From SAR116 cluster bacterium AG-447-A06 (GTDB lineage: Bacteria > Pseudomonadota > Alphaproteobacteria > Puniceispirillales > Puniceispirillaceae): DNA of 49,188 nucleotides. The DNA is taken from contig QCPZ01000010.1 of NCBI GenBank assembly GCA_003212345.1, positions 1 through 49,188 of the forward strand. Reading direction: 5' to 3'. Numbering within the stretch: position 1 is the stretch's first letter; each line of letters starts with the position of its first letter. Shown piece after piece: positions 1 to 49,188 of the stretch. The position numbers were made by a program, and so were the translations under genes. Below the pieces are notes generated by a model that worked only from the letters and a program-made list of their open reading frames with translations, was not told the DNA's origin and searched no databases.

Positions 1-1127
1 GTTATTTCTGTTTTGTGATAATGTCCATTTCTGAGTACGTTGTTGTTTGCGCCAACAATAGAAATATTGTAGCCGACAGAGCTGGTTGAAGGTAATGATG
101 CCTTTTTCTTCAACATTTCTGAGTGAAACATAATTTGCTCATTCAGCGTAAGCTCAATGCTCTGGAGGTGTTCGATCGAGTTTTTATAGACATTCTCTGA
201 GGATGTCTCTTCGATATTTGTCCTTATAGTGTCAAACGCCACGGTTGGGTCATTGGCCGACCCTACTTGAAAGGATTGAGAATAACTAACACCAGATCCA
301 TCATATTCAATCACATACGTAGCTAATCTTGAACATGGATAATCATTCCACTTTCCATTAGTCAAGACTGCAAGGCAATCCTCATTGCCTGAGTCATTCG
401 GCTCACCAGCGCCATTCCAACTTGTATATAAACCGCCAACAGCACTTCCTGCTGGGGTTGCGCCAGTCCCCTTCCCTTGCCAAAATTGCTGCCCATTTTC
501 TGGTCCACCTTTCCATTGCCAAACTCCTTCGGTTCCACTGTCTGATCCTCCCAGCCAAATTTCATTAAGTAGGCCAGCCTTGTTTTTGATGAAAGTAAAC
601 TCTGCCGAGGACGTAACGGTCGCAAGGTACCCCGTCGAACTGCCGTATGTTTTACTATTGGCATTGCTTTGCGCGGCCGTCCAGCTGGAATTAGTGCTAA
701 TAAACTCGTAATAGTTACCCGTTCCAGAATAATAAAGAATTGACGATGAAGTTGGGGAAACAGTTATTGTGCCTTCGCCCAGATATTGGAGTGTGGCAAG
801 AGCGTTATTTACGTTACTCAATGTTCCTTCGAAGGCAATTTCATTAGCTCCTGACCATTGGCCAGACGTGTAACCTGTTGGTGCACTTAGGCCAGTTGTG
901 GTGGTAATCTTTAAGGTGCCTGAGGTAGCAGAAACAACAACCTTCAAGGGATCAAGGCCGCTAACCGAGACTGTTGTGCCAGAGGCGCTAATTAAATTGT
1001 AAATTGTGGTATCCGCTACACCAACTGTCGATGTTGGCACACTAGCCGACTGAGCCAGCGCCCCAGAAGACAAGCTCAAAAACATAAGAAATAAACTAAC
1101 GAGTCTTAGTCCAGAAGATATTATCAT
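1..1127 (-). CDS. secreted C-type lectin domain protein, 3' end outside window
   Basis: The frame is open from an ATG at 1127 to the window edge (375 codons visible, no stop). Residues 1-25 form a signal peptide (hydrophobic run, then GALA-Q cleavage site), so the product is exported. Residues about 135-276 are a C-type lectin-like domain: GNYYEF start, WLGGSD, WQWKGGPENG, the GEPN motif near residue 243, EDC, and KWNDYPC near 261. EPN plus WND are the usual Ca2+/sugar-binding signatures of mannose-type lectins, so carbohydrate binding is likely (family knowledge). Residues 26-130 are Ser/Thr/Gly-rich and resemble an adhesin-like repeat. The same frame continues upstream to another ATG at 1235, adding 36 residues. 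I prefer 1127 because it puts the signal peptide at the N-terminus. Likely role: surface or secreted sugar recognition. Confidence 0.85.
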   Translation of the reverse strand, partial: MIISSGLRLVSLFLMFLSLSSGALAQSASVPTSTVGVADTTIYNLISASGTTVSVSGLDPLKVVVSATSGTLKITTTTGLSAPTGYTSGQWSGANEIAFEGTLSNVNNALATLQYLGEGTITVSPTSSSILYYSGTGNYYEFISTNSSWTAAQSNANSKTYGSSTGYLATVTSSAEFTFIKNKAGLLNEIWLGGSDSGTEGVWQWKGGPENGQQFWQGKGTGATPAGSAVGGLYTSWNGAGEPNDSGNEDCLAVLTNGKWNDYPCSRLATYVIEYDGSGVSYSQSFQVGSANDPTVAFDTIRTNIEETSSENVYKNSIEHLQSIELTLNEQIMFHSEMLKKKASLPSTSSVGYNISIVGANNNVLRNGHYHKTEI

Positions 1128-1257
1128 GTCATCAATCAACCGTGTAACGACTTTATAACAGCATGGATTTTGATTTTCGGCAAACTTGTTTTCACTGAAG
1201 AATCCTAGTTTGCCACTTAAGAATTCGTCCTCCATCAGGCAGAATTAGATGAAAAAT

Positions 1258-1295
1258 ACAAAAAACTTTTAGCAGCTAGCTTACGCCGCTGCTAA
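1258..1295 (-). terminator. rho-independent terminator downstream of the TVP38-family gene
   Basis: On the minus strand an 8-bp stem (TTAGCAGC/GCTGCTAA with an 11-nt loop, 1269-1295) is followed by a T-rich stretch (1258-1266). It lies between the stop of the TVP38-like gene and the lectin gene, so it separates the two transcripts. Confidence 0.5.
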
Positions 1296-1337
1296 TGCCA
1301 CAAGTCTTCGTTTAGATTTGTTTGATTTGTATTATTC

Positions 1338-2042
1338 TCACTTTTTGACGCCAAATTGACGGAGTCTTAAAAAAACGGGAATTAGAGATAGCGCGGCAAG
1401 AGCGCAAAGTGGTAACAAAACTGTTGAGCTTGAAAGTATTCGGATATCCGGTGTTTGACCAGCCAACAACACCTGATCAAAACTGCGTCCAACCCAAACA
1501 TAAACGCAACTTCCTGGAATAATTCCGACAAAGGTCGCAGCTAGAAATGTAGCGATCCTCATGCGGGTGAGCGCCGGCACGATATTTAATACCCAGAACG
1601 GAACTGTTGGAACGAGACGCAGGGCAATGAGATAAAAGAAGGCATTTTGGGAGAACCCATCCTCCAGTTTGCCAAGAAATGGGCCCGTCCGGCGTTGCAA
1701 GATATCGGAAAACAGATTTCTCGCGACAAAAAACACCAGTCCGGCACCAGCTGTTGCTGCTGTTACTGCAAGGGTTGCAGTTGGCCAACCCAAAATTGCA
1801 CCTCCAGCAAGAGTGAGCAGCCCTGCAATAGGTAGCGAGAATGCAACGGCTAGGAAATAGGCGCAGAAAAACCCAAAATAGCTCAGCCATTTCTCATCAG
1901 TAACAAACCCTTTTATGGCGGTATAGTGCTGGCTAAGGACTTGCCAACTAAAAAACTCATGCGCTCCGCTGGCAAAAAAGGTTAAAAACCCCGCCAGCAA
2001 AACGCCGGGTAGAATAAGCTTTTTTAGGTGGGGAGGTTGCAT
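1338..2042 (-). CDS. TVP38/TMEM64 family (DedA-like) inner-membrane protein
   Basis: A 234-residue integral membrane protein with about five hydrophobic segments. The central block ALRLVPTVPFWVLN followed by G.IPG.CVYVWVG is the family signature (re-entrant loop with Arg and Pro, then a second amphipathic loop). Relatives of the DedA/TVP38/VTT superfamily are lipid scramblases or proton-coupled membrane homeostasis proteins. The substrate here is unknown. The length is normal for the family. It is transcribed away from the murA block, starts at the ATG at 2042, and seems to be a single-gene unit ending at the hairpin at 1258-1295. Confidence 0.85.
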   Translation of the reverse strand: MQPPHLKKLILPGVLLAGFLTFFASGAHEFFSWQVLSQHYTAIKGFVTDEKWLSYFGFFCAYFLAVAFSLPIAGLLTLAGGAILGWPTATLAVTAATAGAGLVFFVARNLFSDILQRRTGPFLGKLEDGFSQNAFFYLIALRLVPTVPFWVLNIVPALTRMRIATFLAATFVGIIPGSCVYVWVGRSFDQVLLAGQTPDIRILSSSTVLLPLCALAALSLIPVFLRLRQFGVKK

Positions 2043-2310
2043 TGCTGTTCCATGTTTTGACCTATTAGCTTAACGCACTTTCTATCCTTGCTAGATTTCA
2101 GTCTGAAAGCGGCTTATAAATTGAAACAAGATTATCATTGAAAGCCAAAGAAAATGATGAAATGACCATAAATCTGCCATAAGCTTGATGTCAGGATAGA
2201 AAATTGAGCTTTGGGTTGGTTGTCAAAATTACAGACGACTTTGGCTTAAAGACTACAAAAAGACGATACCAATATGATGGGCGAGTGATAGAAAAATATG
2301 AAAATGTGCA

Positions 2311-2487
2311 ATGTCAACTGGTGATCAAAAAACTTGCAATCCGCAAACTGGTAAAGCACCAGCCCAAAAAGCCCAGCAGGCTGCGGCAGACCGTTTATCA
2401 AGGGCGCTTCGTGTTAATCTACATCGCCGCAAGGCACAAGCACGGGCGCGCAAATCAACTGAGACTGTCGCTGATAAGGCAAAGTAG
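2311..2487 (+). CDS. small Arg/Lys-rich protein upstream of murA
   Basis: A 58-codon ORF (ATG 2311, TAG 2485-2487) that reads MSTGDQKTCNPQTGK at the N-terminus and has the basic core AADRLSRALRVNLHRRKAQA followed by RARKSTE. Small proteins with an R.LR.NL.RRKAQ.RAR core directly upstream of murA are common in Alphaproteobacteria (recalled; not searched). The ATG is the only start before the in-frame upstream TGA at 2299. It begins the plus-strand core block and ends 74 nt before murA. The function is unknown. The charge suggests nucleic-acid or ribosome binding (inference). A longer ORF overlapping it in another frame (2204-2518) is judged spurious. Confidence 0.7.
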   Translation: MSTGDQKTCNPQTGKAPAQKAQQAAADRLSRALRVNLHRRKAQARARKSTETVADKAK

Positions 2488-2561
2488 ACGGACAAAGGTG
2501 GCAGGTGAATATTTATGAAATTAGGGCGCAGAACTCGCGGTAACAAAGGCTAAAATAACCC

Positions 2562-3818
2562 ATGGATGGTCTAAAAATTGAAGGTGGGAAGCCACTTCGC
2601 GGTGATATTATGATCAGTGGAGCAAAAAATGCGGCCTTACCACTTTTATGTCTTGGCTTGATGACAAGCGATAAGCTGGTGCTGAAAAATGTACCTAGGC
2701 TCGCTGATACAATGTTAATGGAAGGGTTGTTGCGCCATCACGGTGTAACGGTCTGCCGCGAGGGCGAAATTGTAACCATGCAAGGTGGGGCAACTCAATT
2801 TGATGCGCCATATGATCTTGTGCGGAAGATGCGGGCATCGGTTCTCGTTTTGGGGCCGTTACTGGCCTGTTACGGTGAGGCGCGGGTGTCATTGCCGGGG
2901 GGGTGTGCCATTGGTACGCGCCCAGTGGACCTTCACATTCGGGCGATGCAGGGTCTTGGTGCAGTGGTTGAACTTGCAGATGGTTATATTCAAGCTCGTG
3001 CATCAAAAGGGTTGAGTGGTGGTCAGGTTGTCTTCCCGATGGTGTCAGTTGGAGCAACCGAAAATGCCCTGATGGCGTCAGTTCTAGCTAGGGGAACAAG
3101 CGAATTGGTAAACGCTGCCAGAGAGCCGGAAATTATCGATCTTGCAAATTGCCTAAATGCTATGGGGGCAAAAATTACTGGCCACGGCACGGATACGATT
3201 AAAATTGAGGGCGTTACTGATCTGCATGGAGCAACGCACTCGGTGATCTCTGATCGGATTGAGGCTGGCACATTTGCCATTGCCGCGGCCATGACCGATG
3301 GCGATCTGACTTTACACCATTCCCAAGGGCACAATCTTGATGCGCTGTTGATGGTGCTGCGCGAAACAGGTGCCACTGTCACTGAAAGTGACAATGCGAT
3401 AAGGATCGTGGCTAATGGTCGCCCTGCAGCGGCTGATATTACTACTGATCCTTTTCCCGGGTTTCCCACTGATTTGCAGGCCCAATTCATGGCGATGATG
3501 TGCATTGCCAGGGGGTCTTCGCGTATTTCCGAGACGATTTTTGAAAATCGGTTCATGCATGTGCCCGAATTGCTACGTATGGGGGCTGATATCCAGGTCG
3601 ATGGTGGTGTTGCAATGGTGCGAGGGCGTGATGCGCTTAGCCCGGCACCTGTGATGGCAACCGATTTGCGCGCCTCGGTATCGCTGGTTCTGGCCGCCCT
3701 TACAGTTACCGGAACAAGCCAAATTAGCCGAATTTATCATCTTGATCGTGGATATAGCAAGCTTGAGGAAAAACTTGGAAAGTGTGGCGCGACCTTGCAG
3801 CGAGTCAAGGCTGCATAA
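2562..3818 (+). CDS. murA: UDP-N-acetylglucosamine 1-carboxyvinyltransferase
   Basis: MurA, 418 residues, the usual length. It transfers enolpyruvate from PEP to UDP-GlcNAc, the first committed step of peptidoglycan synthesis, in the cytoplasm. The N-terminus has GG.PL.G.I.ISGAKNAALP. The catalytic loop PGGCAIGTRPVDLH places the PEP-binding, fosfomycin-target cysteine at residue 115, the canonical number. The C-terminal half keeps PGFPTDLQAQFMA and FENRFMHVPEL. The start ATG is at 2562. The stop is 2 nt before the DUF2948 start, so the two are probably co-transcribed. Confidence 0.98.
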   Translation: MDGLKIEGGKPLRGDIMISGAKNAALPLLCLGLMTSDKLVLKNVPRLADTMLMEGLLRHHGVTVCREGEIVTMQGGATQFDAPYDLVRKMRASVLVLGPLLACYGEARVSLPGGCAIGTRPVDLHIRAMQGLGAVVELADGYIQARASKGLSGGQVVFPMVSVGATENALMASVLARGTSELVNAAREPEIIDLANCLNAMGAKITGHGTDTIKIEGVTDLHGATHSVISDRIEAGTFAIAAAMTDGDLTLHHSQGHNLDALLMVLRETGATVTESDNAIRIVANGRPAAADITTDPFPGFPTDLQAQFMAMMCIARGSSRISETIFENRFMHVPELLRMGADIQVDGGVAMVRGRDALSPAPVMATDLRASVSLVLAALTVTGTSQISRIYHLDRGYSKLEEKLGKCGATLQRVKAA

Positions 3819-3820
3819 TC

Positions 3821-4288
3821 ATGCAGGTTGAGTCCCCAAAATTACGCCTTCTGGCGCATGACGGTGTTGATGTTGGGATTTTATCAGCCTTGCTGCAGGA
3901 CGCGATTGTTCCCGGTTCAGATATGAAGTTTGATCGTAAACTGAATGAATTTGCGATTGTTGCGAACCGGTTTTGCTGGGAGTTGGAACCATCTGGTGAT
4001 GTCAAAAGCAGCGATGGAAAGCCGATTTATGAACGCCGCCTTTGCGGCATTCGCATCGCCCGTGTCCGGTCTGTACAGCATTATAACTGGCCTGAAACGC
4101 GCCAATATGGGCTATTTAACCTGCTTGCGCTCCGCCTTGTGGATGTGGCAGAACAGTCGAGAGACGGTGCCGTACTGCAATTGGAGTTTTCGGGTGGTTC
4201 AAGCCTTCGATTAAATGTTGATGATGTTGATATTGTGGCTGCGGATCTTGATGTGGGGCATCCCACAAGCCTGCAACCAGCGCATTAG
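3821..4288 (+). CDS. DUF2948 family protein
   Basis: A 155-residue protein starting MQVESPKLRLLAHDGVDVG, with FDRKLNEFAIVANRFCWE and RLCGIRIARV as the conserved core. DUF2948 proteins are found almost only in Alphaproteobacteria, between murA and hisD, and have no known biochemical role. The ATG at 3821, 2 nt after the murA stop, is preferred over an in-frame start inside murA (3782). No signal peptide or membrane segment is visible, so it is cytoplasmic. Confidence 0.88.
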   Translation: MQVESPKLRLLAHDGVDVGILSALLQDAIVPGSDMKFDRKLNEFAIVANRFCWELEPSGDVKSSDGKPIYERRLCGIRIARVRSVQHYNWPETRQYGLFNLLALRLVDVAEQSRDGAVLQLEFSGGSSLRLNVDDVDIVAADLDVGHPTSLQPAH

Positions 4289-4332
4289 TTGTAAATGGGC
4301 CTATTGGTCACGGAAATAAGTGGAACGGTAGT

Positions 4333-5628
4333 ATGGCGAACCGGCTAGAGTTTCAATCTGCAAATTTTGCCGCGGAGTTTGACGCGTTGTTGGCGAGCAA
4401 ACGGGAAACCAATAGCGACGTGCATGATACGGTTGCCGCTATCATTGACGATGTTCGGGGCAGGGGCGATGCAGCTCTATTGTCACTTACCGCGAAATTT
4501 GACAATCTTGACGTTGCAAATGTTTCTGATCTTGCGGTTAGCACGGGTGAACTGAATGCGGCCCTTGGTGGGCTAAACAAAAATTTGCGGGCAGCCCTTG
4601 AGCTAGCAGCAGATCGCATTCGTAACTTTCACGAAAAGCAATTGCCGCAGGACTTTGCCTATCAGGACCTGGCCGGGATTGAACTTGGCATGCGCTATAC
4701 GCCTGTTGATGCGGTCGGGCTTTATGTGCCGGGCGGTAAAGCGGCCTATCCATCATCAGTTCTGATGAATGCCATTCCGGCACTGGTCGCGGGAGTGAGT
4801 CGGCGGGTAATGGTTGTGCCAGCGCGAGAAGGCGCGGTGAATCCAATGGTGCTGGCTGCAGCGGCCCTTGCCGGTGTCAACGAAGTATGGCGCATTGGTG
4901 GTGCGCAGGCCGTTGCTGCGCTTGCATACGGCACCCAGACAGTCGCGCCTGTTGACAAGATTGTTGGGCCCGGAAACGCCTTTGTTGCCGCGGCAAAGCG
5001 TCAGGTTTTTGGTCAGGTTGGAATTGATAGCATTGCTGGCCCGTCAGAGATTTTGGTGGTAGCAGATGCGCAAAATGACCCAGCTTGGATTGCGGCTGAT
5101 TTGTTGTCGCAGGCCGAACATGACGAAGCGGCGCAATCAATTCTAATTACTGATGATGCCGAGTTTGCTAATCAGGTTGCATTGGCGGTTGATCATATGC
5201 TGCCAAAGTTGGAAAGGGCAGATGTTGCCGGTCGTTCATGGGCAGACAATGGGGCAATTATTACGGTGCCATCCATGGATGATATGCCTTCATTGGCAAA
5301 CCGGATCGCGGCGGAGCATCTGGAGCTTGCGCTAAGTAATGCTGCAGGCTGGTCGAAGAAAATTCGCCATGCTGGCGCCATTTTTATGGGTCGATACACG
5401 CCTGAGGCTATTGGTGATTATGTCGCTGGGCCAAATCATGTATTGCCAACCGCGAGAACGGCCCGATTTTCCTCAGGTCTTGGGGTCGCCGATTTCATGA
5501 AGCGTACAACAACAGTTGGCTGTGATGTTAGTGGCTTTACTGCAATTGCACCATCAGCGGTTGCGCTTGCGGATGCTGAGGGGCTTGGCGCGCATGCTTT
5601 ATCAATGCGGCTTCGCTTGAAATGTTAG
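4333..5628 (+). CDS. hisD: histidinol dehydrogenase
   Basis: 431 residues, full length. It catalyses the last two steps of histidine synthesis (L-histidinol to L-histidine, NAD+-dependent, zinc enzyme). Visible landmarks are VPGGKAAYPSSVLM, the NAD-binding and active-site stretch VGPGNAFVAAAKR, IAGPSEILVVAD, the zinc-ligand region SQAEHDE, the catalytic AAEHLEL, and the C-terminal GDYVAGPNHVLPT. The start ATG is 45 nt after the DUF2948 stop. It is isolated from other his genes here, as is usual for this alphaproteobacterial neighbourhood. Confidence 0.97.
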   Translation: MANRLEFQSANFAAEFDALLASKRETNSDVHDTVAAIIDDVRGRGDAALLSLTAKFDNLDVANVSDLAVSTGELNAALGGLNKNLRAALELAADRIRNFHEKQLPQDFAYQDLAGIELGMRYTPVDAVGLYVPGGKAAYPSSVLMNAIPALVAGVSRRVMVVPAREGAVNPMVLAAAALAGVNEVWRIGGAQAVAALAYGTQTVAPVDKIVGPGNAFVAAAKRQVFGQVGIDSIAGPSEILVVADAQNDPAWIAADLLSQAEHDEAAQSILITDDAEFANQVALAVDHMLPKLERADVAGRSWADNGAIITVPSMDDMPSLANRIAAEHLELALSNAAGWSKKIRHAGAIFMGRYTPEAIGDYVAGPNHVLPTARTARFSSGLGVADFMKRTTTVGCDVSGFTAIAPSAVALADAEGLGAHALSMRLRLKC

Positions 5629-5635
5629 AGATGTG

Positions 5636-6121
5636 ATGGCTAGGGACGAGGGACAAAAAAGCGACGGCCGGCTTGTAAAGGTTGATCTTGACGATGCTGG
5701 AATGCCCCGTAGGTCCGCCGAGGCAGAGCAAGAGCGCGCTATCGCGATATACGATCTCCTTGAAGAAAATTTCTTCAGGCTTCATGACCAGTCTGGCCCA
5801 TACCACCTTTGTCTGCGCCTTGAGGGGCGGCATGTACATTTTGATATCCGCGAAGTGAATGATAAATCATTGATTCAGTTTTTTATGGCGATGGGGCCGC
5901 TACGCCGGGTGATGCGGGATTATTTCCATGTTTGTGACACCTATTATGATGCGATTCGTACCAAGTCACCGTCACAAATCCAGGCCATCGATATGGGGCG
6001 GCGCGCACTGCATAATGAGGGATCGGAACTGTTGCAAGCTCGCCTTGATGGAAAGGTGAAAACCGATTTTCAGACTGCAAGACGTCTATTTACATTGATC
6101 TGTGTTTTGCATAGCAACTGA
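5636..6121 (+). CDS. UPF0262 family protein
   Basis: 161 residues with the conserved blocks QERAIAIYDLLEENFF, PYHLCLRLEGRHVHFDIR and FDIREVNDK, and a C-terminus with MGRRALHNEGSELL. UPF0262 follows hisD in many Alphaproteobacteria. The function is unknown. A GTG at 5633 immediately precedes the ATG at 5636; I take the ATG. The gene lies 7 nt after hisD, so it is in the same operon. Confidence 0.88.
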   Translation: MARDEGQKSDGRLVKVDLDDAGMPRRSAEAEQERAIAIYDLLEENFFRLHDQSGPYHLCLRLEGRHVHFDIREVNDKSLIQFFMAMGPLRRVMRDYFHVCDTYYDAIRTKSPSQIQAIDMGRRALHNEGSELLQARLDGKVKTDFQTARRLFTLICVLHSN

Positions 6122-6137
6122 GGGGCATTAACCATTA

Positions 6138-6620
6138 ATGATGATTGAATTCTCAAATGCTGATAACAGTCTTTTGGCCAAAAAGGGGATAGGCGCAATC
6201 CTGTTCGCCTGCAACCTAAACGCGGTACGCTCAGCAATGGCAGAAGCGATGATAAAAGTGACCTATCCCGGTGAAATATTTGCTGACTCCTGCGGTGTGT
6301 CTCCTGGCAATCCTGATGGGTTTGCGATTGCGGTGATGGAAGAAATTGGTATTAATTTGAACACGCATCAGCCAAAATCCTTCGATGACCTTGATTCTGC
6401 ATTTTACGATGTAATTATTTCTTTTTCACCTGAAGCACATGAAGCGGCGGTCGCACTGACCCAGAGCATGGATTGCGAGACTCTATATTGGCCCGTTGAT
6501 AATCTTGCCAATTTAAAAGGGTCGCGCGTTGAGCGCTTGCGGGCTTATCGACATGTGCGTGATATCATTCAGGGCAATCTTGAACAGTATCTGGGTAAGC
6601 CCATTGCAGTAAAAACTTGA
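6138..6620 (+). CDS. low-molecular-weight protein-tyrosine-phosphatase / arsenate-reductase-like protein
   Basis: 160 residues. The active-site P-loop is FACNLNAVRSAMAE, a C-X5-R-S motif (Cys25, Arg31, Ser32) as in LMW phosphotyrosine phosphatases and thioredoxin-coupled arsenate reductases. Further conserved parts are ADSCGVSPG and a region with an Asp-containing loop near FSPEAHEAA and YWPVDNLA. The position between UPF0262 and infA is conserved in Alphaproteobacteria, where the gene is annotated as a protein-tyrosine-phosphatase-like protein. The substrate is unknown. Cytoplasmic. Confidence 0.85.
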   Translation: MMIEFSNADNSLLAKKGIGAILFACNLNAVRSAMAEAMIKVTYPGEIFADSCGVSPGNPDGFAIAVMEEIGINLNTHQPKSFDDLDSAFYDVIISFSPEAHEAAVALTQSMDCETLYWPVDNLANLKGSRVERLRAYRHVRDIIQGNLEQYLGKPIAVKT

Positions 6621-6677
6621 CCTTTTTAACAAATTTGCGCATGTCTATGACACAAACGACCATATGGGAAGGATCAC

Positions 6678-6896
6678 ATGGCCAAGGAAGGCGTAATTGA
6701 GTTCTCAGGAACGGTAGCGGAGCTGTTGCCAAACGCTATGTTTCGTGTCAAGCTCGACAATGATCATGAAGTGCTTGCCCATACCAGCGGTAAGATGCGT
6801 AAAAATCGTATTCGGGTTCTTGCTGGTGACCGTGTCAATGTTGAAATGACACCGTACGACCTCAGCAAGGGCCGGATCACATTTAGGTTCAAATGA
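6678..6896 (+). CDS. infA: translation initiation factor IF-1
   Basis: 72 residues, the standard length, a single S1/OB-fold domain ([63 protein letters not shown]). It binds the 30S A site during initiation. A good ribosome binding site (GGGAAGGA) precedes the ATG. The gap of 57 nt from the phosphatase gene leaves room for an own promoter. Confidence 0.98.
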
Positions 6897-6964
6897 AAAG
6901 AGCTTAACGAGCTGCGTCATTTGGCTTGTTTGGCATTTGCAGTAATGATGGTGCTTTACCTCTG

Positions 6965-7693
6965 ATGAGCAGGAGCGCAAAACGAGTGCCAAACTCAGGC
7001 CAATATCAACAAAACCGACTTATTCTCGCTTCAGCATCACCGCGGCGATATGATTTGCTTGGGCAAATTAAAATTCTACCAGACCAGATCATTCCTGCTG
7101 ACATTGATGAAACACCGCATAGGAACGAGCTGCCAGCCGATTACGCTTTACGGATGGCGATTGAAAAGGCCGGGCAAATTGTGGGCAGGCTTTTGGATAA
7201 AGATGCTGACTTGATTGGGCATTCTGTTAGCATTGGACCAGCAGGTGTTTATGTGCTGGCGGGCGATACGGTTGTTGCTGCTGGCCGGCGCATTTTGCCT
7301 AAAGTTGAAACCGCGCAAGAGGCACGTAACTGCCTTGCAATTCTATCGGGACGGCGACACCGTGTTTATGGCGGTATCGCCCTTCACTTGCTGAATGGCC
7401 AGTTGCGTCATCGCCTTGTACAAAGCCATGTCCGCTTTCGGCGCCTTTCGGCACTGGACATTGAACAATACATTGATAGTGGTGATTGGCGGGGCAAGGC
7501 TGGTGGCTATGCCATTCAGGGGATGGCCGCACGGTTTATCCGTGATATTGGCGGCAGCTATTCAAATATTGTTGGCTTCAGTATTTATGATGTTGCGGCA
7601 ATGCTTGATGCCGCAGGCTGGTATCAGGCGGGCCATCATGTGAATAAGATTCAAGAAATTCAGCCCGTATCACGATCCAAAGGAAGGTCATGA
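6965..7693 (+). CDS. maf: Maf-family nucleotide pyrophosphatase
   Basis: About 242 residues from the ATG at 6965 (a TTG at 6926 would add 13 residues). Maf motifs are present: LILASASPRR with the SPRR substrate loop, DETP, LAGDTVVAAG, LSGRRHRVYGG, and GKAGGYAIQG near the C-terminus. Family members hydrolyse non-canonical or methylated nucleoside triphosphates to monophosphates (dTTP/UTP or m7GTP subfamilies). A short insertion between DETP and the AGDTVV block makes it slightly longer than usual. It overlaps the RNase gene by 4 nt (ATGA), which implies translational coupling. Confidence 0.92.
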   Translation: MSRSAKRVPNSGQYQQNRLILASASPRRYDLLGQIKILPDQIIPADIDETPHRNELPADYALRMAIEKAGQIVGRLLDKDADLIGHSVSIGPAGVYVLAGDTVVAAGRRILPKVETAQEARNCLAILSGRRHRVYGGIALHLLNGQLRHRLVQSHVRFRRLSALDIEQYIDSGDWRGKAGGYAIQGMAARFIRDIGGSYSNIVGFSIYDVAAMLDAAGWYQAGHHVNKIQEIQPVSRSKGRS

Positions 7694-8955
7694 CCAGAGC
7701 GGTGAAGCTATTTCATGAAAAAGCGCCCGGTCAGGACCGACTGGTATTTTTAGGGCCGGATGATGAGCCACTAGAGATATGGTTTGATGCCCTGCACCAG
7801 CCAAACCTTATGGGGAGCGTGCATCAGGCACGTATTGACCGGGTGTTTTCATCGCAAAACCGGGCCATGGCGAGCCTTAAAAATGGCGAGGTGATTAGCT
7901 TGCGGATTCGCAAAAATGATCGGCGTTTGGTCATTGTTGGGGCGATACTGCCGGTAACTATTGTTGCTGCACCGCGGCATGGTAAGCCCTGGCAGGCCTT
8001 AGTGGGGGCGAGGCTCGTAACAGACAAAATGGTCCTGCTCGTCGGCGAAGCCGATCAGGCAGATGCTATTCAGTTATCAATTAGGATCAACGCTAATCAT
8101 CGTCAACATTTGGTCGAGCGGCTAACAGCGGAGACAGCGCCGGTGCTTCCTCATGGCTACGGGATTATTCTGAGGCGTAATGGGGTGAACTTGTCCGATT
8201 TTGGGGCCGCAGTGACTGATCTTTTGAAAATGTGGCAAGCGGGGAGAAAAACTCTGGCGGAGGGTAAGCTGGGACTAATTTTTGAAGCGGGTGATCTACT
8301 AACACGTGCACGTAGACTGTTTGGTAATCTTCCCGTAATCAACGACCCAGTGATGGCAAATGATTTATCAATCAAACTTGATGATGTGGTTGCAGAGGCG
8401 ATGTTGGCAAAGTGCCAGCTTGCTTGCGGTGGCCATCTGTGGTGTGAACAAACCCATGCGATCTGGTCGATCGACCTTGATGGTAACAGGGTGGATGATC
8501 TGGACAGACTGTGTAGTGAGGCTGCGAATGAAATTCCTCGGCAAATCCGGTTGCGCGGCATGTCGGGGCCAGTTTTGATTGATGTGCCGAGGCTGCCTCG
8601 TAGTTTGGCAAAGCGGTTTTTGACAAAATTACAAGATGCACTTGACGATGATCCGCGTCGGCCGCATTACCTGGGCGTAACCCGTGGAGGGTTAATAGAG
8701 TTGCGGGTGCCACATGGAGAAATGGCGTTGGATGATGTGATGCGGGATCAACCGGCACAAGATGCGCTCTCTGGTTTGCGATTTGCCATGCAGCGCCCGG
8801 GCTTTAATGCGGTAACTCTTGCGGTTAGTTCGGCGATGTCAAGTTGGCTAGAAGGGATTGGTAAATTAGCCCGAGATCAGCTTGATAAACCTTTAAAACT
8901 CTCGGTTTGGCCCGATGAAGCAAAAGGTCAAATTGTTCGTATTCTTGACGAGTAA
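7690..8955 (+). CDS. ribonuclease E/G family protein (short form)
   Basis: 421 residues. The N-terminal part has an S1-like segment (GSVHQARIDRVFSSQNRAMASL). The DNase-I-like catalytic part retains two aspartates in the right setting, Asp262 in IWSIDLDGN and Asp298 in VLIDVPRLP. The CPxC zinc-link and the long C-terminal scaffold of full RNase E are absent, so this is the short alphaproteobacterial paralog found between maf and yacG. The expected role is endonucleolytic processing of RNA 5' ends (family knowledge). Divergence at the motif edges makes reduced activity possible. It starts by ATGA overlap with maf. Confidence 0.88.
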   Translation: MTRAVKLFHEKAPGQDRLVFLGPDDEPLEIWFDALHQPNLMGSVHQARIDRVFSSQNRAMASLKNGEVISLRIRKNDRRLVIVGAILPVTIVAAPRHGKPWQALVGARLVTDKMVLLVGEADQADAIQLSIRINANHRQHLVERLTAETAPVLPHGYGIILRRNGVNLSDFGAAVTDLLKMWQAGRKTLAEGKLGLIFEAGDLLTRARRLFGNLPVINDPVMANDLSIKLDDVVAEAMLAKCQLACGGHLWCEQTHAIWSIDLDGNRVDDLDRLCSEAANEIPRQIRLRGMSGPVLIDVPRLPRSLAKRFLTKLQDALDDDPRRPHYLGVTRGGLIELRVPHGEMALDDVMRDQPAQDALSGLRFAMQRPGFNAVTLAVSSAMSSWLEGIGKLARDQLDKPLKLSVWPDEAKGQIVRILDE

Positions 8956-9010
8956 GATGTAATAATTGATAAATGAGTTGATACCGGAATTATTAGAGAA
9001 GGCGCAATCA

Positions 9011-9211
9011 ATGCATAGATGTCCAACTTGCGGCGCGGTCGCTGATCAAAAAGCTCACCCGTTTTGTTCATCTCGCTGCGCTGACGTTGACCTGGGCCGA
9101 TGGTTTAGTGGTAACTACACTATCCCAGCGTTTGATTCGTCTGATGATACAATTGTTGAAACCCTGTTAGCGGGCAGCAATTTGGGACGTCAAGATGTTG
9201 ATGAGTGTTAG
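9011..9211 (+). CDS. yacG: DNA gyrase inhibitor YacG
   Basis: 66 residues. A four-cysteine zinc site (HRCPTCG and [14 protein letters not shown]; Cys4, 7, 19, 23) is the YacG signature. YacG binds GyrB and inhibits supercoiling in E. coli. The ATG at 9011 has a good ribosome binding site (GAGAAGG, 8998-9004 region). A TTG start at 8966 would add 15 residues but is less likely. It is the last protein gene before tRNA-Phe. Confidence 0.93.
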
Positions 9212-9369
9212 CTTGGGTGCTAGTCCAGCGAACATTGATTTTTAGTTGAATTCAGGCTAGACACTAGTAGTTCAAGCCGGTATATCCGTCTAAAAAAGCG
9301 CGACGCCTAATCCGGTTGTTATTAATTTGCGCGATATTTTCTACGCAGCACATATTTGTGCCGCATATT

Positions 9370-9445
<76 letters not shown>

Positions 9446-9581
9446 TTTTTTCCTAAGAAAATCAATTAATACAATGCCATATTGTATTTTTTTGGTTTCT
9501 ACCCACCCTTTTATCCACCTCAAAAATAATCTTTTTTTATTTTTATTTTCTCATGGCAGACTGCATTTATGTCACATAGCC

Positions 9582-9641
9582 ATGTACCCATGACTCACAC
9601 TAAACCTGACACCCCTCAGTGGCTCTGTATGGCTGATTAAA
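9582..9641 (+). repeat. interspersed repeat R2, copy 1
   Basis: About 60 nt that closely match 16377-16436. Shared blocks are CCATGTACCCA, CTCACACTAAACCT, ACACCC, TCAGT and CTCTGTATGGC. Here it is immediately followed by R1 copy A. No coding capacity is visible. The family is not one I recognise. Confidence 0.75.
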
Positions 9642-9643
9642 AT

Positions 9644-9707
9644 GGTTACCAGCTATTCCACCTACGTACCTATTATATATGTGCTGTTACATAGATTAGG
9701 TGTGATT
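9644..9707 (+). repeat. interspersed repeat R1, copy A (core inverted relative to flank)
   Basis: It begins with the flank GGTTACCAGCTATT, followed by a 44-nt core bounded by the inverted ends CACCTA/TAGGTG. The core is AT-rich and, on the opposite strand, contains GTAACAGCACATATATAATA, exactly shared with copy B. Relative to the GGTTACC flank the core is in the opposite orientation from copies B and C. It lies 7 nt beyond the stop of the membrane-protein gene at 9714. Confidence 0.8.
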
Positions 9708-9713
9708 AAAATA

Positions 9714-10094
9714 TTATTCGTGTTCACCACCATTGGCTCTGCCTACACCGCCAAAATAGAGCGGCTTGCGTTTGGCTGTTTCAAACACACCCACTGTAGC
9801 AAATACGCCAGCAAGCAAGACAGCATGGATTGCCGCACTTACGCCAAACACCAAAATTGACCCCATCCACATACTGAAGACAACACACCACATCCATGCC
9901 AGAATCTGCATCACAAGATGCCTCGTGTTATTGTCAGGTATGTGGGACAGCGGGTTACGACGGCTATCCATCACCAAATTATATAGGTTAATAATTTGAG
10001 GTCTCCGCCCGTTTGCGATGTCGGATAAAAGTCGTTCGACTTTGAAAAAGGGCAAGAGCAATACAAAGGTCAAGTTTATTAATATACGATACAT
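9714..10094 (-). CDS. small membrane protein, unknown function
   Basis: 126 residues. There is a hydrophobic N-terminal segment (residues about 5-18), a polar stretch, then two close transmembrane segments (residues about 65-105, rich in W/V/A with WMWCVVFSMWMG and SAAIHAVLLAGVFATVGVF). The C-terminus is polar with GGVGRANGGEHE. The ATG at 10094 has a good ribosome binding site (GAAGGAATAGG upstream on the minus strand). I do not recognise a family. The gene follows tRNA-Phe in the AT-rich region, and its 3' end abuts repeat R1. Confidence 0.65.
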   Translation of the reverse strand: MYRILINLTFVLLLPFFKVERLLSDIANGRRPQIINLYNLVMDSRRNPLSHIPDNNTRHLVMQILAWMWCVVFSMWMGSILVFGVSAAIHAVLLAGVFATVGVFETAKRKPLYFGGVGRANGGEHE

Positions 10095-10235
10095 AGAACC
10101 TATTCCTTCAATAACTTATCCGCACTGGGATTACTTCCGTGTGATTCAAAGGCTTGAGCGAGCTGTTGTCTGTAAAATTTTTCATCGATATAAATAGAGC
10201 GGCTGCGCTGACATCTATCGGTTGCTATCTGTCAC

Positions 10236-10331
10236 TCAGAGGTCGTACATTTCGCGGCGAATTCGGCGTAAATATTTGATACTCTCAACAACGAATAGTG
10301 CAAAAATAATTGAAATCATCAGATTTCCCAT
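10236..10331 (-). CDS. 31-residue membrane microprotein
   Basis: ATG 10331 to TGA 10236. The protein begins MGNLMISIIFALFVVES (one transmembrane helix) and ends in a strongly basic stretch (KYLRRIRREMYDL), which fits a membrane-anchored microprotein with a cytosolic positive tail. The ribosome binding site is excellent (GGAGG, 7 nt upstream of ATG), which is the main reason to believe it. It lies between the 126-residue membrane protein and the dioxygenase, all on the minus strand. No function is known. Confidence 0.5.
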   Translation of the reverse strand: MGNLMISIIFALFVVESIKYLRRIRREMYDL

Positions 10332-10722
10332 AATTTCCTCCAGTTTACTCGTCTGAAAGACTACAATAGCAAAAAAACAACTATGCCGCGAAATCGTGAT
10401 GCGAACTAGATTTTAAATAACACAATACAAGTGCAGTTTTTGCATCACCAAAAAATGTGGGCGACCAATAAACTTATGGCGGATGAGAACATAAAGTCCC
10501 ATATATATAGTAAAAACAATTATTTATAAATATTTTTAGTTTGTGTTTTTTATTTGAGCTGCTATGCTTGCCAACAGTTGAGCATGAGTACTCAACGTCT
10601 AGGCATCGGTTAAGCCGTAATCTAAATGCTGCAATGTGGTCCCGTCCGCCGCCACCGCTCAAAAAGCGCCACGCTCCAAAAAACGTTAACTTGATTTATC
10701 TGTGCAGGTTTACCTTGTTATT
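10332..10722. other. intergenic stretch, no supported gene
   Basis: About 390 nt, very AT-rich in its left half and GC-rich near 10620-10680. It holds an inverted repeat GTTGAG/CTCAAC (about 10576-10595) and, on the minus strand, a weak AGCG/CGCT hairpin followed by five T (about 10659-10675) that could end the dioxygenase transcript. Open frames on both strands (for example 10474-10662) lack coding character. Confidence 0.4.
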
Positions 10723-11793
10723 TTATGGGTAGAGAGGCGCGGTCAACTTTTGTCCTACAACCCTTATTCCACCCCGCTTACGACTGCCAATTTTAACTGA
10801 ACCATATCTCTCGCTGAAGATTGGTGGCAGTGGTCTTCCATTAGGTGAGACAATCCAGAGTCTTAACAAATGCCGCTTTCTTTCCTCGTCTGGCCAATCT
10901 TCAAAATCAGTTCGGTCATGTAGTATTTGATGATTATGTAAAATCTGAATGTCACCAGGTTTAAATTCCATGTGAAGGTTGATAGCAGAATCGTTTGCCA
11001 ATTGATCAAACATATTCAGCGCTTGAGTTTGTATTTCAGTCAGCGCAGGCACTGCTGGGAATCGACGTGCGGACTCTATATACCGACGAGTATAAAGCGT
11101 CGATAAACGGCCTCTGAACCAGTTAAATATCGGCATGCGGTAGTAACCGAGTTGTCCTGACGGAATTTCACCACGACGATCAGTTTCAATTGGCATAAAC
11201 AAAGCTTCTGCTAGGTCAGGTCGCTCCTTACACATTTCATTAAAAATAGTTACTGAGGAGACAATGCTGGATAGGCCACCTGACTTTGCCGTCTTCAAAC
11301 ATAAAAGAAAAACTAGATCGCAACTATCGGTGTGATAAGTTTGGCGCACATTAGTTTGATAAATTCTTACGTTTGGATCTTTGTGATCAAGCCCAACATC
11401 CTTGATGTGTCCAATGACATGACCTTTAGCATTTTGTGGAAGCGTGTGACCAAAATGGGAGCCAATACCAGCATAGATGATTGCATTCTCTTCTATGTGA
11501 TATTGGTCTACGTCGAGGCCCCTTAGTAAGGTAAAACCTCTTCCCTCCAAAAGCTCTTTCTGAATTAAATCAAATTTTTTGGATAAATTTGGAAGAACAA
11601 AATCAGTTTTCTTTATGTCTTCTATCTTTATTTTTTTTTCTTTGACGCTCCTCATCGCAGCATCAAGTTCTAATTTTTCACTTTGAGAAAAAAACTTGAT
11701 CCAATCGGTTGAATCGAGCAAATCGCGCCCATACCACGCCGACTGTCCCGTAATCAGTTCCTTCGGCATGGATAAACTTTTATTTAGTGACAT
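10723..11793 (-). CDS. TauD/TfdA-family Fe(II)/2-oxoglutarate-dependent dioxygenase
   Basis: 356 residues. The facial triad is His154 and Asp156 in QTYHTDSCD and the distal His292 in ILHDR, with Arg307/Arg311 (RKRHLLRLW) able to hold 2-oxoglutarate. FKPGDIQILHNHQILHDR is typical of the TauD/gamma-butyrobetaine-hydroxylase branch. The reaction should be oxygen-dependent hydroxylation with decarboxylation of 2-oxoglutarate. The substrate is not deducible. No signal peptide. It is divergent from an MFS carrier 220 nt away, so the pair may serve uptake and oxidation of one compound (inference). Repeat R3 lies between them. Confidence 0.88.
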   Translation of the reverse strand: MSLNKSLSMPKELITGQSAWYGRDLLDSTDWIKFFSQSEKLELDAAMRSVKEKKIKIEDIKKTDFVLPNLSKKFDLIQKELLEGRGFTLLRGLDVDQYHIEENAIIYAGIGSHFGHTLPQNAKGHVIGHIKDVGLDHKDPNVRIYQTNVRQTYHTDSCDLVFLLCLKTAKSGGLSSIVSSVTIFNEMCKERPDLAEALFMPIETDRRGEIPSGQLGYYRMPIFNWFRGRLSTLYTRRYIESARRFPAVPALTEIQTQALNMFDQLANDSAINLHMEFKPGDIQILHNHQILHDRTDFEDWPDEERKRHLLRLWIVSPNGRPLPPIFSERYGSVKIGSRKRGGIRVVGQKLTAPLYP

Positions 11794-11841
11794 TAGTTTT
11801 TGCCTTTTTATTTACCAATAGAGCGTATCATTTTCCTCTCA

Positions 11842-11938
11842 ATCCGCCAACCAATCAAGTATACCGCCGATCCGAGACGCAAGGCCCGGCCATTCTAAGT
11901 CCCACCCCCTTCAACAAAGTCCAAAGCTGAAGGAAATT
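11842..11938 (+). repeat. interspersed repeat R3, copy 1
   Basis: About 95 nt similar to 19532-19612. Shared blocks are CCGCCAACCAATCAA, GAGACGCAAG and CCAAAGCTGA. It sits in the divergent promoter region between the dioxygenase and the MFS gene, in the same orientation as copy 2. Not recognised as a known element. Confidence 0.7.
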
Positions 11939-12012
11939 TTAAGTTTAGTATGGGCCTTTACCCATGACTATATATCTTGACGGTATCATTCACCCATGAA
12001 ATCTTTTCTATA

Positions 12013-13320
12013 ATGTTTGCAGCACGTTTAAACATCACTCTAAAATCCCACTGTCATTATGGGTGGGTAATGGCATTTCTTGCGTTCCTCACAACAGTCT
12101 TTTCCTCCACGGCTTTAACCACACCATCAATCATACTCCTCTCCATAGCTGAACATCATGGATGGAAAATCTCAGATGTAAGCAAGGCACTGGCATTAAT
12201 GTTTGTAGTACTTGCAATGATGGCGCCCTTTGGTAGCGCTTTGATGCTGAGGATTGGTGTAATAAAAGTTGTTATTCTATCCGGAGTGTTGATGGTTTCA
12301 GGCTTGATAATCACGATTTTCGCGTCAGAAAAATGGCATTTGCTTGTTGGGATAGGTGCATTACTGGGAACCGCAAGTGGCATTCTTGGCCTTGGCTTAT
12401 CTGCAACAATAGCCATTAGATGGTTTGAGGAAAAAAGAGGACTAGTAGTTGGAATATTAACTTCAGCATTTGCTGCTGGTCAGTTAATTTTTGTGCCGTT
12501 CATTGGCTGGTTGACAACAATTGCTGATTGGCGTTTTGCCATTCTGCCTGCCACCATGGGGTCAATAACATGCGTGATCTTGTTTTTTTGTTTTGGGAAA
12601 AATTGGCCTGCTGACCTTGGTTTGAAACCATATGGTGCTCTGAGAATTTTTACTCCACCTCAGAACACCTTGGACAATCCATTTAAAAATAGCTTCAATA
12701 AATTAACAGATGCTCTGTTTCACCCCGGATTTTGGATTTTAGCGATAACATTTTTTATCTGTGGACTGACCTCAAATGGGCTAGTCACTCAACATTTTAT
12801 TCCCTTTTGTTCTGACAATAATGTTGGGATAATTGCCGCATCATCATATTTAGCTTTAATGGGAGTTTTTAACTTTTTGGGAACTACAGGATCAGGGTGG
12901 CTTTCTGATCGTTTTGATAATTTCAACTTATTAGCTACCTACTATGGTTTCAGAGGCTTATCACTACTCTATTTGCCTTATAGCAGTTTTGATGCGTTAT
13001 CATTAAGTATCTGGGCATTGTTTTTTGGGTTAGATTTTATCGCAACAGTTCCACCAACGGTTAAATTGTCGGGCAAGTTCTTCGGGCCTGTGGATGGCCC
13101 CATTATTTTTGGGTGGATTTTTGCTTTCCACCAACTTGGCGCAGCAGTTGCTGCGTTCGGCGCGGGCGTAAGCAGGGACATCCTGTTGACCTATAACCCA
13201 GCATTTTTCTCTGCGGGAGTGGTATCCATCCTTGCAACAATTTTGATAATTGTTTTTAAACACATTCGTCGTGACACATTTGGCAATAACAACACAACAG
13301 TAACCCGCGTCAATTCTTAA
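12013..13320 (+). CDS. MFS transporter, monocarboxylate/oxalate-formate-type
   Basis: 435 residues with twelve predicted membrane segments. The N-terminal HCHYGWVMAFLAF is typical of the monocarboxylate/OFA-like branch, and SGWLSDRFD is the motif-A-like loop between segments 8 and 9. IRWFEEKRGLVVGILTSAFAAG is the segment 4-5 signature region. The ATG at 12013 is preferred over a TTG at 11977. Likely role: proton-coupled uptake or exchange of a small organic acid. It is divergent from the TauD gene. The substrate is unknown. Confidence 0.85.
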   Translation: MFAARLNITLKSHCHYGWVMAFLAFLTTVFSSTALTTPSIILLSIAEHHGWKISDVSKALALMFVVLAMMAPFGSALMLRIGVIKVVILSGVLMVSGLIITIFASEKWHLLVGIGALLGTASGILGLGLSATIAIRWFEEKRGLVVGILTSAFAAGQLIFVPFIGWLTTIADWRFAILPATMGSITCVILFFCFGKNWPADLGLKPYGALRIFTPPQNTLDNPFKNSFNKLTDALFHPGFWILAITFFICGLTSNGLVTQHFIPFCSDNNVGIIAASSYLALMGVFNFLGTTGSGWLSDRFDNFNLLATYYGFRGLSLLYLPYSSFDALSLSIWALFFGLDFIATVPPTVKLSGKFFGPVDGPIIFGWIFAFHQLGAAVAAFGAGVSRDILLTYNPAFFSAGVVSILATILIIVFKHIRRDTFGNNNTTVTRVNS

Positions 13321-13459
13321 TTGGATACACATATCCTTATCTTTATCAGTATAGAGTAAGTGACAAATTTAGTTGTCTATGGTGACGGGTCCATGAGTAG
13401 CTAATGTGGTCAGTTGCTATTTTTAATGGATAGCCTATGTATGGCGGTTTTATTTGGGA

Positions 13460-13792
13460 TTAGCTTGCTTCCCAATACTCTGAAGTAACGCCTCTGTAAG
13501 CAGTAACTTTAATTGTGGCATTCTGAAAAACATGTTTTTCAACTTCTTGCCAAATTGGAAGGCATTTGTTAAGTGCTTCAGGATTTTTATATTTGAAGAT
13601 CACGAACCTCATTAGCTTGCTATCTTTATTCCAAATATGGCCCTTTTCATAAGATAAAAGGCCAGCAGCAAATAATCGTTTCAAAAAGGCAGGACCATCC
13701 TTTTCCCACCGTTGGTCTATAAGTGCAGCATCACCTTCACTCGCAAAGGTCTGCAATGTTATATTTGTAAGCAAGCTATTTTCCTTATCCAT
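13460..13792 (-). CDS. small protein, probable dimeric alpha+beta barrel
   Basis: 110 residues. The C-terminal half (LMRFVIFKYKNPEALNKC, IWQEVEKHVF, VTAYRGVTSEYWE) lines up by eye with the paralog at 16029 (LMFGNWLEYSDMEAFKAC, IW, SYRGQVFQDW), so the two are probably distant members of one family. Antibiotic-biosynthesis-monooxygenase-like folds have this length and pattern, but no catalytic claim is possible. A GAGAGG ribosome binding site precedes the ATG at 13792. Confidence 0.6.
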   Translation of the reverse strand: MDKENSLLTNITLQTFASEGDAALIDQRWEKDGPAFLKRLFAAGLLSYEKGHIWNKDSKLMRFVIFKYKNPEALNKCLPIWQEVEKHVFQNATIKVTAYRGVTSEYWEAS

Positions 13793-13880
13793 AAAACCTC
13801 TCTACAACAAAATTTCCAGAATACTCATTTGAACTGAATGCCTTATTTCACCGTCTAAATATAACCAATTTAATTAATTT

Positions 13881-14001
13881 CCATAATCCCCTGGATAGGA
13901 TTGCTTGCACGTATGGATTTTGCAATAGGGATTTAGTGACTAATCAACTACCCAACCCACACATCTCCTGATAGCATCACCATAATGAACAAGTCTTAAT
14001 A
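13881..14001 (+). repeat. interspersed repeat R4, copy 1
   Basis: About 120 nt similar to 28803-28922. Matching blocks are CCATAATCC, GGATAGGATTGC / GAATAGGATTGC, GCAATAGG, CTACCCAAC, ACATCTCCT and GAACAAG. The right half also matches 23053-23102 on the other strand. It lies between the two small barrel genes, just before the ribosome binding site of the gene at 14027. Confidence 0.75.
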
Positions 14002-14026
14002 AAAAATAGAAAGAGAGAAGAAAGTC

Positions 14027-14332
14027 ATGACCGAGGGAGTGGAATTCTGTGCATTTCTGACAACACGTTATTTGAATAGCAAGCTAATGGGTCCAGCGCA
14101 CGATTGGGTGGCGGCTAATATGCCCGAATTACCCCGGGGATTAATTAGAATGAGGTCTTTTCATATGGCTCCAGATAGGGGCATGACAATTATGTGGTTT
14201 AACAATCAAAAAAACTTAGATGAGGCTTTTCCCGGATTAAAAGAATTCCAAAAAGCCTTGGCCTCAAGATTTGAGGCTCGCTGTGATGCCCAAAAAGGTA
14301 TTACGAGCAAGGAGTTTGATTTTGGTGACTAA
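14027..14332 (+). CDS. small cytoplasmic protein, possible alpha+beta barrel
   Basis: 101 residues with no signal peptide. VEFCAFLTTRYL, MRSFHMAPDRGMTIMWFN and LDEAFPGLKEFQKALA alternate strands and helices in the manner of dimeric ferredoxin-like barrels, as do its neighbours. A clear ribosome binding site (AGAGAGAAG) precedes the ATG. No family is recognised. Repeat R1 copy B follows its stop after 22 nt. Confidence 0.55.
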   Translation: MTEGVEFCAFLTTRYLNSKLMGPAHDWVAANMPELPRGLIRMRSFHMAPDRGMTIMWFNNQKNLDEAFPGLKEFQKALASRFEARCDAQKGITSKEFDFGD

Positions 14333-14354
14333 TAAAAAATAAGTTTAATAAAAT

Positions 14355-14416
14355 GGTTACCAGCTATTTCACCTAATCGGTGTAACAGCACATATATAAT
14401 AAGTACTAAGGTGGGT
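14355..14416 (+). repeat. interspersed repeat R1, copy B
   Basis: It consists of flank GGTTACCAGCTATTT, then a 44-nt core bounded by CACCT/AGGTG containing GTAACAGCACATATATAATA. It ends in GGTGGGT directly before the ATG of the next gene, so the repeat appears to supply that gene's ribosome binding region (AAGGTGGG). Confidence 0.8.
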
Positions 14417-14785
14417 ATGAAAAGCTTCTTTATCAAATTTAATGTTATGTGGCTCGGTGGCCTTTTCTTTCTCATGCTCTTTCTTTCGGCGATACAACAC
14501 AGTGCGCGGTTTTCGCCGAGCGACTCGCTAATGTGGTCCACAAAATATCTGGACGGTATCTTGGTCGGTGTCGTGATGATGGGGTTGCTGTTGCTTGCAA
14601 TGCTTAGCTGGTGCTGCGCGCTCTGGAGAAGCTGGAAGTTAACCAAATCTGATAGGTTGTTTAGCACACAGAGGTTGGCCGTGTTTGGCTACCTTTTAGG
14701 AGCGCCGATATTTTTGAAATTCACTGGGATTTATTGGCTGTCAGCAATGCGGGTTTTTACTGATAGATTGGTTCATGTAATCTGA
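14417..14785 (+). CDS. small membrane protein, unknown function
   Basis: 122 residues. Three hydrophobic segments are visible at residues about 8-25, 45-70 and 90-108, separated by basic or polar loops (LWRSWKLTKSDRLFSTQR). The ATG at 14417 is preferred over a GTG at 14411 because AAGGTGG lies at the right distance. The ribosome binding site is the tail of repeat R1. No recognised family. Confidence 0.6.
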   Translation: MKSFFIKFNVMWLGGLFFLMLFLSAIQHSARFSPSDSLMWSTKYLDGILVGVVMMGLLLLAMLSWCCALWRSWKLTKSDRLFSTQRLAVFGYLLGAPIFLKFTGIYWLSAMRVFTDRLVHVI

Positions 14786-15221
14786 TGATGGGGATTATCA
14801 AACACACACCCACTACCCAACCGACACTCTACTCTCACATCTGTTTTAGACTCGATTTACTATCTTTAGAAGCGTAGTGCAAGTTTTGCACAGCCATTAG
14901 AGATTTATAACTCTATGACGCACCATCTTCTTTGGGCATACATTAAACACAAGATAGTGTCCTCTCAGATCGATATCTTGTTTCTCCGTTGATAGAGCTA
15001 CCCCTCTGGCATTTTCCCCGTCAGAGGGGCTCCCCTTATTGCCGCAGAAAAAATTATTTGAAAGAAACGCAGAAAGCTTGGGGTAACAGAAATAAAATGA
15101 ACTTGATTACGTGTAACAGCGTAAATTCACAAAAATGATATATTTTTGTAACAAGTTTTGAATACCATAGCACCCTACAAAAGGAAGCGAGAAAATAAGT
15201 TCACAACAGAAAGGAACCAAA
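14786..15221. other. intergenic stretch with hairpins, no supported gene
   Basis: 436 nt. Two inverted repeats stand out: GTGCAA-gtt-TTGCAC (14877-14891) and the strong GC-rich stem CCCCTCTG/CAGAGGGG (15001-15008 with 15022-15029). Neither is followed by a T-run, so these could be attenuators, rho-dependent ends or a small RNA rather than classical terminators. A fragment near 14808-14840 (CACTACCCAACC) weakly resembles the right half of R4. The last 100 nt should hold the promoter of the next gene. Confidence 0.45.
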
Positions 15222-15515
15222 GTGTTATTTTACGTTAAATATCAAGTAGACCGTGACAAACAATCTGATACGCAAGCCTTTTTTGCTAATATGAGCGAAG
15301 AAGAGCGGGTAAAAGAGATCCCAGATGGTGTCAATCTTGTCGGACGCTGGCATGATTTACCCAACGGCTGGGGAGTGGCAATCGTTGAAGCAGAATCGCA
15401 AGAGGCGTTGACTGGTTGGGCAATGTCTTGGTCAGGTGCCTGCACTTTCCCAGTAATTACACCTGTGGTTGACGATGATACCGGAACCAAACTGCTCAAA
15501 CAAATGCAGGAATGA
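15222..15515 (+). CDS. DUF3303-like small protein (dimeric alpha+beta barrel)
   Basis: 97 residues from GTG 15222 with AAAGGA upstream. MLFYVKYQVDRDKQSD, VNLVGRWHDLPNGWGVAIVEAES and WAMSWSGACTFPVITPVVDD follow the DUF3303 pattern (a short barrel with a G.W.D..NG.GV.IVEA core). Members have no proven activity. Part of the small-barrel cluster at 13.4-17.2 kb. Confidence 0.7.
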   Translation: MLFYVKYQVDRDKQSDTQAFFANMSEEERVKEIPDGVNLVGRWHDLPNGWGVAIVEAESQEALTGWAMSWSGACTFPVITPVVDDDTGTKLLKQMQE

Positions 15516-15584
15516 AGTTGCAAAATAAGGTATAGGCATGTCCAGATGCTAGATTAATGATATTACAACAAACCGGAGCAAATT

Positions 15585-15914
15585 ATGTCTTTACACAACA
15601 AGCTAATTCAAATCTGTAATGACAGAGACTTGAGCAGTTACCTTGATATGCTACACGATGATTTCACTGTGGTATTTCACAAATCTGGAAATTCGTTCTC
15701 AAAAGAAGAATGGTCTTCAATGGTAGCTGGTATGTTTGATAACGAGAAATTCGTTTTTGAGTCATCTCGCTGCGTTTATGAAAACAGTGAAATTATGGTT
15801 GACCATAGCTTTATGTCTTATCCAGATGGAACTAGAGAAGCTGTTATGCTGGTTGCAAAACTTAAGGACGGTAAAATACTGCACATAGAAACAGGCGCCA
15901 CATCGTTAGATTAA
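15585..15914 (+). CDS. NTF2/SnoaL-like small protein
   Basis: 109 residues. LHNKLIQICNDRDLSSYLDMLHDDFTVVFHKSGNSFSKEEW and VYENSEIMVDHSFMSYPDG followed by EAVMLVAKLKDGKI fit the cone-shaped NTF2/SnoaL fold (helix, WD or DDF strand, closing strands). Such proteins range from isomerases and cyclases to non-enzymatic scaffolds. No catalytic residues can be assigned. It follows the DUF3303-like gene by 69 nt on the same strand. Confidence 0.65.
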   Translation: MSLHNKLIQICNDRDLSSYLDMLHDDFTVVFHKSGNSFSKEEWSSMVAGMFDNEKFVFESSRCVYENSEIMVDHSFMSYPDGTREAVMLVAKLKDGKILHIETGATSLD

Positions 15915-16028
15915 ATTAGTTTTACTAAGTTCATTAGTTTTGAGCCTAAAAAGTAAGGAAGTCAGAATGGTTTGTTTCAAAAGCAAATGAGCCACCCTTC
16001 AGGCGCCGATAGGAAAGGAATATATCAA

Positions 16029-16361
16029 ATGTCAGAAACCGTAATTAGTTTCACCACCATAGAGTTTCCGAATGAAGAAATGATGGAAAAGACATACGAC
16101 ATATTTCACGAGGAAATGAAGTCATTGGCGGAAAAACTTAGACCTGCGGGTATGATTAGATTTCACTCAAGTCGGCTTTTTCTTCCAGAAGACAAGCTAA
16201 TGTTTGGGAATTGGCTTGAATATAGTGACATGGAAGCGTTTAAAGCATGTGATGCTATTTGGGAAAAGAATGGTGAAGAATTCGCCAAGAAATATGGAGA
16301 CATGTTTTCTGATGTAAAATTTGGGTCTTACCGTGGTCAGGTTTTTCAAGACTGGTCATAG
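16029..16361 (+). CDS. small dimeric alpha+beta barrel protein, intact copy of a tandem duplication
   Basis: 110 residues from the ATG at 16029 (good AAAGGA site; an upstream in-frame ATG at 15972 is unlikely because the similarity to copy 2 fits the 16029 start). TVISFTTIEFPNEEMMEK, KLRPAGMIRFHSSRLFLP, LMFGNWLEYSDMEAFKAC and SYRGQVFQDW suggest an ABM-like barrel. A diverged second copy lies at 16840-17196 with two nonsense codons, and a more distant relative at 13460 on the other strand. No enzymatic function can be stated. Confidence 0.75.
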   Translation: MSETVISFTTIEFPNEEMMEKTYDIFHEEMKSLAEKLRPAGMIRFHSSRLFLPEDKLMFGNWLEYSDMEAFKACDAIWEKNGEEFAKKYGDMFSDVKFGSYRGQVFQDWS

Positions 16362-16376
16362 AGAAATTAACACCTA

Positions 16377-16436
16377 CCCATGTACCCAGGCTCACACTAA
16401 ACCTAACACCCTTCAGTAACTCTGTATGGCGGGTGA
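16377..16436 (+). repeat. interspersed repeat R2, copy 2
   Basis: Matches 9582-9641 over about 60 nt (CCATGTACCCA, CTCACACTAAACCT, ACACCCTTCAGT, CTCTGTATGGC). It lies between the intact barrel gene and the terminator of the histone-like gene. R1 is not attached here. Confidence 0.75.
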
Positions 16437-16464
16437 AAAAGCCCACCAGCGTTAACTGATGGGC
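16436..16464 (-). terminator. rho-independent terminator of the H1-like gene
   Basis: On the minus strand GCCCATCAG and CTGGTGGGC pair (one G-T mismatch, 6-nt loop, 16441-16464) and are followed by TTTTT (16436-16440). It lies 18 nt beyond the H1-like gene's stop. Confidence 0.8.
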
Positions 16465-16481
16465 GGAGTTATGTTTGTGCT

Positions 16482-16745
16482 TTAGCTAACCTGAACTGCA
16501 ATGTAGACACATAATGCAATGATCAGCAGCTTGCCATAGTCCAAGTCAAAAGCTGTGCCCTCACCAAACTTCTCCTCAAAGGCGTTCTTCTGAGGGGCTT
16601 GAGCCAAGGCTGCCTGTGCAACCTTTGGTGCAGCTTTAGCTGGACGACTACTTTTCTTTGTAGCAGCTTTCTTAACGGCTACCTTTTTGGTTGGTGTTTT
16701 CTTTGCTGCTGCCTTCTTCTTCGCTGCTGGTGCTTTCGCCATCAT
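16482..16745 (-). CDS. lysine/alanine-rich histone-H1-like protein with C-terminal membrane segment
   Basis: 87 residues. Residues 1-42 are an H1/AlgP-like tail built of AAKKK, TPTKK, AVKKAATKK repeats, strongly basic and disordered. Then comes an A/P/Q-rich linker (KVAQAALAQAPQ) and, at residues about 70-86, a hydrophobic helix (KLLIIALCVYIAVQVS). Seen directly: basic tail plus a membrane anchor in one small protein. Inferred: it could tether DNA or another polyanion to the membrane. It has a ribosome binding site (GGAGA) and its own terminator, so it is a single-gene unit. It lies between the two copies of the duplicated barrel gene. ATG at 16742 is an equally possible start. Confidence 0.75.
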   Translation of the reverse strand: MMAKAPAAKKKAAAKKTPTKKVAVKKAATKKSSRPAKAAPKVAQAALAQAPQKNAFEEKFGEGTAFDLDYGKLLIIALCVYIAVQVS

Positions 16746-16839
16746 TATGTCTCCATTCGGGTGATATAGAAATCACTTATTATCACTTCATTGAATTGAT
16801 GGCTATCCCTCAGGGGTTGATAGGAGAGGAATATAATAA

Positions 16840-17196
16840 ATGCCGGAAACCGTAATTATTTTCACCACCATAGAGTTTTCCAATGAAGAAATGATGGGAA
16901 AGACATAGGACATATTCCAAGAGGAAAGGCAGTCATTAGCTGACAAGCTCAGACCTGCAGGTATGATAAGATTTCATTCAAGTCACCTTTTTCTTCCAGA
17001 AGACAAGTAAATGTTTGGGAATTGGCTTGAATATCATGATATGGAAGCGTTCAAAGCGTGTGACAATATTGGGCAAAATAATGGTGAAAAATTTGCCAAG
17101 AAACACGGAGAACTATTTTCCAATGTAAAGTTTGGTTCCTACCGTGGCCAAGTCTCTCAAGATTGGTTCTGGAAAAGTAGACAATGGTATGGATAA
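16840..17196 (+). pseudogene. degenerate second copy of the alpha+beta barrel gene
   Basis: The reading frame is collinear with the gene at 16029 over its whole length and the upstream leader (CCCTCAGG, GATAGGA, GGAATATA) is also duplicated. Codon 23 is TAG (16906-16908; the intact copy has a Tyr codon) and codon 57 is TAA (17008-17010; intact copy CTA). There is no frameshift, so the decay is recent. The part after the second stop is still open. Translation by readthrough is not suggested by anything visible. Confidence 0.85.
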
Positions 17197-17232
17197 GGTC
17201 TCCAGTATAATTTTATCAATCATTGACATTTT

Positions 17233-18324
17233 TTAGCCACTCCAAATTGAAGAAGGAATATAAATTAGGCCGGAACTTAATTTCCTTGTGGTTCTTAATA
17301 TTTGAGCGAATCTAACAACAGAATGTACTCCATTGTTTTGGTAATCTAACCTGACATTCATAAATCCTAAGGGATGTTCAAGAAGAACGTCAGAGCCGTT
17401 TCCATTGAACTGGTCAACGAGACCATCTGTAACGGATCCAATTGTTAGCGCGCAAGCTGCAAGACACTGAGAAGAAGTAACTGCCAGAGTAGGGTGGGTT
17501 TGCCATGGCATAAAATATCTAACACACAATGATCCACCCTGTTTAGGGGGGGCAATTAACGCAAATTTAGGTGCAACAGAATCGCTTACATCACCAAGGC
17601 CCATAAGCTTTGCAGCTTGTAACCTGATCGACTCCATTCTGGCAAACAGTGGTTTATTTGAATCTAGTTTTTCACGTTCTTCATATCCACTGATGCCAAA
17701 ATCTGCCGCTCGACCGATCACTACTGGCATCGTTACGTCCATACATGTAACTTCAATGCCGTCTATAAGGTCTTTAAGATTTCCTGTTGGAAGAAACTTA
17801 CCTGTTTTGGAGCCTGTAATATCCATAAACTTTAACTCAACCGGTGCCGCCGTACCGGGCACCCCATCAATAGAGGCTTCACCTTCATAAACCAGATTCC
17901 CATTAGGTGTTTTAACTTTGGAAACAAATCGTCCGCCAGTATTCACTGCTCGGATTTTAATAATGGTTTCATCATTTTTTGCTTTTACAAGGCCCATTTC
18001 TATTGCAGCAGGGCCAACAGCTGAGAGCATGTTGCCGCATGTTGTTGTAAAATCCACCACTTTATTGAGCGCTTGCACTTGCACAAAAAAATAATCTATA
18101 TCCGCCCACTCATCGTTTGATTTTGATAGTATCGGGACTTTTGTCGTGACCGAATTCCCTGCACCAATGCCGTCTATGTTTAATTGATGCCCAGATCCAA
18201 CCGCAGCCATTAAAACTTTTCCCAAGGTTTCTTGATCTTGAGGTAAGTCTTTTTTGTTAAAGACCGGACCTTTTGAGGTTCCGCCCCGCATATGAAGGAA
18301 TGGTATCGCTGTTTGGTCTGCCAT
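17233..18324 (-). CDS. PrpF-family isomerase (2-methylaconitate isomerase / 4-oxalomesaconate tautomerase type)
   Basis: 363 residues, diaminopimelate-epimerase-like double fold. FLHMRGGTSKGPVF at the N-terminus, GIGAGNSVTTKV, TTCGNMLSAVGPAAIE with the catalytic Cys96, and a second-half Cys in LAACALTIG match the family. PrpF acts in the methylcitrate cycle, and GalD-type relatives tautomerise 4-oxalomesaconate in gallate and syringate degradation. The assignment between these is not possible from sequence alone. It is divergent from the lyase at 18632 across 307 nt. The two could serve one pathway. Confidence 0.88.
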   Translation of the reverse strand: MADQTAIPFLHMRGGTSKGPVFNKKDLPQDQETLGKVLMAAVGSGHQLNIDGIGAGNSVTTKVPILSKSNDEWADIDYFFVQVQALNKVVDFTTTCGNMLSAVGPAAIEMGLVKAKNDETIIKIRAVNTGGRFVSKVKTPNGNLVYEGEASIDGVPGTAAPVELKFMDITGSKTGKFLPTGNLKDLIDGIEVTCMDVTMPVVIGRAADFGISGYEEREKLDSNKPLFARMESIRLQAAKLMGLGDVSDSVAPKFALIAPPKQGGSLCVRYFMPWQTHPTLAVTSSQCLAACALTIGSVTDGLVDQFNGNGSDVLLEHPLGFMNVRLDYQNNGVHSVVRFAQILRTTRKLSSGLIYIPSSIWSG

Positions 18325-18631
18325 AAATTCCTCGAAGAATTAGTTGTAACTAGGGTTAAAAATAGTCTTCACCTCAAACTCTGTCACAAAAAAATAGTAT
18401 CGCAAAGGCGGATCAAATTTAGAGAAGCAAAATAAGTAGCTGTGCTGGAGTATTTTGAAAAGCCTCAAATTGCATATGGTGTTATACTCTTCAAAGGTAA
18501 ATCTCTTATTGATAGGATAACTGAGAAAGCTCCTGTCGTGATAAGGGAGCATCAACTTATGCATTGACAAGATTGGTCACTACATGGGATCGCTTCGACT
18601 AAAACGCACAGTGTCATGAGAGACAACGACA
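18325..18631. other. divergent promoter region
   Basis: 307 nt between the PrpF-like gene (minus) and the lyase gene (plus). It is AT-rich and should hold both promoters. An open frame on the minus strand (18340-18570) lacks coding character. No clear operator palindrome was found. Confidence 0.4.
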
Positions 18632-19495
18632 GTGGAAAAAAAAAATATATCAATTGCAGAAATTCTTGAGGGGCGTCATGCAACACTTGTTCCGGGTGCC
18701 CCAAACGCTCTTTTTGCGCGAATTATTGAAGATTTAGGCTTTGAAGCAATTTACGTAACCGGGGCCGGTATTGCTAATATGCAACTTGGTGCACCTGACA
18801 TTGGGCTTACTACTCTCAATGAAATTGCTCATAACGTGACATGCATAGCCGAAGCTGTCCAAATTCCCCTAGTTGTCGACGCCGACACAGGTTTTGGTAA
18901 TACCCAAAATTGCTACCGATCAATACGACTTCTTGAGAGATCGGGGGCTTCTGCTATTCAGCTTGAAGATCAGGTGTTTCCAAAAAAATGCGGTCATTTT
19001 TCTAATAAAGCTATTGTGCCCACTGTCGAAATGGTAAACAAAATAAAGGCCGCTGTTGATGCTCGTCTGGACCCAGAGATAAAAATCATAGCGCGCACTG
19101 ATGCGCGTGGTATCAGCGACATTAATGAAGCGCTTGATCGCGCAGCTGCCTTTGTTGAGGCCGGAGCGGATGCAACCTTTGTTGAAGCTCCAAAAAATCT
19201 GGCTGAACTCAAAGCCATCCCTTCGAGCATTCAAGCCCCTCAAGTTGCAAATATGGTTTTTGGAGGTCTGACACCTGAGCCAGGGCGGGAAGCTCTTGCG
19301 TCAATGGGTTATTCAATTGTTCTTTATGCGAATGCAGCGCTGCAAACAGCAATTCATGCTGTAGAAATAACTTTGTCGAGTCTCCGTGATACAGGGTCAC
19401 TTGCTGAGTGTTCGGATCTTCTAGCGAGTTTTGACAAGCGACAAGCTGTTGTTCAAAAGGAAAAATGGGATGAATTTGAACGTAAGCACAATTGA
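18632..19495 (+). CDS. isocitrate lyase/PEP mutase superfamily lyase
   Basis: 287 residues from GTG 18632. TIM-barrel signature motifs: GAGIANMQLG, VVDADTGFGN (Asp83, Asp85), QLEDQVFPKKCGH (Glu112, Asp113, Cys120) and IIARTDARG. The KKCGH loop with its cysteine is typical of C-C lyases such as 2-methylisocitrate lyase, oxaloacetate hydrolase or 2,3-dimethylmalate lyase. PEP mutases differ at this loop. Which acid is cleaved is not decidable here. Together with the PrpF-like gene it could resemble a methylcitrate-type branch, but prpC and prpD are absent from the window. Confidence 0.88.
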   Translation: MEKKNISIAEILEGRHATLVPGAPNALFARIIEDLGFEAIYVTGAGIANMQLGAPDIGLTTLNEIAHNVTCIAEAVQIPLVVDADTGFGNTQNCYRSIRLLERSGASAIQLEDQVFPKKCGHFSNKAIVPTVEMVNKIKAAVDARLDPEIKIIARTDARGISDINEALDRAAAFVEAGADATFVEAPKNLAELKAIPSSIQAPQVANMVFGGLTPEPGREALASMGYSIVLYANAALQTAIHAVEITLSSLRDTGSLAECSDLLASFDKRQAVVQKEKWDEFERKHN

Positions 19496-19531
19496 TATCG
19501 ACTGAATGGGCAGGGTGAAATTCCATAAAGC

Positions 19532-19612
19532 CCGCCAACCAATCAAACACCGGTCTGAGACGCAAGCCCATGCCCTCTAGGACCCATGTCCTTTAATCAA
19601 GGCCAAAGCTGA
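19532..19612 (+). repeat. interspersed repeat R3, copy 2
   Basis: Matches 11842-11938 (CCGCCAACCAATCAA, GAGACGCAAG, CAAAGCTGA) with a few indels. It lies between two convergent genes, unlike copy 1, which is in a divergent promoter. So its position is not tied to one transcriptional context. Confidence 0.7.
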
Positions 19613-19634
19613 TTGAGAAACAGTCACAGTAACC

Positions 19635-19650
19635 CCGTCTTTTTAGACGG
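19635..19650 (-). terminator. possible terminator hairpin at the end of the cyclase gene
   Basis: A perfect 6-bp stem CCGTCT/AGACGG with a 4-nt loop. The stop codon of the cyclase gene overlaps the loop. There is no T-run after it, so its termination activity is uncertain. Confidence 0.35.
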
Positions 19651-20680
19651 TAGCCACTGGCGTGACGGGAGAGCCAACCGCGCCAGTAAGCCGTAGAGGA
19701 GGCGCTGTTAAAAAAAACCGATTTCTTCCATTAACCAAGAGCCATTTTGCTAATTCTTCCAAGTACCACAACTCTCCTAGTGGTAATCCCAGTTTGAAAA
19801 GACATTTATTATGAATTGGCAATCGTGGGCCTTTGTAATTTGATGATCTTTCTATGCGAGCATCTTCTATGGCATAGTTATCAGAGATCAATGCAGATAT
19901 TTGACTGCTCTCAATCCAATCTAAAAGTTTAGGGTCATCCCCGTCGAGAACGGCGCAAGAACTGTGTAATTTTTCTGCATTAGGTTTTAATTCCATCCTG
20001 TAAAGCATAGTCGACCAGCCTGTATGAAGAACGAGCATGTCACCCGGCTCAATAACAACGTCGTCTTTTCTTATTACGCGCTCTAAATCTTCGAAGCCAA
20101 CAAACTTACGTTCTTCACCAAAATGCTTTTGAAGGTCAATTAGAACACCGCGGCCTTGAACGCATGTCGCCGCCATATTCTCAATACCCAATCGTTCAGC
20201 CTTAACAGATCCGTTTTGCTCCGAACTCGCAAAATCTGACGGACCTTTAATATGCTCTCCACCCCTCCAGCCGTTGTAATAGACTATCTCTTCAATCCCA
20301 TCTCCATCTGCATCAAACAAGGCTCCTGCATGTCCCAGGCTGTCCCACTGTGTCGAATATTGTGTGTGCAATAAGACGCTGTCATCTGACGATACATCCT
20401 CAAAGCCGGCATAATAATCTCGCCAACTTAGGTTGTAATAATGGCTATTGTCTGAGTGAAGAGTTGGTCTTAAGACAGGTGGAAACCGCTTCGGGTTAAC
20501 AGAATTTCCTCCCGGATAATCGAGAGGCAAGCTCAAGCAAAAGCTGATCCCTGCCTTAACTTCTTTGACCGCCTCTAGCCGTCGCTCAGGCGTTAACAAA
20601 TTAATCCGTCCAACTTGATCATCAGGACCAAAATCACCCCAATTTGATCCGTGTGGCCGGTTCTTCCACCTCTTGTTCAT
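19643..20680 (-). CDS. cyclase/kynurenine-formamidase-like family hydrolase
   Basis: 345 residues from ATG 20680, which has the AGGAG site inside the end of the upstream gene. The metal-binding elements HTQYSTQWDSLGH and LVLHTGWS are those of the cyclase family (kynurenine formamidase, isatin hydrolase and relatives), which usually hydrolyse cyclic or amide bonds with a divalent metal. GGEHIKGP and the C-terminal IHNKCLFKLGLPLGE are also conserved in this longer branch. The stop of the UGSC-like gene is 2 nt upstream, so the pair is translationally coupled and likely acts in one pathway. Confidence 0.85.
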   Translation of the reverse strand: MNKRWKNRPHGSNWGDFGPDDQVGRINLLTPERRLEAVKEVKAGISFCLSLPLDYPGGNSVNPKRFPPVLRPTLHSDNSHYYNLSWRDYYAGFEDVSSDDSVLLHTQYSTQWDSLGHAGALFDADGDGIEEIVYYNGWRGGEHIKGPSDFASSEQNGSVKAERLGIENMAATCVQGRGVLIDLQKHFGEERKFVGFEDLERVIRKDDVVIEPGDMLVLHTGWSTMLYRMELKPNAEKLHSSCAVLDGDDPKLLDWIESSQISALISDNYAIEDARIERSSNYKGPRLPIHNKCLFKLGLPLGELWYLEELAKWLLVNGRNRFFLTAPPLRLTGAVGSPVTPVATV

Positions 20681-20682
20681 CG

Positions 20683-22326
20683 TTAAGCTCCTAATTCGAC
20701 AGCATGTGAAACTGGAATTGAACCACCAAATGAGGGCATAAACGTTGAGTGAAGGCTTGCCCCACCCGCAACGCATATCAAAAAGCCGTCTGCGTTCTTG
20801 GTCATTGGTACATCACTATCTGGGGTTAGCATCCCCAAATCCGCAAGTCTTGGAGTTCTCATCATTTCCCGGTTTTTTGGTGCAAACTCTGAAAACTTAA
20901 GTTTTGTCATTTCAAACAAGGATTTTTTTACTTCTTGAATACCAATTTTTTCACTCTCAAAAATTTGAGCGTGTTCCGGGCAAAGCACCAAAAGTGGTGA
21001 TCCGCCAAACATATAATCGTTGCTGCCCACACTTCTGATACTTTTTGCGATCATTTCTATCAACTCTTGTGCGGAGGTGGCTTTGATTATCATGTTCGCC
21101 GTTCCTGTAACCCCAACCAAAGTCACCGCATCATGGTTGGTGCCTAAAGCATTTTTGGTTTGGGACCTCAGTGGCGGCCAGTGAACAACACCCTCAAGCT
21201 CAGCAAAACAAAAGGTATACTTACCCGGTTGGCCAATTGTTGCGGGATCAATACCACTTTCCGCGCTGGCGCCACCAATATTTCGCATACATAGTTTAAG
21301 TGTTCTTCCAAGTGATGCATTATTCACATTGCCACTACCCAACGCCCCCAACTTGTTGTTAAACCCGTTTTTTTCGGTAGAGGGCCCCCCAACAACTATT
21401 ACTGGGGTAACGGGATTTGTTGTTGTCTGAAGGTTAAAAACTTGGAAATTAGGATTACATAACGCATGCGTCACCGCAGCAGCATATGGTGCAATATTGG
21501 GCGGCATCCCAGTCATTACGGCATTTGCGGCGATGACAGTTGGTGTAGCTAAACCATTTCTCGGTGGCACAACAGGCGTGCTATCATGAGGAAGTGAGGT
21601 TGGCCAAAAATCTAGAATTTTATTTACTCGCTCTTTTGTTGGTAAAAAAACTGGAAGGCCATCAGATAAACCAAGCTCCTGCATCAACCCTGAGGTTCTA
21701 TAATCAAAGTCAACTTCCTTCACTTCGGTTAAGCATTGAGCAAGTTTCAAAAGATCTTGAGCCGAAGATACCGTGCCTTGACTGTGATCAACGCTAGCCC
21801 CCGACCCGTCTGAAAGCAGTAATTTTAAGTCAGGAAAAGTGCGCTGTGCAAGATCACTCGTTTGAGTGGATGTTAGTGATGAGAGTGGGTGAGGTATTAC
21901 CAACACCTGCACTCCATCGCAACTCTCGGGTAATGAGATCTTCGCTAAACCAACAAACGCATCCGTGCAAAGCATTATAGTTGGAACACCAATATTGGCT
22001 AGCGCTGCAGCATCGATTGCGCCTTGAGAGGCGGCCGTGCCACCATCGCAAACGCCCACAATTACTATATCTGTATTTTCTTTGAATTTCTGGTAACGTT
22101 CAAAGCCACCTCTCGACATCGGGCCTTCTTTCATCAGAGTTAAGGTGTCAACTGCTCCCTCATCCAAAGTCCGCTCAGCCCATTTGCTGAAGAATCTCTC
22201 AACATTAGACTTACCGTTTCCAAAAAAACCAACTCTTTGCCCCACAAATCCATTAGGCCATTTTATCTCTGCACTACTAGCTTCAATTCCAGCTTTCTCC
22301 CCACGAGGGTCTACAATATCGATCAA
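20683..22326 (-). CDS. two-domain UGSC-like protein without the Sec/Cys motif
   Basis: 547 residues. The N-terminal part (about 30-170) looks like the UGSC domain: RVGFFGNGKSNVERFF, VIVGVCDGGTAAS, ANIGVPTIMLCTDAF. In the named family the loop after the Asp is U-G-S-C or C-G-S-C. Here it is CDGGTAAS (residues 93-100), so the redox-active Sec/Cys pair is missing, although a cysteine precedes the Asp. The remaining 350 residues form a second domain (PPNIAPYAAAVTHALCNP, VIVVGGPS, MFGGSPLLVLCPEHAQ) that I do not recognise. It is coupled to the cyclase gene. Function unknown. UGSC assignment moderately sure. Confidence 0.7.
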   Translation of the reverse strand: MIDIVDPRGEKAGIEASSAEIKWPNGFVGQRVGFFGNGKSNVERFFSKWAERTLDEGAVDTLTLMKEGPMSRGGFERYQKFKENTDIVIVGVCDGGTAASQGAIDAAALANIGVPTIMLCTDAFVGLAKISLPESCDGVQVLVIPHPLSSLTSTQTSDLAQRTFPDLKLLLSDGSGASVDHSQGTVSSAQDLLKLAQCLTEVKEVDFDYRTSGLMQELGLSDGLPVFLPTKERVNKILDFWPTSLPHDSTPVVPPRNGLATPTVIAANAVMTGMPPNIAPYAAAVTHALCNPNFQVFNLQTTTNPVTPVIVVGGPSTEKNGFNNKLGALGSGNVNNASLGRTLKLCMRNIGGASAESGIDPATIGQPGKYTFCFAELEGVVHWPPLRSQTKNALGTNHDAVTLVGVTGTANMIIKATSAQELIEMIAKSIRSVGSNDYMFGGSPLLVLCPEHAQIFESEKIGIQEVKKSLFEMTKLKFSEFAPKNREMMRTPRLADLGMLTPDSDVPMTKNADGFLICVAGGASLHSTFMPSFGGSIPVSHAVELGA

Positions 22327-22463
22327 GCCTATGCTCCTTTAGTCAAATTTCTTTGGCGGTTTGCGCAAGTTTCAAAAAACAAGAAAACGCCATCAGTCTT
22401 TGCAGTGCAGAGTGGAAAATACATATAGATGCCTCGATAAATACAAAGAAGGGTAGGGAGAAA

Positions 22464-22534
22464 ACATACCCACCCACGTACCTACTATATTAAGTGCTGT
22501 CACATAAATTAGGTGTGATAGCTATTAACCAGCT
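22464..22534 (-). repeat. interspersed repeat R1, copy C
   Basis: On the minus strand it reads GGTTAATAGCTAT then a CACCTAAT-start core with GTGACAGCAC and a GGTACGTGGGTGGGTATG end, the same arrangement as copy B but more diverged. The GGTTAA at its edge provides the stop codon of the gene at 22525. Confidence 0.75.
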
Positions 22535-22983
22535 GAAAGAATCCGTTTAAGTAATTTAATTCTTTGAATAATAAGCTGGTCTATCTTATCGTTATTTTGC
22601 TCAATAATTTTCCGATTTTTAAGCAAAAGACTTGCTACTCTGCGATAGCATTTGACTACTTCTTCGTAGACATTTGCATCAAATGTTTCAGTGTTTGCAG
22701 CATTAATGATTTTATCTGTGTTAGTTGCAAGTATCTGGTCGGCAATTGCTATATCCTCTTTAGCTGAAGAGCTGCCCAGGACTTCACTCAAATATGCTGT
22801 GATTGCCAAACTGACTCCCTCATTAAAACTAGCTTCATCGCCCAAACTATAATCTATTGATGCATTTCCAAGGACAACGCCGGAGCAAGCAGCAGCGTTG
22901 TCCAACTCATTTGCTTTTGACTTGGGTGTAAAGCCAAGAAAGCAAAAAGTAAAAAATATTGCGATAACTGTTACCCTCATCAT
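22525..22983 (-). CDS. small exported protein, unknown function
   Basis: 152 residues from the ATG at 22983 (GGAG upstream). Residues 1-25 form a signal peptide (RVTVIAIFFTFCFLGFTPKS, then KANE), so the product is periplasmic or secreted. The mature part has two cysteines (AAACSGV, VVKCYRR), probably a disulfide, and helical stretches ending in KIDQLIIQRIKLLKRILSAG. No family recognised. Its stop codon lies in repeat R1 copy C. Confidence 0.6.
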   Translation of the reverse strand: MMRVTVIAIFFTFCFLGFTPKSKANELDNAAACSGVVLGNASIDYSLGDEASFNEGVSLAITAYLSEVLGSSSAKEDIAIADQILATNTDKIINAANTETFDANVYEEVVKCYRRVASLLLKNRKIIEQNNDKIDQLIIQRIKLLKRILSAG

Positions 22984-23052
22984 TAGCACTCCCAATCACA
23001 TCAATCTTAAGGACAGATTTCTCAGAAAACAGTCGAAAAAATATTTCATAGG

Positions 23053-23102
23053 ACCTGTTCACAATGATGATGCTATCAGGAGATGTGCTGTTTGGGTAGT
23101 GC
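23053..23102 (-). repeat. interspersed repeat R4, right-half copy
   Basis: On the minus strand CACTACCCAA, CACATCTCCTGATAGCATCA and TTGTGAACA match the right half of the R4 copies at 13881 and 28803. The left half is not recognisable. Confidence 0.65.
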
Positions 23103-23123
23103 TAGAGCAATGTATCTATTAAT

Positions 23124-23294
23124 CTAACGGCAGCCGCAGCTGTGATTTGGAGATTGCTTTTCGTTGACCTGAACAAAAGGACATCCATTACCATGGCTTC
23201 TATTTGCAATTCTTGCTCCCCATTCATGTTCTTTATTTAAGGGAAGTTTCCACCATATTTTTTGCCGAACCCAAGTAATCCGCGGTAATGGCAT
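23124..23294 (-). CDS. 56-residue Cys/His-containing small protein
   Basis: ATG 23294 to TAG 23124. The translation begins MPLPRITWVRQKIWWKLPLN and contains KEHEWGARIANRSHGNGCPF, ending in PNHSCGCR. Tryptophan-rich N-terminus and three cysteines with histidines at the C-terminus give it real protein-like composition and a possible metal-binding tail. No strong ribosome binding site is seen, and no family is recognised. It was found by reading the intergenic DNA, and the confidence is limited for that reason. Confidence 0.5.
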   Translation of the reverse strand: MPLPRITWVRQKIWWKLPLNKEHEWGARIANRSHGNGCPFVQVNEKQSPNHSCGCR

Positions 23295-23492
23295 TTATTA
23301 TTTTTTTGAGACGAGTGCTATGCATCCCCCCGCGGGATAATCAAGTACTCTGCAGCTCACTTTAATGAAATATAAAAATCATATTACAGTCTGTGTATGA
23401 GAACTCTGTTTATCATACCGCTAGCTCTAATGTCGCTGGTGTCAGTCTTTGGTTGGGATGAGAATGTCTTGTTTTTCTGACTTGGGAAAGAC

Positions 23493-24386
23493 TTATCGGG
23501 GCCCTGTTTTACAGGGCCTCAGGCCATTATCAAAAATGTCCTGAAACCGTAAATTGCGACTGATGAGCCCCTGCCGTAATAGTGATCCAACAAGCTTTTC
23601 AACGGATTTTTGCATTTCGGCCTGACCGGCTGGCAGCATGCGCTGTTCATATTTGCTGAGCTGATGGCGCGCCGCTGAAAAACCCTGCATGATCATTTTT
23701 ACATCACTTTGCCGCTGTTCGAAAAATGGTCGCGAAACGGCAATAATATGATTGATCTGGATAATGCCAGTTGCTTCCAGACTGGTTTTACCAACCTTAT
23801 CTGGGTTTGCAATGATTGGTTTTGCCCAAGGTTCATCTGGCAAATCATTGCCAAAAATGGCGGCATCAACAACACCTTGTCTAATCAGATCCAAGGGTGA
23901 TGCGCCATTGGGATCACGCACAACAATAGATGGCTCAGGCGCCCCGGCAACATGCGGCGCTTCTTGTGTGATCCATTCAATCTTGGAGCAATCCACGCCA
24001 TATTCTGTGTCTAGAATTGTTCGCACCCATGCGCCAGTGGTCTGGCTGAAAGCACGAACGGCAACTCGTTTGCCTTCCAGATCAGAGGGTGTGAAATTGG
24101 TAAATTCACCATTTTGAATGATACACTTATGCTGAACCCGAGCTGAGATAGTGATTGGAAGTGGCACAATATTTCGATTCTGCTCAACCGCCTGAATTGC
24201 GGTGACAATTGCTAGTTCACTTACATCAAACGCCATCTCTTCTACCATTGGCCGGAATACAAGGTGGATTGGCGTGACTGGCTGATGCACAAGATTTAGC
24301 TTGCTGGTTTCGTTTTTTAGAAACAGCACAGAAATTGGGGCCTTGCCGAGTGCAATCTTTATTTTTTCCATCTGTTTGGCCTTCAT
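23493..24386 (-). CDS. 4,5-dihydroxyphthalate-decarboxylase-like protein (NMT1/solute-binding fold)
   Basis: 297 residues, no signal peptide. FDVSELAIVTAIQA, LEGKRVAVRAFSQTTGAWVR and ILDTEYGVDCSKIEWIT resemble Pht5-type 4,5-dihydroxyphthalate decarboxylases, which are cytoplasmic enzymes built on the periplasmic-binding-protein fold (about 330 residues, so this one is slightly short). The absence of a signal peptide argues against a transport role. The alternative is an orphan TauA-like binding protein. It may belong with the PrpF/lyase/cyclase genes 1-6 kb away (inference). Confidence 0.75.
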   Translation of the reverse strand: MKAKQMEKIKIALGKAPISVLFLKNETSKLNLVHQPVTPIHLVFRPMVEEMAFDVSELAIVTAIQAVEQNRNIVPLPITISARVQHKCIIQNGEFTNFTPSDLEGKRVAVRAFSQTTGAWVRTILDTEYGVDCSKIEWITQEAPHVAGAPEPSIVVRDPNGASPLDLIRQGVVDAAIFGNDLPDEPWAKPIIANPDKVGKTSLEATGIIQINHIIAVSRPFFEQRQSDVKMIMQGFSAARHQLSKYEQRMLPAGQAEMQKSVEKLVGSLLRQGLISRNLRFQDIFDNGLRPCKTGPR

Positions 24387-24687
24387 TAATAACGGATCCT
24401 ATTTGATATAAAAAATCCAAATTTAAAATTCGATCATTTATTTTGTAAGACGTCACATGATAGTGCGATATGTTTCTCAATCTCATGAAAAGCTACTTAC
24501 TAGTCGAGTTCTCTATTTGCCTGCCAATCAAGTAAAGCTACATTTAACCCCATATAATTAGTGCCAAAGCTAACATAGTCACTGAGGGGGTCGGGTTTGA
24601 TGCGTCAAAAGGCGCAATTGTAATTCATTGATCTCTGTCCGAATGTGAGTAGTATTATTATGGTAGCTATCGAATTTAGGGAACAAT
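24387..24687. other. intergenic stretch, nothing recognised
   Basis: 301 nt, AT-rich, between two divergent genes. It should hold both promoters. No hairpin or repeat of note was found. Confidence 0.4.
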
Positions 24688-24879
24688 ATGTTCAGCAAAG
24701 AATGTAGAGAACATTTAAGGGAAGTCGAAGAAACAGGCTTGGAGCATATGATTTCTGCATTAAAAGTCGCTATCAAGCTTCAATTACTGGTGCCTGCACT
24801 GATTATTCACGGTATCGCACCCCGTTTCTTTACACGAACCGCAAGCGATACTATGAGACGCATACTCAATAGTAGGTAA
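24688..24879 (+). CDS. DUF6356 family small protein
   Basis: 63 residues. HLREVEETGLEHMISALKVA, a hydrophobic middle (LQLLVPALIIHGIAP) and FTRTASDTMRRIL match the DUF6356 pattern (E..ETY..H, membrane segment, P..F.KTAS). Known mostly from Alphaproteobacteria as a one-helix membrane protein of unknown role. The frame runs directly into a deacetylase remnant after its stop. Confidence 0.75.
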   Translation: MFSKECREHLREVEETGLEHMISALKVAIKLQLLVPALIIHGIAPRFFTRTASDTMRRILNSR

Positions 24880-25089
24880 AAGATCCTGATACACTCTCCA
24901 AACAAGTCACACCCAATTGTTTTCCCTCTCTCGTTACATTCATTCATTGTTGGCCAGCCGTTTAGACAAAAGCATCTAAAAAGGGCGCTTAATCATATCC
25001 GTAAAAGGCGCGATGAAATTTGGATTACAACACCAAATGAAAATTCACAATTCTACCGCAATTTATCCGATACGCAGCAGTTAAGGTAA
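24880..25089 (+). pseudogene. C-terminal remnant of a polysaccharide deacetylase (PuuE/allantoinase-like)
   Basis: Directly after the DUF6356 stop the same frame stays open to a TAA at 25087 and reads PIVFPLSLHSFIVGQPFRQK, then HLKRALNHIRKRRDEIWITT. This is the C-terminal end of NodB-fold polysaccharide deacetylases (LSLHP...GQP.R...L...L.HI......W..T). There is no start codon and no catalytic domain upstream, so only the tail of a former gene survives. Confidence 0.7.
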
Positions 25090-25091
25090 AA

Positions 25092-25316
25092 ATGAAAACT
25101 GAAAAAACTGAAATGGTCATGAAGTATTTTGATGTCTCTTATAAAGTGGCAAAACAGTACGAGGTGATTTTAACGGCTAAACAACTACGGCAAATTAAAG
25201 CGTGGTATGAAATTAAAAAAGGTGATGGGGCTATCAGCGCCGGGAGTGAAACGGTGCTGAAGGAAATATTGGAGAAGGGAGAGATATTCAAAAAAGTATT
25301 AGACAAGAAAGACTGA
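25092..25316 (+). CDS. small hypothetical cytoplasmic protein
   Basis: 74 residues, lysine- and glutamate-rich, helical (EMVMKYFDVSYKVAKQYEVI, QLRQIKAWYEIKKGDGAIS, VLKEILEKGEIFKKVLDKKD). It starts 2 nt after the deacetylase remnant's stop, with TAAGGTAAAA as the ribosome binding region. The Y/F-rich helix and small size might suit a DNA-binding or adaptor role. No family recognised. Confidence 0.55.
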   Translation: MKTEKTEMVMKYFDVSYKVAKQYEVILTAKQLRQIKAWYEIKKGDGAISAGSETVLKEILEKGEIFKKVLDKKD

Positions 25317-25667
25317 AAAATCTTTTGTTCAGCATACGAATAAAAAAATTTAGAGGTTAACGAAAAGACAATATCACTGCCAAAACGCTGGCAAGTACAA
25401 ATCTTAAAGGCATAACTTTGATGATAGCAGCGATGGGTTGTTTAACCTTAGCTGATTGGACAAACCTATTCTCAAATAAACTGATTGAAACAGCTTATTT
25501 GCGAAAACGGATTTTGAGGGAGGATGATGTTGGACGACCTCGATGTACTGGCAACCCTCCCAATCGTTGCTGACAATAGTCCAATGAGGTCGTAAACCCA
25601 TCTAATCAGGCTTGGGGTTTAGATGTAACAAGACAATAACAACTTCCTTGGCTGGATAGGAAAGATG
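25317..25667. other. intergenic stretch with a possible transporter fragment
   Basis: 351 nt. On the plus strand a short piece (about 25408-25450) reads GITLMIAAMGCLTLADW, reminiscent of the first helix of EamA/DMT carriers, but the frame then loses similarity and ends. Probably a decayed gene fragment. A minus-strand open frame at 25404-25601 has no coding character. Confidence 0.3.
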
Positions 25668-25859
25668 TTATTCAACTTGGGTTACCTTCGGGTGACCTCT
25701 TTTCTTAATTCGGGCAGCATGGATTTCCATGTACTTGCGAGTATAATAAGCCTTTTGGCTTTCATGGTCTGCCGCATCCTTTGGTTTACCCGAGGCCGCT
25801 CCTTTACGCTCAGGATCGACAATATAGAGGCCGGCTTTATTTGCCACGGTCTTTGCCAT
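25668..25859 (-). CDS. small basic hypothetical protein
   Basis: 63 residues, MAKTVANKAGLYIVDPERK start, then charged and low in hydrophobics (AASGKPKDAADHESQKAYY, KYMEIHAARIKKRGHPK). The ribosome binding site is strong (AGGAGA, 8 nt before ATG 25859), which supports expression. Cytoplasmic. No family recognised. Confidence 0.65.
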   Translation of the reverse strand: MAKTVANKAGLYIVDPERKGAASGKPKDAADHESQKAYYTRKYMEIHAARIKKRGHPKVTQVE

Positions 25860-26107
25860 AAAATTCTCCTGTGATGTTTGAGGCTAGAGGTCTATCCTTT
25901 GGCATTTATTCCATTAGCCTAACTTAAAACAGCTGTTTATTCACGCGCATTCTAAAAGCTATTAGTCGATAAGTCATCGTGCTTGTTTTGCTGTCTTAAC
26001 AAGAGGTGACCCTAGTGCTAGGTTTTGACATTAAAAGTCATGAACTTTACTAGTTTGTTCTGTGACTGTTTGACCGAATCTGGGCGTGATCAGAGTCCTT
26101 AATTCTA

Positions 26108-26935
26108 TTGAAAGTGTTGAACAAAGTGCGCAATTTTCCACCGGAAAGAATAATTTGTCTCTCCGAAGAAACAGTAGAAACGTTGTATTTACTCGGTCAA
26201 CAAGATCGAATTGTTGGCGTTACTGGATATGCAGTGCGTCCCCCAGTCGTTCGTGAGGAAAAGGAGCGGGTCGCTGCCTTTACATCTGCAAAAATTAGCA
26301 GAATACTCTCACTCCAACCTGATTTAGTACTAACCTTTTCAGATTTGCAAGCCGACATTGCGGCTGAGTTGGTTAAAAGTGGTGTCGCTGTGATGGCTTA
26401 CAATCAGCGCGATATAGCTGGAATTCTTGCCATGATCCGTCACTTAGGTGCAACTGTTGGTGTGGGGGAAAAGGCGGAAGAACTCGCCTTGTCTTATGAA
26501 AAGCGTCTAAATGATATCCGGATCAAGAAAAAATATGTTGATCGACCGCGAGTGTATTTTGAGGAATGGAACTCACCCATGATAGCTGGAATTAAATGGG
26601 TCTCAGAGCTGATAGAAATAGCAGGGGGACAGGATGTCTTTTTTGAGCTTTCTGGCAATGAGGCTGCGACTGACCGGATAGTGACCTCTCAGCAAGTCAT
26701 AAACGCATCACCAGATATTATTGTTGCAAGTTGGTGTGGCAAAAAAGTTAGGACTCAGACATTCCATGAAAGAGAAGGGTGGTCCGTTGTGCCAGCAGTA
26801 GAGAGAAGCTGTATTTATGAAATTAAATCCCCGCTGATTTTGCAGCCCGGACCTGCATCATTAACAGATGGGCTGGATCAACTCGTCCGAATTTTTAGTT
26901 TATATGATCATAGCAAACACAAACTAGCCTATTAA
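26108..26935 (+). CDS. cobalamin-binding-protein family (BtuF-like), cytoplasmic form
   Basis: 275 residues, TTG start. PPERIICLSEETVETLYLLG, GVTGYAVRPP, FTSAKISRILSLQPDLVLTF and PDIIVASWCGKK match a clade of periplasmic-binding-protein-like proteins annotated as cobalamin-binding. There is no signal peptide, and no ABC permease or ATPase is nearby. So if it binds a corrinoid or iron chelate it does so in the cytoplasm (inference). Its 3' end overlaps the convergent VOC gene by 12 nt. Confidence 0.8.
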   Translation: MKVLNKVRNFPPERIICLSEETVETLYLLGQQDRIVGVTGYAVRPPVVREEKERVAAFTSAKISRILSLQPDLVLTFSDLQADIAAELVKSGVAVMAYNQRDIAGILAMIRHLGATVGVGEKAEELALSYEKRLNDIRIKKKYVDRPRVYFEEWNSPMIAGIKWVSELIEIAGGQDVFFELSGNEAATDRIVTSQQVINASPDIIVASWCGKKVRTQTFHEREGWSVVPAVERSCIYEIKSPLILQPGPASLTDGLDQLVRIFSLYDHSKHKLAY

Positions 26936-27340
26936 TTGGTGAACTTCGATGACATTGCCAACAGGGTCATGAAAAAAAATCTGATACCAATCCCTAGCAA
27001 ATGTAGTCCCATAGTCAGAAAATCGGATATTTTTCTCTCTTAAAAGAGCTTTGAATTCCTCAATATCATCTGTCCTAAAAGCAATATGTCCCTTTTCAAC
27101 TGGGTTTATTTCTTGACTATGCCTCTTCGCAACGGTCAAGTCTTGCTCTGCTAAATGCATTTGCATGGTTCCTTCAGTCACAAATTTGATTTTGCCATCA
27201 TATCCTATTTTTTGAGTCGCAGTTGTCCTTGGGAATTTCTTGGGAGAAATTGTCTCCATTTGCATGATGTCTTGATAGAACACATCTAGCTCTTCGATGT
27301 TTTTGGAGACGTAATTAATATGATGGAATTCAAGTTTCAT
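26924..27340 (-). CDS. VOC-family (glyoxalase/bleomycin-resistance-like) protein
   Basis: 138 residues. MKLEFHHINYVSKNIEELDV opens the first beta-alpha-beta-beta-beta module. HIAFRTDDIEEFKALL and FFHDPVGNVIEVHQ close the second. Metal-ligand candidates are His6, His93-region and the terminal Glu of NVIEVH. Members include lyases, isomerases and dioxygenases, so the reaction cannot be named. It has a good ribosome binding site (AGAGG). Convergent with the BtuF-like gene. Confidence 0.82.
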   Translation of the reverse strand: MKLEFHHINYVSKNIEELDVFYQDIMQMETISPKKFPRTTATQKIGYDGKIKFVTEGTMQMHLAEQDLTVAKRHSQEINPVEKGHIAFRTDDIEEFKALLREKNIRFSDYGTTFARDWYQIFFHDPVGNVIEVHQLIG

Positions 27341-27358
27341 TATTGGACCTCTTTTCCT

Positions 27359-27622
27359 TTAACTCAGTATTTGTAGCAATTCAGACTCATACTCTGGAAA
27401 GTAATGCGAAATAACTGTTATATCGAATTGACTGAGAATTGAAGTATTGGGTTCCCGCTCCAAAAGGAATTTGAATGAAAAATCCAAAAGCTCTTCTTTA
27501 GTTGCTCGCCCATTCGTAAGATGATGATACGCAATATCAGTAATGGTAACTTCATGCTGCGTTGCCACGCTTCCTAGGATTGTTACTTTAAAAACATCTT
27601 CGGTCACTTTTTCAATTTTCAT
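27359..27622 (-). CDS. small conserved hypothetical protein
   Basis: 87 residues from ATG 27622 (an upstream in-frame start at 27754 overlaps the next gene and adds a segment without similar character). MKIEKVTEDVFKVTILG, HEVTITDIAYHHLTNGRATK and ELLDFSFKFLLEREPNTSIL are typical of a family of about 85-residue proteins with a FLLEREP...I...FD...I..YFPE core that I remember from many bacteria. No function is known. It lies 18 nt after the VOC gene. Confidence 0.7.
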   Translation of the reverse strand: MKIEKVTEDVFKVTILGSVATQHEVTITDIAYHHLTNGRATKEELLDFSFKFLLEREPNTSILSQFDITVISHYFPEYESELLQILS

Positions 27623-27674
27623 CGGCTTTAAACTTCTGATCTGAGCTAATTTAGGTGCGGTTGTTTTTTGTTTA

Positions 27675-27995
27675 TCATGTTCTATTGGCCAGCTGAGATT
27701 GCCAAAACGTTTTGGCTGTCCATTTTTCCAGTTCTGTTTTGGATAAATCGGCAAATGTCATCAATTTTGCATCTAATGCAAACAATGCGGTTCCGATGTA
27801 TGACATTAAAATCAGCACTGGGTGTTTGCCGCCTATTTGCGCAATGAACCAACTTATTGGGGCAAATAAGTTTATAACGAGAGTCAATACGACCAGAAGA
27901 CTCACGACCACTTTAATCAAAGCAATATTAGAGATGATGGAAATGAGTGAGATGCATGTGATGATGCCAAACTTAACGCTTGTAGTGTTCACCAT
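27675..27995 (-). CDS. small membrane protein, unknown function
   Basis: 106 residues with two or three hydrophobic segments (IITCISLISIISNIALIKVV, VSLLVVLTLVINLFAP, VLILMSYIGTALFALDA), ending in a charged tail. An AAGGCGA site precedes the ATG at 27995. No recognised family. It ends 52 nt before the next gene on the same strand and may be co-transcribed. Confidence 0.6.
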   Translation of the reverse strand: MVNTTSVKFGIITCISLISIISNIALIKVVVSLLVVLTLVINLFAPISWFIAQIGGKHPVLILMSYIGTALFALDAKLMTFADLSKTELEKWTAKTFWQSQLANRT

Positions 27996-28093
27996 TGATT
28001 TGTCGCCTTAGCAATAAAGTTAGGTCGTTCTTTTTCATAGGGTAAGTGTCAATCTCAATTACTGGCATATGACAAAGGCAGGCTGTGTAGGTC

Positions 28094-28765
28094 CTAGACA
28101 ATGGCAACTGCAAATCCGATAAAACCTCCAACTACACCACCCCAAACTACTAGCCACCCTAGATGTTTGCGAATCATTTCCTGTATTATATTTTTCACTT
28201 GTAACGGCGTAAGTTGGTTAAGTCGCTGGTCAATTATTTGTTCCACCTGAGTTAACAAAGATGAAGTCAGGTCTTTGTCACCAGTTTTTGATTCTTTCAT
28301 TTCCTTTATGATTTCTTGAAGTTTCAGGGTAATAGGTTCTTTGAGAGGTTGTAGTGCTTTTCTGCCCCCCAAAATCGTTAGCATGCTACCCATTGATGAG
28401 CCTTCTATGGCTTCAACCAATCCATCGAACACACGGTCAAAATCAATTATGTTGTTGATATCTGCCAAGAGGACTTCGGTTTGTTGATCTACGAAAACGT
28501 TTATATTCTGTGGAGTAAAAAATTCAGTCATTACAAGCTGCTTTATTCCAAGTTTAAATTCTTCGAATCTACTTGGGATTACCCCCGACCCATAAAAGAA
28601 TGGCACTTTCTCAAATAACATGTGAATGGCTAGCCAGTTTGTAATTCCACCGGAGAGTGCGAAAAGACCAATTAGATATATTATCTCATTGTATTTTGGG
28701 GACAGATAACTGGCGGCTATAATTGCAAGCGCAGCTAAATTTGTTGTCAGGCTTTTACTGAGCAT
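28094..28765 (-). CDS. DUF445 family membrane protein
   Basis: 223 residues. GGITNWLAIHMLFEKVPFFY and GSGVIPSRFEEFK are the DUF445 (YheB-like) signature following the first two membrane segments. A long helical middle (residues about 75-190) and a final membrane segment (WLVVWGGVVGGFIGFAVAIV) complete it. DUF445 proteins are inner-membrane proteins with unclear function. The length is at the short end of the family. Confidence 0.85.
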   Translation of the reverse strand: MLSKSLTTNLAALAIIAASYLSPKYNEIIYLIGLFALSGGITNWLAIHMLFEKVPFFYGSGVIPSRFEEFKLGIKQLVMTEFFTPQNINVFVDQQTEVLLADINNIIDFDRVFDGLVEAIEGSSMGSMLTILGGRKALQPLKEPITLKLQEIIKEMKESKTGDKDLTSSLLTQVEQIIDQRLNQLTPLQVKNIIQEMIRKHLGWLVVWGGVVGGFIGFAVAIV

Positions 28766-28802
28766 TTGCCCCTCTTCTAAATTTCAAAAACTGCGCCAGT
28801 CA

Positions 28803-28922
28803 CCATAATCCTCTGAATAGGATTGCCTTAAAAAATGACTTTCGCAATAGGCGTTGAATGATGTTCTCACTACCCAACTCAAACATCTCCTAAAAGAATC
28901 ATAATTGTGAACAAGGATTAAT
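28803..28922 (+). repeat. interspersed repeat R4, copy 2
   Basis: Matches 13881-14001 over its full length (CCATAATCC, AATAGGATTGC, GCAATAGG, CTACCCAAC, AACATCTCCT, GTGAACAAGG). Its right edge (28918-28920) is the stop codon of the following minus-strand gene. Confidence 0.75.
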
Positions 28923-29265
28923 CTTCAGTAAGGGCAATAGTGACCATCTTAATTGTGTAGCCATACAATATAGTCAGCATCGCCACTGCTAAAGCTGGAC
29001 CCATTTTTTCTACATCACCCCACACCATAAATCTGTTGCCAGTAATAGCAATTAATCCGATCAGGGTTCCTAACCAGCCAAAATAGACAGCGCCCTGCCC
29101 AAAATTTTTGATGTGATCACCTGAATTCTTCTTAAAGACCAAAAACCCCGTTGCTCCTCCTAAAACAAATAATGCTGAATTGATGTCAATGAATAAATGA
29201 TGTCCAATTTGCAATATTGCCCCAAGCATTATTGCAAGGCATATTCCTATCCCCATTATTTTCAT
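28918..29265 (-). CDS. MotA-like small membrane protein
   Basis: 115 residues from ATG 29265 with a strong GGGAGA site (the longer frame from 29388 is unsupported). Four hydrophobic segments are visible. LFIDINSALFVLGGATGFLV resembles the first cytoplasmic/membrane block of MotA-type stators (FID.PS...VLGG), but the MotA proline and the large cytoplasmic loop are absent. So it is either a truncated MotA relative or a separate MotA-N-like family. It has no partner motB. Its stop codon is in repeat R4. Confidence 0.6.
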   Translation of the reverse strand: MKIMGIGICLAIMLGAILQIGHHLFIDINSALFVLGGATGFLVFKKNSGDHIKNFGQGAVYFGWLGTLIGLIAITGNRFMVWGDVEKMGPALAVAMLTILYGYTIKMVTIALTED

Positions 29266-29395
29266 TGTTGTCTCCCAATATGTTGTTCCATAAACTAACG
29301 ACCCCATATAGCTGTCTAATTTACTTTGTATTGATAGCGAATACGAATAAATTACAACGGTTGATTTCTGCGTAGGCAAACCCAACATCTATAAT

Positions 29396-29674
29396 ATGAT
29401 CAGATTACTCATTTTATCCGCTTTAGGCGTAGCTATTGGTCTATTTGTTGCAAAGGTTCTCACCAAGAAACAGGCTGATGATGTCATTGATGGAGATGTG
29501 GTTGACGGAGAAGTAAAGCCAAGACCGCCAAGTTTGCTCCCTATTTTGTTACTTGGAGTGGTGTTAGCGGGTATTGCTTTATTTATACTGCCCCGATTTG
29601 GTGTCAGCTTAGTGGGTTTGCTTCAAAAGGCGATGGCCTTCCTGCCATTGATCAGAGGCTTTCTACCTTTTTGA
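29396..29674 (+). CDS. small membrane protein, unknown function
   Basis: 92 residues. MIRLLILSALGVAIGLFVAK forms the first helix, then an acidic segment (DDVIDGDVVDGEVKPRP) and a second hydrophobic region (LLPILLLGVVLAGIALFILP) followed by an amphipathic end. The orientation is divergent from the MotA-like gene. No family recognised. Confidence 0.6.
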   Translation: MIRLLILSALGVAIGLFVAKVLTKKQADDVIDGDVVDGEVKPRPPSLLPILLLGVVLAGIALFILPRFGVSLVGLLQKAMAFLPLIRGFLPF

Positions 29675-29737
29675 TCAGTTAAAATGGATGGGGATATTTC
29701 CATCGGATTTGTTGGCGTGTGAAATCTGTTGTGCCAA

Positions 29738-29776
29738 AAAAATGCCCCCACCGGTATTAATTAATACGGGCAGAAA
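29738..29776 (-). terminator. terminator downstream of the CoA-transferase gene
   Basis: On the minus strand the palindrome GTATTAATTAATAC is framed by GCCC and GGGGGC and followed by ATTTTTTTGG. It lies just after the CaiB/BaiF gene's stop at 29794. Confidence 0.6.
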
Positions 29777-29793
29777 CACAGGGCTAGATTGCC

Positions 29794-30939
29794 TCATTTA
29801 GAAAGACTCCAATCGCTCAGCACTTCATCGTTATGTTCTCCTAATAATGGGGCACTTTTTACAATTTTCGCCGGTGTCTTTGACAGTTTGACCGGTGACC
29901 CAAGAGTTTTCATGTCTCCAACCTTTGAATGACTAACTGTCTCAACCATACCTCTTTCAATTGTTTGCGGGTTGTTGAAAACGTCAACATGGTTCAAAAC
30001 TGGGCCAGCTGGAATATCGGCATCATCCAGGAGTTTCCATATCTCTTCAGTTGAATAATTCTCGAAAAAAGTGGTCAGATCTTCGGCGAGACGAACATGG
30101 TTTTTTACCCGTTTTTCTTTTGACTTATATTTGGGGTCATCTAAAAAATGCTCGCAACCAAGAACTTTACATAGAGAAACCCAAAAATTCTCTTGTGCTC
30201 CACCGACCGTTATATAACCATCTGCCGTTTTAAACATCTGATACGGTGCACTTCCTCTGTGCGCTTGCCCAAGCCTTTCTGGCACTTCCCCATTTGCAAA
30301 AACGCTGGCAGCTTCATAAACACCGAGGGATATCCCAGCCTCAAAAAGGCTTGTGTCAATATATTGCCCAGAACCGGTATTCTCCCGATTGGTCAGCGCC
30401 AATAATATGCCAATTGCTGCATGCATTCCAGCGCATACGTCTGAAACTGGCATCGGAATCCTGAAGGGGGGGCCGTCAGCAGGGCCATTAATTGACATCA
30501 ATCCAGACATCGCGTTTGCAATCAGATCAAAGCCTCCACGCTCCGCATAAGGCCCTGTCTGTCCAAAACCAGAAATTGAGCAATAAATTATGTCAGGGTT
30601 AATTTGTGTAATGGCTTTATAATCAATGCCGAGCCTTCTCGCTGTTCGGGGCCTAAAGTTTTCAATCATTACGTCTGCTTTTTCAGCCATTTGCCGTAAA
30701 ATGCGTAAATCGTCCTTACTCTTTAGGTCCAACGCTACTGATCTTTTATTACGATTCCAGAGCATGAAAGGAGCACTCTCACCCTCTTGGAAGGGGGGGG
30801 AGTGACGTAATGGATCTCCACCATTGGGGTTTTCTACCTTAACGACATCAGCACCATGATCTGCAAGAATCATGGAGCAATAAGGTCCAGATAGGTGCGT
30901 TGTGAGATCAAGCACTTTTAATTTGGCGAGTGAACTCAT
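29794..30939 (-). CDS. CaiB/BaiF family (type III) CoA-transferase
   Basis: 381 residues from ATG 30939 (AAGGA site upstream; 30969 start rejected). LAKLKVLDLTTHLSGPYCSM, LADHGADVVKVENPNGGDPLRHSPPF, LWNRNKRSVALDLKS and ISGFGQTGPYAERGGFDLI are canonical. The GGFD aspartate (about residue 160) is the catalytic nucleophile by analogy with formyl-CoA transferase. It moves CoA between carboxylic acids. The substrate is unknown. It is divergent from the amidase and its small leader gene across 140 nt. Confidence 0.92.
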   Translation of the reverse strand: MSSLAKLKVLDLTTHLSGPYCSMILADHGADVVKVENPNGGDPLRHSPPFQEGESAPFMLWNRNKRSVALDLKSKDDLRILRQMAEKADVMIENFRPRTARRLGIDYKAITQINPDIIYCSISGFGQTGPYAERGGFDLIANAMSGLMSINGPADGPPFRIPMPVSDVCAGMHAAIGILLALTNRENTGSGQYIDTSLFEAGISLGVYEAASVFANGEVPERLGQAHRGSAPYQMFKTADGYITVGGAQENFWVSLCKVLGCEHFLDDPKYKSKEKRVKNHVRLAEDLTTFFENYSTEEIWKLLDDADIPAGPVLNHVDVFNNPQTIERGMVETVSHSKVGDMKTLGSPVKLSKTPAKIVKSAPLLGEHNDEVLSDWSLSK

Positions 30940-31078
30940 GCGCGTCCTTTTTGAGCAATATACAGACACCCTCGACTTTTCTCTGATGATACCTAAACTA
31001 AAAAAATTAGAAACGTTTATATGATTATAATCCTGATTAACGTGATGGTTTAGGTTTTGGGTAAAAAAAAGGAAAAAA

Positions 31079-31417
31079 ATGGTGCCAACCCCTCCACTAG
31101 AAACAAAACGCCAATTTCATAAGGGGCCCGCAGTCTGCGCAATTCGAATCTGTCTTGATGACTGCAAACCAACTTTACTCGGTGTGGCCATCGAACGCGG
31201 TAGGTTACCCAATTTGGATTGCACATGGCAGAATGGCGCGAGCCATGTCGCTCATTCTGTTATCCCTTCATTTACAACCCCAAACCCAAACAAATTGGGT
31301 ATAGATCATGGTTTCCTTCTCCGCAACAAAACTGAAATGGCTTTTTGCTCGAGGGGCGTCGTCGTCCAAATGCGCAATGAATTAAGGGAGAGCTTAGCCA
31401 CGGCTAACCGAGCATGA
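31079..31417 (+). CDS. uncertain ORF overlapping the amidase start
   Basis: 112 residues, ATG 31079 after AAGGAAAAAA, ending with a 4-nt ATGA overlap with the amidase start, which looks like translational coupling. Its composition (many P, N, H, C and few helix formers) is not that of a typical folded protein, and I do not recognise it. It may be a leader region or a decayed gene. Confidence 0.25.
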   Translation: MVPTPPLETKRQFHKGPAVCAIRICLDDCKPTLLGVAIERGRLPNLDCTWQNGASHVAHSVIPSFTTPNPNKLGIDHGFLLRNKTEMAFCSRGVVVQMRNELRESLATANRA

Positions 31418-32835
31418 ATGACCCGAGCGAATTAAGCGCTTCAGAAGCTCGGCGGTTAATTGGCCGCGGAGAGCTATCACCCACAGAACTTCTGGAGGCA
31501 TGTATTAGTCGAATTGAGGCCGTCAATCCCCAGATTAATGCCATCGTTGCGACTGATTTAAAGCGAGCCCGAAGAGAAGCAAAAATTGCTGAAAATGCTG
31601 TTCTGGCGGGGAACGCTCTTCCCCCACTACATGGCCTTCCTATCGGAATAAAGGATTTAAATGCAACAAAAGGCCTTCGAACTACATGGGGTTCAAAATT
31701 ATTCGAAAATCATGTGCCCACAGAGGATGATGCACTCGTCGCTCGCCTCCGGGCTGCTGGCGGCATTATTGTTGGCAAGACCAATACACCGGAGTTTGGG
31801 TCTGGCACCGCAACTGATAACCTCGTATATGGGCCAACCCGTAATCCCTTTGATCTAGAGCGTACCTCTGGAGGATCGTCTGGAGGGGCAGCAGCAGCTT
31901 TGGCGACAAACATGCTTCCGCTATGTCAAGGCGGTGACACGGGTGGTAGCCTTAGAAATCCGGCAACGTGGTGTGGCGTTGTTGGGTTTCGCTCAACACC
32001 AGGTCTCGTTCCCCAAGAAAATCGTACCCTCAATTACACCCATTTCAATGTGCAGGGCCCCATGGCACGTAGCGTTCCTGACATCGCTCTCATGATGACG
32101 GGTTGTGTTGGCAACGACAATCGGGATCCCATGGCCAACCCATGCAACCCGCAAACCTTTCTGAAAATTAAACCGGCCAACCTCAAAAATGTCCGCGTCG
32201 CATGGACTGAGGATTTTGGGGGTGTTGCACCGCTGGATGATGGGATCCGGGGATGTTTTAAAAGAGCCATTGGCACCCTTGCGAACACATTTCGCTCTCT
32301 TGATTATCACAACCCAGATTTTTCTGGTGCGAGGGATTGTTTTTGGACATTACGTTGCGTCAATTATCTGGCTAGCCACAAGATGCGCTACGAAAAACAT
32401 CGTGATATTTTATCTAAAAATATTATCGCAAATGTCAAAGCTGGAGAAAAAATGAGCCTCTTAGACGTTTCTATAGCTGAGACTCAATGGCGAAAAATTT
32501 ATAGAGATTTTGAAGCTTTCTTTAAAGATATAGATCTGCTTATTGTCCCGGGAAATGCAACGCCAGCTTTCCGAATTGAAGATGGTATTCCACGTGAGAT
32601 CAACGGAAAAAAAATGGAAAACTATATGGATGCTTCACTAATTCGTTCCGCTCTGACGCTAACAGGGCATCCTGTCCTGGCTCTGCCATGTGGATATGAT
32701 CACCTTGGTTTGCCTTTCGGAGTCCAGCTTGTTGGCAAACGCCATGGCGATCTCGAATTGCTGAAGATTTCTATGGCATTAGAAGCCATCCTTTCCACAA
32801 ACCCTGACTTGAAACGAGCCATCCCAAATCTGTAG
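31414..32835 (+). CDS. amidase (amidase-signature family)
   Basis: 473 residues, normal length. The Ser-cisSer-Lys triad is visible: Lys80 in LPIGIKDLNATKG, Ser155 in TSGGSSGGAA, and the nucleophile Ser179 in GGDTGGSLRNPA, with the spacing of fatty-acid amide hydrolase. The reaction is hydrolysis of a carboxylic amide to acid and ammonia. The substrate is open. Divergent from the CoA-transferase. The pair may take an amide-containing compound to an acyl-CoA (inference). Confidence 0.93.
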   Translation: MNDPSELSASEARRLIGRGELSPTELLEACISRIEAVNPQINAIVATDLKRARREAKIAENAVLAGNALPPLHGLPIGIKDLNATKGLRTTWGSKLFENHVPTEDDALVARLRAAGGIIVGKTNTPEFGSGTATDNLVYGPTRNPFDLERTSGGSSGGAAAALATNMLPLCQGGDTGGSLRNPATWCGVVGFRSTPGLVPQENRTLNYTHFNVQGPMARSVPDIALMMTGCVGNDNRDPMANPCNPQTFLKIKPANLKNVRVAWTEDFGGVAPLDDGIRGCFKRAIGTLANTFRSLDYHNPDFSGARDCFWTLRCVNYLASHKMRYEKHRDILSKNIIANVKAGEKMSLLDVSIAETQWRKIYRDFEAFFKDIDLLIVPGNATPAFRIEDGIPREINGKKMENYMDASLIRSALTLTGHPVLALPCGYDHLGLPFGVQLVGKRHGDLELLKISMALEAILSTNPDLKRAIPNL

Positions 32836-33156
32836 GACCCGTAACGACCAATGTCTGTGATCTGACTGCGTCGGAGATGTGATGGCAAATTAGAATGGAA
32901 GGCATATTTCCTTTAGAGTTTTTGGAAAGTTGTATAGATCAAACAGATGCGGTCTATGCAGATATATAAATATAAATTCATTCAAGAGAACACAGATTAG
33001 GTTAACCGCTAGGTAACTATTTTGATTGCCCTTGATGAGCATTACATGAGTGGTTCTATATATAGTAAATACCCGTGTTATTTGGCTATTTAAGCGTTAG
33101 TGATCAACCTCGACATCATTTGTCCATGATATTTTTGTACCAGAAGACGAGTTAAT
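32836..33156. other. intergenic stretch
   Basis: 321 nt between the convergent amidase and BLUF genes. A 24-codon plus-strand frame (about 32894-32968, MEGIFPLEFLESCIDQTD start) reads like protein but is too short to support. The rest is AT-rich without a clear terminator. Confidence 0.3.
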
Positions 33157-33570
33157 TTAAGACGTGAATTGGTCTGTTTCTCTCGCCAATTTGTCAAATA
33201 ATGACAGTGCCTCATCCGCATTAAACTTATTTATCTCATGTCTTGATAGCATCCAACTCTGATAACCATCATTTTTCATTGCCCAAGAGGAGAAGAGCCT
33301 CTTGTGGAACTCAGAGTCACGCAATTTTACGATGTCATCATGCCGACTATCTGAAAGAATTTTGCTGTACAGGTCGTTTATTGCTTTTGGTGGGCCTTCT
33401 AGTATTTGTAAAAATAAATCTGAATGATAAATCAAATTTCCAGTGATGCTGTTTTTTGGATTATTTGATCTTGATGTTTTTAATATGTCTTCCAGGACAA
33501 TATGGTCAAAATGAGTTGGTCTTGAAATATATATAACGTGCTTAATGTCCTCTGGGTTATTCTTCTGCAT
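33157..33570 (-). CDS. stand-alone BLUF blue-light photoreceptor
   Basis: 137 residues. IKHVIYISRPTH gives the flavin-interacting Tyr14. SRSNNPKNSITGNLIYHSDL contains Asn37, and LFLQILEGPP contains Gln55, the three residues of the BLUF photocycle. DSRHDD and RLFSSWAMKNDGYQ complete the domain. FAD is the chromophore. There is no output domain, so like PixD/BlrB it must act through a partner protein. No EAL/GGDEF gene or PixE-like partner is adjacent. Confidence 0.93.
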   Translation of the reverse strand: MQKNNPEDIKHVIYISRPTHFDHIVLEDILKTSRSNNPKNSITGNLIYHSDLFLQILEGPPKAINDLYSKILSDSRHDDIVKLRDSEFHKRLFSSWAMKNDGYQSWMLSRHEINKFNADEALSLFDKLARETDQFTS

Positions 33571-33916
33571 AACACACCTCCACCTTCAGGTTATCAGGAG
33601 AAGTGTTTCTTGAAAAGAGATGTAAAAATATTCCGCGAAAAGAATGTTGGCGAATATGATACGATAAAATTTGTAATTAAGGAGAAAGGCAGTTGTGTCA
33701 TCGCCTGAACAGTCTTGCTAAACTCACATTTAGTTTTGTAAACAGCTACCGAGGACACAATGTCCCCCCTAAATTTTGATCAACGTATGCTTGCCAATGT
33801 TTGTAAACATTAGTCATGAAATACGATTCCAGTAACTGCGATAATTTAACTCATTTCAGTGTGGTTAAATGGCGTTAAGATTATGGTGTTTATCCATTAA
33901 CTGGCTGGGTGAGAAG
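33571..33916. other. intergenic stretch, divergent promoters
   Basis: 346 nt between the BLUF gene (minus) and the lipoprotein gene (plus). It contains the promoters of both. Nothing else distinctive was seen apart from a short TGTTTGTAAACA inverted repeat near 33798-33809. Confidence 0.4.
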
Positions 33917-34174
33917 ATGGCGAACTCAACATTAGTGATTGTTTTATTCTCTTCGTTACTGATTGCGTGTGCGAAACCAGACAAGTCTATTCTTGTCAAA
34001 GAAGGGGATGACCTGCTTGACTGTGGTGCTCTTGCAAATGAGTTTGATTTTGCAAAAAACCTTGGTGAAAATGCATCATCGCGCCGGCGGCATATAAGGA
34101 CCCTTCAAGAAAAGAGGCAATGTATAAAAAAGCCAGAAATCTCGATTTCGATTGGTGTGAGCGGATCATTGTAG
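33917..34174 (+). CDS. small lipoprotein, unknown function
   Basis: 85 residues from ATG 33917 (GGTGAGAAG before it; an in-frame ATG at 33869 is less likely). MANSTLVIVLFSSLLIAC is a lipoprotein signal with the lipobox LIAC, acylated at Cys18. The mature part has two cysteines (LLDCG, RQCIKK) and is charged. It is probably outer-membrane anchored (AKPD after the Cys, not an Asp at +2). No family recognised. Confidence 0.65.
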   Translation: MANSTLVIVLFSSLLIACAKPDKSILVKEGDDLLDCGALANEFDFAKNLGENASSRRRHIRTLQEKRQCIKKPEISISIGVSGSL

Positions 34175-34285
34175 ACTATTGCTCCTTTTTGATTCTTAGG
34201 TCCTTAATAAACTAATTCTTTAGATATACCTGTCCCTAGCTAACCTCAGATGGTGCTTTGATACAGGTGGGTTGGGAGAGTTGTA

Positions 34286-35128
34286 TTAGGGCTGGCTAAT
34301 TTCCTGTTTGGCACTTTTAGTTTGATTGAGGTTATTTATTTCTTCACTAAAAAGTTCTAACAACCATTCCTTGAACTTATTATTTTGACAAGGATGGCAT
34401 ACAAACTCCTGACCACGGCCGGCAGTTTTGAGTAATCCATCGATGTAACTTCTTTCATCGTGGTAGGATGGTATGCAACCACCTTTTGCTGGATTTAACC
34501 AGTCTGGGACACTCCAAAACCTTTTACTCACAGCGGTTTCGTTGGTGAGCAATGTTCGCTTAGAAACTGAAAAATTTCCAAAACCTCTAATAGTATATTC
34601 CCCAAACAGAGAGAAAGTTTCAGGTGCGAGGTATATGGTGTTGTTTGGCCCCCATTTACCAGTTGCGTGCGGATGATTTGCATATTTTGTGAATTTGCGC
34701 CTGAATTCTTCCGTTTCGGATCCTACGTTAAATTTTTGATCAATAAACATCCAACCAAAAATTCTATGATGGTCTAACGCGTTGCTCTTGTAACAATAAT
34801 TAAAATCAACTAGTTCTGCTTCTTTGAACCAACCAAAAAACAAAAAAAGATCACCGGGGGCAACATTTTGGTTACTCAGGTGTGACTGTGCTGAGGAGAC
34901 TTGTCCAAATGCGCCCATTTCTAAGTCTGGGTCATTGTGACAAAAATCTTTCTCATTGAGTTTTCCCCTAGTCAGATCTTTTACAATTTTTCCTAGTTTT
35001 AAATGCTGGTATGAGACATTGCTACTTTGATATGGAATTGGAAGACTAATCGGTTTTCCATTTGTAATTGGACTGGGAAAACCGCCAGCACTGCTATCAA
35101 AGCCTTTTCTGCTAAATATGAGTTTCAT
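34286..35128 (-). CDS. Nmad3 family (nucleotide modification associated domain 3)
   Basis: 280 residues. MKLIFSRKGFDSSAGGFPSP followed by GKPISLPIP is the N-terminal signature I associate with Nmad3. Other conserved parts are GAFGQVSSAQSHL, PGDLFLFFGWFKE and HHRIFGWMFID. Nmad domains were named from their association with DNA base hypermodification genes in phages and bacteria; a direct activity is not established. Here no kinase, Thymidylate-synthase-like or TET/JBP gene is adjacent, so the protein is orphaned. Cytoplasmic. Confidence 0.75.
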   Translation of the reverse strand: MKLIFSRKGFDSSAGGFPSPITNGKPISLPIPYQSSNVSYQHLKLGKIVKDLTRGKLNEKDFCHNDPDLEMGAFGQVSSAQSHLSNQNVAPGDLFLFFGWFKEAELVDFNYCYKSNALDHHRIFGWMFIDQKFNVGSETEEFRRKFTKYANHPHATGKWGPNNTIYLAPETFSLFGEYTIRGFGNFSVSKRTLLTNETAVSKRFWSVPDWLNPAKGGCIPSYHDERSYIDGLLKTAGRGQEFVCHPCQNNKFKEWLLELFSEEINNLNQTKSAKQEISQP

Positions 35129-35137
35129 AGAAAATCA

Positions 35138-35299
35138 TCACAAAAGTTCATGAAATAACGTGTTTTTAAGAATGACCAAGTCATCCCATGTCGTATCGAG
35201 GCTAGAGAATGATACGAAAAAAATTAAACCGAGTGCATGTTGAATAGAGTCGCCATCCTCAGACTTTAACCTGATTTTACTTCTCGAGATAAAATTCAT
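35138..35299 (-). CDS. possible 53-residue protein upstream of Nmad3
   Basis: ATG 35299 to the stop at 35138, ending 9 nt before the Nmad3 start. It reads MNFISRSKIRLKSEDGDSIQ, with a hydrophobic middle (HALGLIFFVSFSS). It could be a leader gene of Nmad3 or part of a decayed gene. No strong ribosome binding site. Confidence 0.3.
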   Translation of the reverse strand: MNFISRSKIRLKSEDGDSIQHALGLIFFVSFSSLDTTWDDLVILKNTLFHELL

Positions 35300-35341
35300 A
35301 AATTGTTTAAGTGTCGAGGCCAATGTTTTGAGCGTGTAACG

Positions 35342-35488
35342 CTAATCTGACTCACCTTGATTTGACGGTCCTCCAATTTCACCCTCGTCGTAAATTTTCT
35401 CAAATTTATGAAAAGTCGAGATCGTGTAATACCGCATAAAGGCTGTATCAACAAAGTCGAAAATTAACTTGAAATTGCGTCGAGGCAC
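35342..35488 (-). CDS. possible 48-residue protein
   Basis: GTG 35488 (AAAGGTGG before it) to TAG 35342. The translation is MPRRNFKLIFDFVDTAFMRY then YTISTFHKFEKIYDEGEIGG and PSNQGESD. Acidic C-terminus and aromatic N-terminus give plausible protein character. Not recognised. It may be the tail of a lost gene, because a stop precedes the GTG by only three codons. Confidence 0.4.
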   Translation of the reverse strand: MPRRNFKLIFDFVDTAFMRYYTISTFHKFEKIYDEGEIGGPSNQGESD

Positions 35489-35519
35489 CCACCTTTATCA
35501 TATGGAATTCCACGAGGGT

Positions 35520-35541
35520 GCTCCCATCAGTTTATGGGAGC
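35520..35541. other. perfect GC-containing hairpin in gene-poor DNA
   Basis: GCTCCCAT and ATGGGAGC form a perfect 8-bp stem with a 6-nt loop. There is no T-run on either side. It lies between the small ORF at 35342-35488 and the SbmA-like gene's stop, and may be a transcript end for either or a small RNA element. Confidence 0.5.
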
Positions 35542-35701
35542 TAAATCTGAATGTTACTTATAATTTTTATCGACACTCATTAGCAACCAAACAATCCCAG
35601 GTGAGAGCTGCGCATTTTCAAACTTTGTCAAATCAACGAAGTGTACCAAGGCAATCCGTATTTCAAAAAATTAATTCCGCAAACCTATATGATAAAGAGC
35701 A

Positions 35702-37009
35702 CTATTTATCCACGCGTCCATCAGTTTTGATAAATTCTAAGTCAAGTTTTGGCAGAGCTTTTCCATGAAAGGCAGCCTCAAAAGCCTGCAATCGTTTGAA
35801 CACAGAAATTAAGTCTATTATGGTTGACCAAGATCTGACCAAATATTGGAACGAACTGGTAACTTCACTGAATGCTCTGATTATTTGATTCATTATGCCA
35901 AGAGTAATCGTTCCCAGCGCTATCGTTGGTATGAGAAGAACATAAGCAAAAAGATTGTTAAGCTGAAAATAGAAGTTTCTGAACAAATTGAAATACGTGT
36001 AATGTAAATATATGCGAAAATAATTTTTCCGCACATTGTCAAATAACTCTTTTAGCGCGACCGGCTCCGCTCGGCTTTCGTCGTCTTCACCAAGAACCAA
36101 CTCTTTTCTAAAGGCTGCTTCCACTCGCTGATTTTTAAATTCCAGGCCAGGTAATTTAATGCCAGCGACAACCATTAGAATTGTACCAAACACGGACCAA
36201 AATAACGCAGCATAGACTAAAGGATAGGCAATTGAGCCAACGACAGGCAGCTCTTTGACGTTTTCTGATAACTGAAGTAGCACTGGCAAAAAAGCTATTA
36301 GCGTCATTACTGCGTCGACAATTGAAACCCCGAGGTTTTTCATAATTGATGCAAAACGCATTGTGTCTTCCTGAATACGTTGAGAGGCACCTTCAATGTG
36401 ACGAACTAATGCCCACTTGGCGGTGTAGAAATCGTTCATTGCCGTACGCCACCTAAACACATAATGGCTAACAAAAAAGCTCGTCAAAATTGAAATCAAC
36501 ACATAAGTCATTGCGAGTATCAAAAAACTCAAAATGTACCCATACAGGTCTGAAGCTGTAGTCGTAGAGCTGTCTGATAATGCATTTTGGATCGCGTCAT
36601 AAAAGGGGCGATACCAATTGTTGACCGCAACGGCTACCTGTACTTGATAATATGTGAAAAATAATATCAGCGCGGAACCCAAAATAGACCACAATTGCCA
36701 TTTGTGTGGGGAGTAATACGCCCAAAAAACATAGAAAAGTAATGTAAAAACGAAGTAGTAAATATAGAACCACAAGAAATCCGGTGTTGTAAAATGTCCA
36801 AGCCCAATTACCGGGGGGGCATCTTTTTTGGGAAAATCAAAACCAAAAAGTAGCCCAAATTCCTTTCCACCAAAATACCATGAGAAAACACCCAATAATG
36901 ACCACATAATCGCACAAAAGAAAAATTGTTTAGGCTTTGGAAAAAAACTTTCTAACACTTCATTCTCCGTCGTACTTAACGTGATAACCGGTGTCTTCAA
37001 ACGCCCCAT
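35702..37009 (-). CDS. SbmA/BacA-family peptide transporter
   Basis: 435 residues. About seven membrane segments. VAVAVNNWYRPFYDAIQNAL, WRTAMNDFYTAKWALVRHIE, GASQRIQEDTMRFASIMKNLG and RSWSTIIDLISVFKRLQAF are the SbmA/BacA signatures. The C-terminal nucleotide-binding domain of related ABC proteins is missing, as expected for the proton-driven SbmA type. It imports proline-rich and other peptides or thiazole-containing antibiotics in relatives. Slightly longer N-terminus than E. coli SbmA. Confidence 0.93.
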   Translation of the reverse strand: MGRLKTPVITLSTTENEVLESFFPKPKQFFFCAIMWSLLGVFSWYFGGKEFGLLFGFDFPKKDAPPVIGLGHFTTPDFLWFYIYYFVFTLLFYVFWAYYSPHKWQLWSILGSALILFFTYYQVQVAVAVNNWYRPFYDAIQNALSDSSTTTASDLYGYILSFLILAMTYVLISILTSFFVSHYVFRWRTAMNDFYTAKWALVRHIEGASQRIQEDTMRFASIMKNLGVSIVDAVMTLIAFLPVLLQLSENVKELPVVGSIAYPLVYAALFWSVFGTILMVVAGIKLPGLEFKNQRVEAAFRKELVLGEDDESRAEPVALKELFDNVRKNYFRIYLHYTYFNLFRNFYFQLNNLFAYVLLIPTIALGTITLGIMNQIIRAFSEVTSSFQYLVRSWSTIIDLISVFKRLQAFEAAFHGKALPKLDLEFIKTDGRVDK

Positions 37010-37306
37010 TTTCTACATTCTTGTGAGCCAGAAGGGAAGTATAAATGGCAGGCAAATTAGTAATTAACTGATAGCGCTATCATCATTGACAGTTGTTGAA
37101 AAAAATTATGGCTGGAACTTTTGGTGATTGTTTTTCAAGTTTGCGCCAATTTCCGGGGCTTGATTAATTACGTCCTGAAGACCAAATACCAACGGCATTT
37201 TACCTGGAAGAATCCCTATTCATTTGATTATTTACTAATAAATTTCCGAAAATCTGTGCGTTAGTGACAGCTTCGATTTTGAGTGTGATTGCGCAGAGTG
37301 TTTATT
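37010..37306. other. intergenic stretch with a possible 30-residue ORF
   Basis: 297 nt. A minus-strand frame (37198-37106) reads MPLVFGLQDVINQAPEIGAN then LKNNHQKFQP after AGGTAAA, which is protein-like but too short to claim. TAGCGCTA (37071-37080 region) is a small palindrome near the SbmA promoter. Confidence 0.3.
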
Positions 37307-37690
37307 TTAGGCTGTAATTTTCCAGAGGTGCAACGCAATAGACTGACAGGGTTTCTGATGAATAGGCCTAATAACCGTTCTGATCAAAAAATGCACGCTG
37401 TCGTAATCAGCTCGACTAATAGCTGAAACTAGAGAAATCAGCCATTTTTCATCCCATGAGAGTTCCAAAGTTCCATTTGGAAGAAAATGAGTTGAGCGCC
37501 CAAAAGCTTGGGGCAGTGAGCGAATAAAAATGCTGAGTAGTTCTGGCGTCAACAGTTCAATGTCGAGTTGAACTAATTCACAAGCTTTGAATATATCAAT
37601 CTTTGGCATCGAGCGGGCTTGCTTTGCTACTTCACGAACAGCCTCCAGAAGTTCCAGCTCCTCGCTCGATATTTTGTAATCGTCAAACAT
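37307..37690 (-). CDS. hypothetical cytoplasmic protein
   Basis: 127 residues, helical, no signal or membrane segment. EELELLEAVREVAKQARSMP, FKACELVQLDIELLTPELLS and LELSWDEKWLISLVSAISR. The C-terminal half (DYDSVHFLIRTVIRPIHQ) is more basic. No family recognised. It stands alone between SbmA and the protease gene. Confidence 0.6.
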   Translation of the reverse strand: MFDDYKISSEELELLEAVREVAKQARSMPKIDIFKACELVQLDIELLTPELLSIFIRSLPQAFGRSTHFLPNGTLELSWDEKWLISLVSAISRADYDSVHFLIRTVIRPIHQKPCQSIALHLWKITA

Positions 37691-37818
37691 TAGCAGTTTA
37701 ATTCGCAGCTTCTAATTAAGAATGATTATTAACCTTATTACTGTGAAATTTGTTGTCAATGTCAGATTTCCTTTATATTTAATTTTTGTTTTGTCATTGT
37801 ACCGGAGTGCTTCTTCTA

Positions 37819-38949
37819 GTGAAAAAAAATGCATACCTGCGCCTGTGTGCGCAATACGTCACTGCAATTTCATTCTTACTCGCTGTTCCCTCAAATAGTG
37901 AGAGTGCTGTCGCGTGTGAAGCGCCAAGTGCAGTTTGTGAGTGGCGTGAGAGAATTGTTGGTATTAAGACGCCAAATATGATCGCTTCGGGGATATTGAT
38001 TAAAGACGGTCAGATTGTAACAAACCGTCACGTTGTGGAAGACCACCAATCTATTTTAATAAAGAATTTTGATGGTAGTGTCGGAAAAGCTGAAGTCATT
38101 CCGCACGACATACCTGTAGACTTAGCAATTGTTACCTCAGGATTAAATCAAATTAAGCCCGAGTTTCCAGAATTGTTAGCCAAAACTCAATCACAAACAC
38201 TTTATGTGGTGGCGTTTGATCAGGGAAGAAATTCTTCTCGTGTTTACAAGCATAGCAAATTTGCTCTTTACCCAGATTTAGAAGAGCACCCCACGGCGCG
38301 TATTCACAGTAACTCAAAAGCGCTGCCGGGCAATAGTGGTGGGGCCGTTGTGAATGAGCACGGCATGCTTGTTGGGGTTTTAGCATCAGGGGACCATCGT
38401 ATCAGCGAGATTATACCGGCTACAAACATTGATAAGGTTTTAGGATCAATGGGCGCTTTGCATAAAGAAGCTTTTTCTGAAATTGGAGGTTTCATTCGAC
38501 GTTGCGCTGATGCACTGCACGCGTCGGCATCAATTTTAAAAGACCCACCCAATCCTATAATTTCCAAAATCGAAAGAAATTGTTTGAAATCCAAAAACAA
38601 GCAATTGCTCGATCAAGCAGGACAGGCTTTTGGGCGCTGGTGGATGTTTGACATTTCTGAGAAATTCCTCCGCATAAGTGAAAAACTTGATCCACGGAGC
38701 CCTAACACATTGATGTCTTTAGCTGTAAACTATCATCTATCGAGAAAACCTAAACAAGCTATTGATATTTTGAAACGTTACTTAGATCTTGACCCATCTA
38801 ATCAGCAAGCGTTGCGTTTGAGCATTCAAAATGCTGGAATAGTTCGAGACAGAGCTTTTGCTGACAAGGCACTTGATCTCATGGAAAGACATAATCCATC
38901 CGCCTTACCATTGGCTAATTCGTATCTTGAAAATGCTTTCTCTGACTAA
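37819..38949 (+). CDS. exported trypsin-like serine protease with C-terminal helical repeats
   Basis: 376 residues from GTG 37819 (GGAG 11 nt upstream; an earlier TTG at 37786 lacks a site). A signal peptide covers residues about 1-30. The catalytic triad is His71 in TNRHVVED, Asp101 in PVDLAIV and Ser173 in LPGNSGGAVVN, as in HtrA/Do proteases. No PDZ domain follows. Instead residues about 255-376 form tetratricopeptide-like helices (ISEKLDPRSPNTLMSLAVNY, KQAIDILKRYLDLDPSNQQA). It overlaps the convergent subtilase gene by 4 nt. Confidence 0.88.
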   Translation: MKKNAYLRLCAQYVTAISFLLAVPSNSESAVACEAPSAVCEWRERIVGIKTPNMIASGILIKDGQIVTNRHVVEDHQSILIKNFDGSVGKAEVIPHDIPVDLAIVTSGLNQIKPEFPELLAKTQSQTLYVVAFDQGRNSSRVYKHSKFALYPDLEEHPTARIHSNSKALPGNSGGAVVNEHGMLVGVLASGDHRISEIIPATNIDKVLGSMGALHKEAFSEIGGFIRRCADALHASASILKDPPNPIISKIERNCLKSKNKQLLDQAGQAFGRWWMFDISEKFLRISEKLDPRSPNTLMSLAVNYHLSRKPKQAIDILKRYLDLDPSNQQALRLSIQNAGIVRDRAFADKALDLMERHNPSALPLANSYLENAFSD

Positions 38950-40217
38950 AATTTGAAGTTATCACTCGGATCCGGGATCCAACCAAACCTTGTGGGTTTG
39001 GATCCACTATCAATTGCCCGGGATTTTAAAAAATCGATTATGTCTGCAGTATTTGCTCCAGCATTTTTCTTCAAGTATCTTGCGGCCAGGGCAGCCACTC
39101 TTGGTGCAGCGTAACTCGAGCCACCTGCGGTGGTGTAGACGCCTCGATGATCAAAAACATCGACTTTTTCGGCTGGAACCATGAGGTCTACGGAACCTCG
39201 TCCATAATTTGATTGCGTTGGCAGCCTGCCAAACTGATCAGACGATGTCACTACAACCATGTTTTCTAAGTCTAGGGATGCGGGGAAAACTGGATTGGAG
39301 TCTATATCAAAACCGTCATTACCTGCCGAGACAACGAATAATATATGTGGATGTTCTTTCGCACCATCGTAAAAACATACCCAATCATCTCGAGAATATG
39401 ATCCCATCGACATGTTAATGATCTTTACACCAGTTCTTTGTGCGTGATCGATAAGATCTTTGAAGAGGCACATGTTTTGCGCAGGAAATCTGTATATAGC
39501 AACCTTTAAATCACCCAACTCATGGCTAAGAGCGCTGAATACGGTAGTGCCGTGATGAAGCGGAAAAAAAGCATTTCTTCGGGGATCTTTATCGTATGGA
39601 CGATTATCGTTATCCCAAAAATCATAACCAATAAGTTCCCCATCTTGGCTTATAGCCAAATTTTTTTGAACCATTGGCAGATTATAATTTACGCCAGTAT
39701 CAATTAGTGCGAGCAAAGGTTCGTGCGGCACTCCAACAGGTTGCACTGACATCACAAACGGTGGATTCTGGGGTTCGGTGCCAATAAACGTTAGGTCTGG
39801 CCCATAGGAGGTTATTATTCGGTCACCATCAGCAGTTGTTCCAAATTGCCGAGCAGATATAATTCGACAAGGCGGCAATGCGCGAACCTGAGCCGCCGGA
39901 GAGCCTTGTCCCTCCATTAAGGATAGTATGGCTAACTTCCAATTAACTCTTGATGGTTTGAAATTAAGTTCCGCAACTTTCTTCCCAAAACGATCACGAA
40001 TTATGTTTGGCTCATCATCGTTGATCTTGCTGTCGTCAAAAATAGGGTTTGTGATGAACTCACAAGCCTTATCCAGATTATTTTGATGGCTTTCTGATGC
40101 CGACAATGAAGAAGAGTAATTTAACGCACAAGTTATTAAAACCCATGCGGTAGCGTAACTAAAAAAAGTTCTACAACTACTGATGGACTTGTAGTTTTTG
40201 GGCTTTTGAATTTGCAT
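38946..40217 (-). CDS. exported subtilisin-like (S8) serine protease
   Basis: 423 residues. N-terminal signal peptide (residues about 15-40, hydrophobic YATAWVLITCAL). Catalytic Asp173 (LLALIDTGVNYN), His222 (PLHHGTTVFSAL), oxyanion Asn300 (VVSAGNDG) and Ser368 (GGSSYAAPRVAALAA). The residue before the nucleophile is Ser instead of the usual Thr. Residues 41-160 form a prodomain-like region. Probably periplasmic or secreted. It converges with the trypsin-like protease, with both stops overlapping. Confidence 0.9.
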   Translation of the reverse strand: MQIQKPKNYKSISSCRTFFSYATAWVLITCALNYSSSLSASESHQNNLDKACEFITNPIFDDSKINDDEPNIIRDRFGKKVAELNFKPSRVNWKLAILSLMEGQGSPAAQVRALPPCRIISARQFGTTADGDRIITSYGPDLTFIGTEPQNPPFVMSVQPVGVPHEPLLALIDTGVNYNLPMVQKNLAISQDGELIGYDFWDNDNRPYDKDPRRNAFFPLHHGTTVFSALSHELGDLKVAIYRFPAQNMCLFKDLIDHAQRTGVKIINMSMGSYSRDDWVCFYDGAKEHPHILFVVSAGNDGFDIDSNPVFPASLDLENMVVVTSSDQFGRLPTQSNYGRGSVDLMVPAEKVDVFDHRGVYTTAGGSSYAAPRVAALAARYLKKNAGANTADIIDFLKSRAIDSGSKPTRFGWIPDPSDNFKF

Positions 40218-40347
40218 CTAAAACAGTTGTCCAGCTCGTAATATTTAATTTTTAACGCGGCAAATTTTATTTACAGTTTCCGCTATTGCGAAGTCTCGCT
40301 GGCGCACTATATGTGGACCTGATCAAACATTAATTAAGTAGATTTTA

Positions 40348-40572
40348 ATGACGAAACCTTACAGCCCATGTGTTAAAATTTGCAAGTACCGCGAAGACGG
40401 ACACTGCGTAGGATGCTCAATGACTAAGGCACAAAAAAAGATTAGTAAAAAGTTAAAGTCAAAAGACAGCCAGGCAGCTTTTCTTCAATTAATACGGATG
40501 CAGCAGACCTGTCTGGGGGGGTACGAAGATTGGGAAAAGGCTCACGTAGACCGATACAATCCCAATAGCTAG
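40348..40572 (+). CDS. DUF1289-like small Cys protein
   Basis: 74 residues. YSPCVKICKYREDGHCVGCS contains the four-cysteine arrangement of DUF1289 (SPC...C......C.GC). The remainder is basic and helical. Members are thought to bind a metal and to assist oxidoreductases, without proof. A single gene with its own promoter. No signal peptide. Confidence 0.8.
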   Translation: MTKPYSPCVKICKYREDGHCVGCSMTKAQKKISKKLKSKDSQAAFLQLIRMQQTCLGGYEDWEKAHVDRYNPNS

Positions 40573-40604
40573 TTCAACCCTAGACTGTCTGCTTCCAACA
40601 CTGT

Positions 40605-41081
40605 TTAACTAACGTGAGATTCAAGCAACCAAGCAAATTTCTCATGTGCACGACCACGCTCTACGCACAAATCTTCAGTGAGTTTGTCACCATTTGCTGC
40701 CGCGATATCACTAGCGCCGGCAAGTGTGGCTGCCAATGTTTTTTGAGCCTCTGCCAGAGCGGTGATCATTTCCTTGTCATTCTTCCGGAACCCTTCGGGG
40801 TCTTCTACCACCTTTGAGATATCAATCATCGCCGTCAATCTGCCATCCACTGTGTGACCGATTGATCTGATCCGTTCAGCAAGTTCGTCTTGAGCCTGAA
40901 AATGATCTTCATAAATGTCTTGGAAAAGAGCGTGTAGAGGACCAAATGCCATCCCTGTGACGTTCCAGTGAAAGTTTTGTGCCATCATTGTTGTAACTGT
41001 TGTTTCTGCCACACACTGGTACATGGCCTGAGCAACGGTTGGATGTGTGCGAGCCGAGATGTTGGTTGTTTCTATGGACAT
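40605..41081 (-). CDS. dps: Dps-family ferritin-like DNA-protection protein
   Basis: 158 residues from ATG 41081 (GGAGGG site; the longer frame to 41132 is rejected). NFHWNVTGMAFGPLHALFQD and IYEDHFQAQDELAERIR contain the inter-subunit ferroxidase His/Asp/Glu residues of Dps. It stores iron by H2O2-driven oxidation and protects DNA. The N-terminus lacks a long Lys tail, so DNA binding may be weak (inference). Confidence 0.92.
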   Translation of the reverse strand: MSIETTNISARTHPTVAQAMYQCVAETTVTTMMAQNFHWNVTGMAFGPLHALFQDIYEDHFQAQDELAERIRSIGHTVDGRLTAMIDISKVVEDPEGFRKNDKEMITALAEAQKTLAATLAGASDIAAANGDKLTEDLCVERGRAHEKFAWLLESHVS

Positions 41082-41154
41082 GGTGTGCCCTCCTTTACTT
41101 ACCGCTGCTATAAATGGGGAGATATGTTGCAAAATTCAAGTTTTTACCCGCCGT

Positions 41155-41565
41155 TTAACCACAGGCTGGCCCAAATACCATTTCATCCTGGCGTATTGGC
41201 ATTCCGTCGATGGTTTGAAATAACCGATTCAATAATTGCTCATCTACACTAAAATCTTTGATTGAGCCGTCGTATCCCAGGAGCCATAAACCTGTCTGTG
41301 AGTGTTTTCTTTGCAGTTGGGTCAATCCTAGTTCATTGTTGTGAAAATGAAGTAGCTTCAAATTTCTATCGTCAATATCACAAACATGGTTCTCAAAAAA
41401 CTGTCTGACTTGTTTCTCGAGGTCTGTGTTTTTTTTATCTGTTATCATAATTACAAGGCGATTAGTCCAAGCATATTCATCAAAAATCATAGAATTTGCA
41501 TTCACCGCGCCACTGTGCAAATACAACATCGAATAGAATAAAAACCAATGCGTTATTCTTTTCAT
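41155..41565 (-). CDS. DUF4174 exported protein
   Basis: 136 residues. A signal peptide covers residues about 1-23 (ends in AVNAN). YAWTNRLVIMITDKKN, LWLLGYDGSIKDF and LFQTIDGMPIRQDEM are the DUF4174 signature, a thioredoxin-like fold without the CXXC pair. Function unknown; usually periplasmic. It lies 73 nt upstream of dps on the same strand. Confidence 0.82.
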   Translation of the reverse strand: MKRITHWFLFYSMLYLHSGAVNANSMIFDEYAWTNRLVIMITDKKNTDLEKQVRQFFENHVCDIDDRNLKLLHFHNNELGLTQLQRKHSQTGLWLLGYDGSIKDFSVDEQLLNRLFQTIDGMPIRQDEMVFGPACG

Positions 41566-41687
41566 TTTCTTTTAATCAACCTCAATCTCGTCGAAGCATT
41601 GTGTCGCGTCGCATTTTTCTAAAAAGATGAGCCCAATTGAATAGAAATCCACCAATAATGTCATCTTGGCGCCAGCTTAGTCATGCA

Positions 41688-42668
41688 TCACCTAATGTTG
41701 GATCGGTTGTGAGGAAGGGAATAATCAATATTTGGGCCTAGAGGTACAATTTTTGTTGGATTTATTGTTTCATGGCTTCCGTAATAATGTCGTTTTATGT
41801 GCTCCATGTTTACGGTACCACTTACTCCCGGTTGTTGGTAAAGGTCGCGGACGTATCCGAATAAATTTGGATAGTCAATGATCCTCCGCAAGTTACATTT
41901 GAAGTGACTAAAATAAACTGGGTCAAACCTAACCAGAGTTGTAAATAGTCTCCAATCTGCCTCAGTTATTTGGTCACCAAGCAGAAAGCGATGTTTTGCC
42001 AGGTGTGAGTCCAGCCAGTCTAATGTTTCAAACAATGGCGTGATGGCATCTTCGTAGGCTTGTTGAGTTGTAGCAAACCCAGCTTTATAAACACCGTTAT
42101 TAACCGTGTTATAAATCAACGTGTTTAATTTTTTAATTTCACCCCGCAAATTTCTGGGATAATAATCGCCAGTATTCGCACCAATGCCATCAAAGGCCGA
42201 ATTGAACATCCTAATGATTTCTGATGACTCATTCGAAACGATTGTTTTGGTTTTTTTGTCCCATAAAACTGGGACAGTTACCCTACCTGAATAATCAGCT
42301 TTGGCAGTTGTATATAATTGGTAGAGATTTTCAACACCATTAACCGTGTCTTTAACCACACTTTCTCCAGGTTTGAATGTCCAACCATTTTCAGCCATGT
42401 GCCAGTGAACAACTGAGATCGAAATAATGCTTTGAAGACCCTTCAACTCGCGAAAAATTAATGTGCGGTGCGCCCAAGGGCAAGCTAAGGAAACGTATAG
42501 GTGATAGCGATCTCGTTCTGCCTTGAAGCCTGACTCTCCGCTCGGCCCTGCTGAACCGTCAGATGTAATCCAGTTCCTAAACTGGGATGATGTCCGAACA
42601 AATTGCCCCTCCGACCCTTTGGTGTTGTACCATTGGTCCACCCATCGACCGTTTTGCAGTAAGCCCAT
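41688..42668 (-). CDS. glutathionyl-hydroquinone reductase (Xi-class GST)
   Basis: 326 residues from ATG 42668 (GAAGGGA site; the frame to 42725 is not supported). MGLLQNGRWVDQWYNTKGSE and ACPWAHRTLIFR place the catalytic Cys63, the same number as in E. coli YqjG. It reduces glutathionyl-hydroquinones to free hydroquinones. GRVTVPVLWDKKTKTIVSNE and LGDQITEADWRLFTTLVRFD are canonical. It may support aromatic degradation by other genes in the region (inference). Confidence 0.93.
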   Translation of the reverse strand: MGLLQNGRWVDQWYNTKGSEGQFVRTSSQFRNWITSDGSAGPSGESGFKAERDRYHLYVSLACPWAHRTLIFRELKGLQSIISISVVHWHMAENGWTFKPGESVVKDTVNGVENLYQLYTTAKADYSGRVTVPVLWDKKTKTIVSNESSEIIRMFNSAFDGIGANTGDYYPRNLRGEIKKLNTLIYNTVNNGVYKAGFATTQQAYEDAITPLFETLDWLDSHLAKHRFLLGDQITEADWRLFTTLVRFDPVYFSHFKCNLRRIIDYPNLFGYVRDLYQQPGVSGTVNMEHIKRHYYGSHETINPTKIVPLGPNIDYSLPHNRSNIR

Positions 42669-42955
42669 TATTTTAATCCCTTCTGGTCGCTGATTGGTTG
42701 GGAGCGAGTGGTCTTCGTATATCACCGGATACAGTGATACCAGCGTTGTGTCGATAAATCATGGTTGAGTTGCCACGGTTTTTTATTATTTTGCGTCAGA
42801 ATGCATCTTAAATATTTGCTAATTTCTTAAATTTGCGTTAATTGGCTCATTCTTTTGATTTTGAAAGTAACAGAAATGTCGACTGCGAATTTATTCCCTT
42901 TTAGTTTCTGACTGTGATTATTCGGATTTGGCACATGTTAAGGAGACTAAAAATA

Positions 42956-43162
42956 ATGCCTAATGGTAAAGTTAAGTGGTTTAATTCACAAAAGGGTTAT
43001 GGATTTATTGCGCCAGAGGAAGGAACACAAGATGTCTTTGTGCATATTACGGCTGTTCAAAATTCTGGAATGGATGGGTTGTCCGAAGATCAGGCTATTT
43101 CATTTGATCTTGAGGAGGGGCAGAATGGAAAGACGTCTGCAGTTAACCTAAAAAGTCTCTAA
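42956..43162 (+). CDS. cold-shock-domain protein (CspA family)
   Basis: 68 residues from ATG 42956, preceded by AAGGAG. GKVKWFNSQKGYGFI and DVFVHITAVQNSG are the RNP1 and RNP2 RNA-binding motifs. The upstream frame from 42914 is rejected. A 230-nt leader free of genes fits the long regulatory 5' leader of csp mRNAs, but I see no certain cold box. Confidence 0.93.
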   Translation: MPNGKVKWFNSQKGYGFIAPEEGTQDVFVHITAVQNSGMDGLSEDQAISFDLEEGQNGKTSAVNLKSL

Positions 43163-43361
43163 CCCAACCAGATTTAAAAAAAGGTGTGAGCGGCCATTTC
43201 TGATGGCTCGTTCAACCTTTCGTTATCATTGTTTTACTATTAGATGGGCTGCTTCAAACGAAAGGCTTGCCCAATCATTTTGCAAACAGTGCTGGCTACA
43301 AAATACAAAACACCCTAATTGCTTTCTGCCCATCAATTGTTAACAGAGCTGCTCGGACATT

Positions 43362-43508
43362 TCACCCAAATATTGGACCGCCACATTCACAATAAACTGT
43401 TACTTTTTTGTCCCCTTTTTGAAACCATGTGGTTGTAAAGGTTTTGAACAACAGTTTATGTCGTGATGGGATACGGTCAATAAAAGATGACGTCCCCCGC
43501 TCAAACAA
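43362..43508 (-). CDS. possible 48-residue Cys-x-Cys protein downstream of pseudoazurin
   Basis: A TTG at 43508 to TGA at 43362 reads MFERGTSSFIDRIPSRHKLL then FKTFTTTWFQKGDKKVTVYC and ECGGPIFG. The CECGG ending looks like half a zinc ribbon. It follows the pseudoazurin stop by 21 nt on the same strand, but has a TTG start and no clear ribosome binding site. The stretch 43163-43361 is otherwise without genes. A GCCAT/ATGGC hairpin lies near 43192-43206. Confidence 0.3.
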   Translation of the reverse strand: MFERGTSSFIDRIPSRHKLLFKTFTTTWFQKGDKKVTVYCECGGPIFG

Positions 43509-43529
43509 ATGCGCGTGTCATTCGGCTAC

Positions 43530-43949
43530 CTATTCAAGGCTAGCCAGGAGCTTTTTTAGTTTCTTTTTACTTTTACCGTATGCCTTAGCTTTTTTAACAT
43601 CGTCGATGTTGGACATATCATTGCCAACGACTACAAGGCCAATCATGCCCATGCCCTTATGAGGTGTGCACAAGTAATAATAAATGCCTGGTGTATCAAA
43701 AGTGATTTTGGCTTCCCTTCCATTCTTTGATTTGAACTTCATCTTATTGGGCGACGAAATCATTTCAACGTTGTGACCTTTCGAGCTTGGAAGCCAGGTC
43801 ACTGTATCGCCAACGTCTACTTTTACCACTTCTTGGCTAAATACCATTTTGTTGCCGTTGGCATCTTTATTCAGCATTTCAATAGAAACGTCGGAGGCAA
43901 AAGAGGGTGTGGATAGAAAGGCAGCAATTAAAAGAAAATAAAACTTCAT
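43530..43949 (-). CDS. pseudoazurin (type I blue copper protein)
   Basis: 139 residues. Signal peptide residues 1-19 (LSTPSFAS). Copper ligands are His59 (SSKGHNVEM), Cys94, His97 and Met102 (YLCTPHKGMGM), with the exact pseudoazurin spacing. The C-terminal lysine-rich helices (KKAKAYGKSKKKLKKLLASL) form the usual docking patch. It is a periplasmic electron carrier that commonly serves nitrite or nitrous-oxide reductases. No denitrification genes lie in the window, so its partner is elsewhere. Confidence 0.95.
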   Translation of the reverse strand: MKFYFLLIAAFLSTPSFASDVSIEMLNKDANGNKMVFSQEVVKVDVGDTVTWLPSSKGHNVEMISSPNKMKFKSKNGREAKITFDTPGIYYYLCTPHKGMGMIGLVVVGNDMSNIDDVKKAKAYGKSKKKLKKLLASLE

Positions 43950-44269
43950 CTTGGGTTCCTTACATGGGGTGCTTTGGTTTTGTTGCTATGCGTCAGCATC
44001 ACCGTTACGATATAGTGTCACAAACGGAAATCTATCATGTGGCAATTGGTCACTGCCGGGGCTCGCTTGTCAAGGTTGCTGTTTCATTGAAATACGAAGG
44101 GTCGTTTGTCTAACACTTTCAGCCTCTGTATTTTGAAGCGAGAAGAACTATCTTTTCCCACATTTCAGCTAAGGTATTAGTGTGATCATGAGTTTCACTT
44201 GGTAATTGGATGCGATGAGTTTAGTGTGTTCCATGATTGTAATCGGAAAGTGATGTTGCGGGGGTTATC
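43950..44269. other. divergent promoter region
   Basis: 320 nt between pseudoazurin (minus) and the TPP-enzyme gene (plus). Short open frames lack coding character. No recognised regulatory palindrome. Confidence 0.4.
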
Positions 44270-45931
44270 ATGAAAGCTTCAGATTTGTTCATTCAGGCTT
44301 TGGAGAATGAGGGGGTTGAATATATTTTTGGTATTCCCGGCGAAGAAAACCTAGATATTCTAGAGTCCCTGAGGAAATCCAAAAAGATCAAGCTTGTTCT
44401 GACCAGGCATGAACAGGGAGCGGCCTTCATGGCTGCAACTTATGGCAGACTTACCGGAAAGGCTGGGGTATGTCTTGCTACGTTAGGGCCCGGTGCGACA
44501 AATTTTACGACCCCTGCAGCGTATGGATTTCTTGGGGGTTTCCCTCTCGTAATGATTACTGGGCAAAAACCCATAAAGAAGTCGAAGCAAGGCCAGTTTC
44601 AGATAGTGGATGTTGTTCAACTATTTGCGCCAATTTGCAAAATGACAAAGCAAATTGTTAATGCAAATACAATTCCCTCTTTGGTTCGAGAAGCCTTTCG
44701 TATCGCAGAGGAAGAAAAGCCCGGCCCTGTATTACTTGAACTGCCCGAGGACATTGCAGAAGAGGCGGCGGAATTAGTGGATTTAATCCCGCCAGGAGAA
44801 AGGCATTACGCAGTTGCAGGTAAAGAGGTCATAAACGCCGCTGCCAATGCAATCAAAGGCGCAAAACGGCCCTTAGTTTTGATAGGAGCTGGTGCAAATC
44901 GGAAGGAAGCTCGCCGAGCAATATCTGAATTCATTGGGATGATTGGTTTGCCCTTTTGCAATACTCAGATGGGAAAGGGTGTTGTAGACGAAAGCTCTAG
45001 CTACTTTCTAGGTACTGCTGCTCTCTCAGATAAAGATTATTTACATGACTACATCAAGATCGCTGATTTAATCGTGAATATTGGTCATGATGTTATAGAA
45101 AAACCTCCATTTTTTATGGAGCACGGTGGTGCCGAGGTAATCCATATAAATTACAAGTCGGCCCAAGTGGACCAAGTTTATTTTCCCCAAATAGAGGTCG
45201 TTGGTGATATTGCGCTGTCAGTTGATGCATTAGCGGACGCGCTAGGTTCGAAGCTCGACATAGATTTAGAGGATTTTGAGAAGGTCAGGGACAACGTCAA
45301 AGGAAAGATTTTTCCACTCGACGAAGAGCCGGTATTTCCAATGCGACCACAAAATATTGTGTCAGCGATTAGAAATTTGATGGGTTATCATGATATTATT
45401 GCCCTCGATAATGGTGTCTATAAAATCTGGTTTGCGAGAAATTACCTGGCGTTTCAACCAAACACTATTCTTCTCGACAATGCCCTTGCAACGATGGGCG
45501 CGGGGCTGCCATCTGCGATGCTTGCTGCAATGATACATCCAAACCGTAAGGTAATGTCTATTTGCGGTGATGGTGGTTTTATGATGAATAGTCAAGAGAT
45601 TGAAACAGCTGTCAGGTTGAACTTGAATTTGGTTGTTCTCATCTTGAATGACAATTCCTATGGAATGATCCGATGGAAACAGGCGGGATCAGGTTTTGAG
45701 GATTGGGGACTGGAATATAATAATCCAGACTTTGTCAAATATGCTGAGTCATATGGGGCACACGGACACCGTATCACTAGCGTCAGTGGCTTTGATGAGA
45801 CGGTCGACAGAGCATTCAGGGAAGGGGGTGTCCATTTAATAGACATGCCAGTTGATTACTCACAAAACGTTAAAGAACTAATCACTGATTTAAGAGAACA
45901 TAAATCAACAGTGGAAAATATTGAGTTATGA
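44270..45931 (+). CDS. thiamine-diphosphate enzyme, acetolactate-synthase-like
   Basis: 553 residues. The catalytic Glu is in LTRHEQGAAFMA. The TPP-binding motif starts at ICGDGGFMMNSQEIETAV and ends at LILNDNSYG. MGAGLPSAMLAA and the N-terminal GEENLDILESL complete a full-length ALS-type protein. There is no regulatory subunit gene, which suggests a catabolic rather than biosynthetic role. The substrate could be pyruvate or another 2-oxoacid. The stop overlaps the aldehyde dehydrogenase start (ATGA), so the two enzymes form an operon. Confidence 0.9.
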   Translation: MKASDLFIQALENEGVEYIFGIPGEENLDILESLRKSKKIKLVLTRHEQGAAFMAATYGRLTGKAGVCLATLGPGATNFTTPAAYGFLGGFPLVMITGQKPIKKSKQGQFQIVDVVQLFAPICKMTKQIVNANTIPSLVREAFRIAEEEKPGPVLLELPEDIAEEAAELVDLIPPGERHYAVAGKEVINAAANAIKGAKRPLVLIGAGANRKEARRAISEFIGMIGLPFCNTQMGKGVVDESSSYFLGTAALSDKDYLHDYIKIADLIVNIGHDVIEKPPFFMEHGGAEVIHINYKSAQVDQVYFPQIEVVGDIALSVDALADALGSKLDIDLEDFEKVRDNVKGKIFPLDEEPVFPMRPQNIVSAIRNLMGYHDIIALDNGVYKIWFARNYLAFQPNTILLDNALATMGAGLPSAMLAAMIHPNRKVMSICGDGGFMMNSQEIETAVRLNLNLVVLILNDNSYGMIRWKQAGSGFEDWGLEYNNPDFVKYAESYGAHGHRITSVSGFDETVDRAFREGGVHLIDMPVDYSQNVKELITDLREHKSTVENIEL

Positions 45932-47313
45932 GCCATCTTTTTGTAACCAACCCCTTTGATGCTTCTTCGATTGGAAAGGTAAAACTTTCGTCTGAGAGTG
46001 AGGTTGAAGCGGCATTGGCTATTGCCGAGAAAACTCACAGAAATAATAAGAAAGGGCTCCCAAAATACGAGCGCGCCGCGATTTTGAAAAAGGCAGCGGA
46101 AATCATGAAGGGTAGAGCAAATGAACTTGCTTTGCTGATAGCGTCGGAGGGTGGAAAGCCCCTAATTGATGCGAAAGTTGAAGTCGAACGAGCAATAGAC
46201 GGCGTTGAGACTTGTGCCTCAGAGATTGCAAATAATTCAGGGTCAGAAGTACCAATGGATTTAACGCCAGCTGGCAAGGGAAAAATGGCTTTTACTATCA
46301 AAGAGCCAATTGGTCCAGTGGTTGCGATTTCAGCGTTCAATCATCCTTTAAATTTGATAGTGCATCAAGTTGGTCCAGCAGTTGCAGCTGGAAATCCGGT
46401 AATCGTCAAGCCAGCAGACGACACACCGCTCTGCTGTGAGGCCTTTATAAAAATATTGCATCAGGCGGGCTTAGCACCAGAGTGGGCCCAATTTATATGC
46501 TGTGATGTGAGTGTTGCGCAAAAGCTGGTCACTGATGAAAGGGTTGCTTTTTTTAGCTTTATTGGTTCATCAGCTGTGGGTTGGAAATTACGTTCGTTAC
46601 TTGCGCCTGGAACAAGGGTTGCACTAGAACATGGAGGAGTAGCCCCGGTCATAGTCTGTCCTTCAGCCAACAAAGACCTATTGGTCCCAAGCCTGGTAAA
46701 AGGTGGTTTCTATCACTCTGGTCAGGTCTGTGTTTCGGTTCAACGTGTTTTTTGTGTTGACTCTTCTGGCAAAGAGCTTGCGGATAGCTTAGCTGATCAA
46801 GCTTCAAAATTAGTTGTTGGCAACGCTATTGAAGCTGAAACAGAATGTGGACCATTGATAAGGAATAAAGAAGTTGACAGAGTTGAGGACTGGGTTGCAG
46901 AAGCTGTTGATGCGGGTGCTCAAGTTGTATGCGGTGGTAAAAAGTTGTCCAGTTCCTGTTATGCCCCTACCGTTTTACTGAACCCTCCCGAAACTTGCCG
47001 GGTATCGAGACAAGAGATCTTTGGTCCTGTCATCTCCGTATATGACAAAGAGAATTTGAATGAAGCCATATTGCAAGCAAATGACCTTCAATATGCTTTT
47101 CAGGCATCGGTATTTTCGGATAGTCATAGCGAGATAATGGACATAGTTAATAGGCTTGATGGGTCAGCTATAATGGTCAATGAGCACTCGGCATTCCGGG
47201 TTGATTGGATGCCATTTGCCGGTAGAAAGAATTCAGGTTTTGGGGTGGGTGGAATTCCCCATTCTATCGAAGAAATGTCTCAATCTAAAATGGTTGTTTT
47301 TTCATTCAATTGA
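45928..47313 (+). CDS. NAD(P)-dependent aldehyde dehydrogenase
   Basis: 461 residues. VAISAFNHPLNLIVHQVGPA and AGNPVIVKPADDTP are the cofactor-binding part. The catalytic Cys is in FYHSGQVCVSVQRVF and the general-base Glu in ALEHGGVAPVIV (EHGG rather than the usual ELGG). FGPVISVYD and PFAGRKNSGFG close the fold. It overlaps the TPP-enzyme gene by 4 nt. The aldehyde is probably produced by or coupled to the carboligase/decarboxylase step (inference). Confidence 0.92.
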   Translation: MSHLFVTNPFDASSIGKVKLSSESEVEAALAIAEKTHRNNKKGLPKYERAAILKKAAEIMKGRANELALLIASEGGKPLIDAKVEVERAIDGVETCASEIANNSGSEVPMDLTPAGKGKMAFTIKEPIGPVVAISAFNHPLNLIVHQVGPAVAAGNPVIVKPADDTPLCCEAFIKILHQAGLAPEWAQFICCDVSVAQKLVTDERVAFFSFIGSSAVGWKLRSLLAPGTRVALEHGGVAPVIVCPSANKDLLVPSLVKGGFYHSGQVCVSVQRVFCVDSSGKELADSLADQASKLVVGNAIEAETECGPLIRNKEVDRVEDWVAEAVDAGAQVVCGGKKLSSSCYAPTVLLNPPETCRVSRQEIFGPVISVYDKENLNEAILQANDLQYAFQASVFSDSHSEIMDIVNRLDGSAIMVNEHSAFRVDWMPFAGRKNSGFGVGGIPHSIEEMSQSKMVVFSFN

Positions 47314-47420
47314 CCTCGAAATCTATATTTTCAGATTTGGAAAACACCCCAATTTTGTGCTTCAGAGTTGGCGTCCTGTTGTATTTCATTTTGAATGGGT
47401 TGAAATTTTACAGCCTCATT

Positions 47421-48239
47421 TTAGCCTTTGATAAGTATGTTTTTTTGTACAAGAGCGTATACAAAAATAGATGTTAATACCATGATGACCGTGGGTGCTG
47501 GTGCGCTATCTATCCAAAAACTGAGATAAATACCGAACATCATAGCTGATATTGTTGTAATTAGGGCAAGTGGCATCATCAGGCGAAATTGTTTTGTGAT
47601 CAAAAATGCGATCGAACCTGGCGCAATGAGCAAGGCAATCGCCAATATGAGGCCTGTGGCTTTTAAAGTGGCAACAACTGTTAGAGATATAGATGCAAGA
47701 AGCAACAAATTTAGAATGTGTACTTTTAATCCAGAGGCTCTTGCTTGCAGGGGGTCAAAAGATTGCAGTGCAAGATCCGCCCACTTCATTATAAGGAAAC
47801 TGCCCACAAAAGTGGCGATAAAAATCGTAATTGTAATGTCCTCAATGCTAACACCCAACATGTTGCCAAAAAGGATGTGGTCGAGGTGCGCGTCTATTTT
47901 GATGCCGGTATAGAGGACTAATCCAGTAGCGAACATCCCAGAAAATACTACGCCCATAACAGTATCCTGTTTAACCCGGCAGTTGTCGGACAGGTAACTG
48001 GTGGCTGTTGCACAAAAAATGCCAGCAATAAACGCACCGATTATTAATGGTATGTTAAAAACATAGGCTAGAACAACTCCAGGAAAGACTGCGTGGCTTA
48101 TGGCGTCGCCCATTAAAGACCACCCTCTCACCACCAAAAAGCAAGAAAGAAGTGCTGTAGGGATGGCAACAATCAGTCCAATCAAAAAAGCATACCGCAT
48201 GAAATTAAATTCAAATGGCAGAAGTAATGTTTCGATCAT
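47421..48239 (-). CDS. metal ABC transporter permease (Mn/Zn/Fe type), second subunit
   Basis: 272 residues, eight or nine membrane segments. RGWSLMGDAISHAVFPGVVL, the ABC-3 family EAA-like region RASGLKVHILNLLLLASISL and VATLKATGLILAIALLIAPG. SitD/MntB-like. It overlaps the preceding permease by 1 nt (TAATG). The two permeases plus the ATPase at the window end form one importer operon. The binding protein is presumably outside. Confidence 0.93.
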   Translation of the reverse strand: MIETLLLPFEFNFMRYAFLIGLIVAIPTALLSCFLVVRGWSLMGDAISHAVFPGVVLAYVFNIPLIIGAFIAGIFCATATSYLSDNCRVKQDTVMGVVFSGMFATGLVLYTGIKIDAHLDHILFGNMLGVSIEDITITIFIATFVGSFLIMKWADLALQSFDPLQARASGLKVHILNLLLLASISLTVVATLKATGLILAIALLIAPGSIAFLITKQFRLMMPLALITTISAMMFGIYLSFWIDSAPAPTVIMVLTSIFVYALVQKNILIKG

Positions 48240-49096
48240 TAGAACGGCTGCTGGCGATTATAAGCCAGTCTCTTCAGCGCTAACATTCCGTGCTTTGGCG
48301 CAAACAAAAAAACGATAAGAAAAATAACTGTCTGTAAGCAAACAATAATGCCACCCGTTGCTCCGTCTAGGAAAAAGCTTGAATAGGCGCCTAAAAAACT
48401 GGTTAAAGTTCCGATTATGATGCTTAGTGTTAACAAATGTGGAAAACGATCTGTTAACAAATAGGCGGTTGCTCCTGGTGTAATTACCATGGCGATCACC
48501 AAAAATGCTCCAACTGTCTGGAGAGCTGCTACGCAACAGGAAGAAAGAATGATAAAAAAAAGTAAATTCATGTTTTCCGGGTTGATGCCAATTGAACGCG
48601 CATGGTTTTCATCAAAGAAAACCACCATTAAATCTTTCCATTTCATTAAGAGAATGGCCAGTGATAGGGAGCTAATCAACACCAACTGAATTGTATCGCT
48701 CGGCGCGATTGCCAGTATGTTTCCTAGAGTAATTGTTTTGATGTCAACGGACGCCGGCGACATTGATGCTATAAAAAGTCCCAGCCCAAAAAATGAACTG
48801 AAAATTAGCCCAATAACAGCGTCTTCCTTCAAGTTTGTTCTTTGTTTGAGAAATAGCATTGCCCCTGCAGCTAATCCACCTGAAAAGAGTGCACCAATAA
48901 ACAGTGGCAGACCAAAAATGTACGTCAACGCTACCCCAGGGACGATGGCGTGAGATAACGCATCACCGATCAGTGACCAACCTTTTAGCATTAAATAAGC
49001 GGATAAAAATGCGCAGACTCCGCCAACTAAGGCGCTAACCCACATCGCATTTATCATATAATTGTAGCTAAATGGAATAAGCAGTTCATCAATCAT
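48239..49096 (-). CDS. metal ABC transporter permease (Mn/Zn/Fe type), first subunit
   Basis: 285 residues. MIDELLIPFSYNYMINAMWV, LKGWSLIGDALSHAIVPGVA and ARSIGINPENMNLLFFIILS are ABC-3 permease signatures, and VGAFLVIAMVITPGATAYLL matches the Gly/Pro-rich translocation segment. SitC-like. The start ATG overlaps the stop of the ATPase gene by 8 nt. The two different permeases in tandem imply a heterodimeric channel of the SitCD type. Confidence 0.93.
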   Translation of the reverse strand: MIDELLIPFSYNYMINAMWVSALVGGVCAFLSAYLMLKGWSLIGDALSHAIVPGVALTYIFGLPLFIGALFSGGLAAGAMLFLKQRTNLKEDAVIGLIFSSFFGLGLFIASMSPASVDIKTITLGNILAIAPSDTIQLVLISSLSLAILLMKWKDLMVVFFDENHARSIGINPENMNLLFFIILSSCCVAALQTVGAFLVIAMVITPGATAYLLTDRFPHLLTLSIIIGTLTSFLGAYSSFFLDGATGGIIVCLQTVIFLIVFLFAPKHGMLALKRLAYNRQQPF

Positions 49097-49188
49097 TTTT
49101 TTCTAAATCTTCGTTGTGCGCAATCTGGTGCTTTCCGCCATAGGTCACGAGAGGACGTTCATCATCAGTCAAAATTAAGACCTTTCGA
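49089..49188 (-). CDS. ATP-binding subunit of the metal ABC transporter, C-terminal end only
   Basis: The frame enters from the right edge and reads RKVLILTDDERPLVTYGGKH, then QIAHNEDLEKND and stop (49089-49091). The short acidic tail after a beta strand, directly coupled to the permease gene, is what is expected at the end of a SitB/MntA-type ATPase. No Walker motifs are in the window, so the assignment rests on context. Confidence 0.7.
   Translation of the reverse strand, partial: RKVLILTDDERPLVTYGGKHQIAHNEDLEKND

Follow-up and report, generated by a model that had tools for sequence, protein, structure and literature searches.

A fused UGSC protein without its selenocysteine redox centre, coupled to a cyclase-family gene in a SAR116 bacterium

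Few selenoproteins of marine origin are as abundant as those of the UGSC family, which has 255 members in the GOS set, and the fusion of UGSC to a second domain, 'Unknown_1', was reported in the GOS selenoproteome in 2008 (Zhang and Gladyshev, PMC2398784). No function is given to UGSC proteins in the passages that treat them in three papers, PMC2398784 among them. The Sec subunits GrdB of glycine reductase and PrdB of D-proline reductase (PF07355), which carry Sec or Cys at the catalytic position, are further described proteins with which the present one is compared.

The protein described here is encoded in a stretch of 49,188 nucleotides (the window) on contig QCPZ01000010.1 of SAR116 cluster bacterium AG-447-A06, whose genome assembly comprises 2.0 Mb in 69 contigs and is 80% complete. 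In this protein a UGSC domain is joined to another conserved domain, which is named CD here and covers about residues 217-536. The nearest named relative is the SAR116 alphaproteobacterium AG-390-P06 (locus L008), which, judged by contig, position, and sequence, appears to be the genus mate G006.

The fused gene and its redox loop

The 547-codon open reading frame that the first-pass annotation had pointed out is real and lies on the minus strand, as seen in the ORF listing and the translation, and it encodes the fused protein of 547 residues (Table 1). Its TTG start codon at 22326 is preceded by an AAAGGAG stretch, and its stop codon occupies 20683-20685. The cyclase gene starts at 20680, 2 nt past this stop; the listed cyclase ORF start at 20776 is an ATG upstream of the actual one. 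The AGGAG, the stop codon of the fusion, and the ATG of the cyclase all lie within 15 nt in both the window and L008, and the junction AGGAGCTTAACGATG is common to the two, which agrees with the earlier claim of a coupling across 2 nt.

The copy in L008 is full length and 88% identical to the window protein, with 63 of 547 residues differing. As this identity comes with a dN/dS of 0.16, the fusion gene is more than a chance reading frame. Resolved by part, dN/dS is 0.201 for the UGSC domain (UG), 0.133 for the CD, and 0.120 for the cyclase; together with the value of 0.164 for the whole fusion, the ratios of the two domains speak against free decay.

Table 1. Position and basis of the features of the fusion and of the gene coupled to it (window coordinates)
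Feature	Position	Strand	Basis
Fused UGSC-CD protein, 547 aa, TTG start	20683..22326	-	ORF and translation; 88% identical full-length L008 copy; dN/dS 0.164
UGSC domain (PF24696), predicted Rossmann-like alpha/beta	21814..22320	-	HMM match and structure model
CDGGTAAS, the redox loop of old (residues 93-100), with Gly95 for Sec, Thr97 for Ser, and Ala98 for Cys	22027..22050	-	Family alignment
CD partner domain, outside Pfam and NCBIfam, adjoining UGSC genes elsewhere	20728..21675	-	Profile searches
Met274 codon ATG, Cys in 101 of 106 CD rows (NAVMAGC motif)	21505..21507	-	Alignment
Coupled junction ATTAGGAGCTTAACGATGAA: ribosome-binding-like AGGAG, stop TAA, 2-nt gap, ATG	20676..20695	-	Sequence; same in L008
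Cyclase-family protein (PF04199), 345 aa, QYSTQWDSLGH at the metal site of the family	19643..20680	-	Pfam; dN/dS 0.120

The protein had been called UGSC-like, and the HMM search proposed as a check on this came out positive: residues 3-171 match PF24696 at E 2.1e-21 (77.2 bits against a gathering cut-off of 25), over model positions 1-170 of 172. The NCBIfam equivalog for UGSC, NF041046, scores 61.9 bits, below its cut-off of 125. An alignment of UGSC domains was made from the window, L005, and L008-L087 (84 rows, 82 of them with letters at the motif). The motif holds Sec, encoded by an in-frame TGA, in 76 of the 82 rows, Cys in four, and neither in two; these two are the window and L008, which both read DGGTA in place of the U/C-G-S-C redox motif. 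In the ordinary Cys versions, the Cys stands at the Sec position (DCGSC, three rows).

The loop CDGGTAAS was found at residues 93-100, and the description of the protein as one without Sec/Cys is correct for the redox positions, which are Gly95 and Ala98 in the family alignment; Cys93 is still in the loop. Against its UGSC relatives, the window protein has Gly95 (codon GGT in both the window and L008 genomes) for the Sec of DUGSC, Thr97 for the Ser, Ala98 for the partner Cys, and Ile104 for a conserved His. These are the four changes (U95G, S97T, C98A, and H104I) among the 14 UG columns that are conserved to at least 90%, the other ten being kept. On realignment five of the 14 columns are changed, with one Lys added, and the median of the other rows is 0; three Sec-type rows change eight of the 14, yet they keep U and C. 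Residues 81-106, which include the loop, are identical in the window and L008. The one Cys left in the loop, Cys93, sits two residues before the Sec position and is present in the window, L008, and the Sec-type proteins L011, L013, and L018; since it also occurs in these Sec-type proteins, it is not obviously a shifted catalytic residue.

No match to SelA was found in the two genomes that carry the fusion, i.e. those of the window (80% complete) and G006 (72% complete); SelA is present in two of the 16 genus genomes (G010 and G014). The best SelB-like match in the window genome is below the cut-off. Because both fusion-carrying genomes are incomplete, the absence of SelA or of Sec paralogues is weak evidence. 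On contig G014:C37 (L005/L089), a Sec-type CD-UGSC pair lies about 170 nt from selA and has a CoA-transferase-like gene upstream, which makes up a compact selenoprotein cassette.

The CD domain and the ordinary UGSC-CD pair

The remainder of the protein had been described as an unknown domain. This description stands as far as sequence databases are concerned: residues after about 172 have no Pfam or NCBIfam match at E up to 1, the CD alone has only chance-level matches in Pfam, and PDB sequences give no significant match past the UGSC domain (best E 0.27 and 0.16). However, the CD is not an arbitrary addition. It is a regular partner of UGSC, as a separate neighbouring gene or fused to it, in several phyla.

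A scan of reference genomes with the window protein gave 402 relatives, and 80 loci were kept. The UGSC domain is also present in the fetched DNA of 77 of these (the exceptions being L022, L065, and L082), in the arrangements CD then UGSC, UGSC then CD, and UGSC-CD-CD, and as fusions. Since the 80 loci had been picked for likeness to the window protein, the link was tested in two samples drawn regardless of such likeness. Among 398 Pseudomonadota genomes, the CD is found in five and UGSC in the same five, always adjacent; without the window's own genome, the counts are four and four of 397. The second sample comprised 396 genomes from the actinobacterial phylum to which the Yinghuangia genome of L019 belongs. 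Here the CD occurs in 29 genomes and UGSC over the cut-off in 27, all of which are within the 29. For 41 of the 45 UGSC copies over the cut-off, there is a CD no more than 1 kb away, and for the other four there is none so close; 34 of the 45 contain an in-frame TGA. The CD-only cases are G841, with a fragment of 34 positions, and G673, in which four CD matches lie on one contig (L117, G673:C272) of a genome without a UGSC match, a rare UGSC-free CD set. On a haloarchaeal plasmid, UGSC is located between two CD genes, both annotated as 'hypothetical', and a second such plasmid is among the matches listed.

Five loci (L016, L015, L023, L036, and L076) have UGSC followed by two or three CD domains in tandem. 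Since most of the second CDs form a branch of their own in the CD tree, a role as hetero-oligomeric partner is suggested for them.

The window protein matches the CD profile, of which it is itself one row, at 3.9e-107. It keeps 39 of the 51 conserved CD columns. The polar residues D222, N323, R341, K369, and E376 are kept, as is Cys373 of the motif KYTFCFAE, which is conserved in 102 of 106 CD rows. Among the 12 changed columns is Cys274 of NAVMAGC, which is Met in both the window and L008. As a control, the Sec-type fusion L009 changes two of the 51 columns, and the median row one. Nevertheless, five CDs from four Sec-type loci (L077, L027 twice, L067, and L017) change 11-14 of 50-51 conserved columns, and therefore divergence of the CD alone proves nothing. 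The telling point is the joint change at redox positions: the sequence shows other residues in place of the Sec, the resolving Cys, the conserved His, and the nearly invariant CD Cys, whereas the majority of the remaining conserved positions are retained, and the two domains are still under purifying selection.

Fold searches with the CD model gave no confident match. In the Foldseek search of the PDB, ranks 1-17 are class I Fe-S fumarate hydratases, the best being 7xky_A at E 9.2e-4, which is a weak structural ranking only.

The UGSC domain was also compared with a profile of the GRDB/PrdB-like Sec domain, built from 11 sequences whose source genomes had mainly been selected because they carry UGSC-CD loci. 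The hhalign probability is 92.4% (E 5.2e-7 for a single comparison) over 105 columns, with the UxxC motifs in register; the other comparisons give 0.7% for CD-GRDB, 0.6% for UGSC-GrdE, 0.1% for CD-GrdE, and 6% for GRDB-GrdE. PF07355 has no match in the window protein (E up to 1) or in any of 28 UG rows (E up to 10). As the Pfam GRDB model fails to match the UGSC rows, the relationship is one of distant similarity and not of membership, and the window protein has Gly95 where GrdB and PrdB have their catalytic Sec or Cys. In a set of 36 genomes, selected mainly because of their UGSC-CD loci, 22 have a GRDB/PrdB-like match over the cut-off, often as several short matches, and in the 12 loci that were read (L126-L137) the match stops just before an in-frame TGA.

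Among the 103 ORFs near 36 UGSC-CD modules, five match TIGR01292, a model for thioredoxin reductase, with E values no higher than 1e-10, and six match Pyr_redox_2. A trxB gene is found near the CD-UGSC pair on two plasmids, those of Variovorax SRS16 and Roseovarius THAF8, the pair of the latter (L125) being of the CGSC type. CoA-transferases, TRAP and tripartite transporters, and ABC binding proteins also recur near UGSC-CD loci. Since UGSC resembles the GRDB Sec domain and trxB-like genes recur nearby, we infer that the ordinary UGSC-CD pair is probably a selenoreductase working on the GrdB/PrdB pattern, with small organic acids as substrates and a thioredoxin-reductase-like flavoprotein to feed it. 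In such an enzyme, the selenol would attack a small organic substrate held by the CD, the cysteine of UxxC would resolve the product of this attack, and the flavoprotein would give the electrons.

Fusions with a similarly altered loop occur at two further loci. L010 has a fused, Cys-only copy that reads DCGTSTS, beside a Sec-type CD-UGSC pair, and L114, from a distant genome of the actinobacterial sample, encodes a 573-aa fusion without Sec/Cys that has the loop DMGTSSA and keeps MAGC (PF24696 score 26.8, just above the cut-off of 25); near L114 there is no gene related to the window cyclase. In the window protein, L010, and L114 alike, Thr replaces the Ser of the loop and the conserved His is lost. 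In the CD tree (drawn open), the window and L008 group with L010, L009, and L024 (SH-aLRT 86), and L114 is placed elsewhere on a long branch. A single clade of the window, L008, L010, and L114 is not rejected (p-AU 0.201); the DxGT-loop fusions may have one origin or two.

The cyclase and the gene neighbourhood

The gene coupled to the fusion scores above the cut-off for PF04199 (E 3.7e-12, 47.1 bits against 23.1), which we take to be the kynurenine-formamidase-like cyclase family. Its motif QYSTQWDSLGH resembles the QYSTQWDxxxH of L142-L145 in a six-gene sample, and the cyclase is therefore probably active.

The pairing with this cyclase, which the first-pass annotation had stressed, is partly supported. 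The coupling is tight, and the two genes are together in L008 amid different DNA; however, co-occurrence has been seen in the genus alone, where the fusion and the cyclase are found together in the same two of 16 genomes and in no other of the 16. No relative of the window cyclase was found near 79 further loci. The link between fusion and cyclase is thus narrow and includes the window and L008 only. When the window and L008 are compared by blastn, the sole matching block is 19558-22406, which contains the fusion and the cyclase, at 89% DNA identity. The flanks of L008 contain a TauD-like gene and genes that, by the appearance of their sequences, would encode ABC transporters of the branched-chain type. 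Since the TauD-like protein is 46% identical to the protein encoded at 10723-11793 of the window, the two neighbourhoods may be further related at the protein level.

Beside the cassette in the window lies a gene of the PEP-mutase/methylisocitrate-lyase family (18632-19495, plus strand), and a 4-oxalomesaconate tautomerase gene is found at 17233-18324 on the minus strand (NF033377, 446 bits against a cut-off of 440). On a plasmid of Acidovorax T1, a Sec-type fusion (32% identity over 505 aa) adjoins a PEP-mutase-family gene 34% identical to that of the window. Upstream of the fusion, 23493-24386 (minus strand) encodes an NMT1-like protein that scores below the Pfam cut-off, possibly a binding protein or a 4,5-dihydroxyphthalate-decarboxylase-like enzyme.

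The genus mate G014 has a reduced form of the cassette. At L003 (G014:C68, 1459-1758), UGSC residues 1-72 are continued by the PEP-mutase gene, and the two overlap by 10 nt where they join. The breakpoints correspond to window positions 18806 and 22115, so that about 3.3 kb are gone, namely the cyclase with most of the fusion and a portion of the PEP-mutase gene; this could be a real deletion or an assembly artefact. Intergenic pieces of 49-66 nt at L003 1295-1360 match the window at 9658-9705 and 14354-14418, and may be copies of an intergenic repeat. When window 22456-22482 (27 nt) was searched alone, it was found once only.

Possible function and comparison with known systems

Since the Sec site has been lost and the gene is still kept by selection next to a cyclase gene, a different job for the window protein is probable. 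The account that we modestly favour is that of a selenoreductase relative which has turned into a non-redox enzyme, using the old substrate pocket and working with the cyclase. With the redox centre removed, the pocket at the UGSC/CD interface would be used without redox chemistry, most likely for acid-base chemistry such as the hydration, elimination, or isomerisation of a small carboxylate, and this reaction would feed or follow ring opening by the cyclase, a putative metal-hydrolase. The exact pair of fusion and cyclase genes is found in two genomes only. A wider proposal is more tentative, although worth stating: UGSC and the CD together may constitute an undescribed third family of GrdB/PrdB-type selenoreductases, whose DxGT fused branch (DGGTA in the window and L008, DMGTS in L114, DCGTS in L010) gave up the full redox centre to become a non-redox enzyme that reuses the substrate pocket, in SAR116 in tandem with a cyclase-family hydrolase.

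The same changes can be read differently. With the redox-linked Sec, Cys, His, and CD Cys all altered, the fusion might have no catalysis of its own and serve as a scaffold or a ligand-sensing regulatory subunit of the cyclase; the stop-start coupling, the shared location beside the cyclase in two different surroundings, and the retention by the cyclase of the motif QYSTQWDxxxH also seen in L142-L145 are in line with such a pseudoenzyme. The large CD, however, keeps 39 of 51 conserved columns, polar residues included, which is more than a scaffold seems to need, and this possibility is rather unlikely. Thiol chemistry could still take place because Cys93 and Cys373 remain, and either or both might have replaced the Sec: the former is shared with L008 and three Sec-type proteins, and the latter is conserved in nearly all CD rows and kept. 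Yet Cys93 misses the catalytic position by two residues, the resolving Cys is absent from its usual site, and so is the conserved His; ordinary Cys versions place their Cys at the Sec position itself, so that a thiol redox enzyme is considered improbable.

Two further accounts have little in their favour. A selenoprotein gene decaying after loss of the Sec machinery would fit the lack of a SelA match in the fusion-carrying genomes, the truncated remnant joined to the PEP-mutase gene in G014, and the long branch in the CD tree. The selection test largely refutes it, as the 547-codon frame is intact in two genomes at a dN/dS of 0.16 (0.20 for UG); in addition, the loop region is identical between them, and the G014 junction with its 10-nt overlap could be an assembly artefact. 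Decay is hence highly improbable. It is just as hard to credit that the fusion works only as the inactive member of a hetero-oligomer, alongside a redox-active UGSC-CD pair encoded at another site in the genome: L010 does have its fused DCGTSTS copy beside a Sec-type pair, but only one UGSC match is present in the window genome (80% complete) and one in G626, the genome of L114.

With a regular partner domain outside Pfam, a distant tie to GrdB/PrdB, and recurring trxB-like neighbours, an orphan selenoprotein becomes testable as a two-subunit reductase. The window protein adds to this a natural version in which Sec, Cys, and the partner Cys are replaced and which is nonetheless selected, a ready-made control for separating substrate binding from redox chemistry.

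Class I fumarate hydratases have three Fe-S cysteines. For the CD there is the weak structural ranking given above, no Pfam match, and two conserved Cys columns that were checked. The coupled cyclase belongs to PF04199; the classical motif of that family, HTGTHFDAPVH, is seen in L146, whereas the window cyclase has QYSTQWDxxxH. Like the GOS fusions to 'Unknown_1' (PMC2398784), the window protein has UGSC fused to a second conserved domain; unlike them, it is not a selenoprotein, and 'Unknown_1' may or may not be the CD. A thioredoxin-like fold is proposed for UGSC in PMC2398784; the present model resembles Rossmann-like folds. With the UGSC family (PF24696, NF041046), the window protein shares domain homology and ten of 14 conserved columns, and it differs in its replaced Sec, Cys, and His, its sub-cut-off NF041046 score, and its fusion to the CD. 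From GrdB and PrdB it is set apart by a CD unlike the GrdE profile, a UGSC domain without a PF07355 match, and the missing Sec; nevertheless, their Sec domain is distantly similar to UGSC, UxxC on UxxC, and ordinary UGSC proteins share with them a regular partner and sometimes trxB-like neighbours.
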